Part shown: positions 1 through 64,000 of the stretch, piece after piece | Layout: each line of letters opens with the position of its first letter | Position numbering within the stretch: the first letter of the stretch is position 1 | Origin: Anaerohalosphaera lusitana | GTDB taxonomy: Bacteria > Planctomycetota > Phycisphaerae > Sedimentisphaerales > Anaerohalosphaeraceae | Direction: 5' to 3' | NCBI RefSeq assembly: GCF_002007645.1 | Contig: NZ_CP019791.1 | Location: 682,001-746,000, forward strand | DNA: 64,000 bases | Notes under the pieces: generated by a model | The model's input: only the letters and a program-made list of their open reading frames with translations | Told to the model about the DNA's origin: nothing | The model's database searches: none | Made by a program: the position numbers and the translations under genes

Positions 1-111
1 CATCAGTATCATCGCAACCTTGGATGCCAGACGCCCGAGGATCTGCCCCTCAGCGTCGACCAGCTTCCAGCTACGAGCAACTTCTTCTTTTTTCGCTACG
101 TACGACTTCAT
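1..111 (-). CDS. rplM: Ribosomal protein L13, N-terminal part (cut by window edge)
   Basis: Reading the minus strand from the ATG at 111 gives 37 residues in an unbroken frame to base 1. They begin [20 protein letters not shown] and continue with [12 protein letters not shown], the typical start of bacterial ribosomal protein L13 (a lysine-rich start, a W..VDA motif, then a GRLAS/T motif). L13 is an early-assembly protein of the 50S subunit. The rest lies outside the window, where rpsI usually follows; that neighbour is assumed from other bacteria, not seen. No strong Shine-Dalgarno is visible before the ATG. Confidence 0.88.
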
Positions 112-411
112 TGTACAAAGTACTCCACACTTTTATTTTTAGAAAGCGCGATATTATAGTCGCCAAAAACGCAATGTCAATGCTTTTTCAGCGCAAAAAT
201 ACAAAACACCCCATCCGTGCGGCCTGAATCCCAAAAACAGGGTCCATTCCTTGTAAATACCTGTTTTTATCGTCCCGGCAGGGCGATTTACACCCGCCAA
301 AACCATTGTAGGGCCGTCATAATTACCAGACCCGCCCCCATTAGTCAACCCAAATGTCCGCTTTTCCTCCTCCCCGACTAGAAATTATCACGTAATTTGC
401 TTCCGCGCACT
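112..411. other. Intergenic region between rplM start and nrdJ terminator
   Basis: About 300 bases without a convincing gene. Short open frames on both strands have no family signal and overlap the rplM start. It should contain the rplM promoter on the minus strand, but no clear -35/-10 pair was picked out. Confidence 0.5.
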
Positions 412-442
412 AAAAAAGGCCACCCTTATAATAAGGATGGCC
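412..442 (-). terminator. Rho-independent terminator of nrdJ
   Basis: Bases 418-442 form a hairpin (GGCCACCCTTA paired with TAAGGATGGCC, one mismatch). A run of six A at 412-417 reads as a U-tract on the minus strand. It lies 25 bases past the nrdJ stop codon. Confidence 0.8.
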
Positions 443-466
443 CTGAAAGTCTAGTCAAACTGTCTG

Positions 467-3400
467 TTAACTGCAGCCCATGCTGTTGCCGCAGTTGAAG
501 CACTTATAACACGTGCCGTTACGAACCGTAAGCGATCCGCAAACATCACAAGCTGGCGCATCGTCCTGGAAATGCTCGAACTGGCTGTTAAACTGCTGCA
601 TCACACCAGCCTCGCCGTCGCCGTTTCCGTCCTTGACCACCGTACTCACTGCAGCCACCGCCTTGTCAGCGATCGAATCGGTGAACCTCGGACCCTCAGG
701 CTTCACACCCTTGCCGTCCTTGTCCCTGGGCTCGGCAGGCTTTTTCGCCTTCTCGGACCCGCCGTCCTTCTTGATGGCCTTAGCCTCATCGATCTTCTTC
801 GCCAGATCCTTCGTCTTCTCCACTATCTGCTTGGCGGTGGCGCCTTCTTTTTTTGCTGACTTACTCTGCTTCGGTCGGTTAGGCGTGTTCTTCTCGGCAT
901 AACCCGGAATGAACTGACAGCCCAGCCAGCAGAATATATAGTCGATCAGACTCTTCGCGAACGGAATATCACGGTTCGACGTCATACCCGCAGGCTCGAA
1001 CCTCGCATGCCTGAACTTGTCCACCAGCGTCACTAGCGGCACACCATACTGCAGCGACATCGAAACACAAGTCCCGATCACGTCCATCAGTCCCCCAACG
1101 GTGCTGCCTTCCTTGGCCATTGTGATAAACAACTCACCGGGCTGTCCGTCCTCATATAGCCCCACCGTAAGATAACCTTCATGGCCCGCAACGCTGAACT
1201 TGTGCGTCAAACTCTGACGCGTCTCAGGCAGTCGCCTTCTGTAAGGCTTCGCCACCGGAGCCTCTTCCGCCACGGCCTTCTTTTCCTTCTTCTTGCTCTT
1301 GTCGTCCGTATTAACCGGCTGCATCCGCTTACTGCCGTCACGATAGATCGCAACCGCCTTGAGCCCCAGCTTCCAGCCTTCCATGTACGCTTCCATGATC
1401 TGCTCGGTCGTGCTCTCGTGCGGCATATTGATCGTCTTGCTTATCGCACCGCTGATGAACGGCTGAACCGCCGCCATCATCCGCAGATGTGCAAGATAAT
1501 GGATATAACGCTTACCCTTGCGAGCCTGGAACGCACAGTCGAACACCGGCAGATGCTCTTCGTTGAGCACATCCGACGTCTCGATCGTATCGTCCTGATC
1601 GATCGTATCGCAGATCTTCTTGATCTCCTCGGCACTGTACCCCAGCGCCTCCAGCGCCATCGGCACCGTCCTGTTCACGATCTTGAACATTCCGCCGCCC
1701 GCCAGCAGCTTATACTTCACCAGCGCGATGTCCGGCTCAACACCAGTCGTATCGCAGTCCATCATGAACCCGATCGTACCCGTCGGCGCCAGAACCGTCG
1801 CCTGTGCATTGCGGAAACCGTACTTGCTCCCCGCCGAGATAGCATCGTCCCACGCATCCTTCGCCGCGTTGACCAGGTACTCCGGACAGTGCACCGTCGG
1901 GATGTTATACGCCCGCTCGCGGTGCATCCCGATAACCTTCAGCATCGGGTCCTTGTTCTTTTCGTACTCATCGAACGCACCCTTGATTCCCGCCAGCTCA
2001 GCACTCGCGCTGTAAGCCGTACCGGTCATGATCGCGCCGATAGCACCTGCCCACGCTCTGCCCTCATCCGAATCGTAAGGCAGCGCCATGCTCATGATCA
2101 GACTGCCCAGGTTCGCGAATCCAAGCCCCAGCGGCCTGAACTTATGGCTGTTCTCGGTGATCCTCGCCTCCGGATAACTGCCGTTATCGACCAGGATCTC
2201 CTGCGCTATAATATAGATGCGAACAGCCTCCTTGAATCGCTCGATATCGAACGAGCCGTCTTCCGTACGGAACTTCATCAGATTCAGCGACGCAAGGTTG
2301 CACGCCGAGTCGTTCACGAACATATACTCGCTGCACGGATTCGACGCATTGATCGGCCCGCTGTTCGGACAAGTATGCCATTTATTGATCGTCGTATGAT
2401 ATTGCAGCCCCGGATCACCGCACACACGCGTACCTTCCGCGATAAGCTCCCAAAGCTCCGCCGCCCGATGCTCCTGAACCTTCTCGCCCGTCGTAACCGA
2501 GACAGTCTCCCACTTTGCGTCCTTCTGCACGGCATCCATGAAGTTGTCCGTCACCCGGACCGACAGATTCGCGTTCTGGAACATAACGCTGCTGTACGCT
2601 TCGCTGTTCATCTCACCCTGGTAACCTTCCTCGATCAGGGCCCACGCCTTCTTCTCTTCTTCGGTCTTGCACGTGATGAATTCACGAATATCAGGGTGCG
2701 TCACCATCAGCGACTGCATCTTCGCAGCACGCCTTGTCTTACCGCCCGACTTGATAACGCCCGCGATCTGATCGAACACCCGCATAAAGCTCAACGGTCC
2801 GCTCGGCTTGCCCCCGCCGCTCAGCTTCTCCTTGCTGCTGCGAAGCGTCGACAGATCAGTACCCGTACCCGAACCATGCTTGAACAGCATCGCCTCGCTC
2901 TTCGCCAGCCGCATGATGTCTTCCATCGAGTCATCGACCGACTGAATAAAGCACGCCGACGCCTGCGGATACTTATAACTGTTCGGGCACTCTACAGCCT
3001 TGCCCTTCTTGGCGTCCCAGTAAAAATTATGCTTGCTCCCCTCGACTCCATATACGTCATACAGCCCCACGTTGAACCATACCGGCGAATTGAACGCGCC
3101 GTACTGATTAACGCAAAGCCATGTCAGTTCGTGATAAAAATTCTCAGCATCCTCGTCGCTCGCAAAATACCCATCCTGCTTACCCCGGTCCGCTATCGTC
3201 CTGCAGACCCTGTGTATAAGCTGCTTTACCGAGTTCTCACGCTCGCCGGTCTCATGATCGCCGTAAAAATACTTGCTCACGACCACTTTCGCCGCCAACT
3301 GGCTCCACTTCTTAGGAACCTCGACGTCCTTCTGTTCGAAGATCACCTCGCCGTTATCACCTGCGATCTTCGCCTCTCTCTTATCCCACTCCAGTTCATC

Positions 3401-3538
3401 AAACGGATGAACACTTGGGTCGGAAAAAGTGCGCCCCACCTTCAAACCGTCGTTTTTACCGCTTGAACTGTCTTTCCACGGCTCAAAACCGGCAAAGCTC
3501 CCGTCCTTGCTCTTGTCTCTGGAAATCCCTTCGGCCAT
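467..3538 (-). CDS. nrdJ: Adenosylcobalamin-dependent ribonucleotide reductase (class II)
   Basis: Reduces ribonucleotides to deoxyribonucleotides using a coenzyme B12 radical. The 1023-residue protein has the class II hallmarks: an ASACF segment with a cysteine near residue 196, the NPCSE active-site motif at about 400-404, and APTGTIG at about 584-590. A lysine-rich linker (about 870-960) leads to a C-terminal four-cysteine zinc-ribbon-like tail (CDVCG...CFNCG), as in long NrdJ proteins, where tail cysteines re-reduce the active site. It is monocistronic, with its own terminator at 412-442. Class II enzymes work with or without oxygen. No cobalamin riboswitch was recognised upstream. A 761-residue open frame on the opposite strand is a composition shadow. 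Confidence 0.96.
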   Translation of the reverse strand: MAEGISRDKSKDGSFAGFEPWKDSSSGKNDGLKVGRTFSDPSVHPFDELEWDKREAKIAGDNGEVIFEQKDVEVPKKWSQLAAKVVVSKYFYGDHETGERENSVKQLIHRVCRTIADRGKQDGYFASDEDAENFYHELTWLCVNQYGAFNSPVWFNVGLYDVYGVEGSKHNFYWDAKKGKAVECPNSYKYPQASACFIQSVDDSMEDIMRLAKSEAMLFKHGSGTGTDLSTLRSSKEKLSGGGKPSGPLSFMRVFDQIAGVIKSGGKTRRAAKMQSLMVTHPDIREFITCKTEEEKKAWALIEEGYQGEMNSEAYSSVMFQNANLSVRVTDNFMDAVQKDAKWETVSVTTGEKVQEHRAAELWELIAEGTRVCGDPGLQYHTTINKWHTCPNSGPINASNPCSEYMFVNDSACNLASLNLMKFRTEDGSFDIERFKEAVRIYIIAQEILVDNGSYPEARITENSHKFRPLGLGFANLGSLIMSMALPYDSDEGRAWAGAIGAIMTGTAYSASAELAGIKGAFDEYEKNKDPMLKVIGMHRERAYNIPTVHCPEYLVNAAKDAWDDAISAGSKYGFRNAQATVLAPTGTIGFMMDCDTTGVEPDIALVKYKLLAGGGMFKIVNRTVPMALEALGYSAEEIKKICDTIDQDDTIETSDVLNEEHLPVFDCAFQARKGKRYIHYLAHLRMMAAVQPFISGAISKTINMPHESTTEQIMEAYMEGWKLGLKAVAIYRDGSKRMQPVNTDDKSKKKEKKAVAEEAPVAKPYRRRLPETRQSLTHKFSVAGHEGYLTVGLYEDGQPGELFITMAKEGSTVGGLMDVIGTCVSMSLQYGVPLVTLVDKFRHARFEPAGMTSNRDIPFAKSLIDYIFCWLGCQFIPGYAEKNTPNRPKQSKSAKKEGATAKQIVEKTKDLAKKIDEAKAIKKDGGSEKAKKPAEPRDKDGKGVKPEGPRFTDSIADKAVAAVSTVVKDGNGDGEAGVMQQFNSQFEHFQDDAPACDVCGSLTVRNGTCYKCFNCGNSMGCS

Positions 3539-4245
3539 TGCGTTTCTCCCTTCTAGCGACTGCGTCTACTGCTCAAAATACCTTTTTGGAGTTCATCATC
3601 CCCTCGACTACCTCCACCACAACATGTAGTAAACGCCCCCATGACATATCAACATCTGGCATTTATTACTACCCAATAATAGACCACAAAGTTTCACATG
3701 CAAGACAAAAAAGCGCAAAAAAATGCCCGTTTTCATTAACCCTTAAATAGCTTGAGATTACGAAAACAAAAAATTATTGTTAACAACCGCACAATAAAAT
3801 AGGAGCTTAATAGATCCTGCGATCCCGGACAGTGGGTCCACCGGCTCTGATTCGCTTAAACTGCTGAAGTGAAAGGGTTTATGCTGATCAGCCCTCATCA
3901 CGGCCCGCCAGGTCCATTCAACCCCTCGCCGAAACCGCAACCTCCAGAATATTCCGCACTCATAACCCCCGCGCCGTAATCGCATTCAACTGGAAATATC
4001 ACCAGGGCCCGATAATTTTCCCGAAAAAACCACTTCCGTAAATTTACCCATCAGTAATTCGAAGGAAAACTGACCTGGCGTCCTCTTAATCGGCCTTCTG
4101 GTTAGAGACAAACCAAACGTTCTAAGGTAAATTCCCCATACAGCTAAGAAATACCACGAATTTTCTGCTAATACATACTTCCCCGCATTCCGATACTATA
4201 AAGGAGCGGGTAAAGAATCTTTATAACCCGAAAGGGGGCATCACA
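3539..4245. other. Long intergenic region upstream of nrdJ
   Basis: About 700 bases with no convincing gene. A 75-codon minus-strand frame at 3758-3985 has no recognisable family or good ribosome site and is not called. The region must carry the nrdJ promoter (minus strand) and that of the small gene at 4246. I looked for a B12-box or other riboswitch core and did not find one I could defend. Confidence 0.5.
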
Positions 4246-4593
4246 ATGGCCGAAAATAAAAAGAAAAACAAAATTCTCGACGAAAACATCCTCTTCGACT
4301 CCCCGCCGTCTCCCGCCGTACTCGAGGTCCTCTACTTCAACTACCTCCGCAAACTCAGAACCCAGGCCTGGAAAACACCCGACACACCCGAGAACTTCCC
4401 CCGCGTCTCCAAGGCCCAAACCATCGAAACACTATCCCTCGCAGCCGAAACAACCCTCACCCAAGGCGTAAAACCCGCCTCCGACATCATCGTCGACCTC
4501 GGCGTAAAACTCGGCGACTGGTTCGTAGAAGCCGTCTCACATATCTTCATAGAAAACCAGCTCGAACCACAAAAACAACAATCCACCGCCTGA
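4246..4593 (+). CDS. Small soluble hypothetical protein
   Basis: A 115-residue protein that I do not recognise. The ATG follows a good Shine-Dalgarno (AAAGGGGG at about 4230). The N-terminus is lysine-rich (MAENKKKNKILDE), the middle has a helix-like stretch with aromatic residues (VLYFNYLRKL), and no signal peptide or membrane segment is visible. Codon use is strongly C-ending on the + strand, like its neighbours, so it looks native. It stands alone, 151 bases before the next gene. Confidence 0.65.
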   Translation: MAENKKKNKILDENILFDSPPSPAVLEVLYFNYLRKLRTQAWKTPDTPENFPRVSKAQTIETLSLAAETTLTQGVKPASDIIVDLGVKLGDWFVEAVSHIFIENQLEPQKQQSTA

Positions 4594-4744
4594 CCACACT
4601 CCCTAACGCACCGGACATTAAGCCAAAATCACCCTTGCCCCCACAACCTGCGAGTACCATATAGTACTTGCCTCCGATTTCTTCAGCCGATATAATGGGT
4701 AAAAATAGAAATTCGCATTCTCAATCCCACTTGAAAGGCTGATT

Positions 4745-5134
4745 GTGAACCACCTTCTAAGTTTTATCGATTTCGACGCCTTGGTAATCATCGGCCCCGC
4801 TGCCGGCATAACGGTCTATGAATTTCTCAGGCTACGCCATCGCAAAAAGCACGGCATCACTGCAGAACAGGAACTTGCCAAGATTAAGAAGTTCCCTACA
4901 TGGCAGATTTTCTGGACTATTGTAACAGCACTTTTGACCCTGTCACTAATGATGTATTGGCTCGTCAAAACAACCGATTTCCCTGCTTATCTTGCCTTTA
5001 TCATCGTCGCATCAGTTACACTGATCGATCTCGCATTATTTGCTTTCCTGAAAAAGTGGTGCGAAAACCAGATCAAAAAGAACCAGCAGCAAGACCAAAA
5101 CAATGAAACCGAACAAAACCCCCCAGCCGCATAA
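4745..5134 (+). CDS. Small membrane protein, first of two tandem paralogs
   Basis: 129 residues with a GTG start preceded by GAAAGG. There is a hydrophobic N-terminal segment (about 10-28), a basic loop (RHRKKHG), then two membrane segments (about 54-72 and 80-100) and a glutamine/asparagine-rich cytoplasmic tail ending NNETEQNPPAA. The next gene (5251-5622) shares the layout: an AG/LG-x-VY-x-FL first helix, an R-x-RKKHG loop, a middle YxLVK motif and an NDETEQNP-type tail. The pair therefore looks like an old tandem duplication. Function unknown. Confidence 0.7.
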   Translation: MNHLLSFIDFDALVIIGPAAGITVYEFLRLRHRKKHGITAEQELAKIKKFPTWQIFWTIVTALLTLSLMMYWLVKTTDFPAYLAFIIVASVTLIDLALFAFLKKWCENQIKKNQQQDQNNETEQNPPAA

Positions 5135-5250
5135 AAAAGCAAGCATGATTTCCAAAGGACTCCGAAACTCAATGCGAATCTTCGAAATAGCCCTATTTTC
5201 ACTATTGTATCCCAACCCTTGACAAACGCTGAGATAAAAAGGATAAACTC

Positions 5251-5622
5251 ATGGACCTCGAACAAGTCTTTACCATCGCCCCAATGCTCGGCATGGCAGT
5301 CTACATATTCTTAATGCGACGTAACCGCAAAAAGCATGGCCTAAACAAAAAGAACAGCCTACTAATCACAAAAAAGCCGCCATACAAACTTATGCTCTTT
5401 GCGATATTAAGTGGACTCGCAATGGCCGCTGTCTCAATGTATGTGCTCGTCAAGGATGGAACGCTGGATGCAGATGTGGCTATTCTGAGTCTTTCACTTA
5501 CCGCCATCTTCGGTCTTGGCGTCTTTATGTTTTTCAGGGTAATGGCCCAACGCGAGCTTAAAAAAGCCGAGCAGCTCGAGGATAATGATGAAACCGAACA
5601 AAACCCCCAGCCGCCTAAATAA
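5251..5622 (+). CDS. Small membrane protein, second of two tandem paralogs
   Basis: 123 residues: helix 1 at about 8-23, then RRNRKKHG, helix 2 at about 48-67 and helix 3 at about 78-98, followed by an acidic/polar tail ending DETEQNPQPPK. Shine-Dalgarno-like AAAAGG lies before the ATG. It is a paralog of the gene at 4745-5134, with the basic RKKHG loop, helix spacing and tail motif retained but most other residues diverged. The two may be co-transcribed (116-base gap). No family recognised. Confidence 0.7.
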   Translation: MDLEQVFTIAPMLGMAVYIFLMRRNRKKHGLNKKNSLLITKKPPYKLMLFAILSGLAMAAVSMYVLVKDGTLDADVAILSLSLTAIFGLGVFMFFRVMAQRELKKAEQLEDNDETEQNPQPPK

Positions 5623-5675
5623 CACGAGCAGCGCCTAAGATTGCCATCCGCACCCCAAACCGCTACAATACCCAC

Positions 5676-6443
5676 ATGAAACCAACCACCATCATCATAG
5701 CGCTCACCGCCCTCGCCCTCACCTCCGCGGGCTGCACAACCGCCGACCGTCCAACCGTCCTGCTCACCGGCTTCTGGCCCCCGTCCAACGAAATGCTCCG
5801 CCCGTTCTCACCCGACCCCGAACTCAACGGCGGCACCTGGGCCGGCCAAAACTGGCGAAACCTCGGCTGCGACGTCTACGCCTACTTCCCAACCTTCCCC
5901 AACGGCACCGACGCAAACCCCGCCGGCACAGGCACCTTCCGCGTCGACTACCAGGCCGTCTCAGCCGACCTCGACCGCCTCACCCGCAAACACCGCCCCC
6001 GTGCCATCATCGCCTTCGGACGAGGCGACGGCCCATGGGAGATCGAATACAACGCCATCAACCGCACCGAATGGGTCGACGACTACTCCGCCCCGACCCA
6101 GCCGACCAGCGACACCGCGATCACAACCTCCGCACCCGCCCGCGTCCTGAACCTCACGCTCCCCGCCCAGCAGATCGCCGACGCAGTAAACGCCGCCGAC
6201 CTCCCCCTCACCGCATGGGTAGACTGGACCGGCCACCCCGGCTCATTCCTCTGCAACTACACCGCATACAAAGTCGCCCAGTACCAACGCGCCAACTCCT
6301 CCCCCGACTCACCAAACCCCTGCACCGCCGCAGGCTTCATCCACATCGCCCCCAACGTCCCAACAAAAACAGCCCAAACCGCCGCAAAAATAACCCTCCA
6401 ACAAGTAATAACCTCCCTGAAAGCCAACAAACCCAAAAAGTAG
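5676..6443 (+). CDS. Lipoprotein with pyroglutamyl-peptidase (C15)-like fold
   Basis: 255 residues. A lipoprotein signal peptide ends at LTSAGC (Cys about 20), so it should be anchored on the outer face of a membrane. The rest follows the plan of peptidase family C15: a V-L-L-T-G-F start strand, an E-x-N-A-I-N segment (matching the E-R-V-A-I-N catalytic Glu region), FLCNYTAY (matching the active-site Cys motif F-x-C-N-x-x-x-Y), and GFIHIAPN (catalytic His). All three presumed catalytic residues are present. Family C15 enzymes are normally cytoplasmic, so an exported, lipid-anchored form is unusual. The substrate is unknown. Confidence 0.7.
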   Translation: MKPTTIIIALTALALTSAGCTTADRPTVLLTGFWPPSNEMLRPFSPDPELNGGTWAGQNWRNLGCDVYAYFPTFPNGTDANPAGTGTFRVDYQAVSADLDRLTRKHRPRAIIAFGRGDGPWEIEYNAINRTEWVDDYSAPTQPTSDTAITTSAPARVLNLTLPAQQIADAVNAADLPLTAWVDWTGHPGSFLCNYTAYKVAQYQRANSSPDSPNPCTAAGFIHIAPNVPTKTAQTAAKITLQQVITSLKANKPKK

Positions 6444-6548
6444 CAGCCTAATTCAGTAATGTGCTGCAAGCGTGATACCGTTTGTCCTTGTCATCAGCCT
6501 GCAAGTCACTACAATGAATCTAGATGTGCCGAATAAGCAAGATGGATT

Positions 6549-7481
6549 ATGATTCCGGGTGTTGCCGTGAAGCGAAAAGTCATATTAATACTGGCATGGA
6601 TATTCATAATCTCCGGCATTGCCTACAAAGCCAATAGCTGCTGGCAGTACAATCAGATGCAGCATAACGGCCATTTGGAAATCCAAACCCGCATCCGCTT
6701 TTCACGTTTTGTCACATATGCCCAAACCTGGTGGCCCCTGAACAGACCGCCGCGAGGAATACCGGATATCTGTTTGCATATCCTGCAAGCACAGTCTCCC
6801 TCAGACCAGGATGATTACGATTTACACTACGAGTTCGGCAGTTCCATCGAAAGGGGAGTCCTGCTAGATGACTGGGGCCGACCAGCCTGCCTCGAAATTC
6901 TCTCACCCGAAAACTATCAACTCATCAGCTCAGGCCCAAACGGCAAGTACGAAAAAGGCGAAGGCGACGACATTTTATACGAATTCAACCCGCACCCTTG
7001 GGGCGATTACGGACACCTTCGAGACGCTTACTATTTAAGAAGTATCGATCAGATAAACGTATATAACATCAACCAAACCGACCTGAAGAATAAATCTCTG
7101 GCAAAGGCAACCATCGTCGCCCTCAAAAAGAATCCACCCGTCGAAATAGACATCCAGCTTTTCCGCGATTGCATGAGCCGAGCTTACTGGAACACTGATT
7201 TTTACGACTGGAAAGACGGATACGCATCTGTTGTTCACTTCCCCGATGGCAAAGAGAAGATATTCTTCCTCAGCCGAACGGGCAACTACATCAGAATCCC
7301 CCATGCTGGCGACTACGTCATAGCCCCCGAAAAACTCAAAAAGTGGCAGACATACCTCAAAGAAAAAGTCTGGCCCAAACTCGATTCTTTGCCCAAAATA
7401 GACCCCAACCCAAAACCGCCCTCATCCTCGCATGGAAATAACTCCATTTCTTACAGATTTCCGAACTCCCCAGCCGCATAA
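6549..7481 (+). CDS. Membrane-anchored protein with pseudopilin-like C-terminal motif
   Basis: 310 residues with one N-terminal membrane segment (about 10-26) and an otherwise soluble chain. Around residues 100-140 it reads DDWGRPACLEI...LISSGPNGKYEKGEGDDI. This closely resembles the calcium-binding end of GspG-type pseudopilins (DxWGxP ... SxGPDGxxGTxDDI), but the long methylated N-terminal helix is missing and another 170 residues follow. A GTG at 6567 is an alternative start. The last codons and the stop lie inside an 83-bp repeat (7471-7553), so the repeat has set the C-terminus. Confidence 0.6.
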   Translation: MIPGVAVKRKVILILAWIFIISGIAYKANSCWQYNQMQHNGHLEIQTRIRFSRFVTYAQTWWPLNRPPRGIPDICLHILQAQSPSDQDDYDLHYEFGSSIERGVLLDDWGRPACLEILSPENYQLISSGPNGKYEKGEGDDILYEFNPHPWGDYGHLRDAYYLRSIDQINVYNINQTDLKNKSLAKATIVALKKNPPVEIDIQLFRDCMSRAYWNTDFYDWKDGYASVVHFPDGKEKIFFLSRTGNYIRIPHAGDYVIAPEKLKKWQTYLKEKVWPKLDSLPKIDPNPKPPSSSHGNNSISYRFPNSPAA

Positions 7482-7553
7482 TTTCACGGTCCGCCGAGAA
7501 TGGACCAACCGAAAAGTTCGTCGGAGGCGCGGCTGTTAAATTCTGCGGCGGCC
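7471..7553 (+). repeat. 83-bp imperfect palindromic repeat, copy 1
   Basis: Starts CAGCCGCATAATTTCAC and contains the matching arm GCGGCTG at 7529-7535. It is about 90% identical to 27208-27290, and a diverged member of the same length lies at 23142-23224. The outer arms CAGCCGC/GCGGCTG are inverted repeats and a weaker inner hairpin (CCGCCGA/TCGTCGG) lies within, so a folded RNA or DNA form is plausible. It overlaps the stop codon of the upstream gene. Confidence 0.75.
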
Positions 7554-7574
7554 ACGGAAGCAGCAATTCGTAAA

Positions 7575-7617
7575 TCAAAAAACCCCAGCCGAGCGTTCCT
7601 GCCGCAGCCGGGGTTTA
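7575..7617 (-). terminator. Rho-independent terminator of PEP-CTERM gene
   Basis: A GC-rich hairpin (AACCCCAGCC ... CCGGGGTTT at 7580-7616) sits next to a run of A at 7577-7582, a U-tract on the minus strand. It lies 24 bases beyond the stop of the gene at 7640. Confidence 0.8.
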
Positions 7618-7639
7618 TAGCACAATAGCAATATACTGA

Positions 7640-8275
7640 CTAAACCGCCTTCTTCCTCCGAACAGTCGCCAGCCCGCCAATGCCAAGCAGCAGCATCGTC
7701 GCAGGTTCCGGAACTACCATAATGCTCGCACCGTTGCCGGACTCATATGCGGCCACATTCACCTGATCACCGTAAGAATCAGGATCGATCACGAAACCAA
7801 CCCAGCCGTAACTATTCTCTACCGCTTCCTTGATCTGATCTGTTACATCCAGCGTGTACCATCCTACGGTGGTCGCCGCATTGAATTCCGCGATCTTCGT
7901 TCCGCTCCTGCTGTCGTAGTCTATAACGCCGTCAGCTTCGCCTGCATATTTGACACCGATCGTGCCGCTGCCGGCAGTTGGCATGTAAACATTGAGCGTG
8001 GCCGCTGTGATCTCGGCAGCCGTACCATTATAGTCGCTCATATTAAACTCCAGAACCGGAACGTACGCCCAGTAATCAGGGTATGACTGGTCTTTTTGCC
8101 CGTTCAGGACAGTGTCAGTAATGTTCCCCTCGCTGTAACTGGTATACGGACTCCACCCAGCCGTGCGGTAATACCTCGACATGCCGTCACTGTTGCCTGT
8201 GGTTGTCAACGAAACTCCAGCCTGTGCCGAAACTGCAAACATCACAACAAACAATAGTAAAATCGATCTTTTCAT
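7640..8275 (-). CDS. PEP-CTERM exported protein, DNRLRE-like domain
   Basis: 211 residues. The N-terminal signal peptide ends near AVSAQA. The middle (about 25-180) is beta-rich and resembles the DNRLRE/disaggregatase-type carbohydrate-associated domain (D-T-V-L-N-G, then a TLNVYM strand and a W-x-x-x-D-V-T stretch). The C-terminus has the full PEP-CTERM sorting signal: VPEPAT, a hydrophobic helix, then RRKK. Such proteins are exported and processed by an exosortase, often in exopolysaccharide-producing bacteria; the exosortase is not in this window. A strong AGGAGG lies 7 bases before the ATG. Confidence 0.88.
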   Translation of the reverse strand: MKRSILLLFVVMFAVSAQAGVSLTTTGNSDGMSRYYRTAGWSPYTSYSEGNITDTVLNGQKDQSYPDYWAYVPVLEFNMSDYNGTAAEITAATLNVYMPTAGSGTIGVKYAGEADGVIDYDSRSGTKIAEFNAATTVGWYTLDVTDQIKEAVENSYGWVGFVIDPDSYGDQVNVAAYESGNGASIMVVPEPATMLLLGIGGLATVRRKKAV

Positions 8276-8586
8276 GTGTCCCTCCTAAAAGTATATTCAG
8301 GGTAACGATAAAAACGCTCCGGTGAGCGATCGTAACAGTAACATATCCCCGTGCAGCTTGTCCGGATTATAGGTGTAGTATACCCATCTGACTCTTTAAA
8401 GTCAAGCTTTTTTGCCCGCCCCCAACCCTTTGCCCGATAATAATGCGTGTTTTCAAAATATAAACAGCTTTTGCATGATGATTTTTTTGGACGAACCTCT
8501 CCTGTATGCTCGCAGCAACCGCACCCTTCCCTCCCGCGTCCGTATAGGCTATACTTACATCCAAACACCTAACGAAAGCCGAAACA

Positions 8587-9933
8587 ATGCACGAAAAAAC
8601 ACCAGACGAAAACCGACTCGACCGCATCCGGGCTAAGATCAAGGACTTCCCCGCCGCCCCCGGTCTATACTTCATGAAGGACGCCCGAGACACCGTCCTC
8701 TACATCGGCAAAGCCAAAAACCTCCGTTCCCGCGTCGCCTCATACTTCCAGCGGTCCTCCGACCTCGCCTCCTCCCGCGGCCAGTGGATCGTCGATATGG
8801 TCTCCCGCACCCGCACCGTCGACTACCTCGAATGCGAATCCGAAATAGACGCCGTACTCCGCGAGGCCCGCCTCATCAAGGACATCCACCCGCCGTACAA
8901 CTCCCAGCTCACCGACGACAAATCCTTCCCCTACCTCGAGATCACCACCCAGGACGACTTCCCCGGCGTATACATCACCCGCAACCCCAAAAGCGACAAG
9001 TCCCGCCTGTTCGGCCCGTTCACCACAGGCCGTGACCTCCGCGCCGTCCTCGTTCTCCTCCAGAAAATATACAAGTTCCGCACCTGCCATCTAGAGATCG
9101 ACGCCGCAGACGCCAAACGCCGCTTCTTCCGACCCTGCCTGCTCTACTCCATCAAACAGTGCACCGCACCCTGCGCCGCCCGCATCGACAAAGACGAATA
9201 CCGCAAACTCATCGGCGACCTCACCCGCTTCCTAAACTCCAAACGCTCAACCGTCCTCGCCGACCTCCGCCGCAAAATGAACAAAGCATCAAAGGACCTC
9301 GACTTCGAACGCGCCGCCATGTACCGCGACCGCGTCCGCCTCATCGAACGCCTCGACGAACGCGGCTCAGTCGAGGACCACGTCCAGCCCGAGGTCTTCG
9401 CCAAGGACCCAACCGACGCACTCGACCGTCTCCGCAAGATCCTCAAGGCCGACGAACCCATCCGCATCATCGAAGGTTTCGACATTGCCCACATCTCCGG
9501 CACCGACACCGTCGCCTCGCTCGTAAAGTTCATCGACGGCCGACCCTTCAAGTCCGGCTACAGACGCTTCAAGATCAAAACCGTAAAAGGCATCGACGAC
9601 TACGCATCCATGAAAGAGGTCATCACCCGCCGCTACCGCCAGGCCGCAAAAGGCGAAGAACTCCTCCCCGACCTCATCCTCATCGACGGCGGCCGGGGCC
9701 AGCTAAACGCAGCACTCGCTGCCCTCCACGAAATAGACGCACCCGTCCCCCTCATCATAGGCCTCGCCAAAAAACACGAAGAAATATTCACCCCCGACCG
9801 CGAGGACCCAATCCGCCTCGCAGCACACAACCCCGCCCGCAAACTCCTACAGTACGTCCGAGACGAGGCCCACCGCTTCGCCCAGCACTACCACCACATC
9901 CTAAGAAAAAAATCCCTCCTCGACGAAAAATAA
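8587..9933 (+). CDS. uvrC: Short UvrC-like excinuclease
   Basis: UvrC makes the dual incisions in nucleotide excision repair. This 448-residue form has the GIY-YIG nuclease (about 24-100, GLYFM...YIGKAKNLRSRV), four iron-sulfur cysteines (about 167, 184, 192, 196), a UVR domain that contacts UvrB (about 237-258), and the RNase H-like 5' nuclease with its acidic residues (FDIAHISGT about 298, LILIDGG about 367) and RDEAH His (about 429). Two parts of standard ~600-residue UvrC are absent: the ~90-residue segment between UVR and the second nuclease, and the C-terminal helix-hairpin-helix DNA-binding pair. The frame is open and well conserved, so this is a compact form rather than a fragment. 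Confidence 0.85.
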   Translation: MHEKTPDENRLDRIRAKIKDFPAAPGLYFMKDARDTVLYIGKAKNLRSRVASYFQRSSDLASSRGQWIVDMVSRTRTVDYLECESEIDAVLREARLIKDIHPPYNSQLTDDKSFPYLEITTQDDFPGVYITRNPKSDKSRLFGPFTTGRDLRAVLVLLQKIYKFRTCHLEIDAADAKRRFFRPCLLYSIKQCTAPCAARIDKDEYRKLIGDLTRFLNSKRSTVLADLRRKMNKASKDLDFERAAMYRDRVRLIERLDERGSVEDHVQPEVFAKDPTDALDRLRKILKADEPIRIIEGFDIAHISGTDTVASLVKFIDGRPFKSGYRRFKIKTVKGIDDYASMKEVITRRYRQAAKGEELLPDLILIDGGRGQLNAALAALHEIDAPVPLIIGLAKKHEEIFTPDREDPIRLAAHNPARKLLQYVRDEAHRFAQHYHHILRKKSLLDEK

Positions 9934-9961
9934 ATCAACCTTTTCACGCACTAGCACTGTG

Positions 9962-10136
9962 CCTGTCATCCGTCGCAGGCGGACCCAGCATAAAAACAAC
10001 AGTCGCGAAAAAAGATCGTCACCCCGGCCTCCGAGCCGGGGCCCAGAGAACATGGCGGGTGCGCATGCACGAACCCAACGCCCATAAACGCCCGAATTCA
10101 TTACAATATCCATGGACCTAACTACTCCATATTTCT
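9962..10136 (+). repeat. Dispersed ~170-bp GC-rich repeat, copy 1
   Basis: Matches 16567-16737 over its whole length at about 85-90% identity, with a nearly exact core. It contains a perfect hairpin (CCCCGGC...GCCGGGG at 10021-10040). The first 50 bases also occur, inverted and diverged, at about 41695-41738. The rest of the 9934-10396 gap shows no gene. Confidence 0.85.
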
Positions 10137-10396
10137 TTACTCCATGCCTTTCACACTCACCATCAATAACAACAGTTCGCCCCCCAAATCGCATGCACCC
10201 AACCTTTGTGTTGAATCATGTCAACCTGCCCGAAACCACCCGCAAAAAAAGGTTGTTCCCCCTCCATCAATCCGTTATACTTCGGCTAGCTCCTTGCAGA
10301 ATCCATAATGTCCGCCCCGGCTGCATAGACGCCCGGGTAATAAAATCAAACGTTCGTTAACAACAAGAGCATACAGTATTTCCTGAGAAAAAATTA

Positions 10397-10699
10397 ATGC
10401 CACAAAAAACAAAAGCTGCCTGCAGTATTGTTATTACCATTGCTGGCTGGGGCATATTTTTTGCCAGTCTGATCTATAGGAATACAGCGCCAATACAAAA
10501 CGAATTTTCTAGTTTGGCTAACTATGCTGTTTCCTTCTATGGCATAATAATCGCATCTGTTGTTCAGTTGATTAGTTTTATTTGCTCTATTTGTTTCCTG
10601 CAAAAACCCGCATGTAGAAAAACAAGTGCGATCACAATAATAAGTACTCTAGTATTTGCAATTTATATTTCTGTTGCTTTCTACCATCATTGGATTTAA
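10397..10699 (+). CDS. Small three-helix membrane protein
   Basis: 100 residues with three membrane segments (about 9-27, 44-68, 78-96) and a cysteine-rich second loop. No family recognised. The base composition is AT-rich compared with the C-rich genes upstream, and the adjacent ankyrin gene shares that trait, so the two probably arrived together. Only 9 bases separate it from the ankyrin gene, which suggests one transcript. The Shine-Dalgarno is weak. Confidence 0.55.
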   Translation: MPQKTKAACSIVITIAGWGIFFASLIYRNTAPIQNEFSSLANYAVSFYGIIIASVVQLISFICSICFLQKPACRKTSAITIISTLVFAIYISVAFYHHWI

Positions 10700-11384
10700 T
10701 CTGCTTGTATGAGTAAACGAATACTACGAAATTTGTGTGAAATGCTCATAGTAGCTGCTTGTTCCTTGGTGTTGCCTATAACGTCCTGCAGCAAAGCACC
10801 CGAAGACGAGATGCTTGAAGCCTGTAAAGACGGCGATTGGGCAGCGATGCAAAATGTTTTTGATCGTAACCCCGACATACTACAGGGGGACAAAGGTGTT
10901 GACATACTGATAGAGGCATGCAAAGCAGAAAAAGCTGACATAGCAGCAAAGCTCATACAAGCAGGTGTAGATGTTGATGGAATGAGCTCAGGAGGCGTTA
11001 CGCCCCTGGTGTTCAGTCTTCGAACTGATAAGCCACGAATGGTCAAATTACTCCTGCGTTACGATGCTGATCCCAACAAATCTGCGGGCACTTTTGAACT
11101 TCATCCAATATTCTACGCCATAAGGTCCGGCAACATACAAAACTTAAGCTTGCTGATAGAAGCCGGTACAAATGTCAACGTAAAGACCTCTTTAGGCTGG
11201 ACGCCTCTACATGTAGCAGTTAACACGAACACAACGAATGCTCAACCCCGTTATTCTAGTGCCGTTTCCGAAATATAATTTTAACTTTTCCATGATTTAA
11301 GACTTGCGCCATGCATAATCTGGTATTATATAGAATGACACGAAGAAATAATTTCACGCTTACAAGCAGAGAAAGGGATTTCTT

Positions 11385-11879
11385 ATGTGTCTGTACGCCA
11401 GAGACCTCAGTACCAGTGAAGGCCAGCAAATTCAGCGGATACTCCGCAGCAGCAAAAGCCGAATCAAGATTCGTCGCGGCCAAGTCATTCTTGCCTCTAA
11501 CCAGGGCTATAAAGTTCCTGCTATCGCCGAGCTGGTTCACTATTCGCCGCACCATGTCAGGGTCATCATCAAAGACTTTAACCAACGCGGCCTTAAGGCG
11601 TTGGAGCCCAAGCCCCGGCCGGGAAGACCGCCGGAGTTTACCGAGGACGACAAGGCCATTATTGCCGAGACTGCAAAATGTCCGCCCGACCTTCTGGACT
11701 GCCCTTTTAAGCGGTGGTCGCTGGAAAAACTGCGTGAATATCTTGTCCAGGAAAAGATCGTTCCTACGATCAGCATTGAAACACTCAGGACCATCCTGCG
11801 TGAAAAGAAGGTCAAGCTCCGGCGGACAAAGACGTGGAAAGAGTGCAACGACCCCAATCTCAAGTCTAAAAAAAACTAA
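11385..11879 (+). CDS. IS630-family transposase, N-terminal ORF
   Basis: 164 residues: an N-terminal helix-turn-helix (GYKVPAIAELVHYSPHHVR) followed by a second winged-helix region (RWSLEKLREYL), the usual DNA-binding half of IS630 transposases. The frame ends at a run of eight A (11868-11875) followed by C. A -1 slip there would continue through LIRRYV into the downstream DDE ORF, so the full transposase is probably made by programmed frameshifting. Confidence 0.9.
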   Translation: MCLYARDLSTSEGQQIQRILRSSKSRIKIRRGQVILASNQGYKVPAIAELVHYSPHHVRVIIKDFNQRGLKALEPKPRPGRPPEFTEDDKAIIAETAKCPPDLLDCPFKRWSLEKLREYLVQEKIVPTISIETLRTILREKKVKLRRTKTWKECNDPNLKSKKN

Positions 11880-11890
11880 TTCGCAGATAT

Positions 11891-12424
11891 GTGAACCAGC
11901 CGGCCTCAAACGGGCCGACCATATCATTCGACGAGTTCGGACCGCTGGAGGTTCGTCCTCAGCCGGGCCAAAATTACTGTCATACCGACCATCCCAAGAG
12001 GCTGCCTGCGACCTATACCCGCAAACACGGCGTTCAGCACTGGCTGGCGTTTTACGATGTCCATCAGAAAAAGCTCTGGGGATATGTTCGGCCACGCAAG
12101 CGGCATCAGGAGTTCTTGGAAGTTTTGAAACTGACCAGGAAAAAGTATCCGGCGAACCAGCGGATACACCTGATACTGGACAATTTTTCGCCGCACCGCA
12201 AGGAAAAGGTTCTGCGGTACTGTCGCGAGAACAATATTCATCTGATCTGGACGCCGACCAACGCATCATGGCTAAATCCTATCGAATGTCAGTTTACCCA
12301 TGTTAAGGAATTCGTCATACGCGGAACTAATTATCAAAACCACAATGAGCTTAAAATCGCTCTGAATAGATACGTAGCATATCGCAATAAAAAAAATCAG
12401 CAAAAGTTAAACTTAGATAATTGA
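11891..12424 (+). CDS. IS630-family transposase, catalytic DDE ORF
   Basis: 177 residues with the three acidic residues of a DDE transposase in order: SFDEFG (first Asp), LILDNFSPH (second Asp) and WLNPIECQF (Glu). It lies in the -1 frame relative to the upstream ORF. The GTG at 11891 is only a nominal start; expression most likely depends on slippage at the A8 run at 11868-11875. Confidence 0.9.
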   Translation: MNQPASNGPTISFDEFGPLEVRPQPGQNYCHTDHPKRLPATYTRKHGVQHWLAFYDVHQKKLWGYVRPRKRHQEFLEVLKLTRKKYPANQRIHLILDNFSPHRKEKVLRYCRENNIHLIWTPTNASWLNPIECQFTHVKEFVIRGTNYQNHNELKIALNRYVAYRNKKNQQKLNLDN

Positions 12425-13487
12425 AACGGCACTAGCTTGGATTGGGTTCGAATACTTGTGGATGCCGGTGCAAATGTTGATGCTATTAATACAAAGTTCG
12501 ATGAGCTTGCTTCAAAATATGATAGCACAATTGTGAGAGGTTCTTCAGAGTCCAAGCCTCCTGTTTATGGCCGAACACCTCTTCAGCTAGCAGTGAGCGG
12601 TGGGAGGCTTAAAGTGGCAGAATATCTTCTCATGCAAGGGGCAGATGTTAACAAGCCCACTTTTCAAGCAGCCGACCGAGCTGACAAAGAAGAAATTCCA
12701 CCAGGCCTTTTCCCAGATCTTCGTGGTGGCCCCATTAGCCCCCTACATTTGGCTATTTCGTCACGAATGCTTTCTGAAAATGAAACCAAAATGCTGAAAA
12801 TGGCCAAGTTACTTATTAAGTATGGGGCGAAAGTGAATGCTGTATGCAAACTCCCGGCCCAACTATACGCACCAGCTTCAAATTCAAAGCAACAGGCAAA
12901 AGAATTCACCCCGTATGAACTGGCTCTTCACCTCGGTTTTTCTCGGGTAGCAAATTATCTTAATTCGTTATGATGCCACAAATATATCGCTTCTCGCTAA
13001 TCATCCCAGTCTGGCCAAAAGACAACAGCCCCTACGGCTCCGACTGCATTGACAACCTCAACTGCGACCCGGCCGATATCGAAGTGATCCGCCGCGCCCT
13101 CAGCCACCACCATAATAACTCAATCCCGATACAACCCATAATCACTAACAATCCCCGCCCCATCAAACTCCACAAACAGCCACTCCGAATCGATGCGAAT
13201 AAACCCTCTCTCCGGCCCAAGATGATACATTATTCCGCCCGACCAGTCACCGCCCGGCAGGTCGTCTTTCGCCTGCCCCGGACCAAGCAGCTCAACCACC
13301 TCATCCCGGCGAAGCCCATCCAGCCGCCCGCTCGCCATAAGATCATCCACCATGCACAACCGGCTCGGCCACATATGATCCTCATTGCTCGGCCAACGCC
13401 ACTCAGCCGCAACAAAATCCCGCCGATGCCAATGATCCTCCACCACGGGCCAACCCATCATCCACCCGATCATGACCACAAAATAAA

Positions 13488-14795
13488 GGTTCATCACGGA
13501 ATACCGGGGAATGCTGCTCTTATTCTCAGGAAGAAATATTCATCGTCTCGATAGCCGTATGCCTGTCGCTTGATGGTTTTGATCTTGTTATTGATCCCCT
13601 CCAGCAGTGACGTATGCAGCGGCCATCTGCTGTGTGCGATGATTCCGGCGGCGTATTTGCTCAGCCTTTTGGCAAACTTCATCAGCGGCTCAATCCCGCT
13701 TTGCATGGCTCGATCGAGCCACTGACCCCAGCACGATTCGGCGGCCTTGCGATCGCTCAGATTCCACAGCAGCTTGAGATCATCCTTCATCACGTAGGTC
13801 GTCATCAGCGACTCGTTGGCGGCCAACAGCTCATCGAGGCGAACCAGGTCCTCAGGCTTTTCGATGTTCTCACGATTGCGAAGCAGCAGCCAGCGCGAGC
13901 CCTTGATCACCCTGCGGGCGGGCTTGTCGTCTCGTAGTCGATTGGCCTGATCGACCCTGACCCGATCGATCACTTCACGGCCGTACTTGGCCACGACATG
14001 GAACAGATCATAAACTATTTCTGCCTGCGGACAATGCAGCTGAACCTCCTGCTCGAAGCTGGCGTTCATGTCCATTGCTACTGCTTTGATGTCTTTGCAG
14101 CGGTCGCCGAGCATTTCGAAGAATGGCCTGATAGAGGCTCTCGAACGCCCTCGGCCCACCCAGAGCACTTTCTTGCAGGTCGGATCGATGATAACCGTTG
14201 CATATCTGTGGCCCTTTTGAATGGCGAATTCATCCATCGCCAGCAGCTCCACATTCGACAGGTCGACAGGGCCCAGCTTCTTCTTGAGATGCCGCTTGTG
14301 GATGTCCTTGACGGTCGACCAGGACAGCGAAAAATACTCGGCCACATGCTTTATGCTCATCACATCACACAGCCTGGCGACCGATTCGACCAGCCGGGTA
14401 GTGTGGCGGCTGTAACGGTCCAGCCAGGAGATTCGTTCAAGCTTCGGCCCGCATCTGGGGCACAGCAGACGCCTTCGGTGAACGAGCAGGTGGGTAGTCT
14501 TGTCGAAGACCGGCAGATCGCGGATCCAACGCTGGACGGTCTCGTGAACGCTGCTGCATTCCTGGCCGCAGCCGTCGCAAATTCCATGGCCATATTCAGG
14601 TATCAATTCGACCCAGAATTCAGGGCCTTTCTTAGCAGGCCCAACAGTTCCAACACGATATCCTTCCCATTGGCCGAGTTTTTTGATAAGATGTTGTCCA
14701 GTCAACGGCAGTCTCCTTTGAGCTAATAGTCGGGTAACTAAAAGCTACAAAGTACTGCCGTTGATGTCTATTTCCCCGGTATTCCGTGATGAACC
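13488..14795 (-). mobile_element. ISL3-family insertion sequence (1308 bp)
   Basis: Terminal inverted repeats of about 24 bp (GGTTCATCACGGAATACCGG at the left, its complement at the right) are flanked by an exact 8-bp target duplication AAAATAAA (13480-13487 and 14796-14803), as expected for ISL3. It encodes one transposase on the minus strand. Confidence 0.95.
13494..14705 (-). CDS. ISL3-family transposase
   Basis: 403 residues. The N-terminal zinc-finger region has CDGCGQEC and CPRCGPKLE, followed by the ISL3 catalytic core: LLAMDEFAIQKGHRYATVI (first Asp), AVAMDMNASF and IVYDLFHVV (second Asp), and a C-terminal HTSLLEGINNKIKTIKRQAYGYRD (Glu). The ORF fills the element and ends inside its terminal repeat, so it appears intact and possibly active. 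Confidence 0.95.
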   Translation of the reverse strand: MTGQHLIKKLGQWEGYRVGTVGPAKKGPEFWVELIPEYGHGICDGCGQECSSVHETVQRWIRDLPVFDKTTHLLVHRRRLLCPRCGPKLERISWLDRYSRHTTRLVESVARLCDVMSIKHVAEYFSLSWSTVKDIHKRHLKKKLGPVDLSNVELLAMDEFAIQKGHRYATVIIDPTCKKVLWVGRGRSRASIRPFFEMLGDRCKDIKAVAMDMNASFEQEVQLHCPQAEIVYDLFHVVAKYGREVIDRVRVDQANRLRDDKPARRVIKGSRWLLLRNRENIEKPEDLVRLDELLAANESLMTTYVMKDDLKLLWNLSDRKAAESCWGQWLDRAMQSGIEPLMKFAKRLSKYAAGIIAHSRWPLHTSLLEGINNKIKTIKRQAYGYRDDEYFFLRIRAAFPGIP

Positions 14796-14962
14796 AAAAT
14801 AAAGCACGAACCCCCCAACCCCAACCAGCAAAACCCGCCTGATCAATTCAGTAACATTTCGCTTCATCGTTCGCATGTCGCCTCTCATTTCCCTTGACTC
14901 CACTCCACCCGTACGGTATCACAAAACCATGCCAAAACATTAACTTGCGAAAAGGATTCCCA

Positions 14963-15667
14963 ATGCGAACAATTATAACCATCCCCGCCATAATCGCAAT
15001 CTCTTTCCTCGCCGGCTGCGCAGCCACGACACCAACCGCCGACATCCCCGAACCGAACCGCGAACGCATCGAATGGTGCGACATCTGGATTACCAACGCA
15101 AACCAGAACGACCTCCCCCGCGTCCTCATGATCGGTGACTCCATCACCCGCGGCTACTTCCCCCACGTCGAGGCCCAGCTCAAAGAAACCGCCAACTGCG
15201 CCCGCTACACAACCTCCCGCGACCTCGCCGACCCCGTCTTCTACGACGAACTGACCCTCGTCCTCAAGCAGTACCCCTATGCCGTCATCCACTTCAACAA
15301 CGGACTCCACGGCCGACCCTCCACCGAAGCTGAATACGCCGCCGCCTTCCCCCGCATGCTCGAAACACTCGAAAAATACGCACCCCAGGCCCGCCTCATC
15401 TGGGCGACCAGTACCCCCGTCCAGCCGACCGGCGCCTTCGCCGACTTCGTCGACCGCGTCCCCGCTCGCAACAAAATAGCCGCCGAACACATCGCAGCCT
15501 CAGACAAACCCATCGCAATAAACGACCTAAATGCCCTCATCACCGGCCACCCCGAATACTTCCTCCCCGACGGCGTACACTACACCAACGAAGCCCGAAA
15601 ACTCCAGGCCGAACAGGTTGCCCGCGCCATAACCGCACAGCTTCCCAAACACAAATCCGCCGACTAA
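14963..15667 (+). CDS. SGNH/GDSL-type hydrolase lipoprotein
   Basis: 234 residues from the ATG at 14963, chosen because AAAGGA precedes it and a lipoprotein signal begins there (SFLAGC, Cys about 19). The fold is SGNH hydrolase: block I MIGDSI (nucleophile Ser about 60), a glycine in the second block region, N in HFNNGLHG (block III), and DGVHY near the C-terminus (Asp-His pair). Members are esterases or lipases acting on acyl or acetyl esters, often of polysaccharides; the substrate here is unknown. It is anchored outside the cytoplasm. Confidence 0.85.
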   Translation: MRTIITIPAIIAISFLAGCAATTPTADIPEPNRERIEWCDIWITNANQNDLPRVLMIGDSITRGYFPHVEAQLKETANCARYTTSRDLADPVFYDELTLVLKQYPYAVIHFNNGLHGRPSTEAEYAAAFPRMLETLEKYAPQARLIWATSTPVQPTGAFADFVDRVPARNKIAAEHIAASDKPIAINDLNALITGHPEYFLPDGVHYTNEARKLQAEQVARAITAQLPKHKSAD

Positions 15668-15696
15668 CCGCCTGCTCTCCAAAAACCGCACAGCCC

Positions 15697-16428
15697 TCAA
15701 CCAGGCATCCGCATCACATCCGCCGGATAATCGGTCGTCACCCCGTCGACACCGATCCTCAGCATCCGTTCCGCCGCCGCAAGCTCATTTACACCCCAAA
15801 CATATATCTCCAGCCCCGCCCGCTTCGCCTTCTCCACATACTCCGCCGTCAACGCCTCATGATATACGTCTAGCCCGTCAAACCCCCGCTCCGCCGCTCC
15901 CCCTATCAGCGCATCATCATAAACCGCATACTCCCCGTCATCATCCTCTCTCGAACCCAGAACCCAATACATCTTAACCCCGGGCATAGCCCCCGCAGCC
16001 AGCTCCAGCACATCGGCCGCAAGGCATATCACCGCAATCTGCCCCTCCTTGCCGCTGCCCTCGATGACCCGCCTTAGCCCCTGCACGATCTCCCCGCCGC
16101 ACTTGACCTCAACGAAAAGCCTCTTCCCCGCCGGCAGCGTCTCGATAACCTCCCCCAGCCGCGGTATCCGCTCCCCCGCAAAATCCCCCGCCTCACCTCC
16201 GCCCACATCCACAGCACGCAGCTCATCGTAAGTCGAATCCTTCACCACCAGCCGCCTGTCACCCGTCCGCCCCGTATCCGCATCATGTATCACGACCACC
16301 TCCCCGTCCCGCGTCATATGCACATCCACCTCGACACCGTCCGCACCCGCATCCCACGCACTCCTCACCGACGCCATACTATTCTCCGGCAAAAAACCCG
16401 AATTACCCCGATGTGCCAACACCTCCAT
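15697..16428 (-). CDS. ugpQ: Glycerophosphodiester phosphodiesterase
   Basis: Hydrolyses glycerophosphodiesters to sn-glycerol-3-phosphate and an alcohol. The 243-residue protein has the GDPD signature: AHRGNSGFLPENS (His/Arg and Glu-Asn), D-G-V-E-V-D-V-H (metal-binding acids), IHDADTGRTG, and FVEVKCGG (catalytic-region Glu and Lys). No signal peptide, so cytoplasmic. I prefer the ATG at 16428, with GGGAGG upstream; an ATG at 16461 would add 11 residues. It converges with the GDSL gene. Confidence 0.92.
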   Translation of the reverse strand: MEVLAHRGNSGFLPENSMASVRSAWDAGADGVEVDVHMTRDGEVVVIHDADTGRTGDRRLVVKDSTYDELRAVDVGGGEAGDFAGERIPRLGEVIETLPAGKRLFVEVKCGGEIVQGLRRVIEGSGKEGQIAVICLAADVLELAAGAMPGVKMYWVLGSREDDDGEYAVYDDALIGGAAERGFDGLDVYHEALTAEYVEKAKRAGLEIYVWGVNELAAAERMLRIGVDGVTTDYPADVMRMPG

Positions 16429-16566
16429 ATCCGCCCAAAACCTCCCATCATAACGATGCAATTTTCACACCCTTATATACCAAACTCGCCTTGGGACCAA
16501 CAGAACAAAACGCCAGTCGCATCCACCAGCGCGCCCACCAAAACAAACACAAACGGCGACCAGGTA

Positions 16567-16737
16567 TTGCCATTCGCCTCAGGCAGGCCCAGCACAAATC
16601 ATCATCGCGAAAAAAGATTGTCACCCCGGCCTCCGAGCCGGGGCCCAGAGAACATGGCGGGTGCGCATGCACGAACCCAACGCCCATAAACGCCCGAATC
16701 CATTACAACGTCCATGGACCTAACTACTCTATATTTA
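16567..16737 (+). repeat. Dispersed ~170-bp GC-rich repeat, copy 2
   Basis: Second copy of the repeat at 9962-10136, same orientation, with the same CCCCGGC...GCCGGGG hairpin (16624-16643). It occupies most of the gap between the glycerophosphodiesterase and ndk. Confidence 0.85.
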
Positions 16738-16767
16738 TCATACCATCCGCATCAAAGTCCTGCCTCC

Positions 16768-17229
16768 CTAATCCTTCTCCCCCCTCAGCCAGTGCTCGTT
16801 CGCCGGCTCCCAGCTCACCAGCTCACCCTCATCAAACCACAGCCCGATCTCGAACTCCGCACTCTCCACTGAGTCCGACCCGTGCACCAGATTGTTCCCC
16901 TTGCTGCAGCTATAGTCCCCGCGTATCGTCCCCGGCTCCGCATCATACCCGAACGTCGCCCCCATCATCTTCCGCGACATCGCAATGATCCCCTCCGCCT
17001 CCCAAACCATCGCAAGCACCGGCCCCGAACAGATATACCGCACCAGCCGATCATAAAAATACTTCCCCTCATGCACCTGGTAATGCTTCCGCGCAAGCTC
17101 CTCGCTCACCCGCATAAACTTCGATCCCGCCAGCTTGAAACCCTTACGCTCAAACCGCGAAATTATCTCTCCAGCCAACCCACGCTGAACACCGTCCGGC
17201 TTAACAACGATCAATGTACGCTCTGACAT
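16768..17229 (-). CDS. ndk: Nucleoside diphosphate kinase
   Basis: Transfers the terminal phosphate of ATP to other nucleoside diphosphates through a phospho-histidine. 153 residues from MSERTLIVVKPDGVQRG, the conserved family start. The active-site His is in NLVHGSDS (about residue 116). Size and motifs are standard. An upstream ATG at 17259 would add ten non-conserved residues and is rejected. It stands alone between the repeat at 16567-16737 and the HEAT gene, which is transcribed away from it. Confidence 0.97.
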   Translation of the reverse strand: MSERTLIVVKPDGVQRGLAGEIISRFERKGFKLAGSKFMRVSEELARKHYQVHEGKYFYDRLVRYICSGPVLAMVWEAEGIIAMSRKMMGATFGYDAEPGTIRGDYSCSKGNNLVHGSDSVESAEFEIGLWFDEGELVSWEPANEHWLRGEKD

Positions 17230-17447
17230 ATCAATAAATCCCCAAGAATCTAAACACACTATCCATAACGATCAAAAAAACCGAAAGCCTTTCAAAACCG
17301 GCTCCCAAACCCCGCATTATAACCATTTCCCCAACACTTACCACCCCAAACCACCCAAAACAACCATTCCAGACAAACAACTTGCCCACCACCCCAAAAC
17401 CTGCTAAACTGATCATTGCAAATCGCTCACAATCCAAGGAATATATA

Positions 17448-19076
17448 ATGTACTCAAAACTGATCCGTCTATTCGTTTTGTTTTTCATCATTTTTGCAAC
17501 CCCGAACACACTACACGCTCAGCAGGCTCAGACTGAACGATCAACAGACACCGCCAATTCTGAGCAGATACTCAAGAGCTCGCTGGCCGTCAGAATAAAA
17601 ATGCTCTCCCTCTCATCCGAAAATGGACCTCGACTGAAAAAAACCTTTGACGGCCAGACATCTTTCAGCCTTCCAGAAGATATAAGCTATGATAGCGAAT
17701 GGCTCTACCTTGGCCCATACAAGATGCTTATCCCTTCAGCTAAATGCCTCACCACCCGCTTTCAGACATGGTCAGGCAGTTCAATGTCCCACATGACAAA
17801 AATGGAATTTGCCGGTAAATATGAACTGATGATCACCCTGCATACTGCACAATGCGACTCCGACGCTTTTAAGGAGGCGGTCATCAAAGAGATCGAACAG
17901 TCTGAATTGCCCCAATCCCGTAAGAAGCAGTTGCTCGAATTCGCCCGCTCACAAGCCATACCTCAAACCGACTACGAACTCTATACAATGTTGCAGTCGC
18001 GGGATTTCTCATCCATAGATGCCGAAAATGATAGCCTCGAAAACCTGCTTCTCAACTATTCTTTGGCCGTCTTCAAGACTTCTTACATGGGCGCAAGGCC
18101 AAACAGCAAACTTTATAAGATCGAAACCCCCCATCTAAAAGGTGCTTACGGTTTCCTTACAGGTCTTAAAGCATTATCAGGCGGCCAACTTTGGGATGAC
18201 CAGCACAGACTGAAAATAAATCTACGCGCATTAGAAGATGCAAACGACTCCGTCAGGACTGCCGTAAAGAAAGACTGGCCGATCATCCGAAATCTGCTCG
18301 CATCCATCCAGACGCATGATTCCGATCACCCAGCCGCCGACATGGTCCAGCAGGCCAAAAAATACCTGAAATCTGAGCCTTGGCTCGCGGCAATACTCCT
18401 TCACTCCGCCCAGCACTATGGTTTCAACAAAGACGATAACTCCTTCTCTGATGACTTCCCCCGCAAACTCTGGCGGTCTACAGTCATTGAGACAACGACC
18501 CAGCTTATAAACTCACTAAAAGACGACGCCGCAAAATTTCACGCTGCTGCTGCTCTCGCAAGCCTTAATGGCCGAATCCGAGATATTGCCGCCGAATCAA
18601 TTGACAATATCCAACCCCTCGCCACTGTTGCCGCCCATCCTGATCCAGATGTCAGCGCCATGGCTCTTGAAGCAATCGCAAATCTCAAGATAGCAGCTCC
18701 TGCTCTTTCTGTCGAGCTCTTGAACAACCTTGAAAACCATCAAAACGTCAAGGTCCGGGCCGCTTCAGCAAAGGCCCGCGCAGGCCTCTCTGTGGACAAC
18801 CAACTCCGGACAAAGATCACAGATGCACTCTGTGCATCAGTAAAAGATGAAAATCCGCAAGTCCGCGAGATAGCTATAATGTCATTATTGGAATTTGGCA
18901 CAGTAAACGAAAAGGTCAGACAAACGCTTGAGGCAGCTAAAAGAGATGATCCCAACAAAGACGTCCGCATCGCTGCAAGCAACGCACTGCTGAACATCGA
19001 TATCAAAAATGATTCTGATCCCGACAAAAAGAAGATCTTCGAAAAAATGCTCAAAGCAATAAGATCCACAGAGTAA
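17448..19076 (+). CDS. Exported HEAT-repeat protein
   Basis: 542 residues from the ATG at 17448, chosen for the AAGGA at about 17436 and because a signal peptide begins there (MYSKLIRLFVLFF...LHA). The central ~300 residues have no recognised domain. From about residue 380 on there are four or so HEAT-type helix pairs (DPDVSAMALEAIANL, NVKVRAASAKARAGL, NPQVREIAIMSLLEFG, NKDVRIAASNALLNI). HEAT arrays are protein-binding scaffolds; the location is likely periplasmic. The small lipoprotein at 19094 follows closely. Confidence 0.78.
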   Translation: MYSKLIRLFVLFFIIFATPNTLHAQQAQTERSTDTANSEQILKSSLAVRIKMLSLSSENGPRLKKTFDGQTSFSLPEDISYDSEWLYLGPYKMLIPSAKCLTTRFQTWSGSSMSHMTKMEFAGKYELMITLHTAQCDSDAFKEAVIKEIEQSELPQSRKKQLLEFARSQAIPQTDYELYTMLQSRDFSSIDAENDSLENLLLNYSLAVFKTSYMGARPNSKLYKIETPHLKGAYGFLTGLKALSGGQLWDDQHRLKINLRALEDANDSVRTAVKKDWPIIRNLLASIQTHDSDHPAADMVQQAKKYLKSEPWLAAILLHSAQHYGFNKDDNSFSDDFPRKLWRSTVIETTTQLINSLKDDAAKFHAAAALASLNGRIRDIAAESIDNIQPLATVAAHPDPDVSAMALEAIANLKIAAPALSVELLNNLENHQNVKVRAASAKARAGLSVDNQLRTKITDALCASVKDENPQVREIAIMSLLEFGTVNEKVRQTLEAAKRDDPNKDVRIAASNALLNIDIKNDSDPDKKKIFEKMLKAIRSTE

Positions 19077-19093
19077 GCAGCTTAAAGACAAAC

Positions 19094-19252
19094 ATGAAAA
19101 CATTCAGTGCAACAGTCGTACCATTCTTACTTGCCGTTCTGTCAATCCTCCAAACAGGCTGCCGCCACAAGGTCTACACCACAATCCACCGCCACTTACC
19201 ACCCCAAACCCAAAACTCGCCTCGGCCCAGTACGATCAGGATTCCGACATAA
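19094..19252 (+). CDS. Very short lipoprotein reading frame, probably a gene remnant
   Basis: 52 residues starting MKTFSATVVPFLLAVLSIL with a lipobox LQTGC (Cys about 23), then a low-information tail. A real lipoprotein start of this quality by chance is unlikely, but the mature part is only about 30 residues and runs into the 22-bp direct repeat at 19182. It may be the 5' end of a longer lipoprotein gene interrupted by the segment carrying the DUF6933 gene. It begins 17 bases after the HEAT gene stop. Confidence 0.4.
   Translation: MKTFSATVVPFLLAVLSILQTGCRHKVYTTIHRHLPPQTQNSPRPSTIRIPT
19182..19203 (+). repeat. 22-bp direct repeat, left copy
   Basis: The 22 bases beginning CAATCCACCGCCACTTACCA are repeated exactly at 20139-20160. 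The two copies bracket the minus-strand DUF6933 gene (957 bp start to start). Confidence 0.8.
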
Positions 19253-20123
19253 GCAGCCCAAGCCTGTAACTGAGCATTTGACTCAGTGTGGCATACACGT
19301 CGTTGGGAATGTCGGAAGAACTTTCATGGGAATCGTGTGCCGCCTTGAGCAGGGCTTCCGTTTCTGAGCGATCGAACAGAACCTCCGCATCCAGACACGC
19401 AGCTTTTGCTTTCGTATACAGTCTTTCGGAAATTCTTCCCTGAAAAACTGACATTGTTGCCGAATGTTTACGCCACGAGCAACTTCCCAGTGCTAATGTG
19501 ATTCTCAGCGGCAGTTCCGGACAGAACCTGCGTATGCAGCTGTAAAACTCTTCCAGCGGCCAGACATATCCATCGTTCAAATTTCGCGGTGTCTGATTTG
19601 CGAAGCTTTCCAGTTGCCCAAGATCAACTCTTTTGCCCGTGATAATACCATCACCATATTCTGCCGTATGCCGGATGTCTCCGCCTGTTCTCGTAAGAGT
19701 TCCAAGGGTCTTTCGTGATTTTGTTTTCGTTAGAATCGCCTCCCCGCCATAAGTCTGCATGACCCGTTGAGCATGTTCACGAGGGATCTCAAGCCTTAGC
19801 ATCCTGTACATGAGATTGGCGAGCACCTTGCTGACAAAATCATCCGTTTCCATATCCTTCTCGATTGGCACCAGCATGGTATAAAGACTGTCAGCATGCA
19901 TAACCGGCATGAAAAGATTACCGTCATTGAAAAAGTCCGCTGTGTTCACATACCATTCGTCAAAGCTGCCCTGAACCTCGTCAACTTCAACCGGTTGCGG
20001 CTTCTCACCAAGCTTCTTAAATGCTTTATTTGTCAAACGTAATATCATCATGGCCGAAACATTTTCATACGAATTCAAACAGATAAAAATTACAGGAAGC
20101 ATCATCCAAAACCGCACCTCCAT
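19236..20123 (-). CDS. DUF6933-like protein
   Basis: 295 residues as the longest frame. The recognisable domain begins at the second methionine pair (ATG at 20051 or 20048) with MILRLTNKAFKKLG, then SFDEWYVNTADFF, NLFMPVMHADSLYTMLVP and a helical region. This is the pattern of the DUF6933 family, whose function is unknown. A GGAGGTG at about 20115-20121 would support a start near 20105, so the exact start is uncertain. The C-terminal ~100 residues have no match that I know. The gene is bracketed by a 22-bp direct repeat, suggesting insertion or duplication. Confidence 0.7.
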   Translation of the reverse strand: MEVRFWMMLPVIFICLNSYENVSAMMILRLTNKAFKKLGEKPQPVEVDEVQGSFDEWYVNTADFFNDGNLFMPVMHADSLYTMLVPIEKDMETDDFVSKVLANLMYRMLRLEIPREHAQRVMQTYGGEAILTKTKSRKTLGTLTRTGGDIRHTAEYGDGIITGKRVDLGQLESFANQTPRNLNDGYVWPLEEFYSCIRRFCPELPLRITLALGSCSWRKHSATMSVFQGRISERLYTKAKAACLDAEVLFDRSETEALLKAAHDSHESSSDIPNDVYATLSQMLSYRLGLLMSES

Positions 20124-20138
20124 TCACCCCATTATAAC

Positions 20139-20160
20139 CAATCCACCGCCACTTACCACC
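20139..20160 (+). repeat. 22-bp direct repeat, right copy
   Basis: Exact copy of 19182-19203; see that entry. Confidence 0.8.
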
Positions 20161-20172
20161 ATAACCTGCAAA

Positions 20173-20212
20173 CAAAAAACAGCCGCCGCCAAACTCGTTA
20201 GCGACGACTGTT
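20173..20212 (-). terminator. Terminator of the symporter operon
   Basis: On the minus strand AACAGTCGTCGC pairs with GCGGCGGCTGTT (two G-U pairs) and is followed by a U-rich tract (complement of 20174-20179). It lies about 200 bases past the symporter stop because a 167-bp MITE-like element (20236-20402) sits between them. Confidence 0.75.
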
Positions 20213-20235
20213 AAAGCTTCTCAAAAAATGATCCT

Positions 20236-20402
20236 TAAGGGTAGCTCTAATAATTGCTTTTGAGCGGCAAGTAGGAGATTTTTGCGTTCCGGCAAGGAAG
20301 ACAAATCAGCTTTAGTTGCCGCTAAAGCGGTTTTTGTCTGACGCCGCTCGGAATCAAAAAGATTCGCTTGTCCGCCAAAATGAATTGTTAGAGGTGCCCT
20401 TA
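20236..20402 (+). repeat. MITE-like element, copy 1 (167 bp incl. TA ends)
   Basis: It begins TAAGGGTAGCTCTAATAATT and its other end reads as the complement TAAGGGCACCTCTAACAATT, giving ~27-bp imperfect terminal inverted repeats with TA at both edges. Copies of exactly the same length occur at 31223-31389 and 49607-49773 (the latter inverted). It has no coding capacity. The TA edges suggest mobilisation by a Tc1/IS630-type transposase, but its ends do not match either IS630 type in this window. Confidence 0.88.
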
Positions 20403-20415
20403 TGCTTTCATCAAG

Positions 20416-22578
20416 CTAGCCGGCCTTGCTCAACTCGGCCAGATCTTCTTCGCTCTTACTCTCCTGAGTCATCAGCGAAACCACGATCAGCGTCACAAAG
20501 CTAAGCGGCATGGACAATATCGCAGGCTGGCCCAGAGGGATCCACGCGTCCGAACTCGAAAAACCATAAAGCTTGAACATGTCAGGCCCAGCCAGAATGA
20601 TACCCAGCGAAGCCGCAATGCCCACCAGGATCGAACAAATAATGCCCGCCGCCGTCGTGCGCTTCCAGAACAGAACCATAATGATCGCCGGGAAATTCGC
20701 CGAAGCAGCGACCGCAAACGCCCACCCAACCAAAAAGCCAACGTTCACACCCTTAAACAGTATGCCGAGTATCACAGCGACAACCCCGACCGAAACAGCC
20801 GTGATCTTTGCCGTCACCACCTTGGCCTTACCGCTCATCGAACGGTGCATGAACTTATCCATCAGATCGTTCGCAACCGCCCCCGACGCTGCGATGATCA
20901 GACCCGAAACCGTACCAAGTACCGTCGCGAACGCCAACGCCGTGATGATCGCGAAAAGCACCTTGCCAAAACTCAACGCCAGCAATGGTGCCGACATATT
21001 ATCGCTCTGGGGATTCAAAACACCGTTTGCGATAGCCCCCAGCCCCAGATAAAGCGTCATGATATAGAACAGACCGATCGCCGAGATCGCCACGATAGTC
21101 GACCGACGCGCCGCCGTCGAATCCTTAACCGTATAGTAGCGGATAAGAACGTGCGGCAACGCCGCCGTACCGAAAAACAACGCCAGCATCAGCGAGATAA
21201 AGTCCAGCTTACCCCAGATACTGCTCGTGGCTATTTTGAAGTGTCCACCCGGACGCATAAGCTCATTGCCCGCCACCATCTCAGGGTAGTAAAGCTCAAC
21301 TTCGCTGCCCTTGTAGCTGATGTCTGTTCCGCGAGGCAGTTCGATCTCGGTTTCAGGATCCGAGAAAATTGACAGCAGCCGCAAAGGCCCCACCGGCCCC
21401 GTTTTACCGTCATGCCCGGTCCTTGAACCGAATTCCGCTATTCTACCCATCGGCGCCAGCGCACTGCCGTTCACTGCCGGCAGCCCGTTAACATAAATAT
21501 CGCCCGCCGAAGTCTTCGTAACATCCTGCGTCTCGACCAGAACCGTTCCTCCCCCAGGCCTCTCTTCCATCCGCCACCATCCCTCGATTTTCGCATAAGG
21601 CCCGCCGTCCTTTTTTACAACCCGCACCGACTGCACAGTTACCTCACGCCCCTCGCCCCCGATATCCGTCCCTGCGACATCGCTCATAAACGCTGCTATA
21701 GCGCCTTCCGGGTCGCGCACCACAGGCAGCCTCTGGCCGCGTCGGATCAGATGATAAGTCTCCCCGTCCTCATCAACTTCCAGCGGCGACAGTTCGCTCA
21801 GCACTACCCATTTCTGCATCGATTCTCCGTCCAGAGAATCCACCTCAACCGTGTCGACATACGAATAACCCGTCCCGTTGAGGCTCTCCTGCAAACCCGC
21901 TTCATCGTCTATTGTAAGCTTCTTGAACTGGTAATGCGCCACCTTTTCACCGCTTGTGTTGATCGTGTCCGGCTCACTGTGCAGCCCGCGCACGCAAACC
22001 GCCGTTACCAGCAAACCCGAAAACAGTATAAGCATACCCGCCTTGATAAACTGCACATATGTCGTCGATGACATGCCCGCCGACGCGACGATCACGATCA
22101 CCACCACGCCTACCACGATCACGCCCCAGTGATGCGGAATCCCCAGCAGGGGCTCAATAAGCACACCCGCACCGACCATCTGAGGAACCAGATAACACAT
22201 ACATATAACCAGCGTGCTGATACCCGCTGCAAGATGGATCGTCTTAGACTTGAAACGTGAACCCAGCGCATCAGCAAATGTATACTTGCCAAGTCGACGC
22301 AACGGCTCAGCTACCACGAAAAGGGCAACCACCCAACCCGAAAGAAAGCCGATCGAATAAAGATAACCGTCAAATCCCTTGAACGCGATCATCCCGCATA
22401 TGCCCAAAAACGATGCCGCCGACAGATACCCGCCCGTAAGCGCGATACCGTTTACGAACCAGTGGATCTCACCGCCCGCAACGAAAAAACCGTCAGCGGA
22501 CTGAGCCTTTTTACCAAGAAACCACGACAGCCAGAAAAGGAATCCGACAAATACTGTAAAGATTGCAATTGCCAACAT
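20416..22578 (-). CDS. actP: Acetate/monocarboxylate:Na+ symporter (ActP-like) with long insert
   Basis: 720 residues, sodium:solute symporter family. About 13 membrane segments: N-terminal helix, the SADGFFVAGG loop, LTGGYLSAASFLGICGMIAF, and the typical AASANFPAIIMVLFWKRTT near the end. A soluble insert of roughly 230 residues (about 205-435) separates the two halves of the transporter. Standard ActP is ~550 residues; a related subfamily (VC_2705 type) also has a long insert. The ATG overlaps the stop of the small upstream gene (TGATG), indicating translational coupling. Likely substrate acetate or another short organic acid; the exact substrate is inferred. Confidence 0.88.
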   Translation of the reverse strand: MLAIAIFTVFVGFLFWLSWFLGKKAQSADGFFVAGGEIHWFVNGIALTGGYLSAASFLGICGMIAFKGFDGYLYSIGFLSGWVVALFVVAEPLRRLGKYTFADALGSRFKSKTIHLAAGISTLVICMCYLVPQMVGAGVLIEPLLGIPHHWGVIVVGVVVIVIVASAGMSSTTYVQFIKAGMLILFSGLLVTAVCVRGLHSEPDTINTSGEKVAHYQFKKLTIDDEAGLQESLNGTGYSYVDTVEVDSLDGESMQKWVVLSELSPLEVDEDGETYHLIRRGQRLPVVRDPEGAIAAFMSDVAGTDIGGEGREVTVQSVRVVKKDGGPYAKIEGWWRMEERPGGGTVLVETQDVTKTSAGDIYVNGLPAVNGSALAPMGRIAEFGSRTGHDGKTGPVGPLRLLSIFSDPETEIELPRGTDISYKGSEVELYYPEMVAGNELMRPGGHFKIATSSIWGKLDFISLMLALFFGTAALPHVLIRYYTVKDSTAARRSTIVAISAIGLFYIMTLYLGLGAIANGVLNPQSDNMSAPLLALSFGKVLFAIITALAFATVLGTVSGLIIAASGAVANDLMDKFMHRSMSGKAKVVTAKITAVSVGVVAVILGILFKGVNVGFLVGWAFAVAASANFPAIIMVLFWKRTTAAGIICSILVGIAASLGIILAGPDMFKLYGFSSSDAWIPLGQPAILSMPLSFVTLIVVSLMTQESKSEEDLAELSKAG

Positions 22579-22895
22579 CAGTTAACCCTCTCCTTAGCTG
22601 TGGACGCTTTCTCATTAATGTCCCGCTGACCAGCCGCCTTGCTTTCACTGTAAGAGCAGGCCCGACTGTAGATCGCAGCCAGCGACAGCGCGAAAATTAT
22701 TAGCCCGATGCCAAAAAACGCTGCCAGGTTCAGCCCGAAAGGCATAACCGTGTCCATCAATGTGATGTCGTAGATAGATATTGCGACGAAACTTGAGTAA
22801 ACCACCGCATAGATTGCGCAAAACACTATCCCAAGTGTCTGCTTGAAGCGGTGGACGTGGTCAGTTCCATCTGAGCGAACGGGTCGATCAGCCAT
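22578..22895 (-). CDS. Small membrane protein partner of symporter (DUF485-like)
   Basis: 105 residues with two membrane segments (about 20-42 and 53-75) in the layout of the DUF485/YjcH-type proteins that precede actP in many bacteria. AAGAGGTG is a good ribosome site before the ATG. Its TGA stop shares an A with the symporter ATG, so the two genes form an operon. The basic/polar C-terminal tail is cytoplasmic. The role in transport is not known. Confidence 0.82.
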   Translation of the reverse strand: MADRPVRSDGTDHVHRFKQTLGIVFCAIYAVVYSSFVAISIYDITLMDTVMPFGLNLAAFFGIGLIIFALSLAAIYSRACSYSESKAAGQRDINEKASTAKERVN

Positions 22896-23141
22896 AAAAA
22901 CACCTCTTTAGTCGATAAATGAACGGTTGTTTTTGGCTGACTACCCAGAATCTTGCAGACAACCATAGCGTACAATTCTTCAAAGGCCGCCCAAACCTCA
23001 TTTAAGGCCCGTACAGCCTGCCGCGATCTCATAAAGCGAAATTCGTTGTAATATAGCAGTACGCCACCCCCATGTCAAAGTCCTTGCCCGCAAAAACCCG
23101 CTCAAAATAATCGCCGAACACAAAAAATGCCACTCAAACCC

Positions 23142-23224
23142 CAGCCGCACAACTGCACAGTCCGCCTGACATAAACCCAACACAAAGCTCGCCCCAGGCA
23201 CGGCTGTTAAAATATGCGTCAGCC
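23142..23224 (+). repeat. 83-bp palindromic repeat, diverged copy
   Basis: Same length and same arm motifs (CAGCCG ... CGGCTG) as 7471-7553 and 27208-27290, with roughly 65% identity by eye. The conserved segments are the left arm, GTCCGCC, and CGGCTGTTAAA. Confidence 0.55.
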
Positions 23225-23260
23225 CAAGTGGGCATATCCCCCGTTATTACGTGACGAAAC

Positions 23261-23287
23261 AAAAAAAGCCCCTCTTTCAAGGGGCTT
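23261..23287 (-). terminator. Terminator of first cold-shock gene
   Basis: AAGCCCC/GGGGCTT hairpin with a CTCTTTCAA loop, flanked by seven A (23261-23267) that read as U on the minus strand. Identical in stem and loop to the terminator at 25204-25230. Confidence 0.9.
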
Positions 23288-23321
23288 AGTGAATCACTGC
23301 AAATTACTGACCCAAAAGAGT

Positions 23322-23525
23322 TCAGCAGGGCTTGACGTTTGTCGCGCATGGACCTTTTTTGCCCTGGCCTACTTCGAATTCAACGGCCTGGTCATCCTGC
23401 AGCGACGCATAACCCTGCGCCTGGATCTCTGAATGATGGACGAACAAATCGCTGCCGCCATCGTCAGGCGTAATAAATCCAAAGCCCTTGCTGTCATCAA
23501 ACCATTTTACTTTACCTGTGCTCAT
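23322..23525 (-). CDS. cspA: Cold-shock domain protein, copy 1
   Basis: 67 residues from [21 protein letters not shown]1 (KGFGFI) and RNP2 (LFVHH) of the cold-shock domain are intact, so it should bind single-stranded RNA/DNA as an RNA chaperone. The ATG at 23525 has GGGAG upstream; the frame is open further but the extension is not conserved. It differs from the copy at 25263 at only about ten residues, and both share leader and terminator sequences, so the pair arose by duplication. Confidence 0.96.
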
Positions 23526-23620
23526 CTTAAAACTCCCGGCCTGTGTAAGACCATTCAATTATCCTTTCAATGTATTATGGGCCGGGCCGTAAAGGACAAA
23601 ACCAGCCTAACCCTGTTTTG
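23526..23620 (-). promoter_or_regulatory. Conserved structured leader of cold-shock gene 1
   Basis: The block at 23533-23615 matches the leader of the second cold-shock gene at 25472-25557. It contains a GTCCTTT...AAAGGAT stem around a conserved GGCCCATAATA core and ends just before the ribosome site. Long structured leaders control cold induction in csp mRNAs in general; that role is inferred here. Confidence 0.65.
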
Positions 23621-23755
23621 CGCAGTTGAAAAAATCTCCCACCCTTATACCAGTATCAACGAAAAAATACTAGGAAATTCATCAGTTTTTAGCAAAATAC
23701 CCAACTCTGCCCAAAAATAAAATAGGGACAGTTACCACTAAAACACCAAGGCCGC

Positions 23756-23917
23756 TCATTCATTCCAAACCTCAACGGCAACCCCACGATCACCTGCCCC
23801 GACTGCCGGCGTTACCCGGTTCAACTCCCAGCCGGACTGCAAGGCCGTGCCTTTGAAAAGCTCGTCAAGCTCAATAATTTCCCACGATGCTTTTCGATCC
23901 TGAAGAAAAAGTCGGCC
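23756..23917 (-). pseudogene. Possible gene remnant downstream of DMT permease
   Basis: A minus-strand frame reads LFLQDRKASWEIIELDELF and continues to a stop at 23756, with protein-like composition (about 53 residues). It has no start of its own; the frame continues into the 3' end of the permease in another frame. It may be the C-terminal stub of a lost gene. Weak evidence. Confidence 0.25.
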
Positions 23918-23924
23918 AACCCCC

Positions 23925-24824
23925 TCACCCCCTGACAGCCGGACCCCTCGCACACGAAAGCCCCACCCCCGCAAACACGATCACCATACCCACCAGATCC
24001 ATCCCCCGCGGCACATCACCAAAAGCCCCCCACGCCATCAGCATCGTCACAGGCGGCCCCAGGTAAAACAAACTCGCCACACGCGTAGCGTCCAGCCTGT
24101 CGATCAGCACCCACATAAGACCGTACGCACCGAGCGAAACACCCACAACCAGCCACAGCATCGTAAGCACGAACGGAACCGCCCACTCCGTCACCAGCCG
24201 CTCAGCAAATATCGCCGGAATCGCCATAACCACCGCAGTCGCCGCACACTGATAAAACAGCGCAAGGTCGACCGGCAGCACCTTCGCATCGTGCCTGACA
24301 TCCAGTCTCCGCTGGATCAGGCTCGCAGCCGTGATCGCCGCAACCGACCCCAACGGCACAAGATACCCGAACACCGACCCGGCATCCCCAAGATCGATCC
24401 GGAACCCCACCGTCACCGCAACTCCCGCAAATCCGATAAACAAACCGATCCAGCGTTTCAGCCCCGTCGGTTCCCCCGCGGTCACACCCGAAAAGGCCCC
24501 CGTAGCCAAAGGCTGCAGCGCCACCACCAGCGCCACGATCCCCGCCGGAACCCCGCGATCCAGCGCAAGTAATACACACCCCAGCCACACCCCGTGAGCC
24601 AGAAAACCAACCGTCATATTGACACCCGCACTCCGCCAGCCAACCCACCTCAGCCGACCTCTTACGAGAAGAGAAACAAACAGGATACCCGTCAATGCAG
24701 CATACCGCCAGAACAGCAAACTGAACGGCCCCGCATAAGGCAAGCCGTACTCCGCCCCAATGAAACCGGAGTTCCACAGCAAAACAAATCCAACCGCCGG
24801 CAAAAATATATCCCTGAACCTCAT
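23925..24824 (-). CDS. DMT-superfamily (EamA) permease
   Basis: 299 residues with ten predicted membrane helices in two five-helix repeats, as in EamA-type drug/metabolite transporters. Motifs include LLWNSGFIGAEYGL at the start of repeat 1 and LFYLGPPVTMLMAWGAFGD near the end of repeat 2. It exports or exchanges small metabolites; the substrate cannot be predicted. Monocistronic, G-rich on its own coding strand like other left-side minus genes. Confidence 0.88.
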   Translation of the reverse strand: MRFRDIFLPAVGFVLLWNSGFIGAEYGLPYAGPFSLLFWRYAALTGILFVSLLVRGRLRWVGWRSAGVNMTVGFLAHGVWLGCVLLALDRGVPAGIVALVVALQPLATGAFSGVTAGEPTGLKRWIGLFIGFAGVAVTVGFRIDLGDAGSVFGYLVPLGSVAAITAASLIQRRLDVRHDAKVLPVDLALFYQCAATAVVMAIPAIFAERLVTEWAVPFVLTMLWLVVGVSLGAYGLMWVLIDRLDATRVASLFYLGPPVTMLMAWGAFGDVPRGMDLVGMVIVFAGVGLSCARGPAVRG

Positions 24825-25203
24825 ATGATCTCGTTGCCTACTCCATGCAGAAAAACTCTTTCAAACCCTGGCTGCTGACACAATAATGCCTTACCACAAC
24901 CAGCACCACCTCCCGCCAACCCGATAAGCATGTTCGTGCGCTGAACGGCCCGCCGAACTTACGTTCTATCACACAGTAAAACTAAAAACTAGGGACAAAA
25001 AAGCTAATGAACTAAAATCACAGTCACCCCTTTCAGTCCTTACTGCCAGGCTGAATAAAAGCTGCTTCAGCATTGCTTTTGACTTACCGGCGACTAAATA
25101 ACGACAGCCCCCCATTCCCCGACAACACGACCACCAAAACAAGGCACGGCAGTCAAAACACCTCCCCCGCCCAACTGCATACTCCCCCATTATTCCAATC
25201 CAC
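24825..25203. other. Intergenic region
   Basis: About 380 bases between the permease start and the terminator of cold-shock gene 2. It should hold the permease promoter on the minus strand. No gene or repeat recognised. Confidence 0.5.
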
Positions 25204-25230
25204 AAAAAAAGCCCCTCTTTCAAGGGGCTT
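25204..25230 (-). terminator. Terminator of second cold-shock gene
   Basis: The same AAGCCCC/GGGGCTT stem and loop as at 23261-23287, with seven A at 25204-25210 acting as a U-tract on the minus strand. Confidence 0.9.
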
Positions 25231-25262
25231 GGTAAATCTGCAAATTACTGACTCGAAAGAGT

Positions 25263-25466
25263 TCAGCAGGGCTTGACTGCTGTCGCGCAAGGACCCTTTT
25301 TGCCTTCGCCGACTTCGAATTCAACAGTCTGGTCATCCTTCAGCGAGGCATAGCCATCTGCCTGTATTTCTGAATGATGTACGAACAGATCGTTGCCGCC
25401 ATCGTCGGGTGTTATAAAGCCATATCCCTTGCTGTCACTGAACCATTTTACTTTACCTGTGCTCAT
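25263..25466 (-). CDS. cspA: Cold-shock domain protein, copy 2
   Basis: 67 residues, [18 protein letters not shown], with RNP1 (KGYGFI) and RNP2 (LFVHH) intact. Close paralog of 23322-23525; the C-terminal GKKGPCAT...KPC is shared, including two cysteines that are unusual in Csp proteins. The ATG at 25466 has GAGG-type pairing upstream. Probably an RNA chaperone induced by cold or growth state (inferred from family). Confidence 0.96.
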
Positions 25467-25557
25467 GTTAGACTCCTCGGCCTATAAAAGACCAATAAAC
25501 TATCCTTTAAGCTTTATTATGGGCTGGACTGCAAAGGATAAAACCAGTCTTGCCCTG
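25467..25557 (-). promoter_or_regulatory. Conserved structured leader of cold-shock gene 2
   Basis: Matches the leader at 23533-23615. Here the stem is perfect (ATCCTTT ... AAAGGAT) around GCCCATAATA. Conservation of this stem and core, while the surrounding sequence has drifted, argues for function at the RNA level. Confidence 0.65.
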
Positions 25558-25637
25558 ATTAGTACTGCTTCGATTGTAATCGTTTATCTTTTCTACCATA
25601 TATGTGGAAGATCACTAGCTGAATTATCATTCTCTAG

Positions 25638-26648
25638 CTAAATAGTCACATCATGCGATACATGTCTATATTCTTGCTCGATCTTGTTAATTAGCTGCTT
25701 TACTGAAATTATTTCATTGCATCTCCACGCGTTACTTCCCGCAAAAGCAAAGGCCTCGTCCATTTTACCTTCGGCCGCTTTAGCAAGTACGTTCGCAATG
25801 CAATAAGGTGCGGTCGCTGGGTTGCATGTTTTCAAACATTGGAATTTACACTTGAACGGCAGTCGCTGACCCTCGTTCAGTTTTTCAACAAACGCATTTT
25901 TGATCACCTTGCCCGGCAAACCAACTGGACTTTTGACCAATGCCAGATCGCTGCTTTTGGCATTTAAATAGGCTTTTTTGAAATTCTCGTGCACATCGCA
26001 TTCTTCAGTACAAACAAATCGCGTGCCCATCTGGACGCCTGACGCACCGAGCTTCATAAAATAGGCTATATCTTCGCCACTGAATATGCCCCCGGCTGCG
26101 ATAACGGGAATCTGCACGGAAAGGCTGCGGGTGAACTGCAAAACGTCTGCAAGCGTTTTTTCCAATGAGGGCATGTCAGATTCTATCTCTTCGATCCTGT
26201 AACCGAGGTGCCCGCCGGCTTTTGTCCCTTCGATTATCACGCCGTCCGGGATGCGGTTGAAGTTTCTCGCCCATTTCCGGCATATGATCTTAAGCGATCG
26301 CACAGAAGAAACAATGGGTACCAACTGAATGTCAGTTCCTTCGGTGTATGCAGGAAGTTGAAGCGGAAGACCCGCACCTGAGATTATGAGGTCTACTTGT
26401 TCCTCTACGCAGATTCGGATCAGCGACTCGTAATCCGTAACAGCAACCATCACGTTCACACCTAGAACCCCGTCCGTCAACTGACGAGCAGTTCGGATCT
26501 CTTGCCGTAACGCTTCGCGGTTCATCGTGGTAAAATCCGCATCGGGGTGGGTTTCATATTGGGCCAGCCCTACGCTGGCGATAGTGCCCGCACAACCTTC
26601 CTTCGCAACGGCCGCTGCAAGCATTGCCCGTGAAACCCTGACGCCCAT
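25638..26648 (-). CDS. Nitronate monooxygenase family protein, start unclear
   Basis: 336 residues from the first ATG. An FMN-binding TIM barrel of the nitronate monooxygenase/2-nitropropane dioxygenase family: IISGAGLP, IIEGTKAGGHLG (with the His region), PVIAAGGIFSG and GASGVQMGTRFV (phosphate-binding). A C-terminal cysteine cluster (KCKFQCLKTCNPATAPYC) marks a subgroup. The conserved family start (TIDPPIIQGG) is encoded in frame upstream of this ATG, to about 26684. However, no ATG, GTG or TTG occurs before an in-frame TGA at 26754-26756. The gene has therefore lost its proper start, uses a rare start such as ATT, or is truncated. Confidence 0.82.
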   Translation of the reverse strand: MGVRVSRAMLAAAVAKEGCAGTIASVGLAQYETHPDADFTTMNREALRQEIRTARQLTDGVLGVNVMVAVTDYESLIRICVEEQVDLIISGAGLPLQLPAYTEGTDIQLVPIVSSVRSLKIICRKWARNFNRIPDGVIIEGTKAGGHLGYRIEEIESDMPSLEKTLADVLQFTRSLSVQIPVIAAGGIFSGEDIAYFMKLGASGVQMGTRFVCTEECDVHENFKKAYLNAKSSDLALVKSPVGLPGKVIKNAFVEKLNEGQRLPFKCKFQCLKTCNPATAPYCIANVLAKAAEGKMDEAFAFAGSNAWRCNEIISVKQLINKIEQEYRHVSHDVTI

Positions 26649-26866
26649 GCCCCCTTGGATAATCGGAGGATCAATCGTAAGATGATTGAGCCTGAGTGGA
26701 TAAAAGCTCGAAATATAGCACCAAATAGATACAAAATAAAAAAGAGACGATGGTCACAGTAGAAACATTCGCGTTTGCTGAGCCCCCGCGAGTTCAGCCA
26801 TCATCTCATAGCAATACAGATTGTGTGCGAAGTGACTGCAAATTACAAGCAAAATCTTTTCAACCC

Positions 26867-26893
26867 CCGGTGTAAATAAAAAGGATCAGACAT
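26867..26893 (+). repeat. TGTAAATAAAAA(A)GG-TCAGACA repeat, copy 1
   Basis: TGTAAATAAAAAGGATCAGA recurs, slightly changed, at 26992-27014. Sequences of this type are known as scattered motifs in many environmental bacteria (from memory, often near REP-type transposases); none is present here. Confidence 0.5.
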
Positions 26894-26988
26894 GCTCTGT
26901 AGAAAAGCTCTGATTTTTTCAAAATAAAGTCTTGCAATATCTTTTTTTGCTTGTATATATCATGGAACATGAGCAAAGTATCTAAATC

Positions 26989-27016
26989 TCCAGTGTAAAT
27001 AAAAAAGGTCAGACAC
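26989..27016 (+). repeat. TGTAAATAAAAA(A)GG-TCAGACA repeat, copy 2
   Basis: Second copy, 122 bases after the first, same orientation, one extra A and one substitution. Confidence 0.5.
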
Positions 27017-27065
27017 TTTTTATTGCTTGTAAATGATTTTGCGACAATGACTTACATCCTGGTGT

Positions 27066-27154
27066 CATGTTTGGGCCCGCTCTGCAGCACCATGGTTGAA
27101 GCCCACCTGCACACTCCAAACTGTCAAGCCCGAACAAAAGATCATCACAAAAAC
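27066..27154 (+). repeat. ~88-bp repeat, copy 1
   Basis: Aligns with 32663-32749. Shared anchors are CATGTTTG at the left, GCACCATGGT in the middle, CCACCTGCA, ACTGTCAAG and GATCATCACAAAA at the right. About 75% identity by eye. Confidence 0.65.
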
Positions 27155-27207
27155 ATCACCCAACCAAACCAACGCCCCCAAAACCTCCGACCATTCCCCG
27201 CACCCAC

Positions 27208-27290
27208 CAGCCGCATAATTTCACATCCCGCCGAGAATGGACCCAACGGAAAGTACGTCGGAGGCGCGGCTGTTAAATTTTGCGGCGGCC
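27208..27290 (+). repeat. 83-bp palindromic repeat, copy 2
   Basis: Same length as 7471-7553 and about 90% identical, including both arms. It lies in a gene-free region here. Confidence 0.75.
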
Positions 27291-27471
27291 CAACCCCCGC
27301 ATGACCCAACCTCACCACCACTGCGCGCTCACCCCGCAGAGCCTTTATCCGCGCAGCCCGCGTACGCATGCTCACAATTTACTGTAACCTGCCCCAGAAT
27401 CATATACCAGTTGTCACTAGAGAGTTGCTATTTTTATCTGTACTAGCCACTACTCCATCTGAAAGACGTTA

Positions 27472-28834
27472 TCATTCTGCTTGCTTGCGCAGTTCCTGTG
27501 CCGCAGTTAGATAATAGTTTCGACCGGTTGCCGTCAGCAGATTCTCAGCAAGGGCTTCCAGTGCCTCAGCTTTAATCAGCTTCGGTTCTGATGCATCAGG
27601 ATTTAAGGCAATAAGATGGTCCGCAAGTTGTGCCGCCCATTGGTTATCCTTAGATTTGACCGCCCGTTGAGCCTGTTGCAGCAGTTCAGCTTCACCGCCA
27701 GCCAACTTTGCCATCCTGATAGCCTCTTGCCTTGGGCTGAGTGAAAACAGATTTGTCGGATTACCATCGAACCAGCCCAGATGAGCGTTAAATATCTGGC
27801 GGACGGCCCACTCTACATTTCCATAGTATTCACGAAGATAATCCTTTTCAGCCAGACGATCAGGCAATCTGGCATAATCAACCAGCTCATCCGGTGTCAT
27901 TCCCTTGTTCATTCCTTCGATTGTCTTATCGAAAACGAACCGAATGGCATCTCGATAGTTGGTCATTACTTCAATTATCTTTTCACCACCGATGATCGGG
28001 CGTGTGTGACCACCTACCAGGTATTCAGGCTTTTCCTTGATCATCATGTCAACACTGCTTGCCCATGATCGAATATCACGATACATCGTTCCTCGTATAG
28101 CATACAGATTTGGCCATGATTTATAGAAAGTATCACCTGCGAATAAGACACGCTTATTGGGCAGCCACACATAGAGAGCATCACTCGTTTCAGCATTGAC
28201 AGCAACCAGTTCTATCTCTATTCCAGCGACCTCAATTTTCTTTCGGCCCCTCAGATAAATAATGAGTCGGTTTCCATGACTTCTCCGATGCGAAGACGGC
28301 TCCGCCACGTTTAGGCCAATAAGCCTTGGCAACACCATTATTGATTCGCTTTTCAGGTGGTAGCATAAAACCACCCTGTCGAGCACCTCGAACTTTTTGG
28401 ATAGTTAAGCCTGCTTGCTCCAAGGGATGTGCTTCAGAACCAAAGTTTGAACGTGTCCATATCTGTGGCTTGCCCCCCCCGGCAAACACTCTCACTCCGC
28501 CGGTATGGTCCCCATGAGAATGGGTAAGTATTATGGCTTTGACTGGTTTATCACTTATCTTACGAAAATCTGCCAATACCTTCTCGGCTGATATCGTATC
28601 CAATCCAGTATCCACAATTATCAACCCGCTCTTTCCTATGATCATTGAAACTGTCGATACGGAATACCCTACAGCGGTATAGACGTCTTCATTAACTTTA
28701 ATTACTTCCTGTTTGAATTCCGAATTACGCTTCTTCAAAAGTTTTGTAGCTTCAGAATCTATTGCTGAAGCGTTTGATATAAATACTGTTAATAGAGCTA
28801 CTGCAAATGTGATTGTTCTGCTTGCTGTTTTCAT
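27472..28834 (-). pseudogene. Alkyl-sulfatase-type metallo-beta-lactamase hydrolase, frameshifted
   Basis: Two overlapping frames encode one protein. The first (28834-28232) has a signal peptide and the metal-binding motif LTHSHGDHTGG. The second (to 27472) continues with RKKIEVAGIEIELV, LFAGDTFYKSWPNLYAIRG (metal ligand Asp) and GGHTRPI (His), then the helical dimerisation region. The break is at the GGCCCC tract, 28245-28250: removing one base joins the frames into about 453 residues. The restored protein resembles BDS1/SdsA-type alkyl sulfatases but lacks their C-terminal SCP2-like domain. It is third in a minus-strand cluster after marR and the DUF3795 gene. A sequencing error remains possible. 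Confidence 0.85.
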
Positions 28835-29205
28835 TTTTACATCCCTTACATGTCAAGCTATGTTTTTTTGCTGTATTATCATTCATATTCTCGCAAACTA
28901 TATACGTAGATTATGATCATTTTACTTTACGGAATTGTCTATAGGCCTGGGCTTCTTCTTTGAGAGAATATATGTCTTTGCCGCATTTTGGGCATTTTTC
29001 AGACTTATTAGAAAAGGATTCACCGCACTTGGAACACGTCCAGCGTGTCTTTTGGGCCTTTAACCACTTTTTGTAGTCCAGTCCGGTCAAGGTATAGCAA
29101 TTCATCTCTGCGACCAGGGCAAAGTCTTTTCCGTTTTTATGAAAGTTTTTGGTTTTGTCACAGGGGAACTTTTTGCATTCACCGCAGGACTTATACGCAT
29201 TGTGA

Positions 29206-29778
29206 TTAATTCTCATGCTTAATCCATTCAGTATTGCATATTGAGCAGAACATTTCTGAGGTTATATTGTTCCATGCAACTGTTCCTGCGTTGAATATTT
29301 CCTCATAATTTTTGTAAATGCGGTTGCTCAAGTAGTGACTCTTCATATAGGCCCAAAGACGTTCTATCGGATTCAATTCCGGACTGTATGCAGGCAGGTG
29401 AAGCAGGCTGATATTCTTCGGCACAACCAACTGTTTAGCGATATGCCAACCAGCCTGATCAAGAACCAGAACCACATGTACATCTTTGCCTGCCTCCTCG
29501 CTTATAAATCTCAGGTGGTGATTCATATAATCAGTGTTAACAGTCGGAGTAATCACAGCCGACGATTTGCCATTGACAGGATTGACAGCTCCAAAAATAT
29601 ATACCCAATCATACTCGGTCTGCTTTACTGCTGTAGGCCTGGATCCTTTTGGAGCCCAAACATTGGTCAGTGTTCCTTGCTGGCCTATTCGCACTTCGTC
29701 CTGGAACCAGATCTCAATTTTCTTTTCGGGGTTTTCTGTTCGGACTTTTTGGACAAAAAGGGGGCTTGCTCCAACCAC
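29206..29778 (-). CDS. IS630-like type B transposase, catalytic ORF (copy 1)
   Basis: 190 residues as a nominal frame; the real catalytic part starts at VQKVRTENPEKKIEIWFQDEV. DDE residues: WFQDEVRIG, LVLDQAGWH and PAYSPELNPIERLW. It overlaps the upstream ORF in the -1 frame; joining near the CCAAAAAG tract (about 29748-29760) gives one transposase. Confidence 0.9.
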   Translation of the reverse strand: MVGASPLFVQKVRTENPEKKIEIWFQDEVRIGQQGTLTNVWAPKGSRPTAVKQTEYDWVYIFGAVNPVNGKSSAVITPTVNTDYMNHHLRFISEEAGKDVHVVLVLDQAGWHIAKQLVVPKNISLLHLPAYSPELNPIERLWAYMKSHYLSNRIYKNYEEIFNAGTVAWNNITSEMFCSICNTEWIKHEN

Positions 29779-30254
29779 TGCTGCATTTTTTCCGGATCGT
29801 TCTTTCGGTGCTTAGGCCTTGGTTTTAGACATGAAAGCCCCAATCTATGCATTAGATCATAGACGCCGAAGAGCGAATATTTTACGCCAAATTCTCTTTC
29901 AAGAATCCGTCTTATGTCTCTGCCGCGTAGCACACATACACCACCGTCTGAATCGGTTGGTCCATCTTGAATTCGCTTGATCAACTCAGGCTCTTTTTTG
30001 CGTGGCAGTTTTGTAGGCCTGCCGCTTTGACGTTTTGGTGCGATAGCCTCAATGCCGCCATCACGGTAGAAATAACACCATCGCTGAACGAAGTTTTTGC
30101 TGCGATCAAGTTTTGTCATGATCGCTTTTGTTTGCCATCCCTCCAATGCCAGGGCTACCACCCGATATCGATCTCGCTGCTTTGCATTGGTTTCAATCCG
30201 AGCTTTTTCTTTTAACTTTTGCAGGTCACCGTACTTGATCTCACTGATGTGCAT
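29685..30254 (-). CDS. IS630-like type B transposase, N-terminal ORF (copy 1)
   Basis: 189 residues. Helix-turn-helix region (WQTKAIMTKLDRSKNFVQRW), a GRPTKLP-type linker and a second DNA-binding region (RDIRRILEREFGVKYS). The last ~20 residues after the presumed frameshift site are not conserved-looking. Confidence 0.9.
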   Translation of the reverse strand: MHISEIKYGDLQKLKEKARIETNAKQRDRYRVVALALEGWQTKAIMTKLDRSKNFVQRWCYFYRDGGIEAIAPKRQSGRPTKLPRKKEPELIKRIQDGPTDSDGGVCVLRGRDIRRILEREFGVKYSLFGVYDLMHRLGLSCLKPRPKHRKNDPEKMQQWLEQAPFLSKKSEQKTPKRKLRSGSRTKCE

Positions 30255-30709
30255 GCCATATTTCCTTTCATTTTTTAGGAATTATGACACATCATTAGCG
30301 ATGGCGCAAGTCTAAAACCGTGGCGCGCGAAAAAATTTCACAATGCGTATTAATTCCTTTAGCCGCTGCACAAGCCTTGATAGGGCAATTCTGACAGTGT
30401 GGTGCTACTTTGCCGCTCTTACAGCCAAGACATTTGACCTTTGACGGGTCTGTTTGAGATTTGGACATCCTATAGAGTTTGCAGGATTCACAGTAAATAC
30501 CGCAGTAACTGCCATGATCTGTCTTGCTTTCGGTCTTTGACTGCCCCTGAGCTAGTCCGGTACTGCACCCCAGAGCGACTACACAGCCTGCACAACTCAA
30601 CATTTCTCTTCTATTCAGTTTGTTTGACATGAGATACTCCTTTAACTATTGATTCAAATGATTGTTATAAATACAATAAGTTCGCCCTCGAACTATATGC
30701 CTAAAAAAA

Positions 30710-31141
30710 CTACTCGCGCATATTCTGTTCAATCTGATTCAGTTGTTTCACCAATTCTTCCCGATGCTTCTTTTTCATATCCCCATAGACCTTATCCACA
30801 AGGGTGTTTGAAATTTCATCGAAATCTTTTTGGATCTCCCGTCCTCTATGAGTCAATTCAATATTAACCACTCGATTGTCTGTCTCACAGGAAGATTTTT
30901 TTATATATCCGTATTTTTCGAGTGTGTTAATCATGACAGTCACAGTTGATTTGACTCGCCCTATGCTCTCAACAATCGCTTTTATGGGCACAGGTTTGTT
31001 TTGCTGGAATAGAAATGCTAATACTGGTCCATGAGCAGGGACAATCCCTTCGATGCAACGGGCTTTCAGTTCTCTTTCAATCAGGAGATTAGCCGCCTCT
31101 CTGATTCGAGCAAGTTGTCCTATGATTCCTCGTGTATTCAT
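30710..31141 (-). CDS. MarR-family transcriptional regulator
   Basis: 143 residues. Winged helix-turn-helix of the MarR type: PIKAIVESIGRVKSTVTVMINTL (recognition helix) and GYIKKSSCETDNRVVNIELTHRG (wing), between N- and C-terminal dimerisation helices. MarR proteins repress their own operon until a ligand binds. A palindrome in the promoter spacer (31181-31194) is the obvious operator. Downstream in the same direction are the DUF3795 gene and the sulfatase-type hydrolase, so it probably controlled both before the IS entered. GGAAAG precedes the ATG. Confidence 0.9.
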   Translation of the reverse strand: MNTRGIIGQLARIREAANLLIERELKARCIEGIVPAHGPVLAFLFQQNKPVPIKAIVESIGRVKSTVTVMINTLEKYGYIKKSSCETDNRVVNIELTHRGREIQKDFDEISNTLVDKVYGDMKKKHREELVKQLNQIEQNMRE

Positions 31142-31174
31142 CTTGTCTTTCCCGTTAAAAACACGTCTAAAACA

Positions 31175-31203
31175 AATATAGTTCGTGCACGAACAGTTGT
31201 CAA
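31175..31203 (-). promoter_or_regulatory. marR promoter with palindromic operator in the spacer
   Basis: On the minus strand: TTGACA (31203-31198), a spacer of exactly 17 bases, then TATATT (31180-31175). Inside the spacer lies the perfect 14-base palindrome GTTCGTGCACGAAC (31181-31194). A repressor bound there would block RNA polymerase, which fits autoregulation by the adjacent MarR protein. Confidence 0.82.
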
Positions 31204-31222
31204 GGAGTTTCTAAAAAAATTT

Positions 31223-31389
31223 TATGTGTAGCCCTAATAATTGCTTTTGAGCGGCAAGTAGAAGATTTTTGCGTTCCGGCAAGGAAGACAAATCAGCTTT
31301 AGTTGTTGCTAAAGCGGTTTTTGTCTGACGCCGCTCGGAATCAAAAAGATTCGCTTGACCGCCAAAATGAATTGTTAGAGGTGCCCTTA
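31223..31389 (+). repeat. MITE-like element, copy 2
   Basis: 167 bp with TA at both ends, about 95% identical to copy 1 (20236-20402) and in the same orientation. The outermost left bases have diverged (TATGTGTAGC instead of TAAGGGTAGC). It lies 20 bases upstream of the marR -35 box, and its right edge was the target of the type B IS copy 2. Confidence 0.88.
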
Positions 31390-31484
31390 TACGCATTGTG
31401 AAATTTTTTCGCGCGCCACGGTTTTAGACTTGCGCCATCGCTAATGATGTGTCATAATTCCTAAAAAATGAAAGGAAATATGGC

Positions 31485-32054
31485 ATGCACATCAGTGAGA
31501 TCAAGTACGGTGACCTGCAAAAGTTAAAAGAAAAAGCTCGGATTGAAACCAATGCAAAGCAGCGAGATCGATATCGGGTGGTAGCCCTGGCATTGGAGGG
31601 ATGGCAAACAAAAGCGATCATGACAAAACTTGATCGCAGCAAAAACTTCGTTCAGCGATGGTGTTATTTCTACCGTGATGGCGGCATTGAGGCTATCGCA
31701 CCAAAACGTCAAAGCGGCAGGCCTACAAAACTGCCACGCAAAAAAGAGCCTGAGTTGATCAAGCGAATTCAAGATGGACCAACCGATTCAGACGGTGGTG
31801 TATGTGTGCTACGCGGCAGAGACATAAGACGGATTCTTGAAAGAGAATTTGGCGTAAAATATTCGCTCTTCGGCGTCTATGATCTAATGCATAGATTGGG
31901 GCTTTCATGTCTAAAACCAAGGCCTAAGCACCGAAAGAACGATCCGGAAAAAATGCAGCAGTGGTTGGAGCAAGCCCCCTTTTTGTCCAAAAAGTCCGAA
32001 CAGAAAACCCCGAAAAGAAAATTGAGATCTGGTTCCAGGACGAAGTGCGAATAG
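31485..32054 (+). CDS. IS630-like type B transposase, N-terminal ORF (copy 2)
   Basis: 189 residues, identical to 29685-30254. Helix-turn-helix DNA-binding half of the transposase. Confidence 0.9.
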   Translation: MHISEIKYGDLQKLKEKARIETNAKQRDRYRVVALALEGWQTKAIMTKLDRSKNFVQRWCYFYRDGGIEAIAPKRQSGRPTKLPRKKEPELIKRIQDGPTDSDGGVCVLRGRDIRRILEREFGVKYSLFGVYDLMHRLGLSCLKPRPKHRKNDPEKMQQWLEQAPFLSKKSEQKTPKRKLRSGSRTKCE

Positions 32055-32533
32055 GCCAGCAAGGAACACTGACCAATGTTTGGGCTCCAAAAGGATCCAG
32101 GCCTACAGCAGTAAAGCAGACCGAGTATGATTGGGTATATATTTTTGGAGCTGTCAATCCTGTCAATGGCAAATCGTCGGCTGTGATTACTCCGACTGTT
32201 AACACTGATTATATGAATCACCACCTGAGATTTATAAGCGAGGAGGCAGGCAAAGATGTACATGTGGTTCTGGTTCTTGATCAGGCTGGTTGGCATATCG
32301 CTAAACAGTTGGTTGTGCCGAAGAATATCAGCCTGCTTCACCTGCCTGCATACAGTCCGGAATTGAATCCGATAGAACGTCTTTGGGCCTATATGAAGAG
32401 TCACTACTTGAGCAACCGCATTTACAAAAATTATGAGGAAATATTCAACGCAGGAACAGTTGCATGGAACAATATAACCTCAGAAATGTTCTGCTCAATA
32501 TGCAATACTGAATGGATTAAGCATGAGAATTAA
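31961..32533 (+). CDS. IS630-like type B transposase, catalytic ORF (copy 2)
   Basis: 190 residues, identical to 29206-29778. Contains the DDE residues (WFQDEV, LDQAGWH, NPIERLW). Overlaps the first ORF in the -1 frame; probably produced by frameshifting near 31985-31995. Confidence 0.9.
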   Translation: MVGASPLFVQKVRTENPEKKIEIWFQDEVRIGQQGTLTNVWAPKGSRPTAVKQTEYDWVYIFGAVNPVNGKSSAVITPTVNTDYMNHHLRFISEEAGKDVHVVLVLDQAGWHIAKQLVVPKNISLLHLPAYSPELNPIERLWAYMKSHYLSNRIYKNYEEIFNAGTVAWNNITSEMFCSICNTEWIKHEN

Positions 32534-32662
32534 TCACAATGCGTATTATGCCTTAGGATTTGAAAAGTCTTAAAATTCGGGGCGTTTTGGATGAATTAAA
32601 GGGGTTAGATGTCTCTAACAGGCCCATAAATACTTTTTTGACACAAGCTTAAGTTTCCATAG

Positions 32663-32749
32663 CATGTTTGCCGCGCGCCGCCGCACCATGGTCGAAATCC
32701 ACCTGCATACCCCACATACTGTCAAGTCTAAATAGGATCATCACAAAAC
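32663..32749 (+). repeat. ~88-bp repeat, copy 2
   Basis: Aligns with 27066-27154 in the same orientation; see that entry for the shared anchor sequences. Confidence 0.65.
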
Positions 32750-32908
32750 TTCGCTCAATGATACCAGGGAACCAGTATACTCCAACCAACTGCCGCACTC
32801 ATAGCCGAATGATTCCCCAGGCGGATCCCATGCCCGTAATATTCACCGCCCCCAAAAAGGAAAAACACCCACAAAAATCTCCCACTTGACAGGTAGGAAA
32901 CAGCCTGT

Positions 32909-33050
32909 CACTTTTACCCCGTTTTCACCTATTTTTAACATACTTTCACCCCCAAAACACTCACTTTTGCCCCACTTTTACTCCCTCAAAAATTGGCCAA
33001 ATCAGCCCATTTTGGCCAAAGTCCTATTTACCAGGTGTCCATCTGGTATA
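32909..33050. other. Iteron-like boxes and palindromes; candidate origin element
   Basis: Five related boxes: CACTTTTACCCC (32909-32920), TTTTCACC (32922-32929), ACTTTCACCCCC (32942-32953), CACTTTTGCCCC (32962-32973) and CACTTTTACTCC (32973-32984). Two TTGGCCAA palindromes 11 bases apart and an inverted repeat follow. The array sits next to the point where strand G/C asymmetry changes sign. A role in replication or partition is inference only. Confidence 0.35.
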
Positions 33051-33209
33051 TTTACCCACACTTGCACTGGGGCCAATTCCCGTTCCTCCCTCGGCATTAC
33101 ACCGCAGACCCTCCCCGCAAGGCCTGTTCTCCTGGGCAATTCTCCAGCCGAGGTTTGGGTAATCCGCCCGACACCTCATTGCACTGCAGAAACAGGACAG
33201 GCCATAGTG

Positions 33210-33941
33210 TCAATTCTGGTTGTCCTCCGCCCGGATGATCCCGTCACTGGTCAGATCCTCCCCGACTTTCTGCCCCGGCTGAACAGTCAGAAACTTATCC
33301 TTATCCCAATCGCCGTCCACTAACTTCTGCACCAGCAAGGACTTACCGATCAGCTCATCATACTTCCACCCCAGAAACTCCGCCGCCTCTTTAGTGTAAT
33401 CCTTATAAGACTGCTCCCCGTCCGTTAGCTCCCAGCCTACATACGTCGCCCACTCGTACTCCTTCATCCAGTTCTGCTCCATCTCCATCAAATACGCCGC
33501 ATTGTCCTCGCCGTACTTGTCTGTATATTCCTGTAAGGTCCTGTCATATCGAGACTTAGAGGGCTGGCAGTTCGATTCCACCCACCCCGGACTGTACCAG
33601 TAAATACCCTTTCGGCCGTCAAAATACTCCTGATACCGCTCCTTAGATCCCAGCAGCAGCGTAATACAGTCATGCGCTCGCGGCACCACCAGCGGAATTT
33701 CACAACTCAACCCGAGTACTCCATTACTGCAAAGTCCGTAGCCTAAAAGACTTGCGTCATATTTGCGACCCTGAACATCCTCGGTTTTCACAAGCTCTTT
33801 CCCCAGTTCCTCCCTCAGTTTGTCCGGCGTATCATGCAGTCCCTGCGGCATCAAAACCACATCCACCTGATTATGCGACCGAGCGGCGCACCAATAAGCT
33901 TCCCGCTGTAACACCTTGCAAACAATGAACTTAAGACGCAT
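33210..33941 (-). CDS. DUF1638 domain protein
   Basis: 243 residues. The DUF1638 pattern is clear: FIVCKVLQREAYWCA at the start, YGLCSNGVLGL (with a conserved Cys), VVPRAHDCITLLLGS and a YWYSPGW motif (about 110-120). The family is widespread in anaerobes and methanogens next to corrinoid/methyltransferase genes, but no such genes are present here and its function is unknown. Cytoplasmic, no signal. It is transcribed away from rsmE. Confidence 0.85.
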   Translation of the reverse strand: MRLKFIVCKVLQREAYWCAARSHNQVDVVLMPQGLHDTPDKLREELGKELVKTEDVQGRKYDASLLGYGLCSNGVLGLSCEIPLVVPRAHDCITLLLGSKERYQEYFDGRKGIYWYSPGWVESNCQPSKSRYDRTLQEYTDKYGEDNAAYLMEMEQNWMKEYEWATYVGWELTDGEQSYKDYTKEAAEFLGWKYDELIGKSLLVQKLVDGDWDKDKFLTVQPGQKVGEDLTSDGIIRAEDNQN

Positions 33942-34143
33942 TAGATTCCCTCAGTTAACCTGTCATACACCTGTGAAATCAACGATTTCGTCGGCTGACC
34001 ACTTCTGTTTAATGCGTTTTTAGCAGGTTGAACCGTGAAAGTCAATTTGCCTTTGCATCCGGTCCGAAACCATATACAATGTCTGGTACAAACATGTGCT
34101 TACCATTGCATGAACCGTTTCGTTTCTAAGTTACTGTATATAA

Positions 34144-34998
34144 ATGGCTTATGAGGTGTTGGTTTTGAAGATAAACCGTTTTTACTGCGAAAATATCACC
34201 CCCGATCAGGTGGTTCTGGCCGGCAGCGAGGCCCATCACGCCATCCACGTTATGCGCGTAAAACCTGCAGATAAAGTTGAATTATTCGACGGCAAGGGCA
34301 GTTTTGCTGTCGGCACCGTGGTCGATGTAGGACGAAAAACCGTGTCCCTGGAGGTTGGTGAAATAGAGCATGCGGACCTCAGTGGACGCGCGCAAGTCGT
34401 TATGGCAGCTAGTTTTGCGAAGGGCCAGCGCAACGATTGGATGGTCTCAAAATGCACCGAACTGGGCGTCGACCATATCGCGGGAGTGGTTTTCGACCGC
34501 ACCGTCAAACAGCCCAAAGGCAAGTCCGCGGATAAGCGAAATCACAACCTGGCAGTCACCGCAGCCAAACAGTGCAAACGTCTGACCCTGCCTAAGTTCA
34601 GCATGCACAATGGCTTAGAAGATGCAGTGGCTGAACTCAAAAACGAATATCCTGATGCTGTCCTCGTCTTCGGCGGCTGGAGCGAATCGGCCGTCCCGGT
34701 TTGTAAAGTGGTTAATGATATTTATAACCCCGGCGGCAATGATCTATGCAAAGAAGGTTTGCCTCAGGATTCTAAGCCATTTCCCAGTAAGGACTTACAT
34801 TCGCAAGGTAACAAAAAGAAATGCCGTGATGTTATCGCGATCATCGGCCCGGAGGGCGGTTTTTCTGACGAGGAAGTCGAGTTTTTAAAGTCTGCAGGCG
34901 CGGTTGAGGTTCAGTTGACCAAAACCATTTTGCGAATCGAAACCGCCGCGGTCGCCTTCGCATCGATTTTCTGCACCGCAAGGGATGTTTGTCTGTAA
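34144..34998 (+). CDS. rsmE: 16S rRNA m3U1498 methyltransferase
   Basis: SPOUT-class methyltransferase that methylates N3 of U1498 in 16S rRNA. It has the N-terminal PUA-like domain (RFYCENI...HHAIHVMRVKPADKVELFDGKG), FAKGQRNDWMVSKCTELGV, and the SAM-knot motifs IIGPEGGFSDEE and LRIETAAVAF. An insert of about 35 polar residues (around 195-230) precedes the IGPEGG motif and looks like a lineage-specific loop. The frame opens at ATG 34144, but TTG 34165 has GAGGTG upstream and begins K-I-N-R-F-Y, closer to the family start; it is the likelier start. Confidence 0.93.
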   Translation: MAYEVLVLKINRFYCENITPDQVVLAGSEAHHAIHVMRVKPADKVELFDGKGSFAVGTVVDVGRKTVSLEVGEIEHADLSGRAQVVMAASFAKGQRNDWMVSKCTELGVDHIAGVVFDRTVKQPKGKSADKRNHNLAVTAAKQCKRLTLPKFSMHNGLEDAVAELKNEYPDAVLVFGGWSESAVPVCKVVNDIYNPGGNDLCKEGLPQDSKPFPSKDLHSQGNKKKCRDVIAIIGPEGGFSDEEVEFLKSAGAVEVQLTKTILRIETAAVAFASIFCTARDVCL

Positions 34999-35114
34999 CG
35001 GTTTGGCCGATTCTGCGTCTATCCTTACGGATCATGTTAAGATGGTGTTTAAATTTTTAAACATTTAAATAATATATAAAATGCTGCAGGGTGTTTATAT
35101 TTGGAGAAATGATA

Positions 35115-35312
35115 ATGCTGTGGATGTATAAGACGGCTAAGGTGAAGGCGACGGGTGGGTTTCTGGGCGGTAAGTTTAATGCGGGTAAGTTGGAGGTGAA
35201 GTTGAACGAGCTTGGCAAGGACGGCTGGGAGCTTTCGACATCTTTCACTACCAACAAAAACTATGGTGAGACCCGCGATGCGGTGTTAGTTTTCAAACGG
35301 TCGGTGGGGTGA
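35115..35312 (+). CDS. DUF4177-like small protein
   Basis: 65 residues from the ATG at 35115 (TTGGAG upstream). It has the shape of DUF4177: an N-terminal M-Y-K strand, then L-N-E-L-G-K-D-G-W-E-L and a final VLVFKR strand. Insertions such as TGGFLGGKFNAG are typical of the longer members. Function unknown. It is G-rich on the + strand, unlike genes left of 33 kb. Confidence 0.7.
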   Translation: MLWMYKTAKVKATGGFLGGKFNAGKLEVKLNELGKDGWELSTSFTTNKNYGETRDAVLVFKRSVG

Positions 35313-35380
35313 GTGAGTCTTGTACCGTATACATATTATATCATGGTAGATCGTGAGAAAAAATTGTTGGAGGAAATATA

Positions 35381-36055
35381 ATGGAGCGCGACCGAAAGGC
35401 TGCAGAGGAGAGGTTTAATGAAGGTGTAGAATTTTGCAATAAAGGGCGATACGAAGAGTGTTTAAACGCTTTTGAGGAAGCGATACGCCTCGAACCAACT
35501 AATAGCGTTTTATAGAACGGCAAGGGCAATTCACTCGAAAGTCTTGGCAACTATACCCAGGCGTTGAAAGCATATGAGGAAGCGATACGCCTCGACCCGA
35601 CTTTTAGCTTCGCTTGGGATAATATGGGCGATGCACTTTATAAGCATTGCAGATATAACCAAGCATTGGAAGCATATGAGGAAGCGATACGTTTCAATCC
35701 AACTTTCAGCTGTCCGTGGAGCGGCAAAGGCAATGTACTAAATTCTCTCAGCAGATATGATGAGGCATTGGAGGCCTATGATGAAGCAATACGCCTTGAT
35801 CCAACTAATAGCGATCCATGGAACGGTAAGGGGTATGCCTTTGATTCTCTTGGCAGATCTGACCAGGCGTTTGACGCTTTTGATGAAGCGATACGCCGTG
35901 ATCCAACTAATAGCAGCCCGTGGACCGGTAAGGGCAATTTATTTGATAAGCTCGGCAGATATGCCGAAGCATTGGAAGCGTATCAGAAAGCGATACGAAT
36001 TGAGCCAACTTGTGTAGCCCCGTGGAACGGCAAGGGAAATGCACTTGTTAACCTA
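35381..36055 (+). pseudogene. Tetratricopeptide-repeat gene, nonsense codon and IS-truncated
   Basis: ATG 35381 with GGAGG upstream begins MERDRKAAEERFNEG and runs into TPR repeats of 34 residues (YxxALEAYEEAIRLDPT, NxWxGKGNAL). At 35513-35515 a TAG replaces the Trp codon found at the same repeat position elsewhere (PWNGKGN). The frame then continues through five more repeats until the IS630 copy at 36056. Beyond the IS no TPR sequence is found, so the 3' end was deleted. TPR arrays mediate protein contacts; this gene is dead unless the TAG is read through. Confidence 0.85.
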
Positions 36056-36063
36056 GTGCCGTT

Positions 36064-36597
36064 TCAATTATCTAAGTTTCGCTTTTGCTGATTTTTTTTA
36101 TTGCGATATGCTACGTATCTATTCAGAGCGGTTTTAAGCTCATTATGATTTTGATAATTAGTTCCGCGTATGACGAATTCCTTAACATGGGTAAACTGAC
36201 ATTCGATAGGATTTAGCCATGATGCGTTGGTCGGCGTCCAGATCAGATGAATATTGTTCTCGCGACAGTACCGCAGAACCTTGTCCTTGCGGTGCGGCGA
36301 GAAATTGTCCAGTATCAGATGGATCCGCTGGTTTGCCGGATACTTTTTCCTGGTCAGTTTCAAAACTTCCAAGAACTCCTGATGCCGCTTGCGTGGCCGA
36401 ACATATCCCCAGAGCTTTTTCTGATGGACATCGTAAAACGCCAGCCAGTGCTGAACGCCGTGTTTGCGGGTATAGGTCGCAGGCAGCCTCTTGGGATGGT
36501 CGGTATGACAGTAATTCCGGCCTGGCTGAGGACGAATCTCCAGCGGTCCGAACTCGTCGAATGATATGGTCGGCCCGTTTGAGGCCGGCTGGTTCAC
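36064..36597 (-). CDS. IS630-family transposase, catalytic DDE ORF (copy 2)
   Basis: 177 residues, matching 11891-12424 except for a few substitutions (for example HRKDKVLR for HRKEKVLR). DDE residues intact. Depends on -1 slippage at the A8 tract (complement of 36613-36620). Confidence 0.9.
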   Translation of the reverse strand: MNQPASNGPTISFDEFGPLEIRPQPGRNYCHTDHPKRLPATYTRKHGVQHWLAFYDVHQKKLWGYVRPRKRHQEFLEVLKLTRKKYPANQRIHLILDNFSPHRKDKVLRYCRENNIHLIWTPTNASWLNPIECQFTHVKEFVIRGTNYQNHNELKTALNRYVAYRNKKNQQKRNLDN

Positions 36598-36608
36598 ATA
36601 TCTGCGAA

Positions 36609-37103
36609 TTAGTTTTTTTTAGACTTGAGATTGGGGTCGTTGCACTCTTTCCACGTCTTTGTCCGCCGGAGCTTGACCTTCTTTTCACGCAGGATGGTCC
36701 TGAGTGTTTCAATGCTGATCGTAGGAACGATCTTTTCCTGGACAAGATATTCACGCAGTTTTTCCAGCGACCACCGCTTAAAAGGGCAGTCCAGAAGGTC
36801 GGGCGGACATTTTGCAGTCTCGGCAATAATGGCCTTGTCGTCCTCGGTAAACTCCGGCGGTCTTCCCGGCCGGGGCTTGGGCTCCAACGCCTTAAGGCCG
36901 CGTTGGTTAAAGTCTTTGATGATGACCCTGACATGGTGCGGCGAATAGTGAACCAGCTCGGCGATAGCAGGAACTTTATAGCCCTGGTTAGAGGCAAGAA
37001 TGACTTGGCCGCGACGAATCTTGATTCGGCTTTTGCTGCTGCGGAGTATCCGCTGAATTTGCTGGCCTTCACTGGTACTGAGGTCTCTGGCGTACAGACA
37101 CAT
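36609..37103 (-). CDS. IS630-family transposase, N-terminal ORF (copy 2)
   Basis: 164 residues, identical to the protein of 11385-11879. Ends at the A8 slippery run. Confidence 0.9.
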   Translation of the reverse strand: MCLYARDLSTSEGQQIQRILRSSKSRIKIRRGQVILASNQGYKVPAIAELVHYSPHHVRVIIKDFNQRGLKALEPKPRPGRPPEFTEDDKAIIAETAKCPPDLLDCPFKRWSLEKLREYLVQEKIVPTISIETLRTILREKKVKLRRTKTWKECNDPNLKSKKN

Positions 37104-37240
37104 AAGAAATCCCTTTCTCTGCTTGTAAGCGTGAAATTATTTCTTCGTGTCATTCTATATAATACCAGATTATGCATGGCGCAAGTCTTAAATCATGGAA
37201 AAGTTAAAATTATATTTCGGAAACGGCACTAGTTATAGTT

Positions 37241-37780
37241 TTATTCATCTGGTGGGAAGTAATCGCATAGTAAACTGAGAATAGTGTCATAGTAGCCCCA
37301 ACCGATGCCCTGTGCCTTTTCCACGACTGCATCCAGGCGGGGTAGAAATTTTTCGACCGTGTCATCATCCGACTGGGTGAGGGTTTTCAGTGCTTTTTCA
37401 AAAACGGATTCCAGGCTGTAATAGAATTGCTCATTGATATCGCCGTATTCACAGGTAAGGTCGTTGCCGCATTCGACATAAAAAACCATCAATTCAAGAA
37501 CGCCTTCATGGTCGCCCACGGCTTTTCTGTACTGACTTATAGCTTTTTTGGCGCCTGCCAGATCGATGGGTCTGTCGAGATCGATAGATATGCAATCCTT
37601 GATAATTGCCTTGTAGGGTCGGACCTGGTCGATGAGTGAATACCTGGCCTGAACGAAAGTTTTGTTCTGCTTATTCAGTGAGTAAAGATCTTTGATGAGG
37701 GCGAGCAGTTCTTTGCGATCCCTGTTGGATAAAACTTTTTTTACGTCGGACCATTTCACGGATTTGTTTTGTTTTGCCAT
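37241..37780 (-). CDS. Hypothetical protein, DUF6155-like
   Basis: 179 residues, all-helical by appearance. The N-terminal pattern (KWSDVKKVLSNRDRKELLALIKDLYSLNKQNKTFVQARY) resembles the DUF6155 family, of unknown function. The C-terminal half is acidic. Soluble, no signal. The IS630 copy 2 lies 11 bases past its stop. The distance to the upstream cysteine-cluster gene (71 bases) allows an operon. Confidence 0.65.
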   Translation of the reverse strand: MAKQNKSVKWSDVKKVLSNRDRKELLALIKDLYSLNKQNKTFVQARYSLIDQVRPYKAIIKDCISIDLDRPIDLAGAKKAISQYRKAVGDHEGVLELMVFYVECGNDLTCEYGDINEQFYYSLESVFEKALKTLTQSDDDTVEKFLPRLDAVVEKAQGIGWGYYDTILSLLCDYFPPDE

Positions 37781-37851
37781 TTGTCTTGCCTATTGATAAA
37801 AAGCAGCTTCTAGTGTTTTGATGTAACGTGCCTGCGCAGCTTTGAAAGCTG

Positions 37852-38385
37852 CTACCATATATTGCCTGCGGAATTACCCGCGTCAAAAGCCAGGTGTTCT
37901 TTCAGTTGCTCAATCACCTCAAAAACAATCGGGCAGGTACGTGTGCGATCAAGCATTGCTATAGTACGCATAGTGAAATCCGGTTTTTTCAGATATGGGT
38001 AGTTGCGGCAATCCTGCGGGCGAGACTCGTACGCTATGCATTTGCGGTTTTTTAGAAACGGACAGGACGTTTTCTTCATCTGCCAGCAGTTGGACTCTTC
38101 GTCTTGCACATATTCAAGATAACTTTGTTGGAGTTGAGAGCTGGTGATATTCAGTGCTTTCGCCAGGCGTTTTTGGTCATTTGTGGTCAGGGTCGGTTTC
38201 AGTTGTTTACAGCACCGTCCACACTTGGTGCAATCGATGTCGGCAGCAACGGAATCGGTAAGCTCATGGACGAGCCTGTCTATTTGCTGATCGGTTAGAT
38301 CGTCGTAGAATTTGAGAAAGCTTCGGAACGCCCAGTTCTCATCTTCTTTTTGCCCGGCAAGTTTTTCTAATTCATCATAATTCAT
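37852..38385 (-). CDS. YkgJ-family cysteine cluster protein
   Basis: 177 residues. The conserved cysteine cluster is CTKCGRCCKQL (about 52-62), followed by SCPFLKNRKCIAYESRPQDCRNYP (about 110-133), the signature of the YkgJ/Fli(B)-type zinc- or iron-cluster proteins. The activity is not established. Probably co-transcribed with the gene at 37241. Confidence 0.88.
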   Translation of the reverse strand: MNYDELEKLAGQKEDENWAFRSFLKFYDDLTDQQIDRLVHELTDSVAADIDCTKCGRCCKQLKPTLTTNDQKRLAKALNITSSQLQQSYLEYVQDEESNCWQMKKTSCPFLKNRKCIAYESRPQDCRNYPYLKKPDFTMRTIAMLDRTRTCPIVFEVIEQLKEHLAFDAGNSAGNIW

Positions 38386-38531
38386 TTGTGTGATCCGAAT
38401 TTAATGCTTCTCAGATGCAGCTATGATAAAGAGGGTTCGGGCATTTTTGCAAGTTTTTTAGCAGCCTTATGGGCAGATTTTGAGTAGTTGTTGTAATGCA
38501 GCACTTCTTTTGAGATTTTGTTTTGCATGAG

Positions 38532-38570
38532 TTGCATATTTATGGTATTAGTGTATTAGTGCAATAATAC
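38532..38570 (+). promoter_or_regulatory. Promoter/operator of the GntR-ABC operon
   Basis: TTGCAT (38534-38539) could act as a -35 box. GTATTAGTGCAATAATAC at 38553-38570 is an 18-base palindrome with one mismatched pair, and a half site GGTATTAGT lies just before it. This resembles the operators of YtrA-type GntR repressors, which sit next to their own start. Confidence 0.6.
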
Positions 38571-38597
38571 AGTAGTTGAGTTGCGGCGTTTGTGTCT

Positions 38598-38996
38598 ATG
38601 TTGTTGGAGATCGATCATCACAGCGGTGTGCCGATATTTCGGCAGATCGTGGGGCAGGTTCGGCGGCAGATCATGGTCGGCGGGCTTGCGGAGGGCGAGC
38701 AGCTTGCGGCTGTTCGCGATCTTGCTGCGCGGCTGAAGGTGAACCCGATGACGGTGAGCAAGGCTTATTCGCTGCTGGAGGTCGAGGGGCTGGTCGAGCG
38801 GAGGCGCGGGGTCGGGGTTTTCGTGGCGAGGGTGCGGAAGGATCGGCTGGGCAAGATGAAGGGTGAGCTGCTGGACGGGGTGATGGACAAGGCGGCGGTG
38901 ACGGCGATCCAGTTGGGCGTGTCGAAGGAGGATGCGTGGGATATATTTGAAAAGCATTACAGGGAATATGATGGCAAGAGCCGGAGGAAAAAATGA
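38598..38996 (+). CDS. GntR-family regulator, YtrA subfamily
   Basis: 132 residues from ATG 38598 (GTG 38592 is possible). Winged helix domain: PIFRQIVGQVRRQIMVGGLAEGEQL, LAARLKVNPMTVSKAYSLLEVEGLVERRRGVGVFV, and only a short C-terminal dimerisation tail, typical of the YtrA subgroup that represses linked ABC transporters. Its stop overlaps the next ATG (ATGA). Confidence 0.93.
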   Translation: MLLEIDHHSGVPIFRQIVGQVRRQIMVGGLAEGEQLAAVRDLAARLKVNPMTVSKAYSLLEVEGLVERRRGVGVFVARVRKDRLGKMKGELLDGVMDKAAVTAIQLGVSKEDAWDIFEKHYREYDGKSRRKK

Positions 38997-39877
38997 GCGG
39001 TAATGTGATCGTTGAGATGCGTGATGTGGTCAAGTGGTTCGGGCATGTGCAGGCGCTGGATCATGTGAGTCTGGATGTGCGGCGGGGTGAGATAATCGGG
39101 CTGCTGGGCGCGAACGGGGCGGGCAAGAGTACGCTGCTGCGGTGTGTGATCGGGCTGTACCTGGCGGATCGGGGGACGTGCAGGACGTTCGGGGTGGATG
39201 CGGCGAAGCTGGGGGCGGTGGAGCTCGGACGGATCGGGTATGTGCACCAGGAGGGCGAGTTGCTGGACTGGATGACCGTGGGTCAGTTGATACGGTATGT
39301 GAGTGCGTATTATGATACGTGGGACAGGGAGCTGGAGGAGCGGTATGTTGCGGATTTTGATATTTCGCTGCGGGATCGGGTCGGGGCGCTTTCGCCGGGG
39401 CAGAGGCAGAAGGTGGCGATACTGCTGGCGATAGGGTTCGGGCCGGAGCTGCTGATACTGGATGAGCCTGCGTCGGCGCTGGATCCGCTGGCGCGGCGGC
39501 GGTTTCTGGATATGCTGCTGGGGATGATACAGGAGGAGGGGCGGTCGATCATTATTTCGTCGCATATTCTGAGCGATGTGGAGAAGGTGATCGATCATGC
39601 GGTGATCATGCAGAAGGGGGAGATTTTGCGGGATCGGAGTTTCGATGAGCTGCGGGAGGAGTATTTGCGGTTCAGGCTGACGTCGCTGAACGGGGAGCTG
39701 CCGGGTGAGCTTGGTTTTGCGGGGGTTCTCAGGTGCGAGCGGAACGACAGGCAGGCGGTTTTGACGGTGCAGCATGCGGGGGCGGATGAGCTGGAGGTGC
39801 GGGCGAAGGAGCTGAGGTGCGATATCGAGTTCAGGCCTTTGTCGCTGGAAGAGATCTATGAGCTGGTTGTGAGCTGA
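38993..39877 (+). CDS. ABC transporter ATP-binding protein
   Basis: 294 residues. Walker A GANGAGKST (about 39-47), signature LSPGQRQKV (about 132-140), Walker B LLILDEP (about 151-157) and a switch His in IIISSHIL. The C-terminal ~80 residues are an extra regulatory domain. Overlaps the gntR stop by 4 bases and is followed closely by a membrane protein, giving a three-gene operon of the YtrA/YtrB kind. The cargo is unknown; in relatives it is often linked to envelope stress or antimicrobial peptides. Confidence 0.95.
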   Translation: MSGNVIVEMRDVVKWFGHVQALDHVSLDVRRGEIIGLLGANGAGKSTLLRCVIGLYLADRGTCRTFGVDAAKLGAVELGRIGYVHQEGELLDWMTVGQLIRYVSAYYDTWDRELEERYVADFDISLRDRVGALSPGQRQKVAILLAIGFGPELLILDEPASALDPLARRRFLDMLLGMIQEEGRSIIISSHILSDVEKVIDHAVIMQKGEILRDRSFDELREEYLRFRLTSLNGELPGELGFAGVLRCERNDRQAVLTVQHAGADELEVRAKELRCDIEFRPLSLEEIYELVVS

Positions 39878-39887
39878 GGTGGTTGCG

Positions 39888-41252
39888 ATGGATAAGATTT
39901 TGAAGGCGAATCTGAAGCATTTGTATCAGCGGCGGGCGATGTGGTTTTTCTGGATTATTGGGGGGATGTTTACCGTTGCGATTGCGGGATGGATCATTAC
40001 TGAAAAAGAGCAAGGCGCTTTTGCACTTCCAGCATTATGGATGTTTGTTGCTGGTGTGCTATTGTCTGTTCCGCCGCTGGAGGTAATGACGAAGCCGTTT
40101 TCATACTGCCTGCCTGGACATCGGACAATACCACGAAAGTTTCTTTTCACAGTTAATTTTATGTTAGGTTTTTTATGGTCCCTAGTCTTTTTGGCTTATC
40201 CCGACTTGAGTTTTTCAACAGGATTGTTCACGGTTCTAGGAGCTTTTTCTTTGTTCACCATAGCTTTCTGGGCCGGAGTGCTTGATAGAATATATCTGCG
40301 TAATAAGACCGTACTCCTTTTGGCTGTGTTATTTGTGTGGCTGCCACTGCAGGAACTTGGAGCTGCTGTTTTATATTTCACAGTGGTTTTTCCCTGGATG
40401 CTCATCAGTGCAGGTATTTTTATTAATTATTTAATTTGGAGACACTTGCAATTAGCGGATCTGCCGAGGCGATATTGCTCTGCGCGCCAGGTCGAGTTAG
40501 GGATTCAAGCCGAGTCAAAAAAGAACAATGTAAATGAGGCTCTGAAAGAAGAGCAAGCTTCTTCTTACTTGAAAGGTATTTGCAATGATGTGGATAACTT
40601 TTTCCTGCGGAGAATCAGAGAATCAATTGGTGTGAGACGATATCTTTTGGGGAACATCTACAGGATATTCGGGCCGATTTTTTTGAAGTCACGGTTTAAA
40701 GCCTGGGCTTGCTTGTTATGGCTGATAGTAGTTATTTACCTTGGTTATATGGGTCCTGCTTCAAGCATTCTCTTTTTCATGCCTGTGATTATGGCTGCAA
40801 GCTTAAACCTTGGTGTTCACTCAGGGCTTTTGGTTTGCAATGGGAGGGGGGAGAGGTTATGGTCGGCGCTGACAGGTGCTGTGGTGTTCGGTCTTTTTGT
40901 GACTTTTGTTCTTTTTCTGATTGCAGCATTTACAAAGTTGCTGAGTCCTGTCATGCCGACTTTCAATTCAAATGAGGAGGTCTATTCGTTTGCTCCGCTG
41001 GATCCACGCTATTGTTTGATGACGCTATCACTTATTCCCATAGGTTATATTGGGCAGCTCATCTTTCCTAGACGCCAGATGCTGCAAATGATGCCGGCCA
41101 TTGCTGTCTTGATTTTTGGGGCTAGCTTTTTCGTTCCCTTTGCGGGTGATTCGTTTCCTTTGTTGGGGCTTACGGCTGTTGTAATGGGAGGGAGCTGGGG
41201 TGTATTTGTGGTTGTGTTGCGGTATGTTTGTAGGTGGCGGGATCTGGTTTGA
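39888..41252 (+). CDS. ABC-transporter-associated membrane protein
   Basis: 454 residues from ATG 39888 (GAGGTGG upstream; GTG 39879 would add three). About ten membrane helices in two blocks (about 17-165 and 265-450) separated by a soluble, glutamate-rich stretch (about 200-260). No named family recognised, but its position makes it the permease of the upstream ATPase. Its middle section is more AT-rich than the ATPase gene, hinting at a different origin or relaxed selection. Confidence 0.8.
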   Translation: MDKILKANLKHLYQRRAMWFFWIIGGMFTVAIAGWIITEKEQGAFALPALWMFVAGVLLSVPPLEVMTKPFSYCLPGHRTIPRKFLFTVNFMLGFLWSLVFLAYPDLSFSTGLFTVLGAFSLFTIAFWAGVLDRIYLRNKTVLLLAVLFVWLPLQELGAAVLYFTVVFPWMLISAGIFINYLIWRHLQLADLPRRYCSARQVELGIQAESKKNNVNEALKEEQASSYLKGICNDVDNFFLRRIRESIGVRRYLLGNIYRIFGPIFLKSRFKAWACLLWLIVVIYLGYMGPASSILFFMPVIMAASLNLGVHSGLLVCNGRGERLWSALTGAVVFGLFVTFVLFLIAAFTKLLSPVMPTFNSNEEVYSFAPLDPRYCLMTLSLIPIGYIGQLIFPRRQMLQMMPAIAVLIFGASFFVPFAGDSFPLLGLTAVVMGGSWGVFVVVLRYVCRWRDLV

Positions 41253-41518
41253 AATTTTTGCGGAACTGCCGGGTGATTGGCGAGTGGTAATGTTGTTTTA
41301 GTTGGTGGAAGTGCGTTATTTACGCGTGTGCGGGGGAATTTGTTTGTAATTGGGTGGGGGTTTTGGTATTGTTTTCGGGTTGTTGGCGGTTGGCCGGTGC
41401 GTTTTGAGTTTGCGGGGATCATTTCTTGCGGGTTTTTCCATGTTCGGTGATGCGGGATCGGTGTGTTGGTTCGGCTGGTGCTGGGGATGTTCAGGACGAG
41501 CCGTGTTATTGTATGGTT

Positions 41519-41551
41519 GAGGTCGCCACGTCGCTTCGCTCCTCGCGATGA
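41519..41551 (+). repeat. GCCACGTCGCTTCGCTCCTCGC repeat, copy 1
   Basis: A relative lies at 56138-56170. From memory, near-identical sequences occur in intergenic regions of many unrelated bacterial genomes. Confidence 0.7.
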
Positions 41552-41626
41552 CAACGAACTGGCGAATTGGCTTTGATGCGGTCGGCGTTGCGTGGGGACT
41601 CGCGGCTGAGTCGCCGCTCGCGTTTG

Positions 41627-41661
41627 GTTCACCACGAAGAACACGAAGGAGCACGAAGAAG
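41627..41661 (+). repeat. CACCACGAAGAACACGAAGG widespread repeat
   Basis: A purine-rich run built of short GAAGAACACGAAGGAGCACG units. Similar sequences are known to me as recurrent intergenic repeats in environmental genomes; only one copy is in this window. Confidence 0.5.
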
Positions 41662-41694
41662 GGTTGGGAGTAAAAAGAAGAGAAGGAGTCGCTT

Positions 41695-41738
41695 CGCGAC
41701 GACTGTTTTATGCTGGGTTCGCCTTGGGCGGATGGCAG
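41695..41738 (-). repeat. Inverted fragment of the ~170-bp repeat
   Basis: Read on the minus strand it matches the first ~45 bases of 9962-10136: GCCATCCGCC, a GGCGAACCCAGCATAAAA core, then CAGTCGTCGCGA. Confidence 0.6.
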
Positions 41739-41882
41739 GCTTGATGCTGATCGGGTTTTTGGATTGTGTTTTTGACAGGGCTGCTTGTTGGCAGCGCTGA
41801 AGTTTTGCTGGGAGTGTTTTGGAACGCTTTCGGATTTTAGTTTTAGTAATATATTTTGTTTTTGGATTTACGGGAAGAATTG

Positions 41883-43514
41883 ATGCCTTTTAAGAAGATC
41901 GGGCTTTGTGACGAGTTGGTGCAGGGGATATTGGCGACGGGGTATACAGCTCCGACGGAGATACAGGCGGAGGCGATACCTGTTGCGATCGAGGGTCGGG
42001 ATATGATCGGCTGTGCGCAGACGGGTACGGGGAAGACGGCGGCGTTCGTGCTGCCGATACTGAATAAGATCGCGAAGATCGGGCATACCGGCGGTAAGCC
42101 GCGGGTTAAGGCGCTGATCGTTACGCCGACGCGTGAGCTTGCGATGCAGATCGATAATTCGGTGAAGGGGTACGGGCGGTTCGTGAAGATGAAGAGTGCG
42201 GCGATCTTCGGCGGGGCGTCGATGGAGAAGCAGGTGAAGGCGCTGCGGCGGGGGGTGGATGTTATCGCGGCGACGCCTGGTCGGCTGATCGATCATGTGG
42301 GGCGCGGGACGGTCGATCTATCGGGTGTGGAGGTGCTGGTGCTGGACGAGGCGGACCGGATGCTGGATATGGGGTTCGTGAACGATATCCAGAAGATCAT
42401 CGAGAGGATGCCGAAGAAGCGGCAGACGCTGCTGTTCTCGGCGACGATGTCGAAAGAGGTGAAGAAGCTGACGAAGACGATCCAGCGGTCGCCGAAGATG
42501 ATACAGATCGGCGAGCAGCACAATCCGATCGACACGATCACGCAGCATATTTATCCTGTGCCGGCGAAACAGAAGATGGATCTGCTGAGGCATATGCTGG
42601 AGCGGCACCAGATGTACAGTGTGCTGATCTTTTCGCGGACGAAGCGAGGGGCGGATCGAATATGCAAGAATCTGAAGAAGGCGAAGGTCAAGGCGGTTGC
42701 GATCCATTCGGACAGGACGCAGAGGCAGAGACTGCAGGCGCTGGACGGGTTCAAGCGGGGCAAGTTCCAGGTGATGGTGGCGACGGATATCGCGGCGCGC
42801 GGGATCAATGTGGAGGGGATATCACATGTGTTCAATTACGATGTGCCTGCGTATGCGGAGGACTATGTGCACCGGATCGGTCGGACGGGTCGTGCGGAGG
42901 CGACGGGGGACGCGATCACTTTTGTGGGGTATGACGAGATACCGAACCTGAAGAAGATCGAGCGGTTCATCGGGCGGACGTTTGCGGCGGATTATTATGA
43001 CGACTTTGAGTATGAGACGCGGATATCGCTGAATGACGGGCCGAAGAAGAGCAGCGGCAGGAAGAAAGGCGGTTCGCGTGGACGCGGCGGTAATGCGAAG
43101 AGCGGTCGCGGGGGCGGTGCGAATCGCGGCGGAGGTCGGGGCAGGTCGAAGGATGGAGGAGCCGCTAAACGCGGGGCGTCCGGCGGTGGTAAGGCGAAGA
43201 GTGCAGGCGGTGCTGGCCGGAAGCGGAGCGAGTCGTCGGAATCGCGGGGCGGGAAGAAAAATGCTGCTGTGAAGAAGGCCGGGCGGCGCGATAAGGGTGA
43301 GGGTTCGAAGTCGGACGGCGGGAAGGTTTACTTCGGCGGCGGCAAGGGTAAGAAGAAAAGACGCGGCGGGGATGATGCCAGTGCGAAGTCGGGCGGTAAG
43401 AAGAGGAACTCTAAGTCCAAACGCAAGAAGCGGAGCGGCGGTAAGAACGAATCCGCGGGCGACGGGAAGACTGCTGCTAAGCGCGGCGGGGTCGTGAGGC
43501 GGAAGAAAGCGTAG
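41883..43514 (+). CDS. rhlE: DEAD-box RNA helicase with long basic tail (RhlE-like)
   Basis: 543 residues from ATG 41883 (GGGAAG upstream). All helicase motifs are present: Q motif, Walker A AQTGTGKT (about 45-52), PTRELA, VLDEADRM (about 152), SAT, and HRIGRTGRAEA (about 330). The core resembles RhlE. From about residue 383 to the end, some 160 residues are almost only K, R, G, S and A (RGG- and GGGK-type runs), likely to bind RNA without sequence preference. Such proteins help ribosome assembly or RNA decay, often in the cold. Confidence 0.93.
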   Translation: MPFKKIGLCDELVQGILATGYTAPTEIQAEAIPVAIEGRDMIGCAQTGTGKTAAFVLPILNKIAKIGHTGGKPRVKALIVTPTRELAMQIDNSVKGYGRFVKMKSAAIFGGASMEKQVKALRRGVDVIAATPGRLIDHVGRGTVDLSGVEVLVLDEADRMLDMGFVNDIQKIIERMPKKRQTLLFSATMSKEVKKLTKTIQRSPKMIQIGEQHNPIDTITQHIYPVPAKQKMDLLRHMLERHQMYSVLIFSRTKRGADRICKNLKKAKVKAVAIHSDRTQRQRLQALDGFKRGKFQVMVATDIAARGINVEGISHVFNYDVPAYAEDYVHRIGRTGRAEATGDAITFVGYDEIPNLKKIERFIGRTFAADYYDDFEYETRISLNDGPKKSSGRKKGGSRGRGGNAKSGRGGGANRGGGRGRSKDGGAAKRGASGGGKAKSAGGAGRKRSESSESRGGKKNAAVKKAGRRDKGEGSKSDGGKVYFGGGKGKKKRRGGDDASAKSGGKKRNSKSKRKKRSGGKNESAGDGKTAAKRGGVVRRKKA

Positions 43515-43567
43515 GCGCGGAATCTGGGTTAGCTGCTGCTTATCAACAATGTGAAAGATTTTCAATG

Positions 43568-43595
43568 GCCTCGGGCGTTAGTGTCCGGGGCTTTT
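43568..43595 (+). terminator. Terminator after the helicase gene
   Basis: GCCTCGG (43568-43574) pairs with CCGGGGC (43585-43591), then TTTT. It sits at the junction of two convergent genes. Confidence 0.65.
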
Positions 43596-43598
43596 GCT

Positions 43599-44291
43599 TT
43601 AGTTTGTTGTGTTTGGGTCGTTCCGGTCGGTCCGTGCTTTCTCGTCGTTCATGAACAGATAATCGTTACCTTTTGCGGCGGCGTGGCAGGGGATGCAGCC
43701 TTGTGATTTACCTTTGCCTATGAGGCCTGCGAGTTTCTTGCCGGCGGGGTTAGTCATGACCTTGCCGGCGGGGTCGTATTTGACGTAGAACCAGTCTCCG
43801 GTCTCGGGGTCGTAGCCCTGGCGTTTTTCCATGATGGTTATGGCCATGAGTGCGTCTTCGCTTTTTTCGGAGTAGTTTTCTTTGACGATGATTGCTCCGT
43901 CCTGGGTGAGGTCTTCGGCGGCGGCGTCATTGATGTAGTACTTTAGGATCTTGCCGTGAGGGCTTACGCCGTCCTGCCAGCCCTTGAAGTTTTCAGGGAC
44001 GGTCCAGTTTTCGTAGTCCTTTATCTTTGTCCAGAGCTGTTCGGCGTATTCGGCGTCTGCGCTGTTGGGGTTGTCGCTCTGCTGCTGTTGATCACGTTGC
44101 TGTTTTTGCATGTCGTCTTGCTGCTGCTGCCAGTCCTTCTGTTGCTGATCTTCGGGTTCGACTTGTCTCTGGGTCGGGGTCTGGGTTTCTTCGGCACCGG
44201 CATCTTCAGGCCGTTGTTCGCAGCCTGCGGTGATTAGGAGTGTGATCAGGATCGTTATGAGCATTGTGGTCAGTTTTGTGTGCATGTTCAT
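43599..44291 (-). CDS. Cytochrome P460-like lipoprotein
   Basis: 230 residues from ATG 44291 (AGGAGAAC upstream; an ATG at 44327 is less likely). Lipoprotein signal ending LITAGC, then about 60 residues very rich in Gln/Asp/Glu (a linker), then a P460-type domain: WTKIKDYENW, GILKYY-like GKILKYYINDAA, MEKRQGYDPETGDWFYVKYDP, and a c-heme site CIPCH near the C-terminus. Family members use c-type heme, some oxidising hydroxylamine; this one may simply carry electrons. Located outside the cytoplasm. Confidence 0.82.
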   Translation of the reverse strand: MNMHTKLTTMLITILITLLITAGCEQRPEDAGAEETQTPTQRQVEPEDQQQKDWQQQQDDMQKQQRDQQQQSDNPNSADAEYAEQLWTKIKDYENWTVPENFKGWQDGVSPHGKILKYYINDAAAEDLTQDGAIIVKENYSEKSEDALMAITIMEKRQGYDPETGDWFYVKYDPAGKVMTNPAGKKLAGLIGKGKSQGCIPCHAAAKGNDYLFMNDEKARTDRNDPNTTN

Positions 44292-44409
44292 GGTTGTTCT
44301 CCTATGATCTGGGCCATTGCGGGACAATGGGCCGCTAGCATTCGCTTGTACGTGGCAAGGGTTTTGTTTGCTGCAGCTTTGACTATAGCTGGATAAGTTT
44401 TTGCGAGGG

Positions 44410-44610
44410 TCACTTATTCTCTTCGTGCCATTCTTCGACTTCTCTTTCGGCCTGTTCCTTGCTCTTGCCGTACTTTTCCTGGATCTTACCGACGAGTTTG
44501 TCCTTTGAGCCTTCTACCTGTTTGAGGTCGTCTTCGCTGAGCTTACCCCATTTCTTTTTCATGGCGCCTTTGAGTTCGTTCCATTTGCCTTTAAGGACAG
44601 TGGCTTTCAT
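44410..44610 (-). CDS. CsbD-family stress protein
   Basis: 66 residues from ATG 44610 (AAAGGGG upstream). CsbD pattern: VLKGKWNELKGAMKKKWGKLSEDDL, then a KYGKSKEQAEREVEEW end. A small, charged, helical protein induced by general stress in other bacteria; the molecular role is unknown. Confidence 0.92.
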   Translation of the reverse strand: MKATVLKGKWNELKGAMKKKWGKLSEDDLKQVEGSKDKLVGKIQEKYGKSKEQAEREVEEWHEENK

Positions 44611-44978
44611 AATGCACCCCTTTGAAAATATGATATGCAATTTATTGGTCGAGTTTTATTTACATTATGTGTCATGCGGCTGATCTACGCAATCGGGATG
44701 GGCGCTGAATATGGCATGGGGGATTTGACGGAGGGGCGGTAATGGATGGGTGTAAACTCGGTGTGGTATCGCATTAAGATGATCAATAGGTGATGGTTTG
44801 TACGTGGTAGTTGCTAGCGTCACGTGCATCAAACGTTATGCTGTTGTATAGTAAATCAGTTCCTTGCAAAAAACTAAAATTCGAGGTTCAGGCATCTTCG
44901 CGCGCGGTCGATAATTCCTCGGGTTGTCTATATCGGGGTAGGAATTAGATTTGAACTGTGGTTTGCAAGGAGTTTGTT
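44611..44978. other. Intergenic region before the chemoreceptor gene
   Basis: About 370 bases with no gene or repeat that I can support; it must contain the divergent promoters for csbD (minus) and the chemoreceptor (plus). Confidence 0.5.
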
Positions 44979-47078
44979 ATGTCTTTAAAAAGAAAGCTGC
45001 TTGGGCTTGGTGCCATTACGACGATCGTGCCGCTGGTTGTGGTTCTTTTTGTTATATGGCAGATGAACGGGCGGATGGTTGATGCGGCGGTGACCGAGAG
45101 CGAGAAACTGGCCACGTCCGATCTGGAGCATATCGTTAACAATGTATATGCCATGTGCGAGATCCAGCAGCAGGCAGTTCAGGGGCGTGTCAATGCCTCG
45201 CTGAACGTTTCGCGGGATGTCGTAGCGAATATGGGCGGTGTGAGTATCGCGGAAGAGTCTGTTGAATGGGAGGCTGTAAATCAGTTCTCGAAGAAGCGTT
45301 CGAGGGTGGATCTGGGCAAGATGATGGTCGACGATACATGGCTAGGCAAGATCGGCGACGGCAGCACCGAAGCGCCAGTGGTTGATAAAGTGTATGATAT
45401 GGTCGAAGGTACCTGCACGATCTTTCAGCGGATGAACGAGGCGGGTGATATGCTGCGGGTGTGCACGAACGTCAAGAAGCTGGACGGTACGCGTGCGATC
45501 GGGACATATATTCCGAAGACTAACCCTGACGGGTCGGCGAATGCGGTTGTGAGTACGCTGCTCGACGGCAGGACATATCGCGGCAGAGCGTATGTGGTCA
45601 ATCAGTGGTACGTGACCGCCTATGAGCCGATCAAGGATGAGTCGGGCAAGGTTGTAGGTGCGCTATATTTCGGTTATCCGGAGAACGGGCAGACGACGTT
45701 GACAGATGCTTTGAAGGAAGTGAAGATCGGCGAGACGGGTTATGTCTATGTGCTGGATTCTGCGGGCAATTATGTCGTTTCCAAGGACGGTGAGCGTGAT
45801 GGTGACTGCATCTGGGATGCGCAGAATTCGGAGGGTGATTACATTGTAAGAGAGATCATCAAAGGCGGAAAGAGTACGGAGGAAGGAGAAATATTCACTT
45901 ACATATATCCGTGGGCGAACGAAGGGCAGGAGGCTCGGGACAAGATCGCGAAGGTGATGTATTTTGAGCCGTGGGACTGGATCATCGGTGCGGGGTCTTA
46001 TGAGGACGAATTTTATCAAGCGAGCAATCAGATAGCGGCGGTCGGCAAGAAGACGCTGGTGGTGCTGGCGGTTGTTCTTGGGCTGGTGTCGGCAGGTTCG
46101 ATGACGTTGTTCACTCTGACTTCTGTGAGGCTTTCATCGAGACTGCTGAGCATGGTGTCGAAGCTTCGCGGCGGCAGTGAACAGGTTGCATCCGCGGCTG
46201 GGCAGGTTTCGGCATCGAGTCAGTCGCTGGCGGAAGGAGCCACCGAACAGGCTGCGGGTCTGGAGGAGACAAGTTCGAGCCTGGAGGAGATGTCTTCGAT
46301 GACCAATCAGAATGCGGACAATGCTCAGCAGGCAGACGGACTGGTGAACAAGGCCCGCAAGGCCGCGGACGAGGGTTCGCGGGCGATGGCTAGGATGAAC
46401 ACGGCGATCGAGGATATCAAGACGAGCAGTGATGAGACTGCGAAGATCATTCAGGTTATCGATGAGATCGCGTTCCAGACGAATCTGCTGGCGCTCAATG
46501 CGGCGGTCGAGGCTGCGAGGGCCGGCGATGCGGGCAAGGGTTTTGCGGTTGTCGCGGAAGAGGTTCGCAACCTCGCGATGCGAAGTGCAGAGGCTGCGAA
46601 GGATACGAACAGGCTGATCGATGAATCGGTCAAGAACAGCAGCAACGGCGTAACTATCGCGGAAGAGGTCGGCAGCGCGCTGAAGGGTATTGTCGATGCT
46701 GTCGGCGAGACGAGCCAGCTTGTAAGTGAGATAGCGGCTGCGAGCCAGGAGCAGGCCCAGGGGATCGGGCAGGTGAATACGGCAGTGAGCGAAATAGACA
46801 AGGTTACGCAGCAGAACGCGGCGAATGCGGAAGAGAGTGCCAGCGCGAGCCAGGAACTTAACTCGCAGGCTGAGTCGATGAACAATGTTGTTAGAGAGTT
46901 GACGAAGCTGGTGACGGGCAGTGGAGATGCAGTTGGGGCCTCGGGCGGCGGAACCGCAGGAAAGCTGAACGGCTCGGACAATGCTTTTCATGCGATAGCA
47001 GGCTCGGCCAGCAGCGCAGTAGTTGCGAAAGGCCGGAAGGTTGACGAAAACTGTGACTGGAAGGCGTTCAATAAATAA
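44979..47078 (+). CDS. Methyl-accepting chemotaxis protein with Cache domain
   Basis: 699 residues from ATG 44979 (AAGGAG upstream). Membrane helix 1 (about 12-32), a large extracytoplasmic double-Cache sensor (about 35-345, with [17 protein letters not shown] and [15 protein letters not shown]), membrane helix 2 (about 355-375) and the cytoplasmic signalling coiled coil with the highly conserved hairpin ([20 protein letters not shown]). No HAMP domain is evident between helix 2 and the signalling part. There is no C-terminal CheR-binding pentapeptide. The ligand is unknown. Its own terminator follows. Confidence 0.95.
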
Positions 47079-47100
47079 GTGCAGGGACGTTTGCGTGCAG

Positions 47101-47134
47101 CCCCGGAGTCGGTGATCGGCTTCGGGGTTTTTTT
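47101..47134 (+). terminator. Terminator of the chemoreceptor gene
   Basis: CCCCGGAGTC pairs with GGCTTCGGGG (47101-47127), followed by seven T. Confidence 0.9.
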
Positions 47135-47227
47135 AATGTCTGCAGCTATTTCATGTCAGGGCTTGAAGTATTAGTTGGGTGTGCTATAATTGTCTTTTCG
47201 ATCAACTTTATAATTGAAAGGGCTATT

Positions 47228-49522
47228 ATGTTGCGGATCCGGGTTTTGTGTGTGCTGGTTTGTGTTGTGCTGGGTTTTTGCGGGGTTTGTGTTGGGGGCG
47301 TGGAGATGGAGGTTGACTGGGCGGAGTATATCAGTGAGCAGGACCCGGTTTGGGAGGCGATGCCGAAGCGGTGGTATGATGCGCCGTTCATGGGTAACGG
47401 TATGCTGGGCACGCTGGTACGGCAGAGCGGGGATAAGCAGGTTCGCTGGGATGTTGGGCGGACCGATGTGCAGGACCATCGGATGAATGATGATTATACG
47501 GTGCGGGCCCCGGAGATACTTAACCGGGGGCGTGTGCCGATCGGGCATTTTGTGCTGGATACGGAGGGGGATATCGAGGGAGGAAGTTCGCGGATACATC
47601 TTTGGGATGCGGAGGCGACGGGTGAGATCGGGACCAGTGAGGGCAGTGTGAAATGGCGGACGCTGGTGCATGCTGACGATATGGTTTACATGGTCGTGCT
47701 GGAGGGCGAAGGGAGGGAGAGTTCGCCCGAGCTGCGGTTCGTGCCGGAGCGTGCTGAGAGTACGAGGTATACGCGGAGGAAAGGCGGGCTTAAGAAGGAA
47801 TTCGTTGAGAATTATACGCCGAACCCGGAGCCTGTGATCGGTGAGCGGGCGGACGGCGTGACGGTTTGTGTGCAGGATATGGTAGCGGGCGGTGAGACCG
47901 CGACTGCATGGTGGAGCGGGGTCGAGGACGGCAAGCGGGTATATTTTGTGACTGTGCAGCATACGTATCCAGGTAAGGATGCGGATGGGCTGGCGGTTGC
48001 GGAGCTAGCTAAGGTGCGGGGTCGTGACCGGGAGGATTGGATCGGCGAGCATCGGGGGTGGTGGCGCGATTATTACAAGCAGAGTTTCGTTTCGATATCG
48101 GATCCGGTGTGGGAGAGCTTTTACTGGATACAGATGTATAAGCTGGCCTGTGCGACGCGGGCCGATCGTGCGCTGATCGACAACCAGGGGCCGTGGCTGC
48201 AGCCGACGGGGTGGAACGGCACGTGGTGGAACTTGAATATTCAACTGAGTTATTCGCCGGTGGCGCAGGCGAACAGATTAGGTATCGGTGAGAGCCTGAC
48301 GAATCATCTGCAGGATAACTTTCAGACGCTGGTGAATAATGTTGCGGAGGAGTATCGCAGCGATTCGGCGGGTTTGACGCGGAATACGGGCAATGATCTG
48401 ATAGGCAAGGTCGGTGAGCCGGGCGGTTGGGGGTATGGGCCGGCAGATATCGGAAGCGAGGTGGGGAACCTGACGTGGACGTGTCATAATGTGTGGATGA
48501 TGTACAGGTACAGTATGGATGAGGAGTTGAGGGATGAGCTGCTGTATCCGCTGCTGAGGCGTGCGGTGAATTATTATCGCCATTTTTTGTATGAGGGTGA
48601 GGACGGGAGGCTGCATCTGCCAGAGACGCATTCGCCCGAGTATGGGAACGCTGAGGATGCGAATTATGATCTTGCGTTGATCAAGTGGGGATGCAGGACT
48701 TTGCTGGAGCTGGCGGATGAGCGCGGCAAGACCGATCCGCTGGAGGATGAATGGCGGAGGATACTGGATGAGCTGGTTGAGTTTCCGGTGAACGAGAACG
48801 GATTTATGGTTGGTCGGGGAGTCGGGTTCGATAAGAGTCACCGGCACTGGTCACATATGCTGGCGGTGTATCCGCTGCGTATTGTGACGCCGGAGACCGA
48901 GGCGGGCGAGGAGCTCATACGGAAGTCATTGAAACGGTGGCACAGCTTTAAGGGGGCGCTGGTTGGGTATTCGTATACCGGGGGTGCGAGTTTTTCGGCG
49001 CTGCTTGGGAATGGTGACAAGACGCTGGAATATCTCAACGGGTTCAAGCGGTACATGGGCGATAGCACGATGTATTATGAAGGCGGCAGGCGTGCGGGGT
49101 TGCCTGTGATGGAGACGCCTTTGCATTGTTCGGAAGCGATACAGGAGATGCTGCTGCAGAGCTGGGGCGGTAAGATACGGGTGTTCCCTGCGATGCCGGA
49201 CGCGTGGGGCGAGTCGATGTTCCATGATATGCGTGCGGAAGGTGCGTTCCTGGTCAGTGCTGAGCGGGATGAGGGCGAGACGGAATGGGTCCGTGTTAGG
49301 AGCCTGGCCGGGGAGCGGTGCGTGGTTCGGTGCGATTTGGATGAGCCGCGTGCGACGGTCGGGGGTAAGGAGCGGGAACTGAAGGAGCTGGAGCCGGGCG
49401 TGTATGAGGTAGAGCTGGCTGAGGGCGAGGAGGTGTTTATATTCGCTGAGGGTGAGGATGAGTTTGAGGTCGAGCCTGCGGATGACGAGGGCGGTGACGA
49501 GCATGCGTGGGGTGTGAAGTGA
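47228..49522 (+). CDS. GH95-like glycoside hydrolase (alpha-L-fucosidase type)
   Basis: 764 residues from ATG 47228 (GAAAGGG upstream), with a signal peptide (LCVLVCVVLGFCGVCVGG). N-terminal beta domain (RWYDAPFMGNGMLGTLV), then an (alpha/alpha)6 barrel with WNGTWWNLNIQLSYSPVAQANRL, and a C-terminal MLLQSWGGKIRVFPAMPDAWG region that matches family GH95 closely. GH95 enzymes remove alpha-L-fucose or alpha-L-galactose from glycans. Exported, so probably part of polysaccharide breakdown, although no sulfatase or SusCD-type partner is adjacent. The tail is very acidic. Confidence 0.78.
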   Translation: MLRIRVLCVLVCVVLGFCGVCVGGVEMEVDWAEYISEQDPVWEAMPKRWYDAPFMGNGMLGTLVRQSGDKQVRWDVGRTDVQDHRMNDDYTVRAPEILNRGRVPIGHFVLDTEGDIEGGSSRIHLWDAEATGEIGTSEGSVKWRTLVHADDMVYMVVLEGEGRESSPELRFVPERAESTRYTRRKGGLKKEFVENYTPNPEPVIGERADGVTVCVQDMVAGGETATAWWSGVEDGKRVYFVTVQHTYPGKDADGLAVAELAKVRGRDREDWIGEHRGWWRDYYKQSFVSISDPVWESFYWIQMYKLACATRADRALIDNQGPWLQPTGWNGTWWNLNIQLSYSPVAQANRLGIGESLTNHLQDNFQTLVNNVAEEYRSDSAGLTRNTGNDLIGKVGEPGGWGYGPADIGSEVGNLTWTCHNVWMMYRYSMDEELRDELLYPLLRRAVNYYRHFLYEGEDGRLHLPETHSPEYGNAEDANYDLALIKWGCRTLLELADERGKTDPLEDEWRRILDELVEFPVNENGFMVGRGVGFDKSHRHWSHMLAVYPLRIVTPETEAGEELIRKSLKRWHSFKGALVGYSYTGGASFSALLGNGDKTLEYLNGFKRYMGDSTMYYEGGRRAGLPVMETPLHCSEAIQEMLLQSWGGKIRVFPAMPDAWGESMFHDMRAEGAFLVSAERDEGETEWVRVRSLAGERCVVRCDLDEPRATVGGKERELKELEPGVYEVELAEGEEVFIFAEGEDEFEVEPADDEGGDEHAWGVK

Positions 49523-49606
49523 AGCAGGTGAGATCTGCTGGTTGGATTGTTTTTGTCGTGCCTTAGGGGTATCTCGTCTGAATGGCCGTGAGCTGAGGGG
49601 GAGTCT

Positions 49607-49773
49607 TAATGGCACCTCTAAGAATTCATTTTGGCGGTCAATCGCATCTTTTTGGTTCCGAGCGGCGTCAGCCAAAAACCGCTTAGCGGCAACTAAAGCT
49701 GATTTGTCTTTCTTGCCTGAACGCAAAAATTTTCTACTTGCCGCTCAAAAGCAATTATTAGAGCTTGCCTTTA
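49607..49773 (-). repeat. MITE-like element, copy 3 (inverted)
   Basis: 167 bp with TA edges, opposite orientation to 20236-20402 and 31223-31389 and somewhat more diverged. Terminal repeats TAATGGCACCTCTAAGAATT and the complement TAAAGGCAAGCTCTAATAAT. Confidence 0.85.
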
Positions 49774-49880
49774 TTTTTGCATTGTTGTTTGCAAAATGCC
49801 GAAAAAGCTTACAATAGTCATGATGTTTGCTTCGTTGGCCTTCGGGCCGGCAGTTTGGTTTTAGCGGCCAGTTATTATAA

Positions 49881-51278
49881 ATGCAAAAGGCAAGACAGAA
49901 CAAAAGTTATGCTCTTATCATCGCGTTTGTTTATGCGTTGTTCGGGGTTGTTTGGATTTTGTTTTCGGACAGGATGCTTGCCGACTTTGCGCAGACGCCG
50001 GAGGAGATGACGCGGCTGCAGACGTATAAGGGGTGGTTTTATGTTGTGATGATGTCGATTGTGGTGTATCTGCTTGTTCGGGCGGGAGAGAGACGGCTGC
50101 GACGTGGTCATTTCAAAGAGCTTGAAATGGCGGAGCGACTGCGGGAGCAGGAAGAGAAATACCGTTCGCTGGTGGAGACGACTTCGGACTGGATATGGGA
50201 GATCGACTCGGATTGTGTGTGCACGTACTGCAGTCCCAAAGTGAGAGATATACTTGGGTATGAGCCTGAGGAGTTGCTTGGGAAGAAGCCGTTTGAATTT
50301 ATGCCTGAACAGTTAGCGGGTCGGGCCAGGAAAGTGCAGATGGAGGCGATACAGGAATGTAAGCCTTTGACAGCGTTAGAGTATATCCTTTATGATAAGC
50401 AGGGCAGGGGGGTGGTTCTGGAGGTGAGCGGGGTTCCGATCACGGATGATGTCGGGGATGTGGTGTCTTTTCGCGGGGTGGCGCGTGATGTGAGTGAGCG
50501 TAAACTGGCCGAGCAGCAGCGGGAAAAACTGGTCAGACTGCTCGAGCTTAAAAACCAGGAGCTGCAGGATATTGTCTATGTTGCTTCACACGATCTGCGT
50601 TCTCCTCTTGTGAACATTCTTGGTTTCAGCGGCGAGCTTTCTTCGTCCTGCGAGCGTTTACTGAAGGCCCTGGAAGAGGAAGATTCCGGCAGCGAAGAGA
50701 TCGAATCTGTAATCCGGGACGAGATAAGGGAGTCTCTTGGGTTCATTACAGTCAGTTCGAAGAAGATGTCTAATCTGCTGGACGGTATGCTGCAGGTTTC
50801 GAGGATCGGAACGACTGAGGTTGAGAAAGAGGCGGTTGACATGAAGAGGGTGGTTGATGATGTTCTTTCGACAATGCGGTATAAGCTTAAAGAGGACGGG
50901 ATGGAGGTCCATGTGGATCAGTTGCCGGACTGTATGGGTGATCGACAGTTAGTGGACAGGGCCTTTAGCAATATCATTGATAATGCTGTGAAGTATCGCG
51001 ACAGGACGAGGAAGGGCGTGATCAGGATATCGGGCGAGCTTGAAAACGGGATGAGCATTTACTGCATAGAGGATAACGGCGTGGGGATCGCGAGGGAACA
51101 TCAGGCCAATATTTTCAAGATATTTCACCGGCTCGAGCCGGAGGGTGAGACGAAAGGAGAAGGGTTGGGGCTGACGATTGTGAGGAGGATTGCGGACAGG
51201 TTGGACGGGCGTGTTTGGGTCGAATCGGAGCCGGGCGAGGGGAGCAGGTTCTATATTGCCTTGCCGGGGGTTTCGTGA
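49881..51278 (+). CDS. PAS-domain sensor histidine kinase
   Basis: 465 residues. Two membrane helices (about 10-28 and 50-67), a PAS domain (about 88-210, with W-I-W-E-I-D and a GYEPEELLGK motif), a coiled coil, then a HisKA domain (VASHDLRSPL, phospho-acceptor His about 237) and HATPase (N-box FSNIIDNAVKY about 362-372, DNGVG about 398, GEGLGL about 426). A membrane-bound phosphorelay input; no response regulator is adjacent, so it is an orphan here. Confidence 0.94.
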   Translation: MQKARQNKSYALIIAFVYALFGVVWILFSDRMLADFAQTPEEMTRLQTYKGWFYVVMMSIVVYLLVRAGERRLRRGHFKELEMAERLREQEEKYRSLVETTSDWIWEIDSDCVCTYCSPKVRDILGYEPEELLGKKPFEFMPEQLAGRARKVQMEAIQECKPLTALEYILYDKQGRGVVLEVSGVPITDDVGDVVSFRGVARDVSERKLAEQQREKLVRLLELKNQELQDIVYVASHDLRSPLVNILGFSGELSSSCERLLKALEEEDSGSEEIESVIRDEIRESLGFITVSSKKMSNLLDGMLQVSRIGTTEVEKEAVDMKRVVDDVLSTMRYKLKEDGMEVHVDQLPDCMGDRQLVDRAFSNIIDNAVKYRDRTRKGVIRISGELENGMSIYCIEDNGVGIAREHQANIFKIFHRLEPEGETKGEGLGLTIVRRIADRLDGRVWVESEPGEGSRFYIALPGVS

Positions 51279-51406
51279 GGTTTATTACCCGTCAGAATTT
51301 ATAGTCTGGACAGTCAAGCCATTGTGATTATCATGTATAGAAGCGGTTTTGAAACAGCTTCTTGATACATTCTACTTGTTTTGAGATTTTCATGTGAGGT
51401 TTTTTG

Positions 51407-52609
51407 ATGGCTAATATGAGTGTTACTGCGGCGAAGGGGTTTACGGCTTCCGGTGTTGCCAGCGGGGTCAAGCGTTCGGGGAAGCTGGATCTTGGGCTGG
51501 TGGTGTGTCCGGAGGGCGCGAAGGCGGCTGGGGTGTTTACGACGAACAAGATAGTTTCGCCTGCGGTTGAGGTCTGCCGTGAGCATATTCGGCGGGGCAA
51601 GGTTTATGCGGCTGTGGTCAACAGCGGTAACGCGAACTGCTGTACGGGTCAGGCGGGGATGGATGATGCGGTCACGATGTGTCAGGTGCTGGCGGGGGAG
51701 ATGGGTATCCAGCCGGGGCAGGTGCTGATCGCGTCGACGGGAATCATTGGTGAGAAGCTGCCTATAAACAAGGTCAAGGGCGGGATATTCAGCGCGATAA
51801 GCGAGCTCAAGGACAGCGGTGCGGCGGGGGATCGGTTTGCCGAGGCGATAATGACGACGGATATGCGTGCCAAGCAGGCGATGCGGCAGTTCAAGATCGG
51901 CAGCAAGGTCGTGACGGTCGGCGGGACCGCGAAAGGCGCGGGGATGATCGGGCCGAACATGGCGACAACGATCTGCGTGCTGACGACTGATATGGATATT
52001 TCGAAGGGGCTGCTGGGCAAGGCGCTGCGGGATGCGATCGGCGGGTCGCTGAACAAGCTGACGGTGGACGGGCATCAGAGTACGAACGATACGGCGCTGC
52101 TGCTGGCCAGCGGTGCGGCTGGGAACAAGCCGGTTAGCAAACAGGGGACGAATTACCGGAAGTTCGCAAAGGCTGTGCGGGAGGTTTGCGAGGACCTGAC
52201 GAAGCAGATGGGGCTTGACGCTGAGGGTGCGACGCGGATATTCAAGGTCGAGGTGAAGGGCGCGGCGAGTCAGGCGGAGGCCGGGCAGGCAGCGCGGGCG
52301 GTTGCGGATTACGATCTGGTCAAGTGTGCGGTGCACGGCGGGGACCCGAACTGGGGGCGGATAATCTGTGCGGTCGGTTCATGCGGAGTGAGGCTGAAAC
52401 CTGAGAAGCTGACGTGCAGGATCGGCGGGGTGACGGTGTTCAGGAACGGTCAGCCTACACGGTTCGACCGCAAGAAGGTGAGCGAGATCATCGGTCAGCA
52501 AGAGCATGTTATCAGTATCGATCTCGGGGCCGGTAGAGGCGAGGATTTCTGCTGGGGATGTGATCTGAGCAAAGATTATGTAACTATAAATGCTGATTAT
52601 CATACGTGA
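51407..52609 (+). CDS. argJ: Glutamate N-acetyltransferase / amino-acid N-acetyltransferase
   Basis: Moves the acetyl group from N-acetylornithine to glutamate in arginine biosynthesis, possibly also using acetyl-CoA. 400 residues from ATG 51407 (GAGGT upstream). Key features: STGIIGEKLP, the self-cleavage site in NMATT (nucleophile Thr about 187, cut after Ala), TVDGHQSTNDT, and a C-terminal DLVKCAVHGGDPNWGRII. ArgJ matures into alpha and beta chains. argS lies 3.6 kb downstream, but other arg biosynthesis genes are not in the window. Confidence 0.96.
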   Translation: MANMSVTAAKGFTASGVASGVKRSGKLDLGLVVCPEGAKAAGVFTTNKIVSPAVEVCREHIRRGKVYAAVVNSGNANCCTGQAGMDDAVTMCQVLAGEMGIQPGQVLIASTGIIGEKLPINKVKGGIFSAISELKDSGAAGDRFAEAIMTTDMRAKQAMRQFKIGSKVVTVGGTAKGAGMIGPNMATTICVLTTDMDISKGLLGKALRDAIGGSLNKLTVDGHQSTNDTALLLASGAAGNKPVSKQGTNYRKFAKAVREVCEDLTKQMGLDAEGATRIFKVEVKGAASQAEAGQAARAVADYDLVKCAVHGGDPNWGRIICAVGSCGVRLKPEKLTCRIGGVTVFRNGQPTRFDRKKVSEIIGQQEHVISIDLGAGRGEDFCWGCDLSKDYVTINADYHT

Positions 52610-52993
52610 TCATGCGTTGGGGCGTTCATAAAGTTCGAATTATGAAGTATTTGCGCGAAGTTGAGTGCCTTTTATTGTGCCGGGCGGGACAAAAACTTTA
52701 CTGATAGTACTGATAATCTGCATAAAACTCTTGAAAACTGCCGATTGTGGGTTACACTGTGGCCAATTTATACCCTCACGGCGAAGACGTACGATGGTAC
52801 GCCAGTGGGGAAACTGTACGCGCTGGGAGCATCAAAGGGCGACAATTTTGTAGAGAGTGGTTAATTTCGAGTCCGCGTTGGGCTCTATTTAAATGTTTTT
52901 CGCGATATGAATGGTGCGGAGCACTTCCGATGGTCGGGGGGACGCATTGTTCGGTCGGGAGAGAAATTAAGATTAAGTGAAAGGAAAAGGACC
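52610..52993. other. Intergenic region before hppA
   Basis: About 380 bases. Several short frames on both strands lack family signals. A possible hppA promoter lies here but no consensus pair was assigned. Confidence 0.5.
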
Positions 52994-55474
52994 GTGAAAA
53001 CACTTGGTAAGTCATTGGCAATGGTACTGCCCATGTTGGCATTTACCGGAACAGTGCTTGCTGCTGAAGAGGGCGGTGCCGGCGGCAGTGCGATCGAACT
53101 GATCTGGTGGATCGCGCCGATAGCAGCGCTGATCGCTCTGGGCTTTGCAATTTACTTCTATAAGAAGGTAATGGAAGCTCCGGAAGGAACGCCCAGGATG
53201 ATCGAGATCGCAAAGGACGTTCGCGAGGGCGCCTACGCTTATCTGTTCAGGCAGTATAAGGTTGTGACGATCGCTTTCGCAGTATTGCTGGTCATTTTTG
53301 CGATCCTGTCCTACATGGGTGTTCAGAACCCGTTTGTGCCGGTCGCGTTCCTGACTGGTGGTTTCTTCAGCGGTCTGTGCGGCTTTTTGGGCATGAAGAC
53401 AGCGACGAACGCTTCTGCACGTACCGCACAGGGTGCGAGCGAGGGCCTGAACAGGGGTCTGCAGGTTGCATTCCGCAGTGGTGCTGTAATGGGTCTGGTC
53501 GTTGTTGGCTTTGGTCTGCTGGATATCACGCTGTGGTTCTGGATTTTGGACAAGCTCATCTATACGACAGAGCATATGGAGAGCGGCCTGAAGTTCCTGG
53601 GTCTGTGGCTGGTCAAGCCCGGTACCGATGAACATCATAAGCTGGTTGAGATCACCACTACAATGCTGACTTTCGGTATGGGTGCATCTACTCAGGCGTT
53701 GTTCGCACGTGTCGGCGGCGGTATCTACACTAAGGCTGCTGACGTTGGTGCAGACCTTGTTGGTAAGGTCGAGGCCGGTATTCCTGAGGATGACCCGCGT
53801 AATCCTGCTACGATCGCTGATAACGTTGGTGACAACGTTGGTGACGTTGCCGGTATGGGTGCTGACCTTTACGAGAGTTACTGCGGTTCGATCCTTGCGA
53901 CGGCTGCTCTGGGTGCCGCACTGCCCCTGGCTTCGTTCAAGGGTAACGGCATGACTCCTCTGCACGCAGTTATGGCTCCTATGATCGTTGCGGGTATCGG
54001 TATTCTGCTTTCGATCATTGGTATCTTTATGGTTAAGTGCCGTGAAGGTGCTTCGCAGAAGAATCTGCTCAAAGCCCTGCTGACCGGTACGCTGGGCAGC
54101 TCGGTATTCATCGTTATCGCGCTGATCATCATGGCCCTGCTGGGCTGGATCACCTGGGGTATTTTTGGTTCCGTTATTTCCGGTCTGCTTGCCGGTGTGA
54201 TCATCGGACAGTTGACCGAGTACTATACTTCTGATGAGTACGGCCCGACGAAGGGTATCGCAGATCAGGCCCAGATGGGTCCTGCGACGACGATCATCGA
54301 CGGTTTTGCGACCGGTATGTACAGTGCAGGTTTCCCGGTTATCACAATCGTGATCGGCATTCTGTGTGCGTTCGGTTTTGCGGGCGGCTTCTCAGATGTG
54401 AGCATGGGTCTTTACGGTATCGGTTTCGCGGCTGTCGGTATGCTGGCGACGCTGGGTATCACTCTTGCTACCGACGCTTACGGCCCGATCGCGGATAACG
54501 CGGGTGGTAACGCCGAGATGAGTGGTCTGGATCCGCAGGTTCGTGAGAGAACAGACGCACTTGACAGTCTTGGTAACACGACTGCTGCGACCGGTAAGGG
54601 TTTTGCCATCGGTTCGGCTGGTCTGACGGCAATGGCTCTGCTGGCCGCGTATCTCGAAGAGGTACGTATCTGGGCGGGCAAGCTGGCACAGCAGGCTGAG
54701 GCAGGCATTTACAAGGTCGGCGACGTTGTATTCTTCCAGGGTACAGCCAACGACGGCATACCTGAGAAGGTCCAGGCGAGCTTTGATTCGCTCAAGGCTA
54801 CGGCGGAAGGCGCGAGTCTGAAGTTGGTCGGTACTTATGATGCTATCATGCCTGACTTTGTTGAAGCATATAATCTGACTATCATGAACCCGAAGCTTAT
54901 CTGCGGTCTGTTTATTGGTAGTATGATGGCGTTCGTATTCTGTGCGATGACCATGAAGGCAGTCGGCCGTGCGGCTGGTGCTATGGTTAACGAAGTACGC
55001 CGTCAGTTCAAGGAAAAGCCCGGAATCATCGAAGGAAAAGAGAAGCCTGACTATGCACGCTGTGTTGCGATCTCGACTGCCGGTGCCCAGAAGGAAATGG
55101 TACTGCCATCGACTATCGCGATCCTGGTTCCTGTATTGACAGGTCTGATCCTCGGTGTTGCAGGTGTACTCGGTATTCTGGCTGGTGGTCTGGTTTGCGG
55201 TTTCGCACTGGCTATCACGCTTAACAATGCCGGCGGTGCCTGGGACAATGCCAAGAAGTACATCGAAAAGGGTCACTTCGGCGGTAAGGGCAGTGAGGCT
55301 CATAAGGCTGGTGTCGTTGGTGACACTGTCGGTGATCCGTTCAAGGATACATCCGGTCCGAGCCTTAACATCCTCATCAAGCTGATGACGATGGTAAGCG
55401 TTGTATTCAGTGGTGTGGTTGTCAAGTTCGCACCAGCTATTGCCGGTCTTCTCGGAATGGGCGGCAGCAACTAA
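52994..55474 (+). CDS. hppA: Membrane-bound ion-pumping pyrophosphatase, K+-dependent type
   Basis: 826 residues from GTG 52994 (AAAAGGA upstream), with an N-terminal signal-like segment. About 16 membrane helices. Catalytic motifs include DVGADLVGKVEAGIPEDDPRNPATIADNVGDNVGD (its metal/PPi acids; about 252-286) and a late DTVGDPFKDT. The GNTTAATGKG segment near 527 has Ala/Gly where K+-independent pumps have Lys, so it should need K+. Whether it pumps H+ or Na+ cannot be decided by eye. Energy from pyrophosphate is common in this phylum. Confidence 0.97.
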   Translation: MKTLGKSLAMVLPMLAFTGTVLAAEEGGAGGSAIELIWWIAPIAALIALGFAIYFYKKVMEAPEGTPRMIEIAKDVREGAYAYLFRQYKVVTIAFAVLLVIFAILSYMGVQNPFVPVAFLTGGFFSGLCGFLGMKTATNASARTAQGASEGLNRGLQVAFRSGAVMGLVVVGFGLLDITLWFWILDKLIYTTEHMESGLKFLGLWLVKPGTDEHHKLVEITTTMLTFGMGASTQALFARVGGGIYTKAADVGADLVGKVEAGIPEDDPRNPATIADNVGDNVGDVAGMGADLYESYCGSILATAALGAALPLASFKGNGMTPLHAVMAPMIVAGIGILLSIIGIFMVKCREGASQKNLLKALLTGTLGSSVFIVIALIIMALLGWITWGIFGSVISGLLAGVIIGQLTEYYTSDEYGPTKGIADQAQMGPATTIIDGFATGMYSAGFPVITIVIGILCAFGFAGGFSDVSMGLYGIGFAAVGMLATLGITLATDAYGPIADNAGGNAEMSGLDPQVRERTDALDSLGNTTAATGKGFAIGSAGLTAMALLAAYLEEVRIWAGKLAQQAEAGIYKVGDVVFFQGTANDGIPEKVQASFDSLKATAEGASLKLVGTYDAIMPDFVEAYNLTIMNPKLICGLFIGSMMAFVFCAMTMKAVGRAAGAMVNEVRRQFKEKPGIIEGKEKPDYARCVAISTAGAQKEMVLPSTIAILVPVLTGLILGVAGVLGILAGGLVCGFALAITLNNAGGAWDNAKKYIEKGHFGGKGSEAHKAGVVGDTVGDPFKDTSGPSLNILIKLMTMVSVVFSGVVVKFAPAIAGLLGMGGSN

Positions 55475-55515
55475 GCGAATTGTTTTGACGCTTACAACGA
55501 AGTGATGTAGTCTAT

Positions 55516-55547
55516 AGGGGTGGCCTGGTGACGGGTCACCCCTTTTT
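55516..55547 (+). terminator. Terminator of hppA
   Basis: AGGGGTG / CACCCCT hairpin (55516-55542) followed by five T. Confidence 0.88.
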
Positions 55548-55661
55548 GTGTTTATGTCGGGGCGGGTTGTCCCTGTTGGTGAGTCGGCCTTTACGGCGGC
55601 TGGTAAGTTTGTTTGGAATTTGAGATTATAAGAGAGCGAATAGTTGGTTGAAAAACAGGTA

Positions 55662-56006
55662 ATGGACAATAAGGAGTTCGCGTTCGAGGCGGCGAAGATC
55701 GCGGCTGGTCTGAACTGCACGGACGTGAAGGTTGTGGATCTGCGGGGCAAGAGTCCGGCGACGGAATTTTTCGTTATTGCGACCAGTACGAGTGCCAGAC
55801 AAAGCAGGACGGTCGCGGATGATATAGACGATTTTGCCGAAGAGGCCGGCCATGCTAGGTACGGCAGGGCGGGTTACGATATCGGCAGATGGATACTGCT
55901 GGATTATGTGGATGTCGTGGTGCATGTGTTCGATGCCGAGAGCCGGGACTATTATCAGCTCGAGTCGCTGTGGGGCGATGCTAAGGAGTATGCGGTAGCT
56001 GAATAG
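55662..56006 (+). CDS. rsfS: Ribosomal silencing factor RsfS
   Basis: 114 residues from ATG 55662. The Iojap/RsfS pattern is complete: A-x-x-K-x-x-D-V-K-V-V-D-L-R-G, SPATEFFVIATSTSARQ, RYGRAGYDIGRWILLDYVDVVVHVF, and YYQLESLWGDA. It binds L14 on the 50S subunit and blocks subunit joining during starvation. A TTG at 55644 could extend it by six residues. The neighbouring nadD found in many genomes is absent. Confidence 0.95.
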   Translation: MDNKEFAFEAAKIAAGLNCTDVKVVDLRGKSPATEFFVIATSTSARQSRTVADDIDDFAEEAGHARYGRAGYDIGRWILLDYVDVVVHVFDAESRDYYQLESLWGDAKEYAVAE

Positions 56007-56137
56007 GGCTGGGCGTATTCGGTAACATGTGTACAGTCGAGAAGAACGGGGGTATTGAAGCGATTACACGGCGGCTGGGAATTACGGCTTGCCGTTGATC
56101 TGGTTTTGGGTGAGCTGTTGGTTTCGTTTGGTTTGGG

Positions 56138-56170
56138 ATTGCCACGTCGCTTTCAGCTCCTCGCAATGAC
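56138..56170 (+). repeat. GCCACGTCGCTT-CTCCTCGCAATGAC repeat, copy 2
   Basis: Relative of 41519-41551. It ends at the base before the AAGGG Shine-Dalgarno of argS, so the repeat lies within the argS leader. Confidence 0.7.
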
Positions 56171-56182
56171 AAGGGAAAACGT

Positions 56183-57952
56183 ATGAAGACGATTGTTGAG
56201 ATACTTAGCGGGCGGGTTAGTGAAGCGATGGAGAAGGTGACCGGCGAGGCTGATTGCCAGGCGCTGGTTCGGCAGAGTCAGGATGCGCGGTTCGGCGATT
56301 ATCAGTCGAACGGTGTGATGGGGCTTGCGAAGAGGCTCAAGACGAATCCGCGCGAGCTGGCGGGCAAGATCGTGGCGGAGCTGGATGTGAGCGATATGTG
56401 TGAGGAGCCGGAAGTTGCGGGCCCGGGGTTTATCAACTTTACGCTGAAGAACGAGTTTATCGGCGGTCGTCTGGCTGGGATGGATAAGGATGCGGCTGGG
56501 CGGCTTGGTATCGACAGTACGGAGGAGGCTAAGAAGGTGGTGGTCGATTTTTCCGCGCCGAATATCGCCAAACAAATGCATGTGGGACATTTGCGGAGTA
56601 CGATCATTGGGGACTGTATCTGCAGGCTGATGGAGTTTCGCGGGCACGAGGTCGTCAGGCAGAATCATATCGGCGACTGGGGGACGCAGTTCGGGATGCT
56701 GATCGCGTATCTAAAGGACGAGAACCCCGAGGTGATCGATAAGCCCGAGACGGTCGAGATAGCGGACCTGGAGCAGTTTTACAAGAATGCGAAAAAGCGG
56801 TGCGACGAGGATCCGGCATTCGAGGCGAAGGCGCGGAGCGAGGTGGTCAAGCTGCACAATCATGCTGAGGATACGCTGACGGTGTGGAAGCATATCGTTG
56901 ACGAATCTCGGAAGCATTATCAGCCGATCTATGATATGCTGGGTGTTGACCTGGATGAGAGCAATGAGCGGGGCGAGAGTTTTTATGCGGATCGGCTTGC
57001 GGGTGTTGTCGAGGAGCTGAAGACCAGGGGCGTTGCGATCGAATCGGAAGGCGCGGTTTGCGTCTTTCCGGAGGGTTTCAAGAACAAGGAAGGCGATCCG
57101 CTGCCGTTCATCGTGCAGAAGTCGGACGGGGCGTTTTTGTATGCGACGACGGATATGGCGGCGCTGCAATATCGGCTCAGGGAGCTGGGGGCGGATAAGG
57201 TTATTTATGTCACGGACGGTCGGCAGCAGCTTCATTTCAAGATGCTGTTCGCGAGTGCGAGGATGGCGGACTGGGTGAGCGAGGATGCAGAGCTGATGCA
57301 TGTGTGGTTCGGGACGATGCTTGGCGAGGACGGCAAGCCTTTCAAGACGCGGTCGGGCAAGACGATCAAGCTGCGGGATCTTTTGAGCGAGGCGGTCGAA
57401 CGGGCGCGCGGTGTGGTCGAGGAGAAGAACCCGGGGCTGAATGACGAACAGAAGGATCAGGTCGCGAGGGCGGTCGGGATCGGTGCGGTCAAGTATGCGG
57501 ATTTTTCGAATAATCGCACGACGGACTATGTGTTCAGCTTTGACCGGATGCTGTCGATGGACGGCAATACCGCGCCGTATATGCAGTATGCGTATGCGAG
57601 GGTGAAGTCGATCGAGCGGAAGGCGGAGGAAAAGGGCGTGGACATCGCGGCGGAGGTTGAGAGGCTGGGTGCGCTGAATGTGAGTGAGCCGGCGGAGGTC
57701 GAGCTGGGCAAGCATATCATGCGGTATGGCGAGGCGATCGCGTCGGCGAGTGCGGACTGTCGGCCGAATTTTTTGACGTCATATCTGTATGATCTGGCGC
57801 AGAAGTTCAGCAGCTTTTACAGTGCGTGTCCGGTGCTGGGGGCGGATGAGGATAAGCGGGCTACGCGGCTGGTTCTGTGTGATCTGACGGCGAACGTGAT
57901 ACGGCACGGGCTGAGCGAGCTGCTTGGGATCGATGTGGTTGAGCAGATGTAG
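56183..57952 (+). CDS. argS: Arginyl-tRNA synthetase
   Basis: Charges tRNA-Arg. 589 residues: N-terminal Arg-N domain, [20 protein letters not shown] (HxGH signature about 137-140), an [13 protein letters not shown] segment, a [11 protein letters not shown] region, [11 protein letters not shown] in place of KMSK (about 392-402; ArgRS often has a degenerate KMSK), and the C-terminal anticodon-binding DALR domain ([18 protein letters not shown]). AAGGG lies 8 bases before the ATG. Complete and standard. Confidence 0.97.
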
Positions 57953-57992
57953 AACGGACCTGGAAGGACGTCAAGATTTTGAGGATACAAGT

Positions 57993-58403
57993 ATGAAAAT
58001 TTATGACGAAGTGGTAGATGTCAGGACGAATAAGCGTAACGATATGATAGACATTACCGCGAAGGTGCGGGATGTTGTGGTTAAGTCGGGTGTGGCGAAC
58101 GGTGACTGTATCGTTTTCTGCAAGCATACGACGGGCGGGGTGACGATCAATGAGAACGCGGACCCGGATGTGGTGCATGATGTGCTGCTGACGCTGGATG
58201 AGCTGGTGCCTGAGCATCGGACGGGGTACCGGCATGGCGAGGGCAACAGTGATTCGCATGTGAAGAGTTCGCTGGTGGGGTGCAGTGAGCAGGTGCTGAT
58301 AAAGGACGGCCGGCTGGTGCTGGGTACGTGGCAGGGGATATATTTCTGCGAATTCGATGGGCCGAGGAGCAGGAAGGTGGTTGTGCAGGTTCGCGGGGAG
58401 TAG
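57993..58403 (+). CDS. yjbQ: YjbQ/UPF0047 family protein
   Basis: 136 residues from ATG 57993 (GAGGAT upstream). Family motifs: [35 protein letters not shown] (conserved His residues) and [20 protein letters not shown]. Members have weak thiamine-phosphate synthase activity and may bind metal. Located 40 bases after argS, so probably co-transcribed. Confidence 0.93.
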
Positions 58404-58540
58404 CTGGGGGCAGTTTCGTTTGGAATCTCGTTTGCACGGACGCTGTAAAGTTACCGGCGTTCAGGTAGATTCTTCGGTAATATGCGGCGCAGCGGCAGGA
58501 ATTTCTGATGCTATTATGGGCGGTGCATGATCATAGCGCA

Positions 58541-58641
58541 TAAAAATGGCGAGGTAGCAGAGCCGTCTGGGGGGGAAAACGGTTATCTACTTTGCCTCGC
58601 CGAGGTTTATAGTAAAAGCTACATGAGCTTTACATTCAACA
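58541..58641 (-). ncRNA. Candidate small RNA
   Basis: A consensus promoter (58648-58676, minus) is followed by about 100 transcribed bases. The transcript ends in a strong hairpin (GGCGAGG...GTAG pairing with CTACCTCGCC, 58548-58601, with an inner CCGT/ACGG stem) and a U-tract (complement of 58542-58546). The only frame inside is seven codons, so a non-coding RNA or short leader transcript fits best. It does not resemble 6S, SRP RNA, tmRNA or RNase P to me. Confidence 0.55.
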
Positions 58642-58647
58642 TGCTGT

Positions 58648-58676
58648 AGTATATCCCGCGGGGTAATCCCTGTCAA
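58648..58676 (-). promoter_or_regulatory. Sigma-70-type promoter of the candidate small RNA
   Basis: TTGACA (58676-58671), exactly 17 bases of spacer, then TATACT (58653-58648) on the minus strand. This is close to the full consensus and stands in a gene-free region. Confidence 0.7.
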
Positions 58677-58872
58677 CAGGGTAGGGGTAAATTTTCTGCA
58701 AAAAATCAGGGAAATTATGGTTATTTCCGTAGTGGAGGCTACTGATGGGGCTCGGGTTATGACGGTTTTATGGGTTTTGCAACCGGTTGCTTGGGTTGTG
58801 GACTTAAAAGGCTCGCAAAGGTTGACTGGGCTGTTTGTGGTGGTAGGGGGACGATTGGGGGTGAATGTATGC

Positions 58873-58902
58873 AAAAGGCCCGCGCTGGTGAGCACGGGCC
58901 TT
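58873..58902 (-). terminator. Hairpin, likely terminator of the gene at 59075
   Basis: AAGGCCCG (58875-58882) pairs with CGGGCCTT (58895-58902); on the minus strand TTTTGC follows. About 170 bases past the stop of the winged-helix gene. Confidence 0.55.
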
Positions 58903-58920
58903 GAAGATGTCTTTGCCTGG

Positions 58921-58966
58921 TTACGCTGAACCTGAAAAGCCGTTTGAATCGGGGGATTCAGCGTAA
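58921..58966. repeat. Perfect 10-bp inverted repeat
   Basis: TTACGCTGAA (58921-58930) and TTCAGCGTAA (58957-58966) with a 26-base loop. Could be part of an RNA structure or a binding site; no assignment made. Confidence 0.5.
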
Positions 58967-59074
58967 TAAACAGCATTTTTATAAGTGCAAAACCTTACCC
59001 TGGCAACCGTCTATATATACGCGTAACAGTATATAAAGGCCGTCTGATAAAGCAGATTACACTTATGCAAAGCG

Positions 59075-59482
59075 TTATTTATTAACGGTATAACCTTTGC
59101 CGCGGACGTTGCTGAAGCAGTTAAACTTGTTGAGATAAACTGAGACGGTCGCGGGAGAGAGGCCTGTCTTTTTGGCGATCTCTTCTTTTTTCATTGGCTT
59201 TGATCCCATTACTTCTACCAGCTTGTACGGACCCGTGCCTTTTTCGGGCATATCTGGTTTGGCCTTTTTGGCTCTGCCTCTGCCGCGAGTCTTGCGTTTG
59301 CGGGTGGCTTTGGGCTTTGCTGACGGAGTACCGATCAGGTCGTTGATCTGACTGTCGATCTTTGTAACTTTTTCCATCAGTTCGGATCTTTTAGCCTGAA
59401 GGTCAGCCAACTGATCGAATTTGCCGGCCTTGTCCATAGTCGCCTGTAGTTCGTTCATCATCGTTTTGTTCATCTTTGCCAT
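59075..59482 (-). CDS. Small basic DNA-binding protein with winged-helix-like C-terminus
   Basis: 135 residues from ATG 59482 (AAAGGAAC upstream). Three parts: a coiled coil (about 1-50, LADLQAKRSELMEKVTKIDSQI), a basic linker with AT-hook-like RKRKTRGRGRAKK (about 62-76), and a C-terminal helix-turn-helix (MKKEEIAKKTGLSPATVSVYLNK). The layout recalls nucleoid-associated or silencer proteins of the H-NS/Lsr2 idea (oligomer + DNA contact) without sequence similarity. Function inferred only. Confidence 0.7.
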   Translation of the reverse strand: MAKMNKTMMNELQATMDKAGKFDQLADLQAKRSELMEKVTKIDSQINDLIGTPSAKPKATRKRKTRGRGRAKKAKPDMPEKGTGPYKLVEVMGSKPMKKEEIAKKTGLSPATVSVYLNKFNCFSNVRGKGYTVNK

Positions 59483-59892
59483 TTCTCTGTTCCTTTTGAA
59501 TTTAAAAGCACATGTCAATTCCTTTATTAATATATAACACTGATTCGGCTATTTAGCAAACTTTATATAGTACTGATATTTTATTTTATATACGAGTATT
59601 ATTGAGATGCCCAAGTCAGGTTCATGTGCGTATTCTGCTGTGATCTTGCGATTCGGTCTCTACTTCGTCAAAGTGTGTCGCTGGTTGTTGAAGCTGTTGG
59701 ATTAAGCGCTTGAACGTTGGTGCGGTTTAGCTTAAATTATGGACTATATCTGTGATTGCGGGTTTTCCGTCATTTGAGCGGCCGATTCAGGCAATCGGGT
59801 GTAAAGCAGGGGTATTCAAGGATTTTACCAGAGGCAAACATTTCGGCCGGCAGCGAGGCTGTGGTCGTGATTGATATTTTGGAGTTTACTGC
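59483..59892. other. AT-rich intergenic region
   Basis: About 410 bases between divergent genes; notably AT-rich at 59519-59600 (TATATA tracts). No gene or repeat assigned. Confidence 0.5.
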
Positions 59893-60987
59893 ATGGCAAA
59901 GCGGAAGAATATACCGATTGAAGAGCGAATAATAGAGAATGCCAGGGGTGTTCACGGCAAGATCGTCAAGAGCCAGAAGCCGACGATGAGTACGCCGGTT
60001 CGTTCCCTATCGAACGTGAAATACGATACGAAAAAGGGCTTTTTCCAGATCATGGGCAAGAGCAAGCTGCGTACGCTTACGGTGAGTACGTGCAAGGCGT
60101 TTGCTCAGACGCTGAAGATGATGGCGCTTTCGAAAGAGCTGATCGATACGGATGATATCGCGACGAAGAGGGAAGCGTATTATATTTCGAAGAACTGGGG
60201 CAAGGCAGGTTTTTCGGATCAGCCCGAGTCGGACACGATCATGGACGATGTGGAAGCGATGTTTACGGTAAATCGTGAGCAGCTAAAGTTCGTGCCTGAA
60301 GAGAAGGGCGGTGACATCGCCGGAAACCTGATCGTGATGGACAAGGACAGCAAAGGCCGAAAGCTCAAGATCGACTGTACGAAGTTCGGCAGCGGCGCTT
60401 ATTCGATCCCTAGCAGTGTCGAGGAGCTGAAATTCAAGAGCGATGCGAAGTTCATACTGGCGATCGAGACGGCTGGTATGTTCCAGCGGCTGGTGAAGTA
60501 TGATTATTGGGCGAAGCAGAACTGCATACTGGTAAGCATGGGAGGCGTGCCGACGCGTGCGTGCAGGCGGTTTATCAGGCGTTTGAGCGATGAGCTCAAG
60601 ATCCCTGTCTACGCGTTTGTGGATGGTGATCCGTACGGGTATTTCAATATTTATCGTACTCTGAAGGTGGGCAGCGGTAATGCGGCCCATATCAATGAGT
60701 TTTTCTGCGTGCCGAAGACGCGTTTTCTGGGTGTGACGCCGCAGGATATCAAGGATTACGGTCTGCCGACGCATCCGCTCAAGGAGGTGGACATCAAGCG
60801 GGCGAAAGATGCGCTCAAGAACGATCCGTTCGTCAAACATCACAAGAAATGGCAGGCTGCGATCAATCAAATGCTCAAGATGGGCGTTCGTGTCGAGCAG
60901 CAGGCGTTTGCGAAGCACGGGCTGGACTTTGTGGTCAACGAGTATTTGCCTGCGAAGTTGAAGAAGACGTCTTCGTTCCTGCCTTGA
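59893..60987 (+). CDS. top6A: DNA topoisomerase VI subunit A (Spo11-like)
   Basis: 364 residues. Winged-helix 5Y-CAP domain with the catalytic tyrosine in REAYYISKNW (about 97-106), then a Toprim domain: ILAIETAGMF (Glu) and FVDGDPYGYFNIY (DxD metal ligands), with GSGNAAH. This is the DNA-cleaving half of topoisomerase VI, which relaxes and unlinks DNA together with the ATPase subunit B. Subunit B is not adjacent, which is unusual. Typical of archaea, with scattered bacterial homologs including Planctomycetes. Confidence 0.92.
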   Translation: MAKRKNIPIEERIIENARGVHGKIVKSQKPTMSTPVRSLSNVKYDTKKGFFQIMGKSKLRTLTVSTCKAFAQTLKMMALSKELIDTDDIATKREAYYISKNWGKAGFSDQPESDTIMDDVEAMFTVNREQLKFVPEEKGGDIAGNLIVMDKDSKGRKLKIDCTKFGSGAYSIPSSVEELKFKSDAKFILAIETAGMFQRLVKYDYWAKQNCILVSMGGVPTRACRRFIRRLSDELKIPVYAFVDGDPYGYFNIYRTLKVGSGNAAHINEFFCVPKTRFLGVTPQDIKDYGLPTHPLKEVDIKRAKDALKNDPFVKHHKKWQAAINQMLKMGVRVEQQAFAKHGLDFVVNEYLPAKLKKTSSFLP

Positions 60988-61043
60988 TGGCTGCGAAGAT
61001 CTCGTTTACAGTACCGGGAGTTGAGAAAATCTGATGGGTGATT

Positions 61044-61766
61044 ATGTCTGAGATAGCTGATAGACTTGAGAAGATAGAACAAAATATTTGTGCGGCGTGT
61101 GAAAGGGCCGGCCGAACAAGGGAGAGTGTGAAGCTGGTTGTGGTCACCAAGACCGTTGGGACGGAAGAAATACGTGAAGTGATCCAGCAGGGGTATACGG
61201 ACCTGGGTGAGAGCCGAGTGCAGCATCTCAAGGATGTCGCGGAGGGAGTTGATGAATATCTTACGATCAACAGAGGCCGTTCCGGTGTTCCTGCAGGGGT
61301 TAAGTGGCACATGATAGGTCATCTTCAGCGGAACAAGGTGAAAAAGGCGCTGAAGTACTGTTCGAGCATTCAGTCCGTCGATACGCTTCGGCTTGCCGAG
61401 GAGATCAATACGAACGCGGGCAAGCAGGGGCTTCGGCCGGACGTGTTCATTCAGGTAAACTGCAGCGGAGAATCGCAGAAGTACGGTGTGCCCGTCGGGG
61501 CGGCCGGGCATCTGGCGGAGCAGATCGAGACGATGGGCAACCTTCGGCTGGTGGGTTTGATGACGATGGCACCGCTTACGAAGGATGATGGTGTGATACG
61601 GAGTTGTTTTGCACGTGCGCGAGAGGTTTTCGAGGACATTCGAAGGGATGGCCTTGCGGGGTCGCAATTCAGACACTTGAGTATGGGGATGAGCCAGGAT
61701 TACCAGATCGCAGTTGAAGAGGGGGCGACGGTGCTGCGGGTCGGCTCGGCAATTTTTGCTGGTTGA
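61044..61766 (+). CDS. yggS: YggS-family PLP-binding protein
   Basis: 240 residues from ATG 61044 (GGGTGATT upstream; GTG 61038 possible). TIM barrel of the PLPBP family: VVVTKTV (PLP lysine), LGESRVQHLKD, WHMIGHLQRNKVKKAL, VFIQVNCSGE, LMTMAP and SMGMSQDYQIAVEEGATVLRVGSAIF. It buffers pyridoxal phosphate and affects amino-acid balance. A proC or ftsZ neighbour, common elsewhere, is not seen. Confidence 0.95.
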   Translation: MSEIADRLEKIEQNICAACERAGRTRESVKLVVVTKTVGTEEIREVIQQGYTDLGESRVQHLKDVAEGVDEYLTINRGRSGVPAGVKWHMIGHLQRNKVKKALKYCSSIQSVDTLRLAEEINTNAGKQGLRPDVFIQVNCSGESQKYGVPVGAAGHLAEQIETMGNLRLVGLMTMAPLTKDDGVIRSCFARAREVFEDIRRDGLAGSQFRHLSMGMSQDYQIAVEEGATVLRVGSAIFAG

Positions 61767-62147
61767 GCTTCTGATAGCAGCGCGGAACTGAGGTTGGGGG
61801 CAGATCACTTATATCGGACGTGGGATCGGTCCGCGCCTGCATCAGGCCGTCCTATAAACACTTTGCGGTCGGCCAAAAATCGGGTTGAAATGGCTGGATA
61901 TGGGGTGCGCGCAGCGTTTACGGGGTGATAACAGGGGGTGTGTCGAGTCTTGCGTTAGTTTTGCGGGGTATGGCAGGGGTTTATCATTATGGAGGGTTTC
62001 ATTTTTACCGAAACTGCAAATGATGCCGGTTTGCGTACGGTGATAAGTAATTGTGATCATGAAGATCTTACGGCTCGCCATGGAGCTGGTAAGCAAATAA
62101 CTATACGGCAGTTTCATTGAGAACAGCTTTTTTGACAGGTGTTGCAA
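61767..62147. other. Intergenic region before the chemotaxis-like cluster
   Basis: About 380 bases, no gene assigned. It probably carries the promoter of the HPt-receiver operon. Confidence 0.5.
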
Positions 62148-62996
62148 ATGGGTGAACCAAATTTAAGTGGTTTAAAGAATGGGGTATTCCCGCGGGTCAG
62201 CAGCGTTGACCGCAGTGAGATCATAGGTGATCTGTGGGAGTTTTATGTGGATTCGACTACTTCGCTGCTGACCGATCTGGAAGCTGCTGCGATATCTCTG
62301 GAGTCAGAGGGCAGTGTCGAAGAAGACGCTGCGGACATACGCCGGATACTGCATTCGGTAAAAGGTGATTCGGGTGTGAGCGGTCTTAATGACGTTTACT
62401 CTCTCTGCCATGAAGTTGAAGGTCTTTTTGATGAAATGGCTGATGAGCCCAGGGCTGCTGCGGATATGATACTGCGTGTGAAGGACTGGATCTCAAACGT
62501 GATCGAATTCATTGCCAGTGGCGAGTTCGAGGAGCCCGAGTTTGAGCAATCACAAGCCGAGTCGGAACCGGGAAAGCTTCGTGCGCTGGTTGTTGATGAT
62601 GATCCGCTTTGCCGTAAGCGGGTCGAGATGATCATTTCGCCGTATTTTCATTGCGATTTCGCTGTGACGGGTCTGGAGGGGCTGCAGAAGTTTGAGCGCT
62701 CCCTTGGATCTGGTAACAGATATGACCTGGTTACCCTTGATATCAACATGCCCGAACTTGACGGGCATCATACACTTCAGGCTATCCGTTCCCTTGAGAG
62801 CAAAAACGGTATCGAAGGGCTGGACGGGGTCAAGATCATCATGAGTACGAGCTGTGATGAGTCGGAACACGTCTTCTCGGCTTTTCGGCAGGGTTGTGAG
62901 GCATATGTAATAAAACGAGAAATGGGCGAGAAACTTCCCGAGCAGATGGTCAAGCTAGGTCTTTTGAAAGTTACACCTACCTATTCAATTCGATAA
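62148..62996 (+). CDS. HPt-receiver hybrid signalling protein
   Basis: 282 residues from ATG 62148 (AGGTG upstream). An N-terminal HPt four-helix bundle with HSVKGDSG (phospho-His about 69), then an acidic linker, and a C-terminal receiver domain (LVVDDDP about 147-153; VTLDINMPELDGH with the phospho-Asp about 198). HPt joined to a receiver without a kinase domain points to a phosphorelay intermediate. First gene of a tight cluster: its TAATGG end is followed at once by a CheY-like gene. Confidence 0.88.
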   Translation: MGEPNLSGLKNGVFPRVSSVDRSEIIGDLWEFYVDSTTSLLTDLEAAAISLESEGSVEEDAADIRRILHSVKGDSGVSGLNDVYSLCHEVEGLFDEMADEPRAAADMILRVKDWISNVIEFIASGEFEEPEFEQSQAESEPGKLRALVVDDDPLCRKRVEMIISPYFHCDFAVTGLEGLQKFERSLGSGNRYDLVTLDINMPELDGHHTLQAIRSLESKNGIEGLDGVKIIMSTSCDESEHVFSAFRQGCEAYVIKREMGEKLPEQMVKLGLLKVTPTYSIR

Positions 62997-63019
62997 TGGA
63001 TCAGATGAAGGATTCTGAT

Positions 63020-63412
63020 ATGAGTAACAATATTCTGATAGTTGACGATTCAGTGCTGATGCGAGCCGCTCTTAAACGAACCATCGATATGGTTGATTTG
63101 GAGATTGGCTCGGTGTTTGAGGCTGGTGATGGTGAAGAGGCCCTGGCGGTGATCGAGAAAGAGCGTGTCGATCTGATACTCTCTGACCTGAACATGCCGA
63201 ATATTGGCGGTGTAGAGCTTGTTGAGAAGCTCAAGCACGACGAACGTTATGCCCAAATACCGATCGTGGTCATCTCGACTGAGTCGAGTGAGGTTCGCGT
63301 TGAAGATCTGATGGAGCAGGGTGTCAGCGATTTTCTGCATAAACCGTTCAGGCCCAACGAATTTCGCGATGTGCTTATCAAGAATCTGGGGGTGTGTCAT
63401 GGCAACAGCTAA
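63020..63412 (+). CDS. cheY: CheY-like response regulator
   Basis: 130 residues, single receiver domain from ATG 63020 (GAAGGA upstream). IVDDSVLMR (Asp 9/10), LILSDLNMPNIGG (phospho-Asp about 56), VVISTES (Thr/Ser) and LHKPFRP (Lys). No output domain, so it probably acts on the flagellar motor or passes phosphate. Overlaps the next gene by 14 bases. Confidence 0.93.
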   Translation: MSNNILIVDDSVLMRAALKRTIDMVDLEIGSVFEAGDGEEALAVIEKERVDLILSDLNMPNIGGVELVEKLKHDERYAQIPIVVISTESSEVRVEDLMEQGVSDFLHKPFRPNEFRDVLIKNLGVCHGNS

Positions 63413-63845
63413 TTGCAGCAATGTCATAAGAGAGTCGCTGGTTCAGGCGTTGGAGACGATGGCATTCATGACGGCGGAAGAGTCAATGGATGTGCCGACT
63501 GAAGAAAATGCAATCGTCACGGCAGTGGATTTTGAAGGACCCGTCAGCGGGAGGATATTTCTGTGGGCAGGGATGGAGTTCGCGCGGGAGTTCGGCCAGA
63601 ATCTCAGCGGCGGATTTGAGATCGCCGACGAGCATTGTGTGGACGGACTTAGCGAACTGCTCAATGTTACTTGCGGGCTGGTTTTGCCTATGGTAGCGAG
63701 TTCGCCGACAGATACGTTCGACATGAGAGTTCCGAGAAGGGTTGCAGAAGGCAATGAGGACTGGGAAATATTTGTGAGCGGGGATGAAGTAATTCGACTG
63801 AATGTAGAGGGACATCCCGTGGCGGTCAAGATGGTGCTGCGGTAG
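63399..63845 (+). CDS. CheX/CheC-like phosphatase
   Basis: 148 residues from ATG 63399 (GGGGGTG upstream). Its two halves fit the CheC/CheX/FliY fold: an N-terminal half with a FEGPVSGRIFLWAG strand and a central CVDGLSELLNVTCG helix carrying the E-x-x-N phosphatase motif. It likely removes phosphate from the adjacent CheY. Only one E-x-x-N motif is visible, as in CheX. Overlapping start means tight coupling with cheY. Confidence 0.8.
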   Translation: MATANCSNVIRESLVQALETMAFMTAEESMDVPTEENAIVTAVDFEGPVSGRIFLWAGMEFAREFGQNLSGGFEIADEHCVDGLSELLNVTCGLVLPMVASSPTDTFDMRVPRRVAEGNEDWEIFVSGDEVIRLNVEGHPVAVKMVLR

Positions 63846-63886
63846 ATTTGAGAAAAGAAGGACAGATAAATCATAGAGGCTTGTGA

Positions 63887-64000
63887 TGTCAGAGACGGAT
63901 TTGCTTAAGGCTTTGGGAATACAGACGGCAACAAGTGATGTTGTATTTTGCGGAGTGGCTGACCCGGGTAAGGAGCTCGGTGAATTGCTTGATTCAGGCG
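63887..64000 (+). CDS. Start of an unidentified protein (cut by window edge)
   Basis: 38 codons from ATG 63887 (GAGG upstream): MSETDLLKALGIQTATSDV and on to ELLDSG at the window edge. Probably the next gene of the chemotaxis-like cluster. Too short to classify. Confidence 0.6.

What the first reader, a model, noticed from the sequence alone, without database searches (positions are those of the whole stretch)
32880..35115. Sign change in strand G/C bias with an iteron-like array: candidate replication origin
Left of about 33 kb the + strand is C-rich whichever strand is coding (nrdJ on minus and uvrC on plus both show it). Right of about 35 kb the + strand is G-rich (ABC operon, helicase, argS, and the minus-strand P460 gene). 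Change from C-rich to G-rich on one strand is the usual mark of an origin. At 32909-32984 there are five CACTTTTACCCC-like boxes, followed by two TTGGCCAA palindromes and a TACCAG/CTGGTA inverted repeat, in a gene-free gap. No dnaA gene is nearby and only isolated DnaA-box matches were seen, so this could be an atypical origin or a partition site. The skew reading is by eye.
Basis: partly seen in the sequence, partly recalled or inferred. Interest (0 to 1): 0.75.

Follow-up and report, generated by a model that had tools for sequence, protein, structure and literature searches.

The report
Many iteron-marked origins on one chromosome
The repeat array in this window is one of at least twenty similar arrays scattered round a single bacterial chromosome, and nearly every one sits where the DNA strand bias flips as it does at a replication origin, which suggests that this planctomycete copies its chromosome from many start points where bacteria are expected to have one.

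Summary
The + strand flips from C-rich to G-rich near 34-35 kb, at third codon positions of genes on both strands, and a TTTYRCCC iteron array lies at 32,912-32,983. It is not "the" origin. The window is part of a closed 4.25-Mb Sedimentisphaerales chromosome whose interpolated cumulative minimum is near 421 kb. The array belongs to a 165-bp element with 11 full copies plus weaker iteron-only copies, in unrelated gene contexts. All 22 sites found by sequence alone (E<0.01) show a C-to-G jump (mean +0.49; 20/22 above 0.25; random sites 12%), 0.7-3.5 kb downstream in the element's own orientation in nearly all. In the 756 kb read almost without gaps, 6 of 7 clear jumps carry an array. Between jumps the skew declines and crosses zero near most midpoints, like the human N-domains produced by many bidirectional origins. 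Relatives sampled lack the pattern. Best reading: a bacterial chromosome replicated from about 20 or more dispersed iteron origins. Inversions, transcription and a single oriC fit poorly. Origin activity is inferred; no reads or experiments were available. The initiator is unknown; an order-wide second DnaA with altered DNA-contact residues is a candidate.

The parts
32878..33041 (+). Dispersed origin-associated element (one of 11 full copies in this chromosome)
   Evidence: 100% self match; other copies 72-78% by blastn; model R1 123 bits. Core 93-99% identical between closest copies, flanks less.
32879..32900 (+). Conserved left end CTCCCACTTGACAGGTAGGAAA; with following bases forms a TGACAGG...CCTGTCA hairpin
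   Evidence: 11 matches with up to 3 mismatches in the genome, 7 of them perfect, control 0; 8-bp stem in the consensus, no covariation.
32912..32983 (+). Iteron array, TTTYRCCC boxes at about 11-bp period
   Evidence: Unit number differs between copies by 11-bp indels.
32993..33019 (.). Two TTGGCCAA palindromes (32,993-33,000; 33,012-33,019), present only in this copy
   Evidence: Sequence; alignment.
33022..33041 (+). Conserved right end TCCTATTTACCAGGTGTCCA; imperfect inverted match to the left end (12/18, read by eye)
   Evidence: 11 matches with up to 3 mismatches, control 0. Same end seen in one relative (L428).
34116..34977 (.). Strand-bias switch (C-rich to G-rich), about 2.1 kb downstream of the element: inferred start zone of leading strands
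33210..33941 (-). DUF1638 gene between element and switch
   Evidence: PF07796, 6e-37.
34144..34998 (+). rsmE (16S rRNA methyltransferase) gene at the switch
   Evidence: PF04452, PF20260.

Best explanation
The element marks one of roughly 20 or more replication origins on a single bacterial chromosome. SHOWN: (i) a family of 165-bp elements with an 11-bp iteron array (TTTYRCCC) is dispersed round the chromosome in unrelated gene contexts; (ii) nearly every member sits 0.7-3.5 kb upstream (in its own orientation) of a local C-to-G strand-bias switch seen at neutral sites regardless of gene strand; (iii) between neighbouring switches the skew falls and changes sign near the midpoint in most intervals. 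INFERRED: an initiator protein binds the iterons and helicase is loaded nearby; bidirectional forks leave with leading strands starting on average 1-3 kb downstream; forks from neighbouring origins meet at variable places about half way, giving the gradual N-shaped profile. SPECULATIVE: the initiator is the order-wide second DnaA (DnaA1), whose DNA-contact residues are changed and whose box could be TTTTRCCC(A) instead of TTWTNCACA.
For: All 11 full copies, both orientations, sit at a C-to-G switch whose local minimum lies 1.7-3.5 kb downstream of the element. Prospective test: 11 further, weaker hits were taken by model score alone, then their skew measured; 9 of 11 show a jump of 0.25 or more. 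All 22: mean jump +0.49, 20/22 >0.25, against null mean 0.009, 11.7% >0.25. Two lower-ranked hits (154,211; 3,209,412) also jump by >0.5. Blind sampling found 10 C-to-G flips before the link was known; 9 coincide with arrays. In the 756 kb with only 30 kb missing, 6 of 7 clear jumps carry an array. Between jumps linear fits give R2 0.61-0.88 from about +0.4 to -0.6, with zero crossings 91/183/262/390/500/638 kb against midpoints 94/190/296/394/496/643; this is the N-domain shape predicted for many bidirectional origins (PMC3320577). Third-position skew flips from -0.37/-0.30 to +0.29/+0.29 on plus/minus genes alike, intergenic -0.27 to +0.17, AT skew +0.05 to -0.06. Jump size correlates with element score (rho 0.53, p 0.01). 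Sampled stretches of relatives show constant or weak skew. IS630 copies away from arrays show no positive jump (0/10).
Against: No replication data: origin activity is inferred from composition only, and skew records past as well as present use. The switch is offset 1-3 kb from the array and no shared motif was found there. One sharp switch (569.9 kb) has no array, and low-scoring hits at 88.6 kb and 1,756 kb have little or no switch. For two weak hits (3,575 kb, 4,032 kb) the local minimum itself is not at the usual offset although the jump is there. One interval (225-367 kb) crosses zero well short of its midpoint and fits a step better than a line. No iteron initiator of the Rep_3 type is in the genome. 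The 3-box pattern is not enriched in relatives. Only 42% of the chromosome was read. Gene calls came from a home-made dicodon caller. Coding sequence is only weakly co-oriented with the inferred forks (56%).
Confidence: 0.75

Rival explanations
1. The chromosome has many origins, but they are set by something else; the element is a MITE-like or regulatory/partition repeat that accumulates beside them.
For: Ends resemble terminal inverted repeats; one switch (569.9 kb) lacks an array; the switch is 1-3 kb from the element. Origin flanks are rich in other repeats.
Against: Fixed orientation and side relative to the switch, constrained core against diverged flanks, iteron-only arrays without the ends also mark switches, jump scales with score. 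No other shared motif at the switch.
Confidence: 0.12
2. A single-origin chromosome scrambled by inversions through repeats, so that skew blocks alternate.
For: Many sign changes; IS630 copies in inverted pairs in the window.
Against: Inversions give as many abrupt maxima as minima; all 11 full copies are minima (by chance 1 in 2,048), only 2 abrupt maxima against 8 minima over the same threshold in 756 kb, the decline between jumps is gradual in most intervals and crosses zero near midpoints in most (linear BIC -516 against step -508).
Confidence: 0.05
3. The switches come from transcription or gene orientation, not replication.
For: Coding strand has an intrinsic G excess at first codon positions.
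Against: Third positions of genes on both strands and intergenic DNA flip together.
Confidence: 0.03
4. This locus is the ordinary single oriC.
For: Clear local minimum with an array.
Against: Interpolated global minimum about 421 kb; at least 20 equal sites; no dnaA or DnaA-box cluster in the window.
Confidence: 0.02

Closest known systems
Multi-origin chromosomes of archaea (Sulfolobus, Haloferax) and eukaryotes; human skew N-domains (PMC3320577)
   Same: Several bidirectional origins per chromosome; upward skew jumps at origins, decline and sign change towards midpoints.
   Different: Bacterium with DnaA, no Orc1/Cdc6 expected; about 20 or more origins on 4.25 Mb marked by one repeated iteron element.
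Synechocystis / Nostoc replication from multiple origins without DnaA (PMC7198777)
   Same: Bacterial chromosomes reported to replicate from several places.
   Different: There skew is irregular; the passages read name no shared origin element. Here sites are discrete, sequence-marked and show sharp switches, and two DnaA proteins are kept.
Putative double oriC chromosomes (Gao 2015, PMC4403523)
   Same: Prediction of more than one origin from composition.
   Different: Two sites next to replication genes with canonical DnaA boxes, against about 20 sites with a non-canonical box.
Iteron plasmid and secondary-chromosome origins (RK2, R6K, V. cholerae ori2)
   Same: Tandem direct repeats at about one helical turn, at an origin.
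   Different: Chromosomal, dispersed in many copies, no Rep_3 initiator found.
MITEs / REP-like dispersed repeats
   Same: Short, intergenic, non-coding, imperfect inverted ends, multicopy.
   Different: Tied to skew minima; no autonomous partner element found (IS21 istB absent).

Membership tests
Bacterial oriC (DnaA-box origin) | Cluster of canonical DnaA boxes (TTWTNCACA) | tested here: not met
   Only isolated boxes in the window; best cluster in the first 25% sample is upstream of dnaA1 at contig 4,250,159-4,250,759.
Bacterial oriC (DnaA-box origin) | Single site at the chromosome's cumulative skew minimum | tested here: not met
   Many minima; interpolated global minimum about 421 kb.
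Bacterial oriC (DnaA-box origin) | Supports initiation in vivo | not testable with these tools
   Needs coverage or nascent-strand data.
Multi-origin chromosome | Several origin-type skew switches on one replicon, independent of gene orientation | tested here: met
Multi-origin chromosome | Fork-direction change between origins near midpoints | tested here: met
   Zero crossings near midpoints in 5 of 6 intervals; 225-367 kb is off by 34 kb.
Multi-origin chromosome | Experimental initiation at each site | not testable with these tools
   No reads or cultures.
Iteron (Rep_3) replicon | Tandem iterons at helical period | tested here: met
   11-bp period arrays.
Iteron (Rep_3) replicon | Rep_3-type initiator gene | tested here: not met
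   PF01051: none in the own genome; control genomes ring.
IS21-type transposon end / MITE | Matching transposase in the genome | tested here: not met
   PF01695 hits are only the two DnaA proteins; other transposase types not tested.
IS21-type transposon end / MITE | Target-site duplication | tested here: inconclusive
   No consistent duplication seen at the ends.
parS-like partition site | Palindromic ParB-binding sequence shared by copies | tested here: not met
   TTGGCCAA is present only in the window copy; no shared palindrome beyond the 7-8-bp hairpin.

The most novel reading that the evidence does not exclude
A free-living bacterium replicates its chromosome from about 20 or more dispersed, sequence-defined origins, each an iteron array recognised by an anciently duplicated DnaA with changed DNA-contact residues (R399K, L422Y/F, D433N, T435A), the origins having spread round the chromosome as a small repeated element.
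Probability: 0.3. Interest if true: 0.97.

Novelty: categorically new. Interest (0 to 1): 0.92.

Why it matters
One oriC per chromosome is held to be the rule in bacteria (PMC10331603 states it for all bacteria; PMC4403523 says there is no evidence of two functional origins on one chromosome). A chromosome with about 20 discrete, sequence-marked origins would break that rule and give a system in which once-per-cycle control, fork convergence and origin spread can be tested in a bacterium. Even if the arrays are not the initiating sequence, the link between a dispersed repeat and local strand-bias minima has no explanation that I know of. The cyanobacterial cases lack defined sites in what I read; archaeal and eukaryotic multi-origin replication is the nearest mode, and a reader who counts it as the same kind would call this a new variant.

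Tried and rejected
Gene-orientation skew: rejected, both gene strands flip. Inversion scrambling: disfavoured. IS21 ends: no istB in the genome. Rep_3 initiator: absent. Known RNA family: no Rfam hit in the window. Repeat as a general dispersed repeat: exact left-end pattern absent from the collection of 84,980 species genomes (own genome may be left out there), absent by blastn from 39 relatives, one weak element with the same ends in relative G004. Shared motif at the +2 kb switch: none convincing. Array at the 569.9-kb switch: none found, also with the unfiltered model. Decoy repeats: the CTTCGTGG repeat is no independent control, because all its 7 sites lie near arrays; IS630 copies served instead, with a loose pattern. 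TTGGCCAA and TACCAG/CTGGTA as defining parts: rejected, not conserved. A paper confirming the DnaA base-contact residues was not found.

Full report
WHAT WAS CHECKED. The + strand of the window changes from C-rich (-0.22) to G-rich (+0.26); the cumulative minimum is at 34,116 (raw) or 34,977 (third codon positions plus intergenic). Genes on both strands agree: third-position skew -0.27/-0.43 left, +0.36/+0.19 right. The boxes at 32,912-32,983 are an 11-bp-period array of TTTYRCCC. The interval is not gene-free: DUF1638 and rsmE lie between array and switch.

WHERE IT IS. The window is positions 682,001-746,000 of a single 4,250,973-bp contig. A scan with dnaA1 relatives returned named Sedimentisphaerales / Phycisphaerae genomes, including Anaerohalosphaeraceae; the strain itself was not identified. 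Two dnaA paralogues lie at 376 and 470,669. The dnaA1 locus has weak DnaA boxes upstream, but skew there runs from plus to minus, not as at an origin.

NOT ONE BUT MANY. A blastn of the array against the own genome gave 11 full copies and a fragment. Both ends are conserved, the interior differs by whole 11-bp units, and the ends are imperfect inverted repeats. Copies with cores 93-99% identical have alignable flanks of mostly 65-90%, so the core is constrained or homogenised.

THE KEY RESULT. After sampling about a quarter of the contig, skew signs were seen to flip many times, not following gene strand. Fetching 20 kb round each copy showed that all 11 sit at a C-to-G switch, with the minimum 1.7-3.5 kb downstream in the element's own orientation. 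A model of the 11 copies was then run on the genome; the 11 next hits, chosen by score alone, are mostly iterons without the ends. Nine of these 11 also show a jump of 0.25 or more. For all 22 the mean jump is +0.49 and 20 exceed 0.25, against 11.7% of random positions (the null includes the arrays' own neighbourhoods). Of ten flips seen blind, nine hold an array. Pooled over sites, third-position skew flips from -0.37 to +0.29 on plus genes and from -0.30 to +0.29 on minus genes; intergenic DNA and AT skew flip too.

N-SHAPED DOMAINS. For 0-756 kb, with only 30 kb missing, a threshold scan listed 8 minima; one (540.8 kb) is weak, leaving 7 clear jumps, at 34, 155, 225, 367, 422, 570 and 717 kb. 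All but 570 carry an array; only two abrupt drops pass the same threshold. Between jumps the skew declines (R2 0.61-0.88) and crosses zero at 91, 183, 262, 390, 500 and 638 kb, midpoints being 94, 190, 296, 394, 496 and 643; the 225-367 kb interval is the exception. Linear and step fits are close (BIC -516 and -508). Skew proportional to mean fork direction gives this shape when many bidirectional origins fire and forks meet at variable places (PMC3320577). Inversions would not place the crossings near midpoints.

RELATIVES. No relative among the family members searched holds the element except one weak copy with the same ends in G004. The stretches sampled from three relatives show constant or weak skew: 120 kb of G001 mostly at about +0.37, 80 kb of G016 mostly plus, ten 20-kb samples of G026 at or below 0.14. 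The feature therefore looks confined to this genus-level lineage, though most of each relative was not read.

MECHANISM. The simplest reading is initiation at or near each array with bidirectional forks. The array lies within the leftward-replicated side, 0.7-3.5 kb from the switch, and no motif is shared at the switch; why is open. The initiator is unknown. Rep_3 is absent. The two DnaA types are conserved across the order: DnaA2 keeps nearly all canonical residues, DnaA1 has K399, Y/F422, N433 and A435 in nearly all. That these positions contact bases in E. coli DnaA is from my own knowledge of the 1J1V structure and was not confirmed in a paper. Since the box TTTTACCCA differs from TTWTNCACA by one base, DnaA1 is a candidate, no more.

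LIMITS. No reads, no experiments; 42% of the chromosome read; home-made gene calls; the 11 full copies were found before the skew link was formulated, so the prospective part of the test is the 11 weaker hits and the 0-756 kb stretch. Because skew builds up slowly, it cannot tell present from past use.

Noticed in passing
window 29,206-30,254 (-) and 31,485-32,533 (+); 11,385-12,424 (+) and 36,064-37,103 (-): Two kinds of IS630-like transposase genes, each as an inverted pair in the window; an identical copy of the first kind lies beside another array (L010).
   Followed up: partly
L002 1-1404 and L001 1195-2511 (contig 376 and 470,669): Two DnaA paralogues, conserved across the order, the first with altered DNA-recognition residues (R399K, L422Y/F, D433N, T435A).
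   Followed up: yes
L252 around 14,930 (contig 569,931): The sharpest skew switch in 0-756 kb (-0.32 to +0.29 within 1 kb) has no iteron array.
   Followed up: partly
L428, contig G004:C117 1,183-1,377: One element with the same two ends but a decayed iteron interior in another genus of the family.
   Followed up: partly
L005 1-500; L006 2-1159: What looks like a CRISPR array (contig 3,449.6 kb) and a Cas9-like reading frame beside the 890-kb array.
   Followed up: no
upstream 20-200 bp of most full copies, e.g. L169, L175: A CTTCGTGCTCCTTCGTGCCCTTCGTGGTGAAAAC repeat that in the sequence read occurs only near arrays (7 sites, none far away).
   Followed up: partly
window 35,380-36,091: A TPR-like reading frame near the switch appears broken by an in-frame stop.
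   Followed up: no

Follow-up and report, generated by a model that had tools for sequence, protein, structure and literature searches.

We identify on the minus strand of a 64,000-nucleotide stretch of Anaerohalosphaera lusitana DNA (the window) a stand-alone small RNA gene, with its promoter at 58676-58648 and a predicted RNA running from about 58641 to about 58541. The gene belongs to an RNA family of the class Phycisphaerae that has had no name until now. The family has a common design of a promoter and a terminator hairpin whose loop holds a run of at least six C's, to which a 5' hairpin of free sequence is added in the order Sedimentisphaerales. Measured against Rfam 15 and the papers searched, this conserved RNA family is new or unnamed.

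Locus, promoter and transcript

The first-pass annotation had pointed, giving no strand, to a TTGACA-17-TATACT promoter followed by about 100 bases and a U-tailed hairpin, in a gap of about 670 bp between yjbQ and a gene for a DNA-binding protein. All of these elements are present: the promoter lies on the minus strand and agrees with the consensus at 11 of 12 positions, the arms of the hairpin (58601-58595 and 58554-58548) are followed by AUUUUUA, and the gap between yjbQ and the gene for a small HTH protein measures 671 bp. The strand, the invariant C-run of the loop and the range of the family are additions to that annotation. The features of the locus are as follows.

58671-58676, minus strand: -35 element TTGACA, exact consensus
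58648-58653, minus strand: -10 element TATACT after a 17-nt spacer, from the sequence and from promoter pairs in homologues
58541-58641, minus strand: small RNA transcript of about 100 nt, with ends predicted from the -10 element and the U-tract
58615-58631, minus strand: 5' hairpin AAAGCU-CAUGU-AGCUUU, whose sequence is free and whose pairing is preserved among relatives
58602-58610, minus strand: conserved linker AUAAACCUC preceding the stem, from alignment columns
58595-58601, minus strand: 5' arm of the terminator outer stem, GGCGAGG, 99.5% paired in 87 copies
58586-58590, minus strand: 5' arm of the middle stem, GUAGA, with its partner UCUGC at 58557-58561; all 4 model pairs show double changes, 99.7% paired
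58579-58582, minus strand: 5' arm of the inner stem, CCGU, with its partner ACGG at 58563-58566; all 4 pairs show double changes, 91.9% paired
58569-58575, minus strand: CCCCCCC run of the loop, proposed as the seed for pairing, with conserved C columns, predicted to be unpaired
58548-58554, minus strand: 3' arm of the terminator outer stem, CCUCGCC, pairing with covariation
58541-58547, minus strand: U-tract AUUUUUA, the predicted 3' end of the transcript, conserved on the minus strand
57993-58403, plus strand: yjbQ (UPF0047), the convergent neighbour (Pfam PF01894), found at 62 of 85 homologous loci
59075-59518, same strand as the RNA and upstream: gene for a small HTH protein, Pfam match just below cut-off

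The RNA is predicted to fold at -32.8 kcal/mol (z = -3.86) and none of 200 shuffled sequences was equally stable; the window's own 5' hairpin is weak (z -0.18). The DNA of the gene is single copy in its own genome, where other matches to a 221-base query are due to chance, and the covariance-model match at G000:C1:740539-740637 on the minus strand (window 58539-58637) is the sole one. A consensus scan of the region returned two promoter-like sites against a shuffle mean of 2.3, which is chance level, and its list of terminators did not contain the sRNA hairpin, probably because the loop and internal loops lie beyond the limits of the scan. With promoter-like sites at chance level, the case for the gene therefore rests on its relatives, in which conservation and covariation are decisive. 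A GC-rich hairpin (58867-58902), some 170 bases beyond the HTH gene, reads as a minus-strand terminator. Sub-threshold Rfam matches to Thr_leader, Leu_leader and STnc100 at 58867-59038 probably reflect an ordinary GC-rich terminator and were set aside.

Conservation and covariation in relatives

Going by record titles, the order considered here is the Sedimentisphaerales, in which the Anaerohalosphaeraceae are family f1. Most of the 59 relatives compared with the 221-base query gave alignments of some 65-120 bases, with 74-93% identity. In a MAFFT alignment of 41 copies that was not fitted to any structure (A1), CCUCGGCGAGG is nearly invariant and the C6 invariant, and CUCGCC and a U-tract are also seen. 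For the 15 base pairs of the 3' hairpin, 98.5% of the cells of this alignment are paired and double changes are found in 25 cells, against 5.0 after shuffling; in a control with the partner slid by 1-3 columns only 40-54% were paired.

A covariance model built from these 41 homologues (R1) detected the RNA in 123 of the 148 genomes of the order, a few of which (e.g. G043, G084 and G093) have weak or second-type matches only (see below), and in 60 of 66 good genomes. Six of 294 genomes matched in a phylum-wide sample, all six of them within the Sedimentisphaerales. Across 87 model-aligned copies, in an alignment that leans towards the structure because it was fitted to the model, 93.4% of cells are paired and 299 cells carry double changes, against 86.4. 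Covariation in relatives, named beforehand as a point on which the proposal could fail, is strong (0.453 against 0.153 in the shuffled alignment). For the 5' hairpin, double changes occur in 7 of 7 model pairs, with 84.2% of cells paired in the structure-fitted alignment; its folding z lies below -1 in 70 of 84 homologues (mean z -2.15), and it has no conserved sequence. Of 83 homologues, 55 have a promoter pair 30-110 nt ahead of the terminator hairpin, compared with 155 of 1660 shuffled regions.

Five columns of the loop are C in all 87 copies. The longest C-run measures 6-9 in 85 of 85 copies from the order and 6-8 in all 20 distant copies, and it is predicted to be unpaired, with a mean probability of at least 0.98, in 105 of 105 copies. 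Throughout the class it is the loop that selection maintains, and the stems need only pair.

Within the order the RNA occupies one place, convergent to yjbQ-argS. Over 85 loci, where several of the absences are due to contig ends, the counts are 62 for yjbQ (convergent and downstream in every case), 61 for yggS, 54 for argS and 42 for topoVIA (divergent and upstream in every case), and both yjbQ and topoVIA lie on the strand opposite to the RNA at every locus of the order where they were found. The HTH gene flanks the RNA at one of the 85 loci, that of the window. R1 found no RNA in near-complete genomes of family f4, and at the f4 loci L267, L268 and L269 topoVIA comes directly after yjbQ with no trace of the RNA. 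Covariation, positional conservation and the fixed genomic place support the first-pass reading of a small RNA gene with its own promoter and terminator. The topoisomerase VI subunit A gene, the neighbour at the 42 loci above, is at 59893-60987 of the window; topoisomerase VI is mainly an archaeal type.

To extend the family beyond the order, a covariance model rebuilt from the 87 copies (R2) was run on 397 genomes of the class, and it matched 81 genomes of the order and 18 further genomes in families f98, f109 and f112. Homology is likely for the weaker among the class-level matches, with E 1e-4 to 1e-8 per genome. In the distant copies compensated versions (GGCCAGG/CCUGGCC or GGGCCGG/CCGGCCC) take the place of the outer stem, which hardly varies within the order; in the 20 distant copies double changes are found at 4 of 7 pairs, 100% of cells are paired, and a promoter pair is present in 16, compared with 22 of 1000 shuffled. 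The -10 element of f98 ends 9-10 nt ahead of the stem in 10 of 12 copies, and with the promoter directly ahead of the hairpin the f98 transcript should be little more than the hairpin itself. Helix 1 of alignment A5 is not trusted in f98, where the model lays it over apparent promoter DNA. Several f98 copies precede a DUF1844 gene. In f109 the RNA lies behind tRNA-Gln(CUG) on the same strand at 7 of 7 loci (L338, L342, L346, L348, L350, L355 and L356), which is a second, independent fixed neighbourhood. Among the 80 of 117 stretches listed from a pattern scan, eight loci with clearly non-planctomycete titles were checked with R2; none of the eight matched better than E 0.14, and they were taken as chance.

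R1 also picks up a weaker, different RNA in several genomes of the order (L087-L104; L087 1966-2075, L089 2006-2116 and L090 2066-2173). This second RNA has the base CUCGGCGAGG...CCUCGCC and the U-tract of the main RNA, in most cases a C-rich loop with a different sequence, and a conserved 5' part that is longer, AAGGCCGACCACGGANGGUC...GCCUUAACGGAUU (alignment A4, 12 of 16 copies). In all 16 copies examined it is found in a 3' UTR, on the same strand behind a conserved gene for a protein of about 89 aa, which belongs to no clear Pfam family among the three tested. The second RNA has no match in Rfam 15, and its locus is often beside HPP-membrane or cheB genes.

Known families and candidate targets

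That no known RNA family is apparent, as the first-pass annotation had stated, is borne out by Rfam 15, in which a search of the whole window gave no match at gathering score. At E <= 10 the region 58500-58720 returned only a sub-threshold hsp17 match on the opposite strand, and in the distant loci Rfam 15 matched nothing except tRNAs. The over-cut-off match of this genome to 6S RNA (RF00013) lies elsewhere, at G000:C1:2184440-2184621. For 6C (RF01066) there was no match at E <= 10 in the genome of the window (G000) and none over cut-off in 10 genomes, whose weak RF01066 matches are never at the RNA's own place; 6C also requires two C-loops, and here there is a single C-run in the terminator loop, with the 5' loop free. 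Hfq (PF17209) was found in none of 59 genomes in a search whose controls gave a signal in 5 of 14, and the class of Hfq-dependent small RNAs, which requires Hfq in the genome, was rejected. The gene has the marks of a trans-encoded sRNA, namely its own promoter, an intrinsic terminator, no same-strand gene that it leads, and a conserved secondary structure with compensatory changes. The papers searched, which include few from subscription journals, describe no such planctomycete RNA, and the main texts of the 26- and 50-genome discovery papers contain none of the planctomycete names searched for. Excerpts of a 2022 review give eight sRNA families for the PVC group (PMC9029176).

Several known RNAs share parts of this design. 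According to excerpts of the reports, B11/6C of the Actinobacteria (RF01066) has a Rho-independent terminator loop with a C-run, used as a seed in B11, in a lineage without Hfq (PMC12395582, PMC10470900), and the C-rich terminator loop of B11 binds G-tracks adjoining ribosome-binding sites in mycobacteria, which have no Hfq (PMC12395582). In contrast to the RNA described here, where the run is in the terminator loop only, 6C is named in an excerpt for two stem-loops with about six C's each (PMC4046766). RepG of Helicobacter pylori is likewise an intergenic RNA whose C/U-rich terminator loop binds a G-repeat in an mRNA leader, and its second stem-loop alone suffices (PMC8295292, in part). It belongs to another phylum, however, its known target is a length-variable G-repeat, and it is likened to the present RNA by design and not by sequence. 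H. pylori is not known to have Hfq. In the Firmicutes, unpaired C-rich stretches of IsrR, RsaE, RoxS and FsrA pair with Shine-Dalgarno regions; the part of the IsrR report cited here describes action without Hfq and, unlike the present RNA, three C-rich regions of which none is in the terminator (PMC9410917), and the structures differ.

We then looked for G-tracts that the C-run might read. The target tests covered about one fifth of the genome with guessed start codons, and in this sample GGGGGG occurs between -40 and +15 at 4 of 615 predicted starts, compared with 67 of 12108 coding segments and 4 of 613 segments further upstream, which is no enrichment. Hybrids below -14 kcal/mol were predicted at 15 of 615 starts, as against 17 of 615 controls from coding sequence and 15 of 615 starts when the seed was reversed. 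The pattern CTGGGGGGGAAA, with one mismatch allowed, was found at 14 places (including the opposite strand of the gene itself), as opposed to 3 for the backward pattern; none is a multi-copy match, and an rRNA target is thus not suggested. The best single candidate is a patatin-like gene with CTGGGGGGAAAA 13 nt ahead of its ATG, a tract that its closest homologue (L328) does not keep. Taken together, the G-tract sample, pattern search, context, candidate conservation and hybrid energies gave no conserved target. These negatives are weak, as target prediction from C-rich regions was also inaccurate for B11 (PMC12395582, in part).

Proposed mechanism and rival readings

Because the same design is described in excerpts for B11 (PMC12395582) and RepG (PMC8295292), antisense action through the C-run appears the most likely role, and by this analogy we lean towards reading the stand-alone gene as an Hfq-free trans-acting antisense RNA whose exposed C-run would act on G-tracts. 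A sigma-70-type promoter would drive transcription and the RNA's own U-tract would end it, giving an RNA of about 100 nt that is probably abundant, given a promoter near consensus. The exposed C-run would pair with G-tracts in mRNAs at or near ribosome-binding sites, and the pairing could block translation or alter stability without Hfq, as reported for B11/6C of mycobacteria and RepG of Helicobacter. Protection of the 5' end is probably all that the 5' hairpin provides, since the sequence of this hairpin drifts freely and the f98 promoter leaves no room for it. A strand-switch, with the CCUC ahead of the stem pairing to GAGG so that the terminator does not close, is weakened by the change of position 65 to A in 8 of 87 copies that are otherwise unaltered there, and by the second-type RNAs, which break it.

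The main rival to antisense action is a protein-binding role, in which an RNA-binding protein, titrated or guided by the RNA, would bind the C-rich loop together with the conserved CUCGG(C/G)GAGG base. The loop is invariant across lineages, yet the predicted G-tract targets are not enriched, and a loop that does not vary throughout the class could just as well be such a protein site. CUCGG, moreover, seems to be conserved for its own sake: the A at position 65 in the eight copies breaks the alternative CCUC/GAGG hairpin, and the second-type RNAs retain CUCGG while the stem changes, with this base in common and loops that differ. We nevertheless regard a protein site as unlikely, as homopolymeric C loops of terminator hairpins are a documented pattern of antisense seeds (PMC8295292 and PMC12395582, in excerpts) and the distant families replace the base of the stem with compensation, having mainly the C-run in common.

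The U-tail of the hairpin and the HTH gene upstream on the same strand in the window would also fit a hairpin that only terminates transcription, or attenuates it within a leader, with no separate RNA. It is very improbable that this is all there is, because the HTH gene is peculiar to the window's locus and elsewhere topoVIA/yggS upstream and yjbQ downstream are on the opposite strand (with one yggS exception, L017), leaving no gene to terminate or attenuate, and because the promoter and a covarying 5' hairpin intervene. There is scarcely any chance that the gene encodes an already known housekeeping RNA such as 6S: occurrence as a single copy in a single place throughout the order would suit one, but the 6S match elsewhere in the genome refutes 6S, no Rfam family matches, and the RNA is not indispensable, being absent from the near-complete f4 genomes in which topoVIA follows yjbQ. 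Equally remote is a mobile or repeated element (REP, MITE or attachment site), a reading to which the second copy in some genomes might point and which is refuted by synteny, with a single copy here and fixed neighbourhoods in the order and in f109.

Returning to the antisense reading, a broader version of it is tentative and, in our view, somewhat doubtful. The RNA may be a class-wide Hfq-free master regulator, a self-terminating one-hairpin gene whose C6-7 loop, its sole constant part through the radiation of the class, would read G-tracts genome-wide and which would carry lineage-specific decoration (the 5' hairpin in the Sedimentisphaerales, the site behind tRNA-Gln(CUG) in f109, the fused promoter in f98), while the 3' UTR of a gene for a small conserved protein would have taken up a second RNA of the same base. 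Whichever reading holds, the RNA would add a new covariation-supported family to a phylum with little known regulatory RNA, and as no Hfq was found in the 59 genomes, it is a concrete handle on planctomycete riboregulation.

Two minor observations concern single loci. Tandem second copies of the RNA lie shortly behind the first at L051 1851-1939 and L106 2183-2293 (two family f2 genomes). A strong R2 match is also found in CAMDDF010000099.1 (L151), which is titled Candidatus Kuenenia stuttgartiensis, a title that may be a misassignment.
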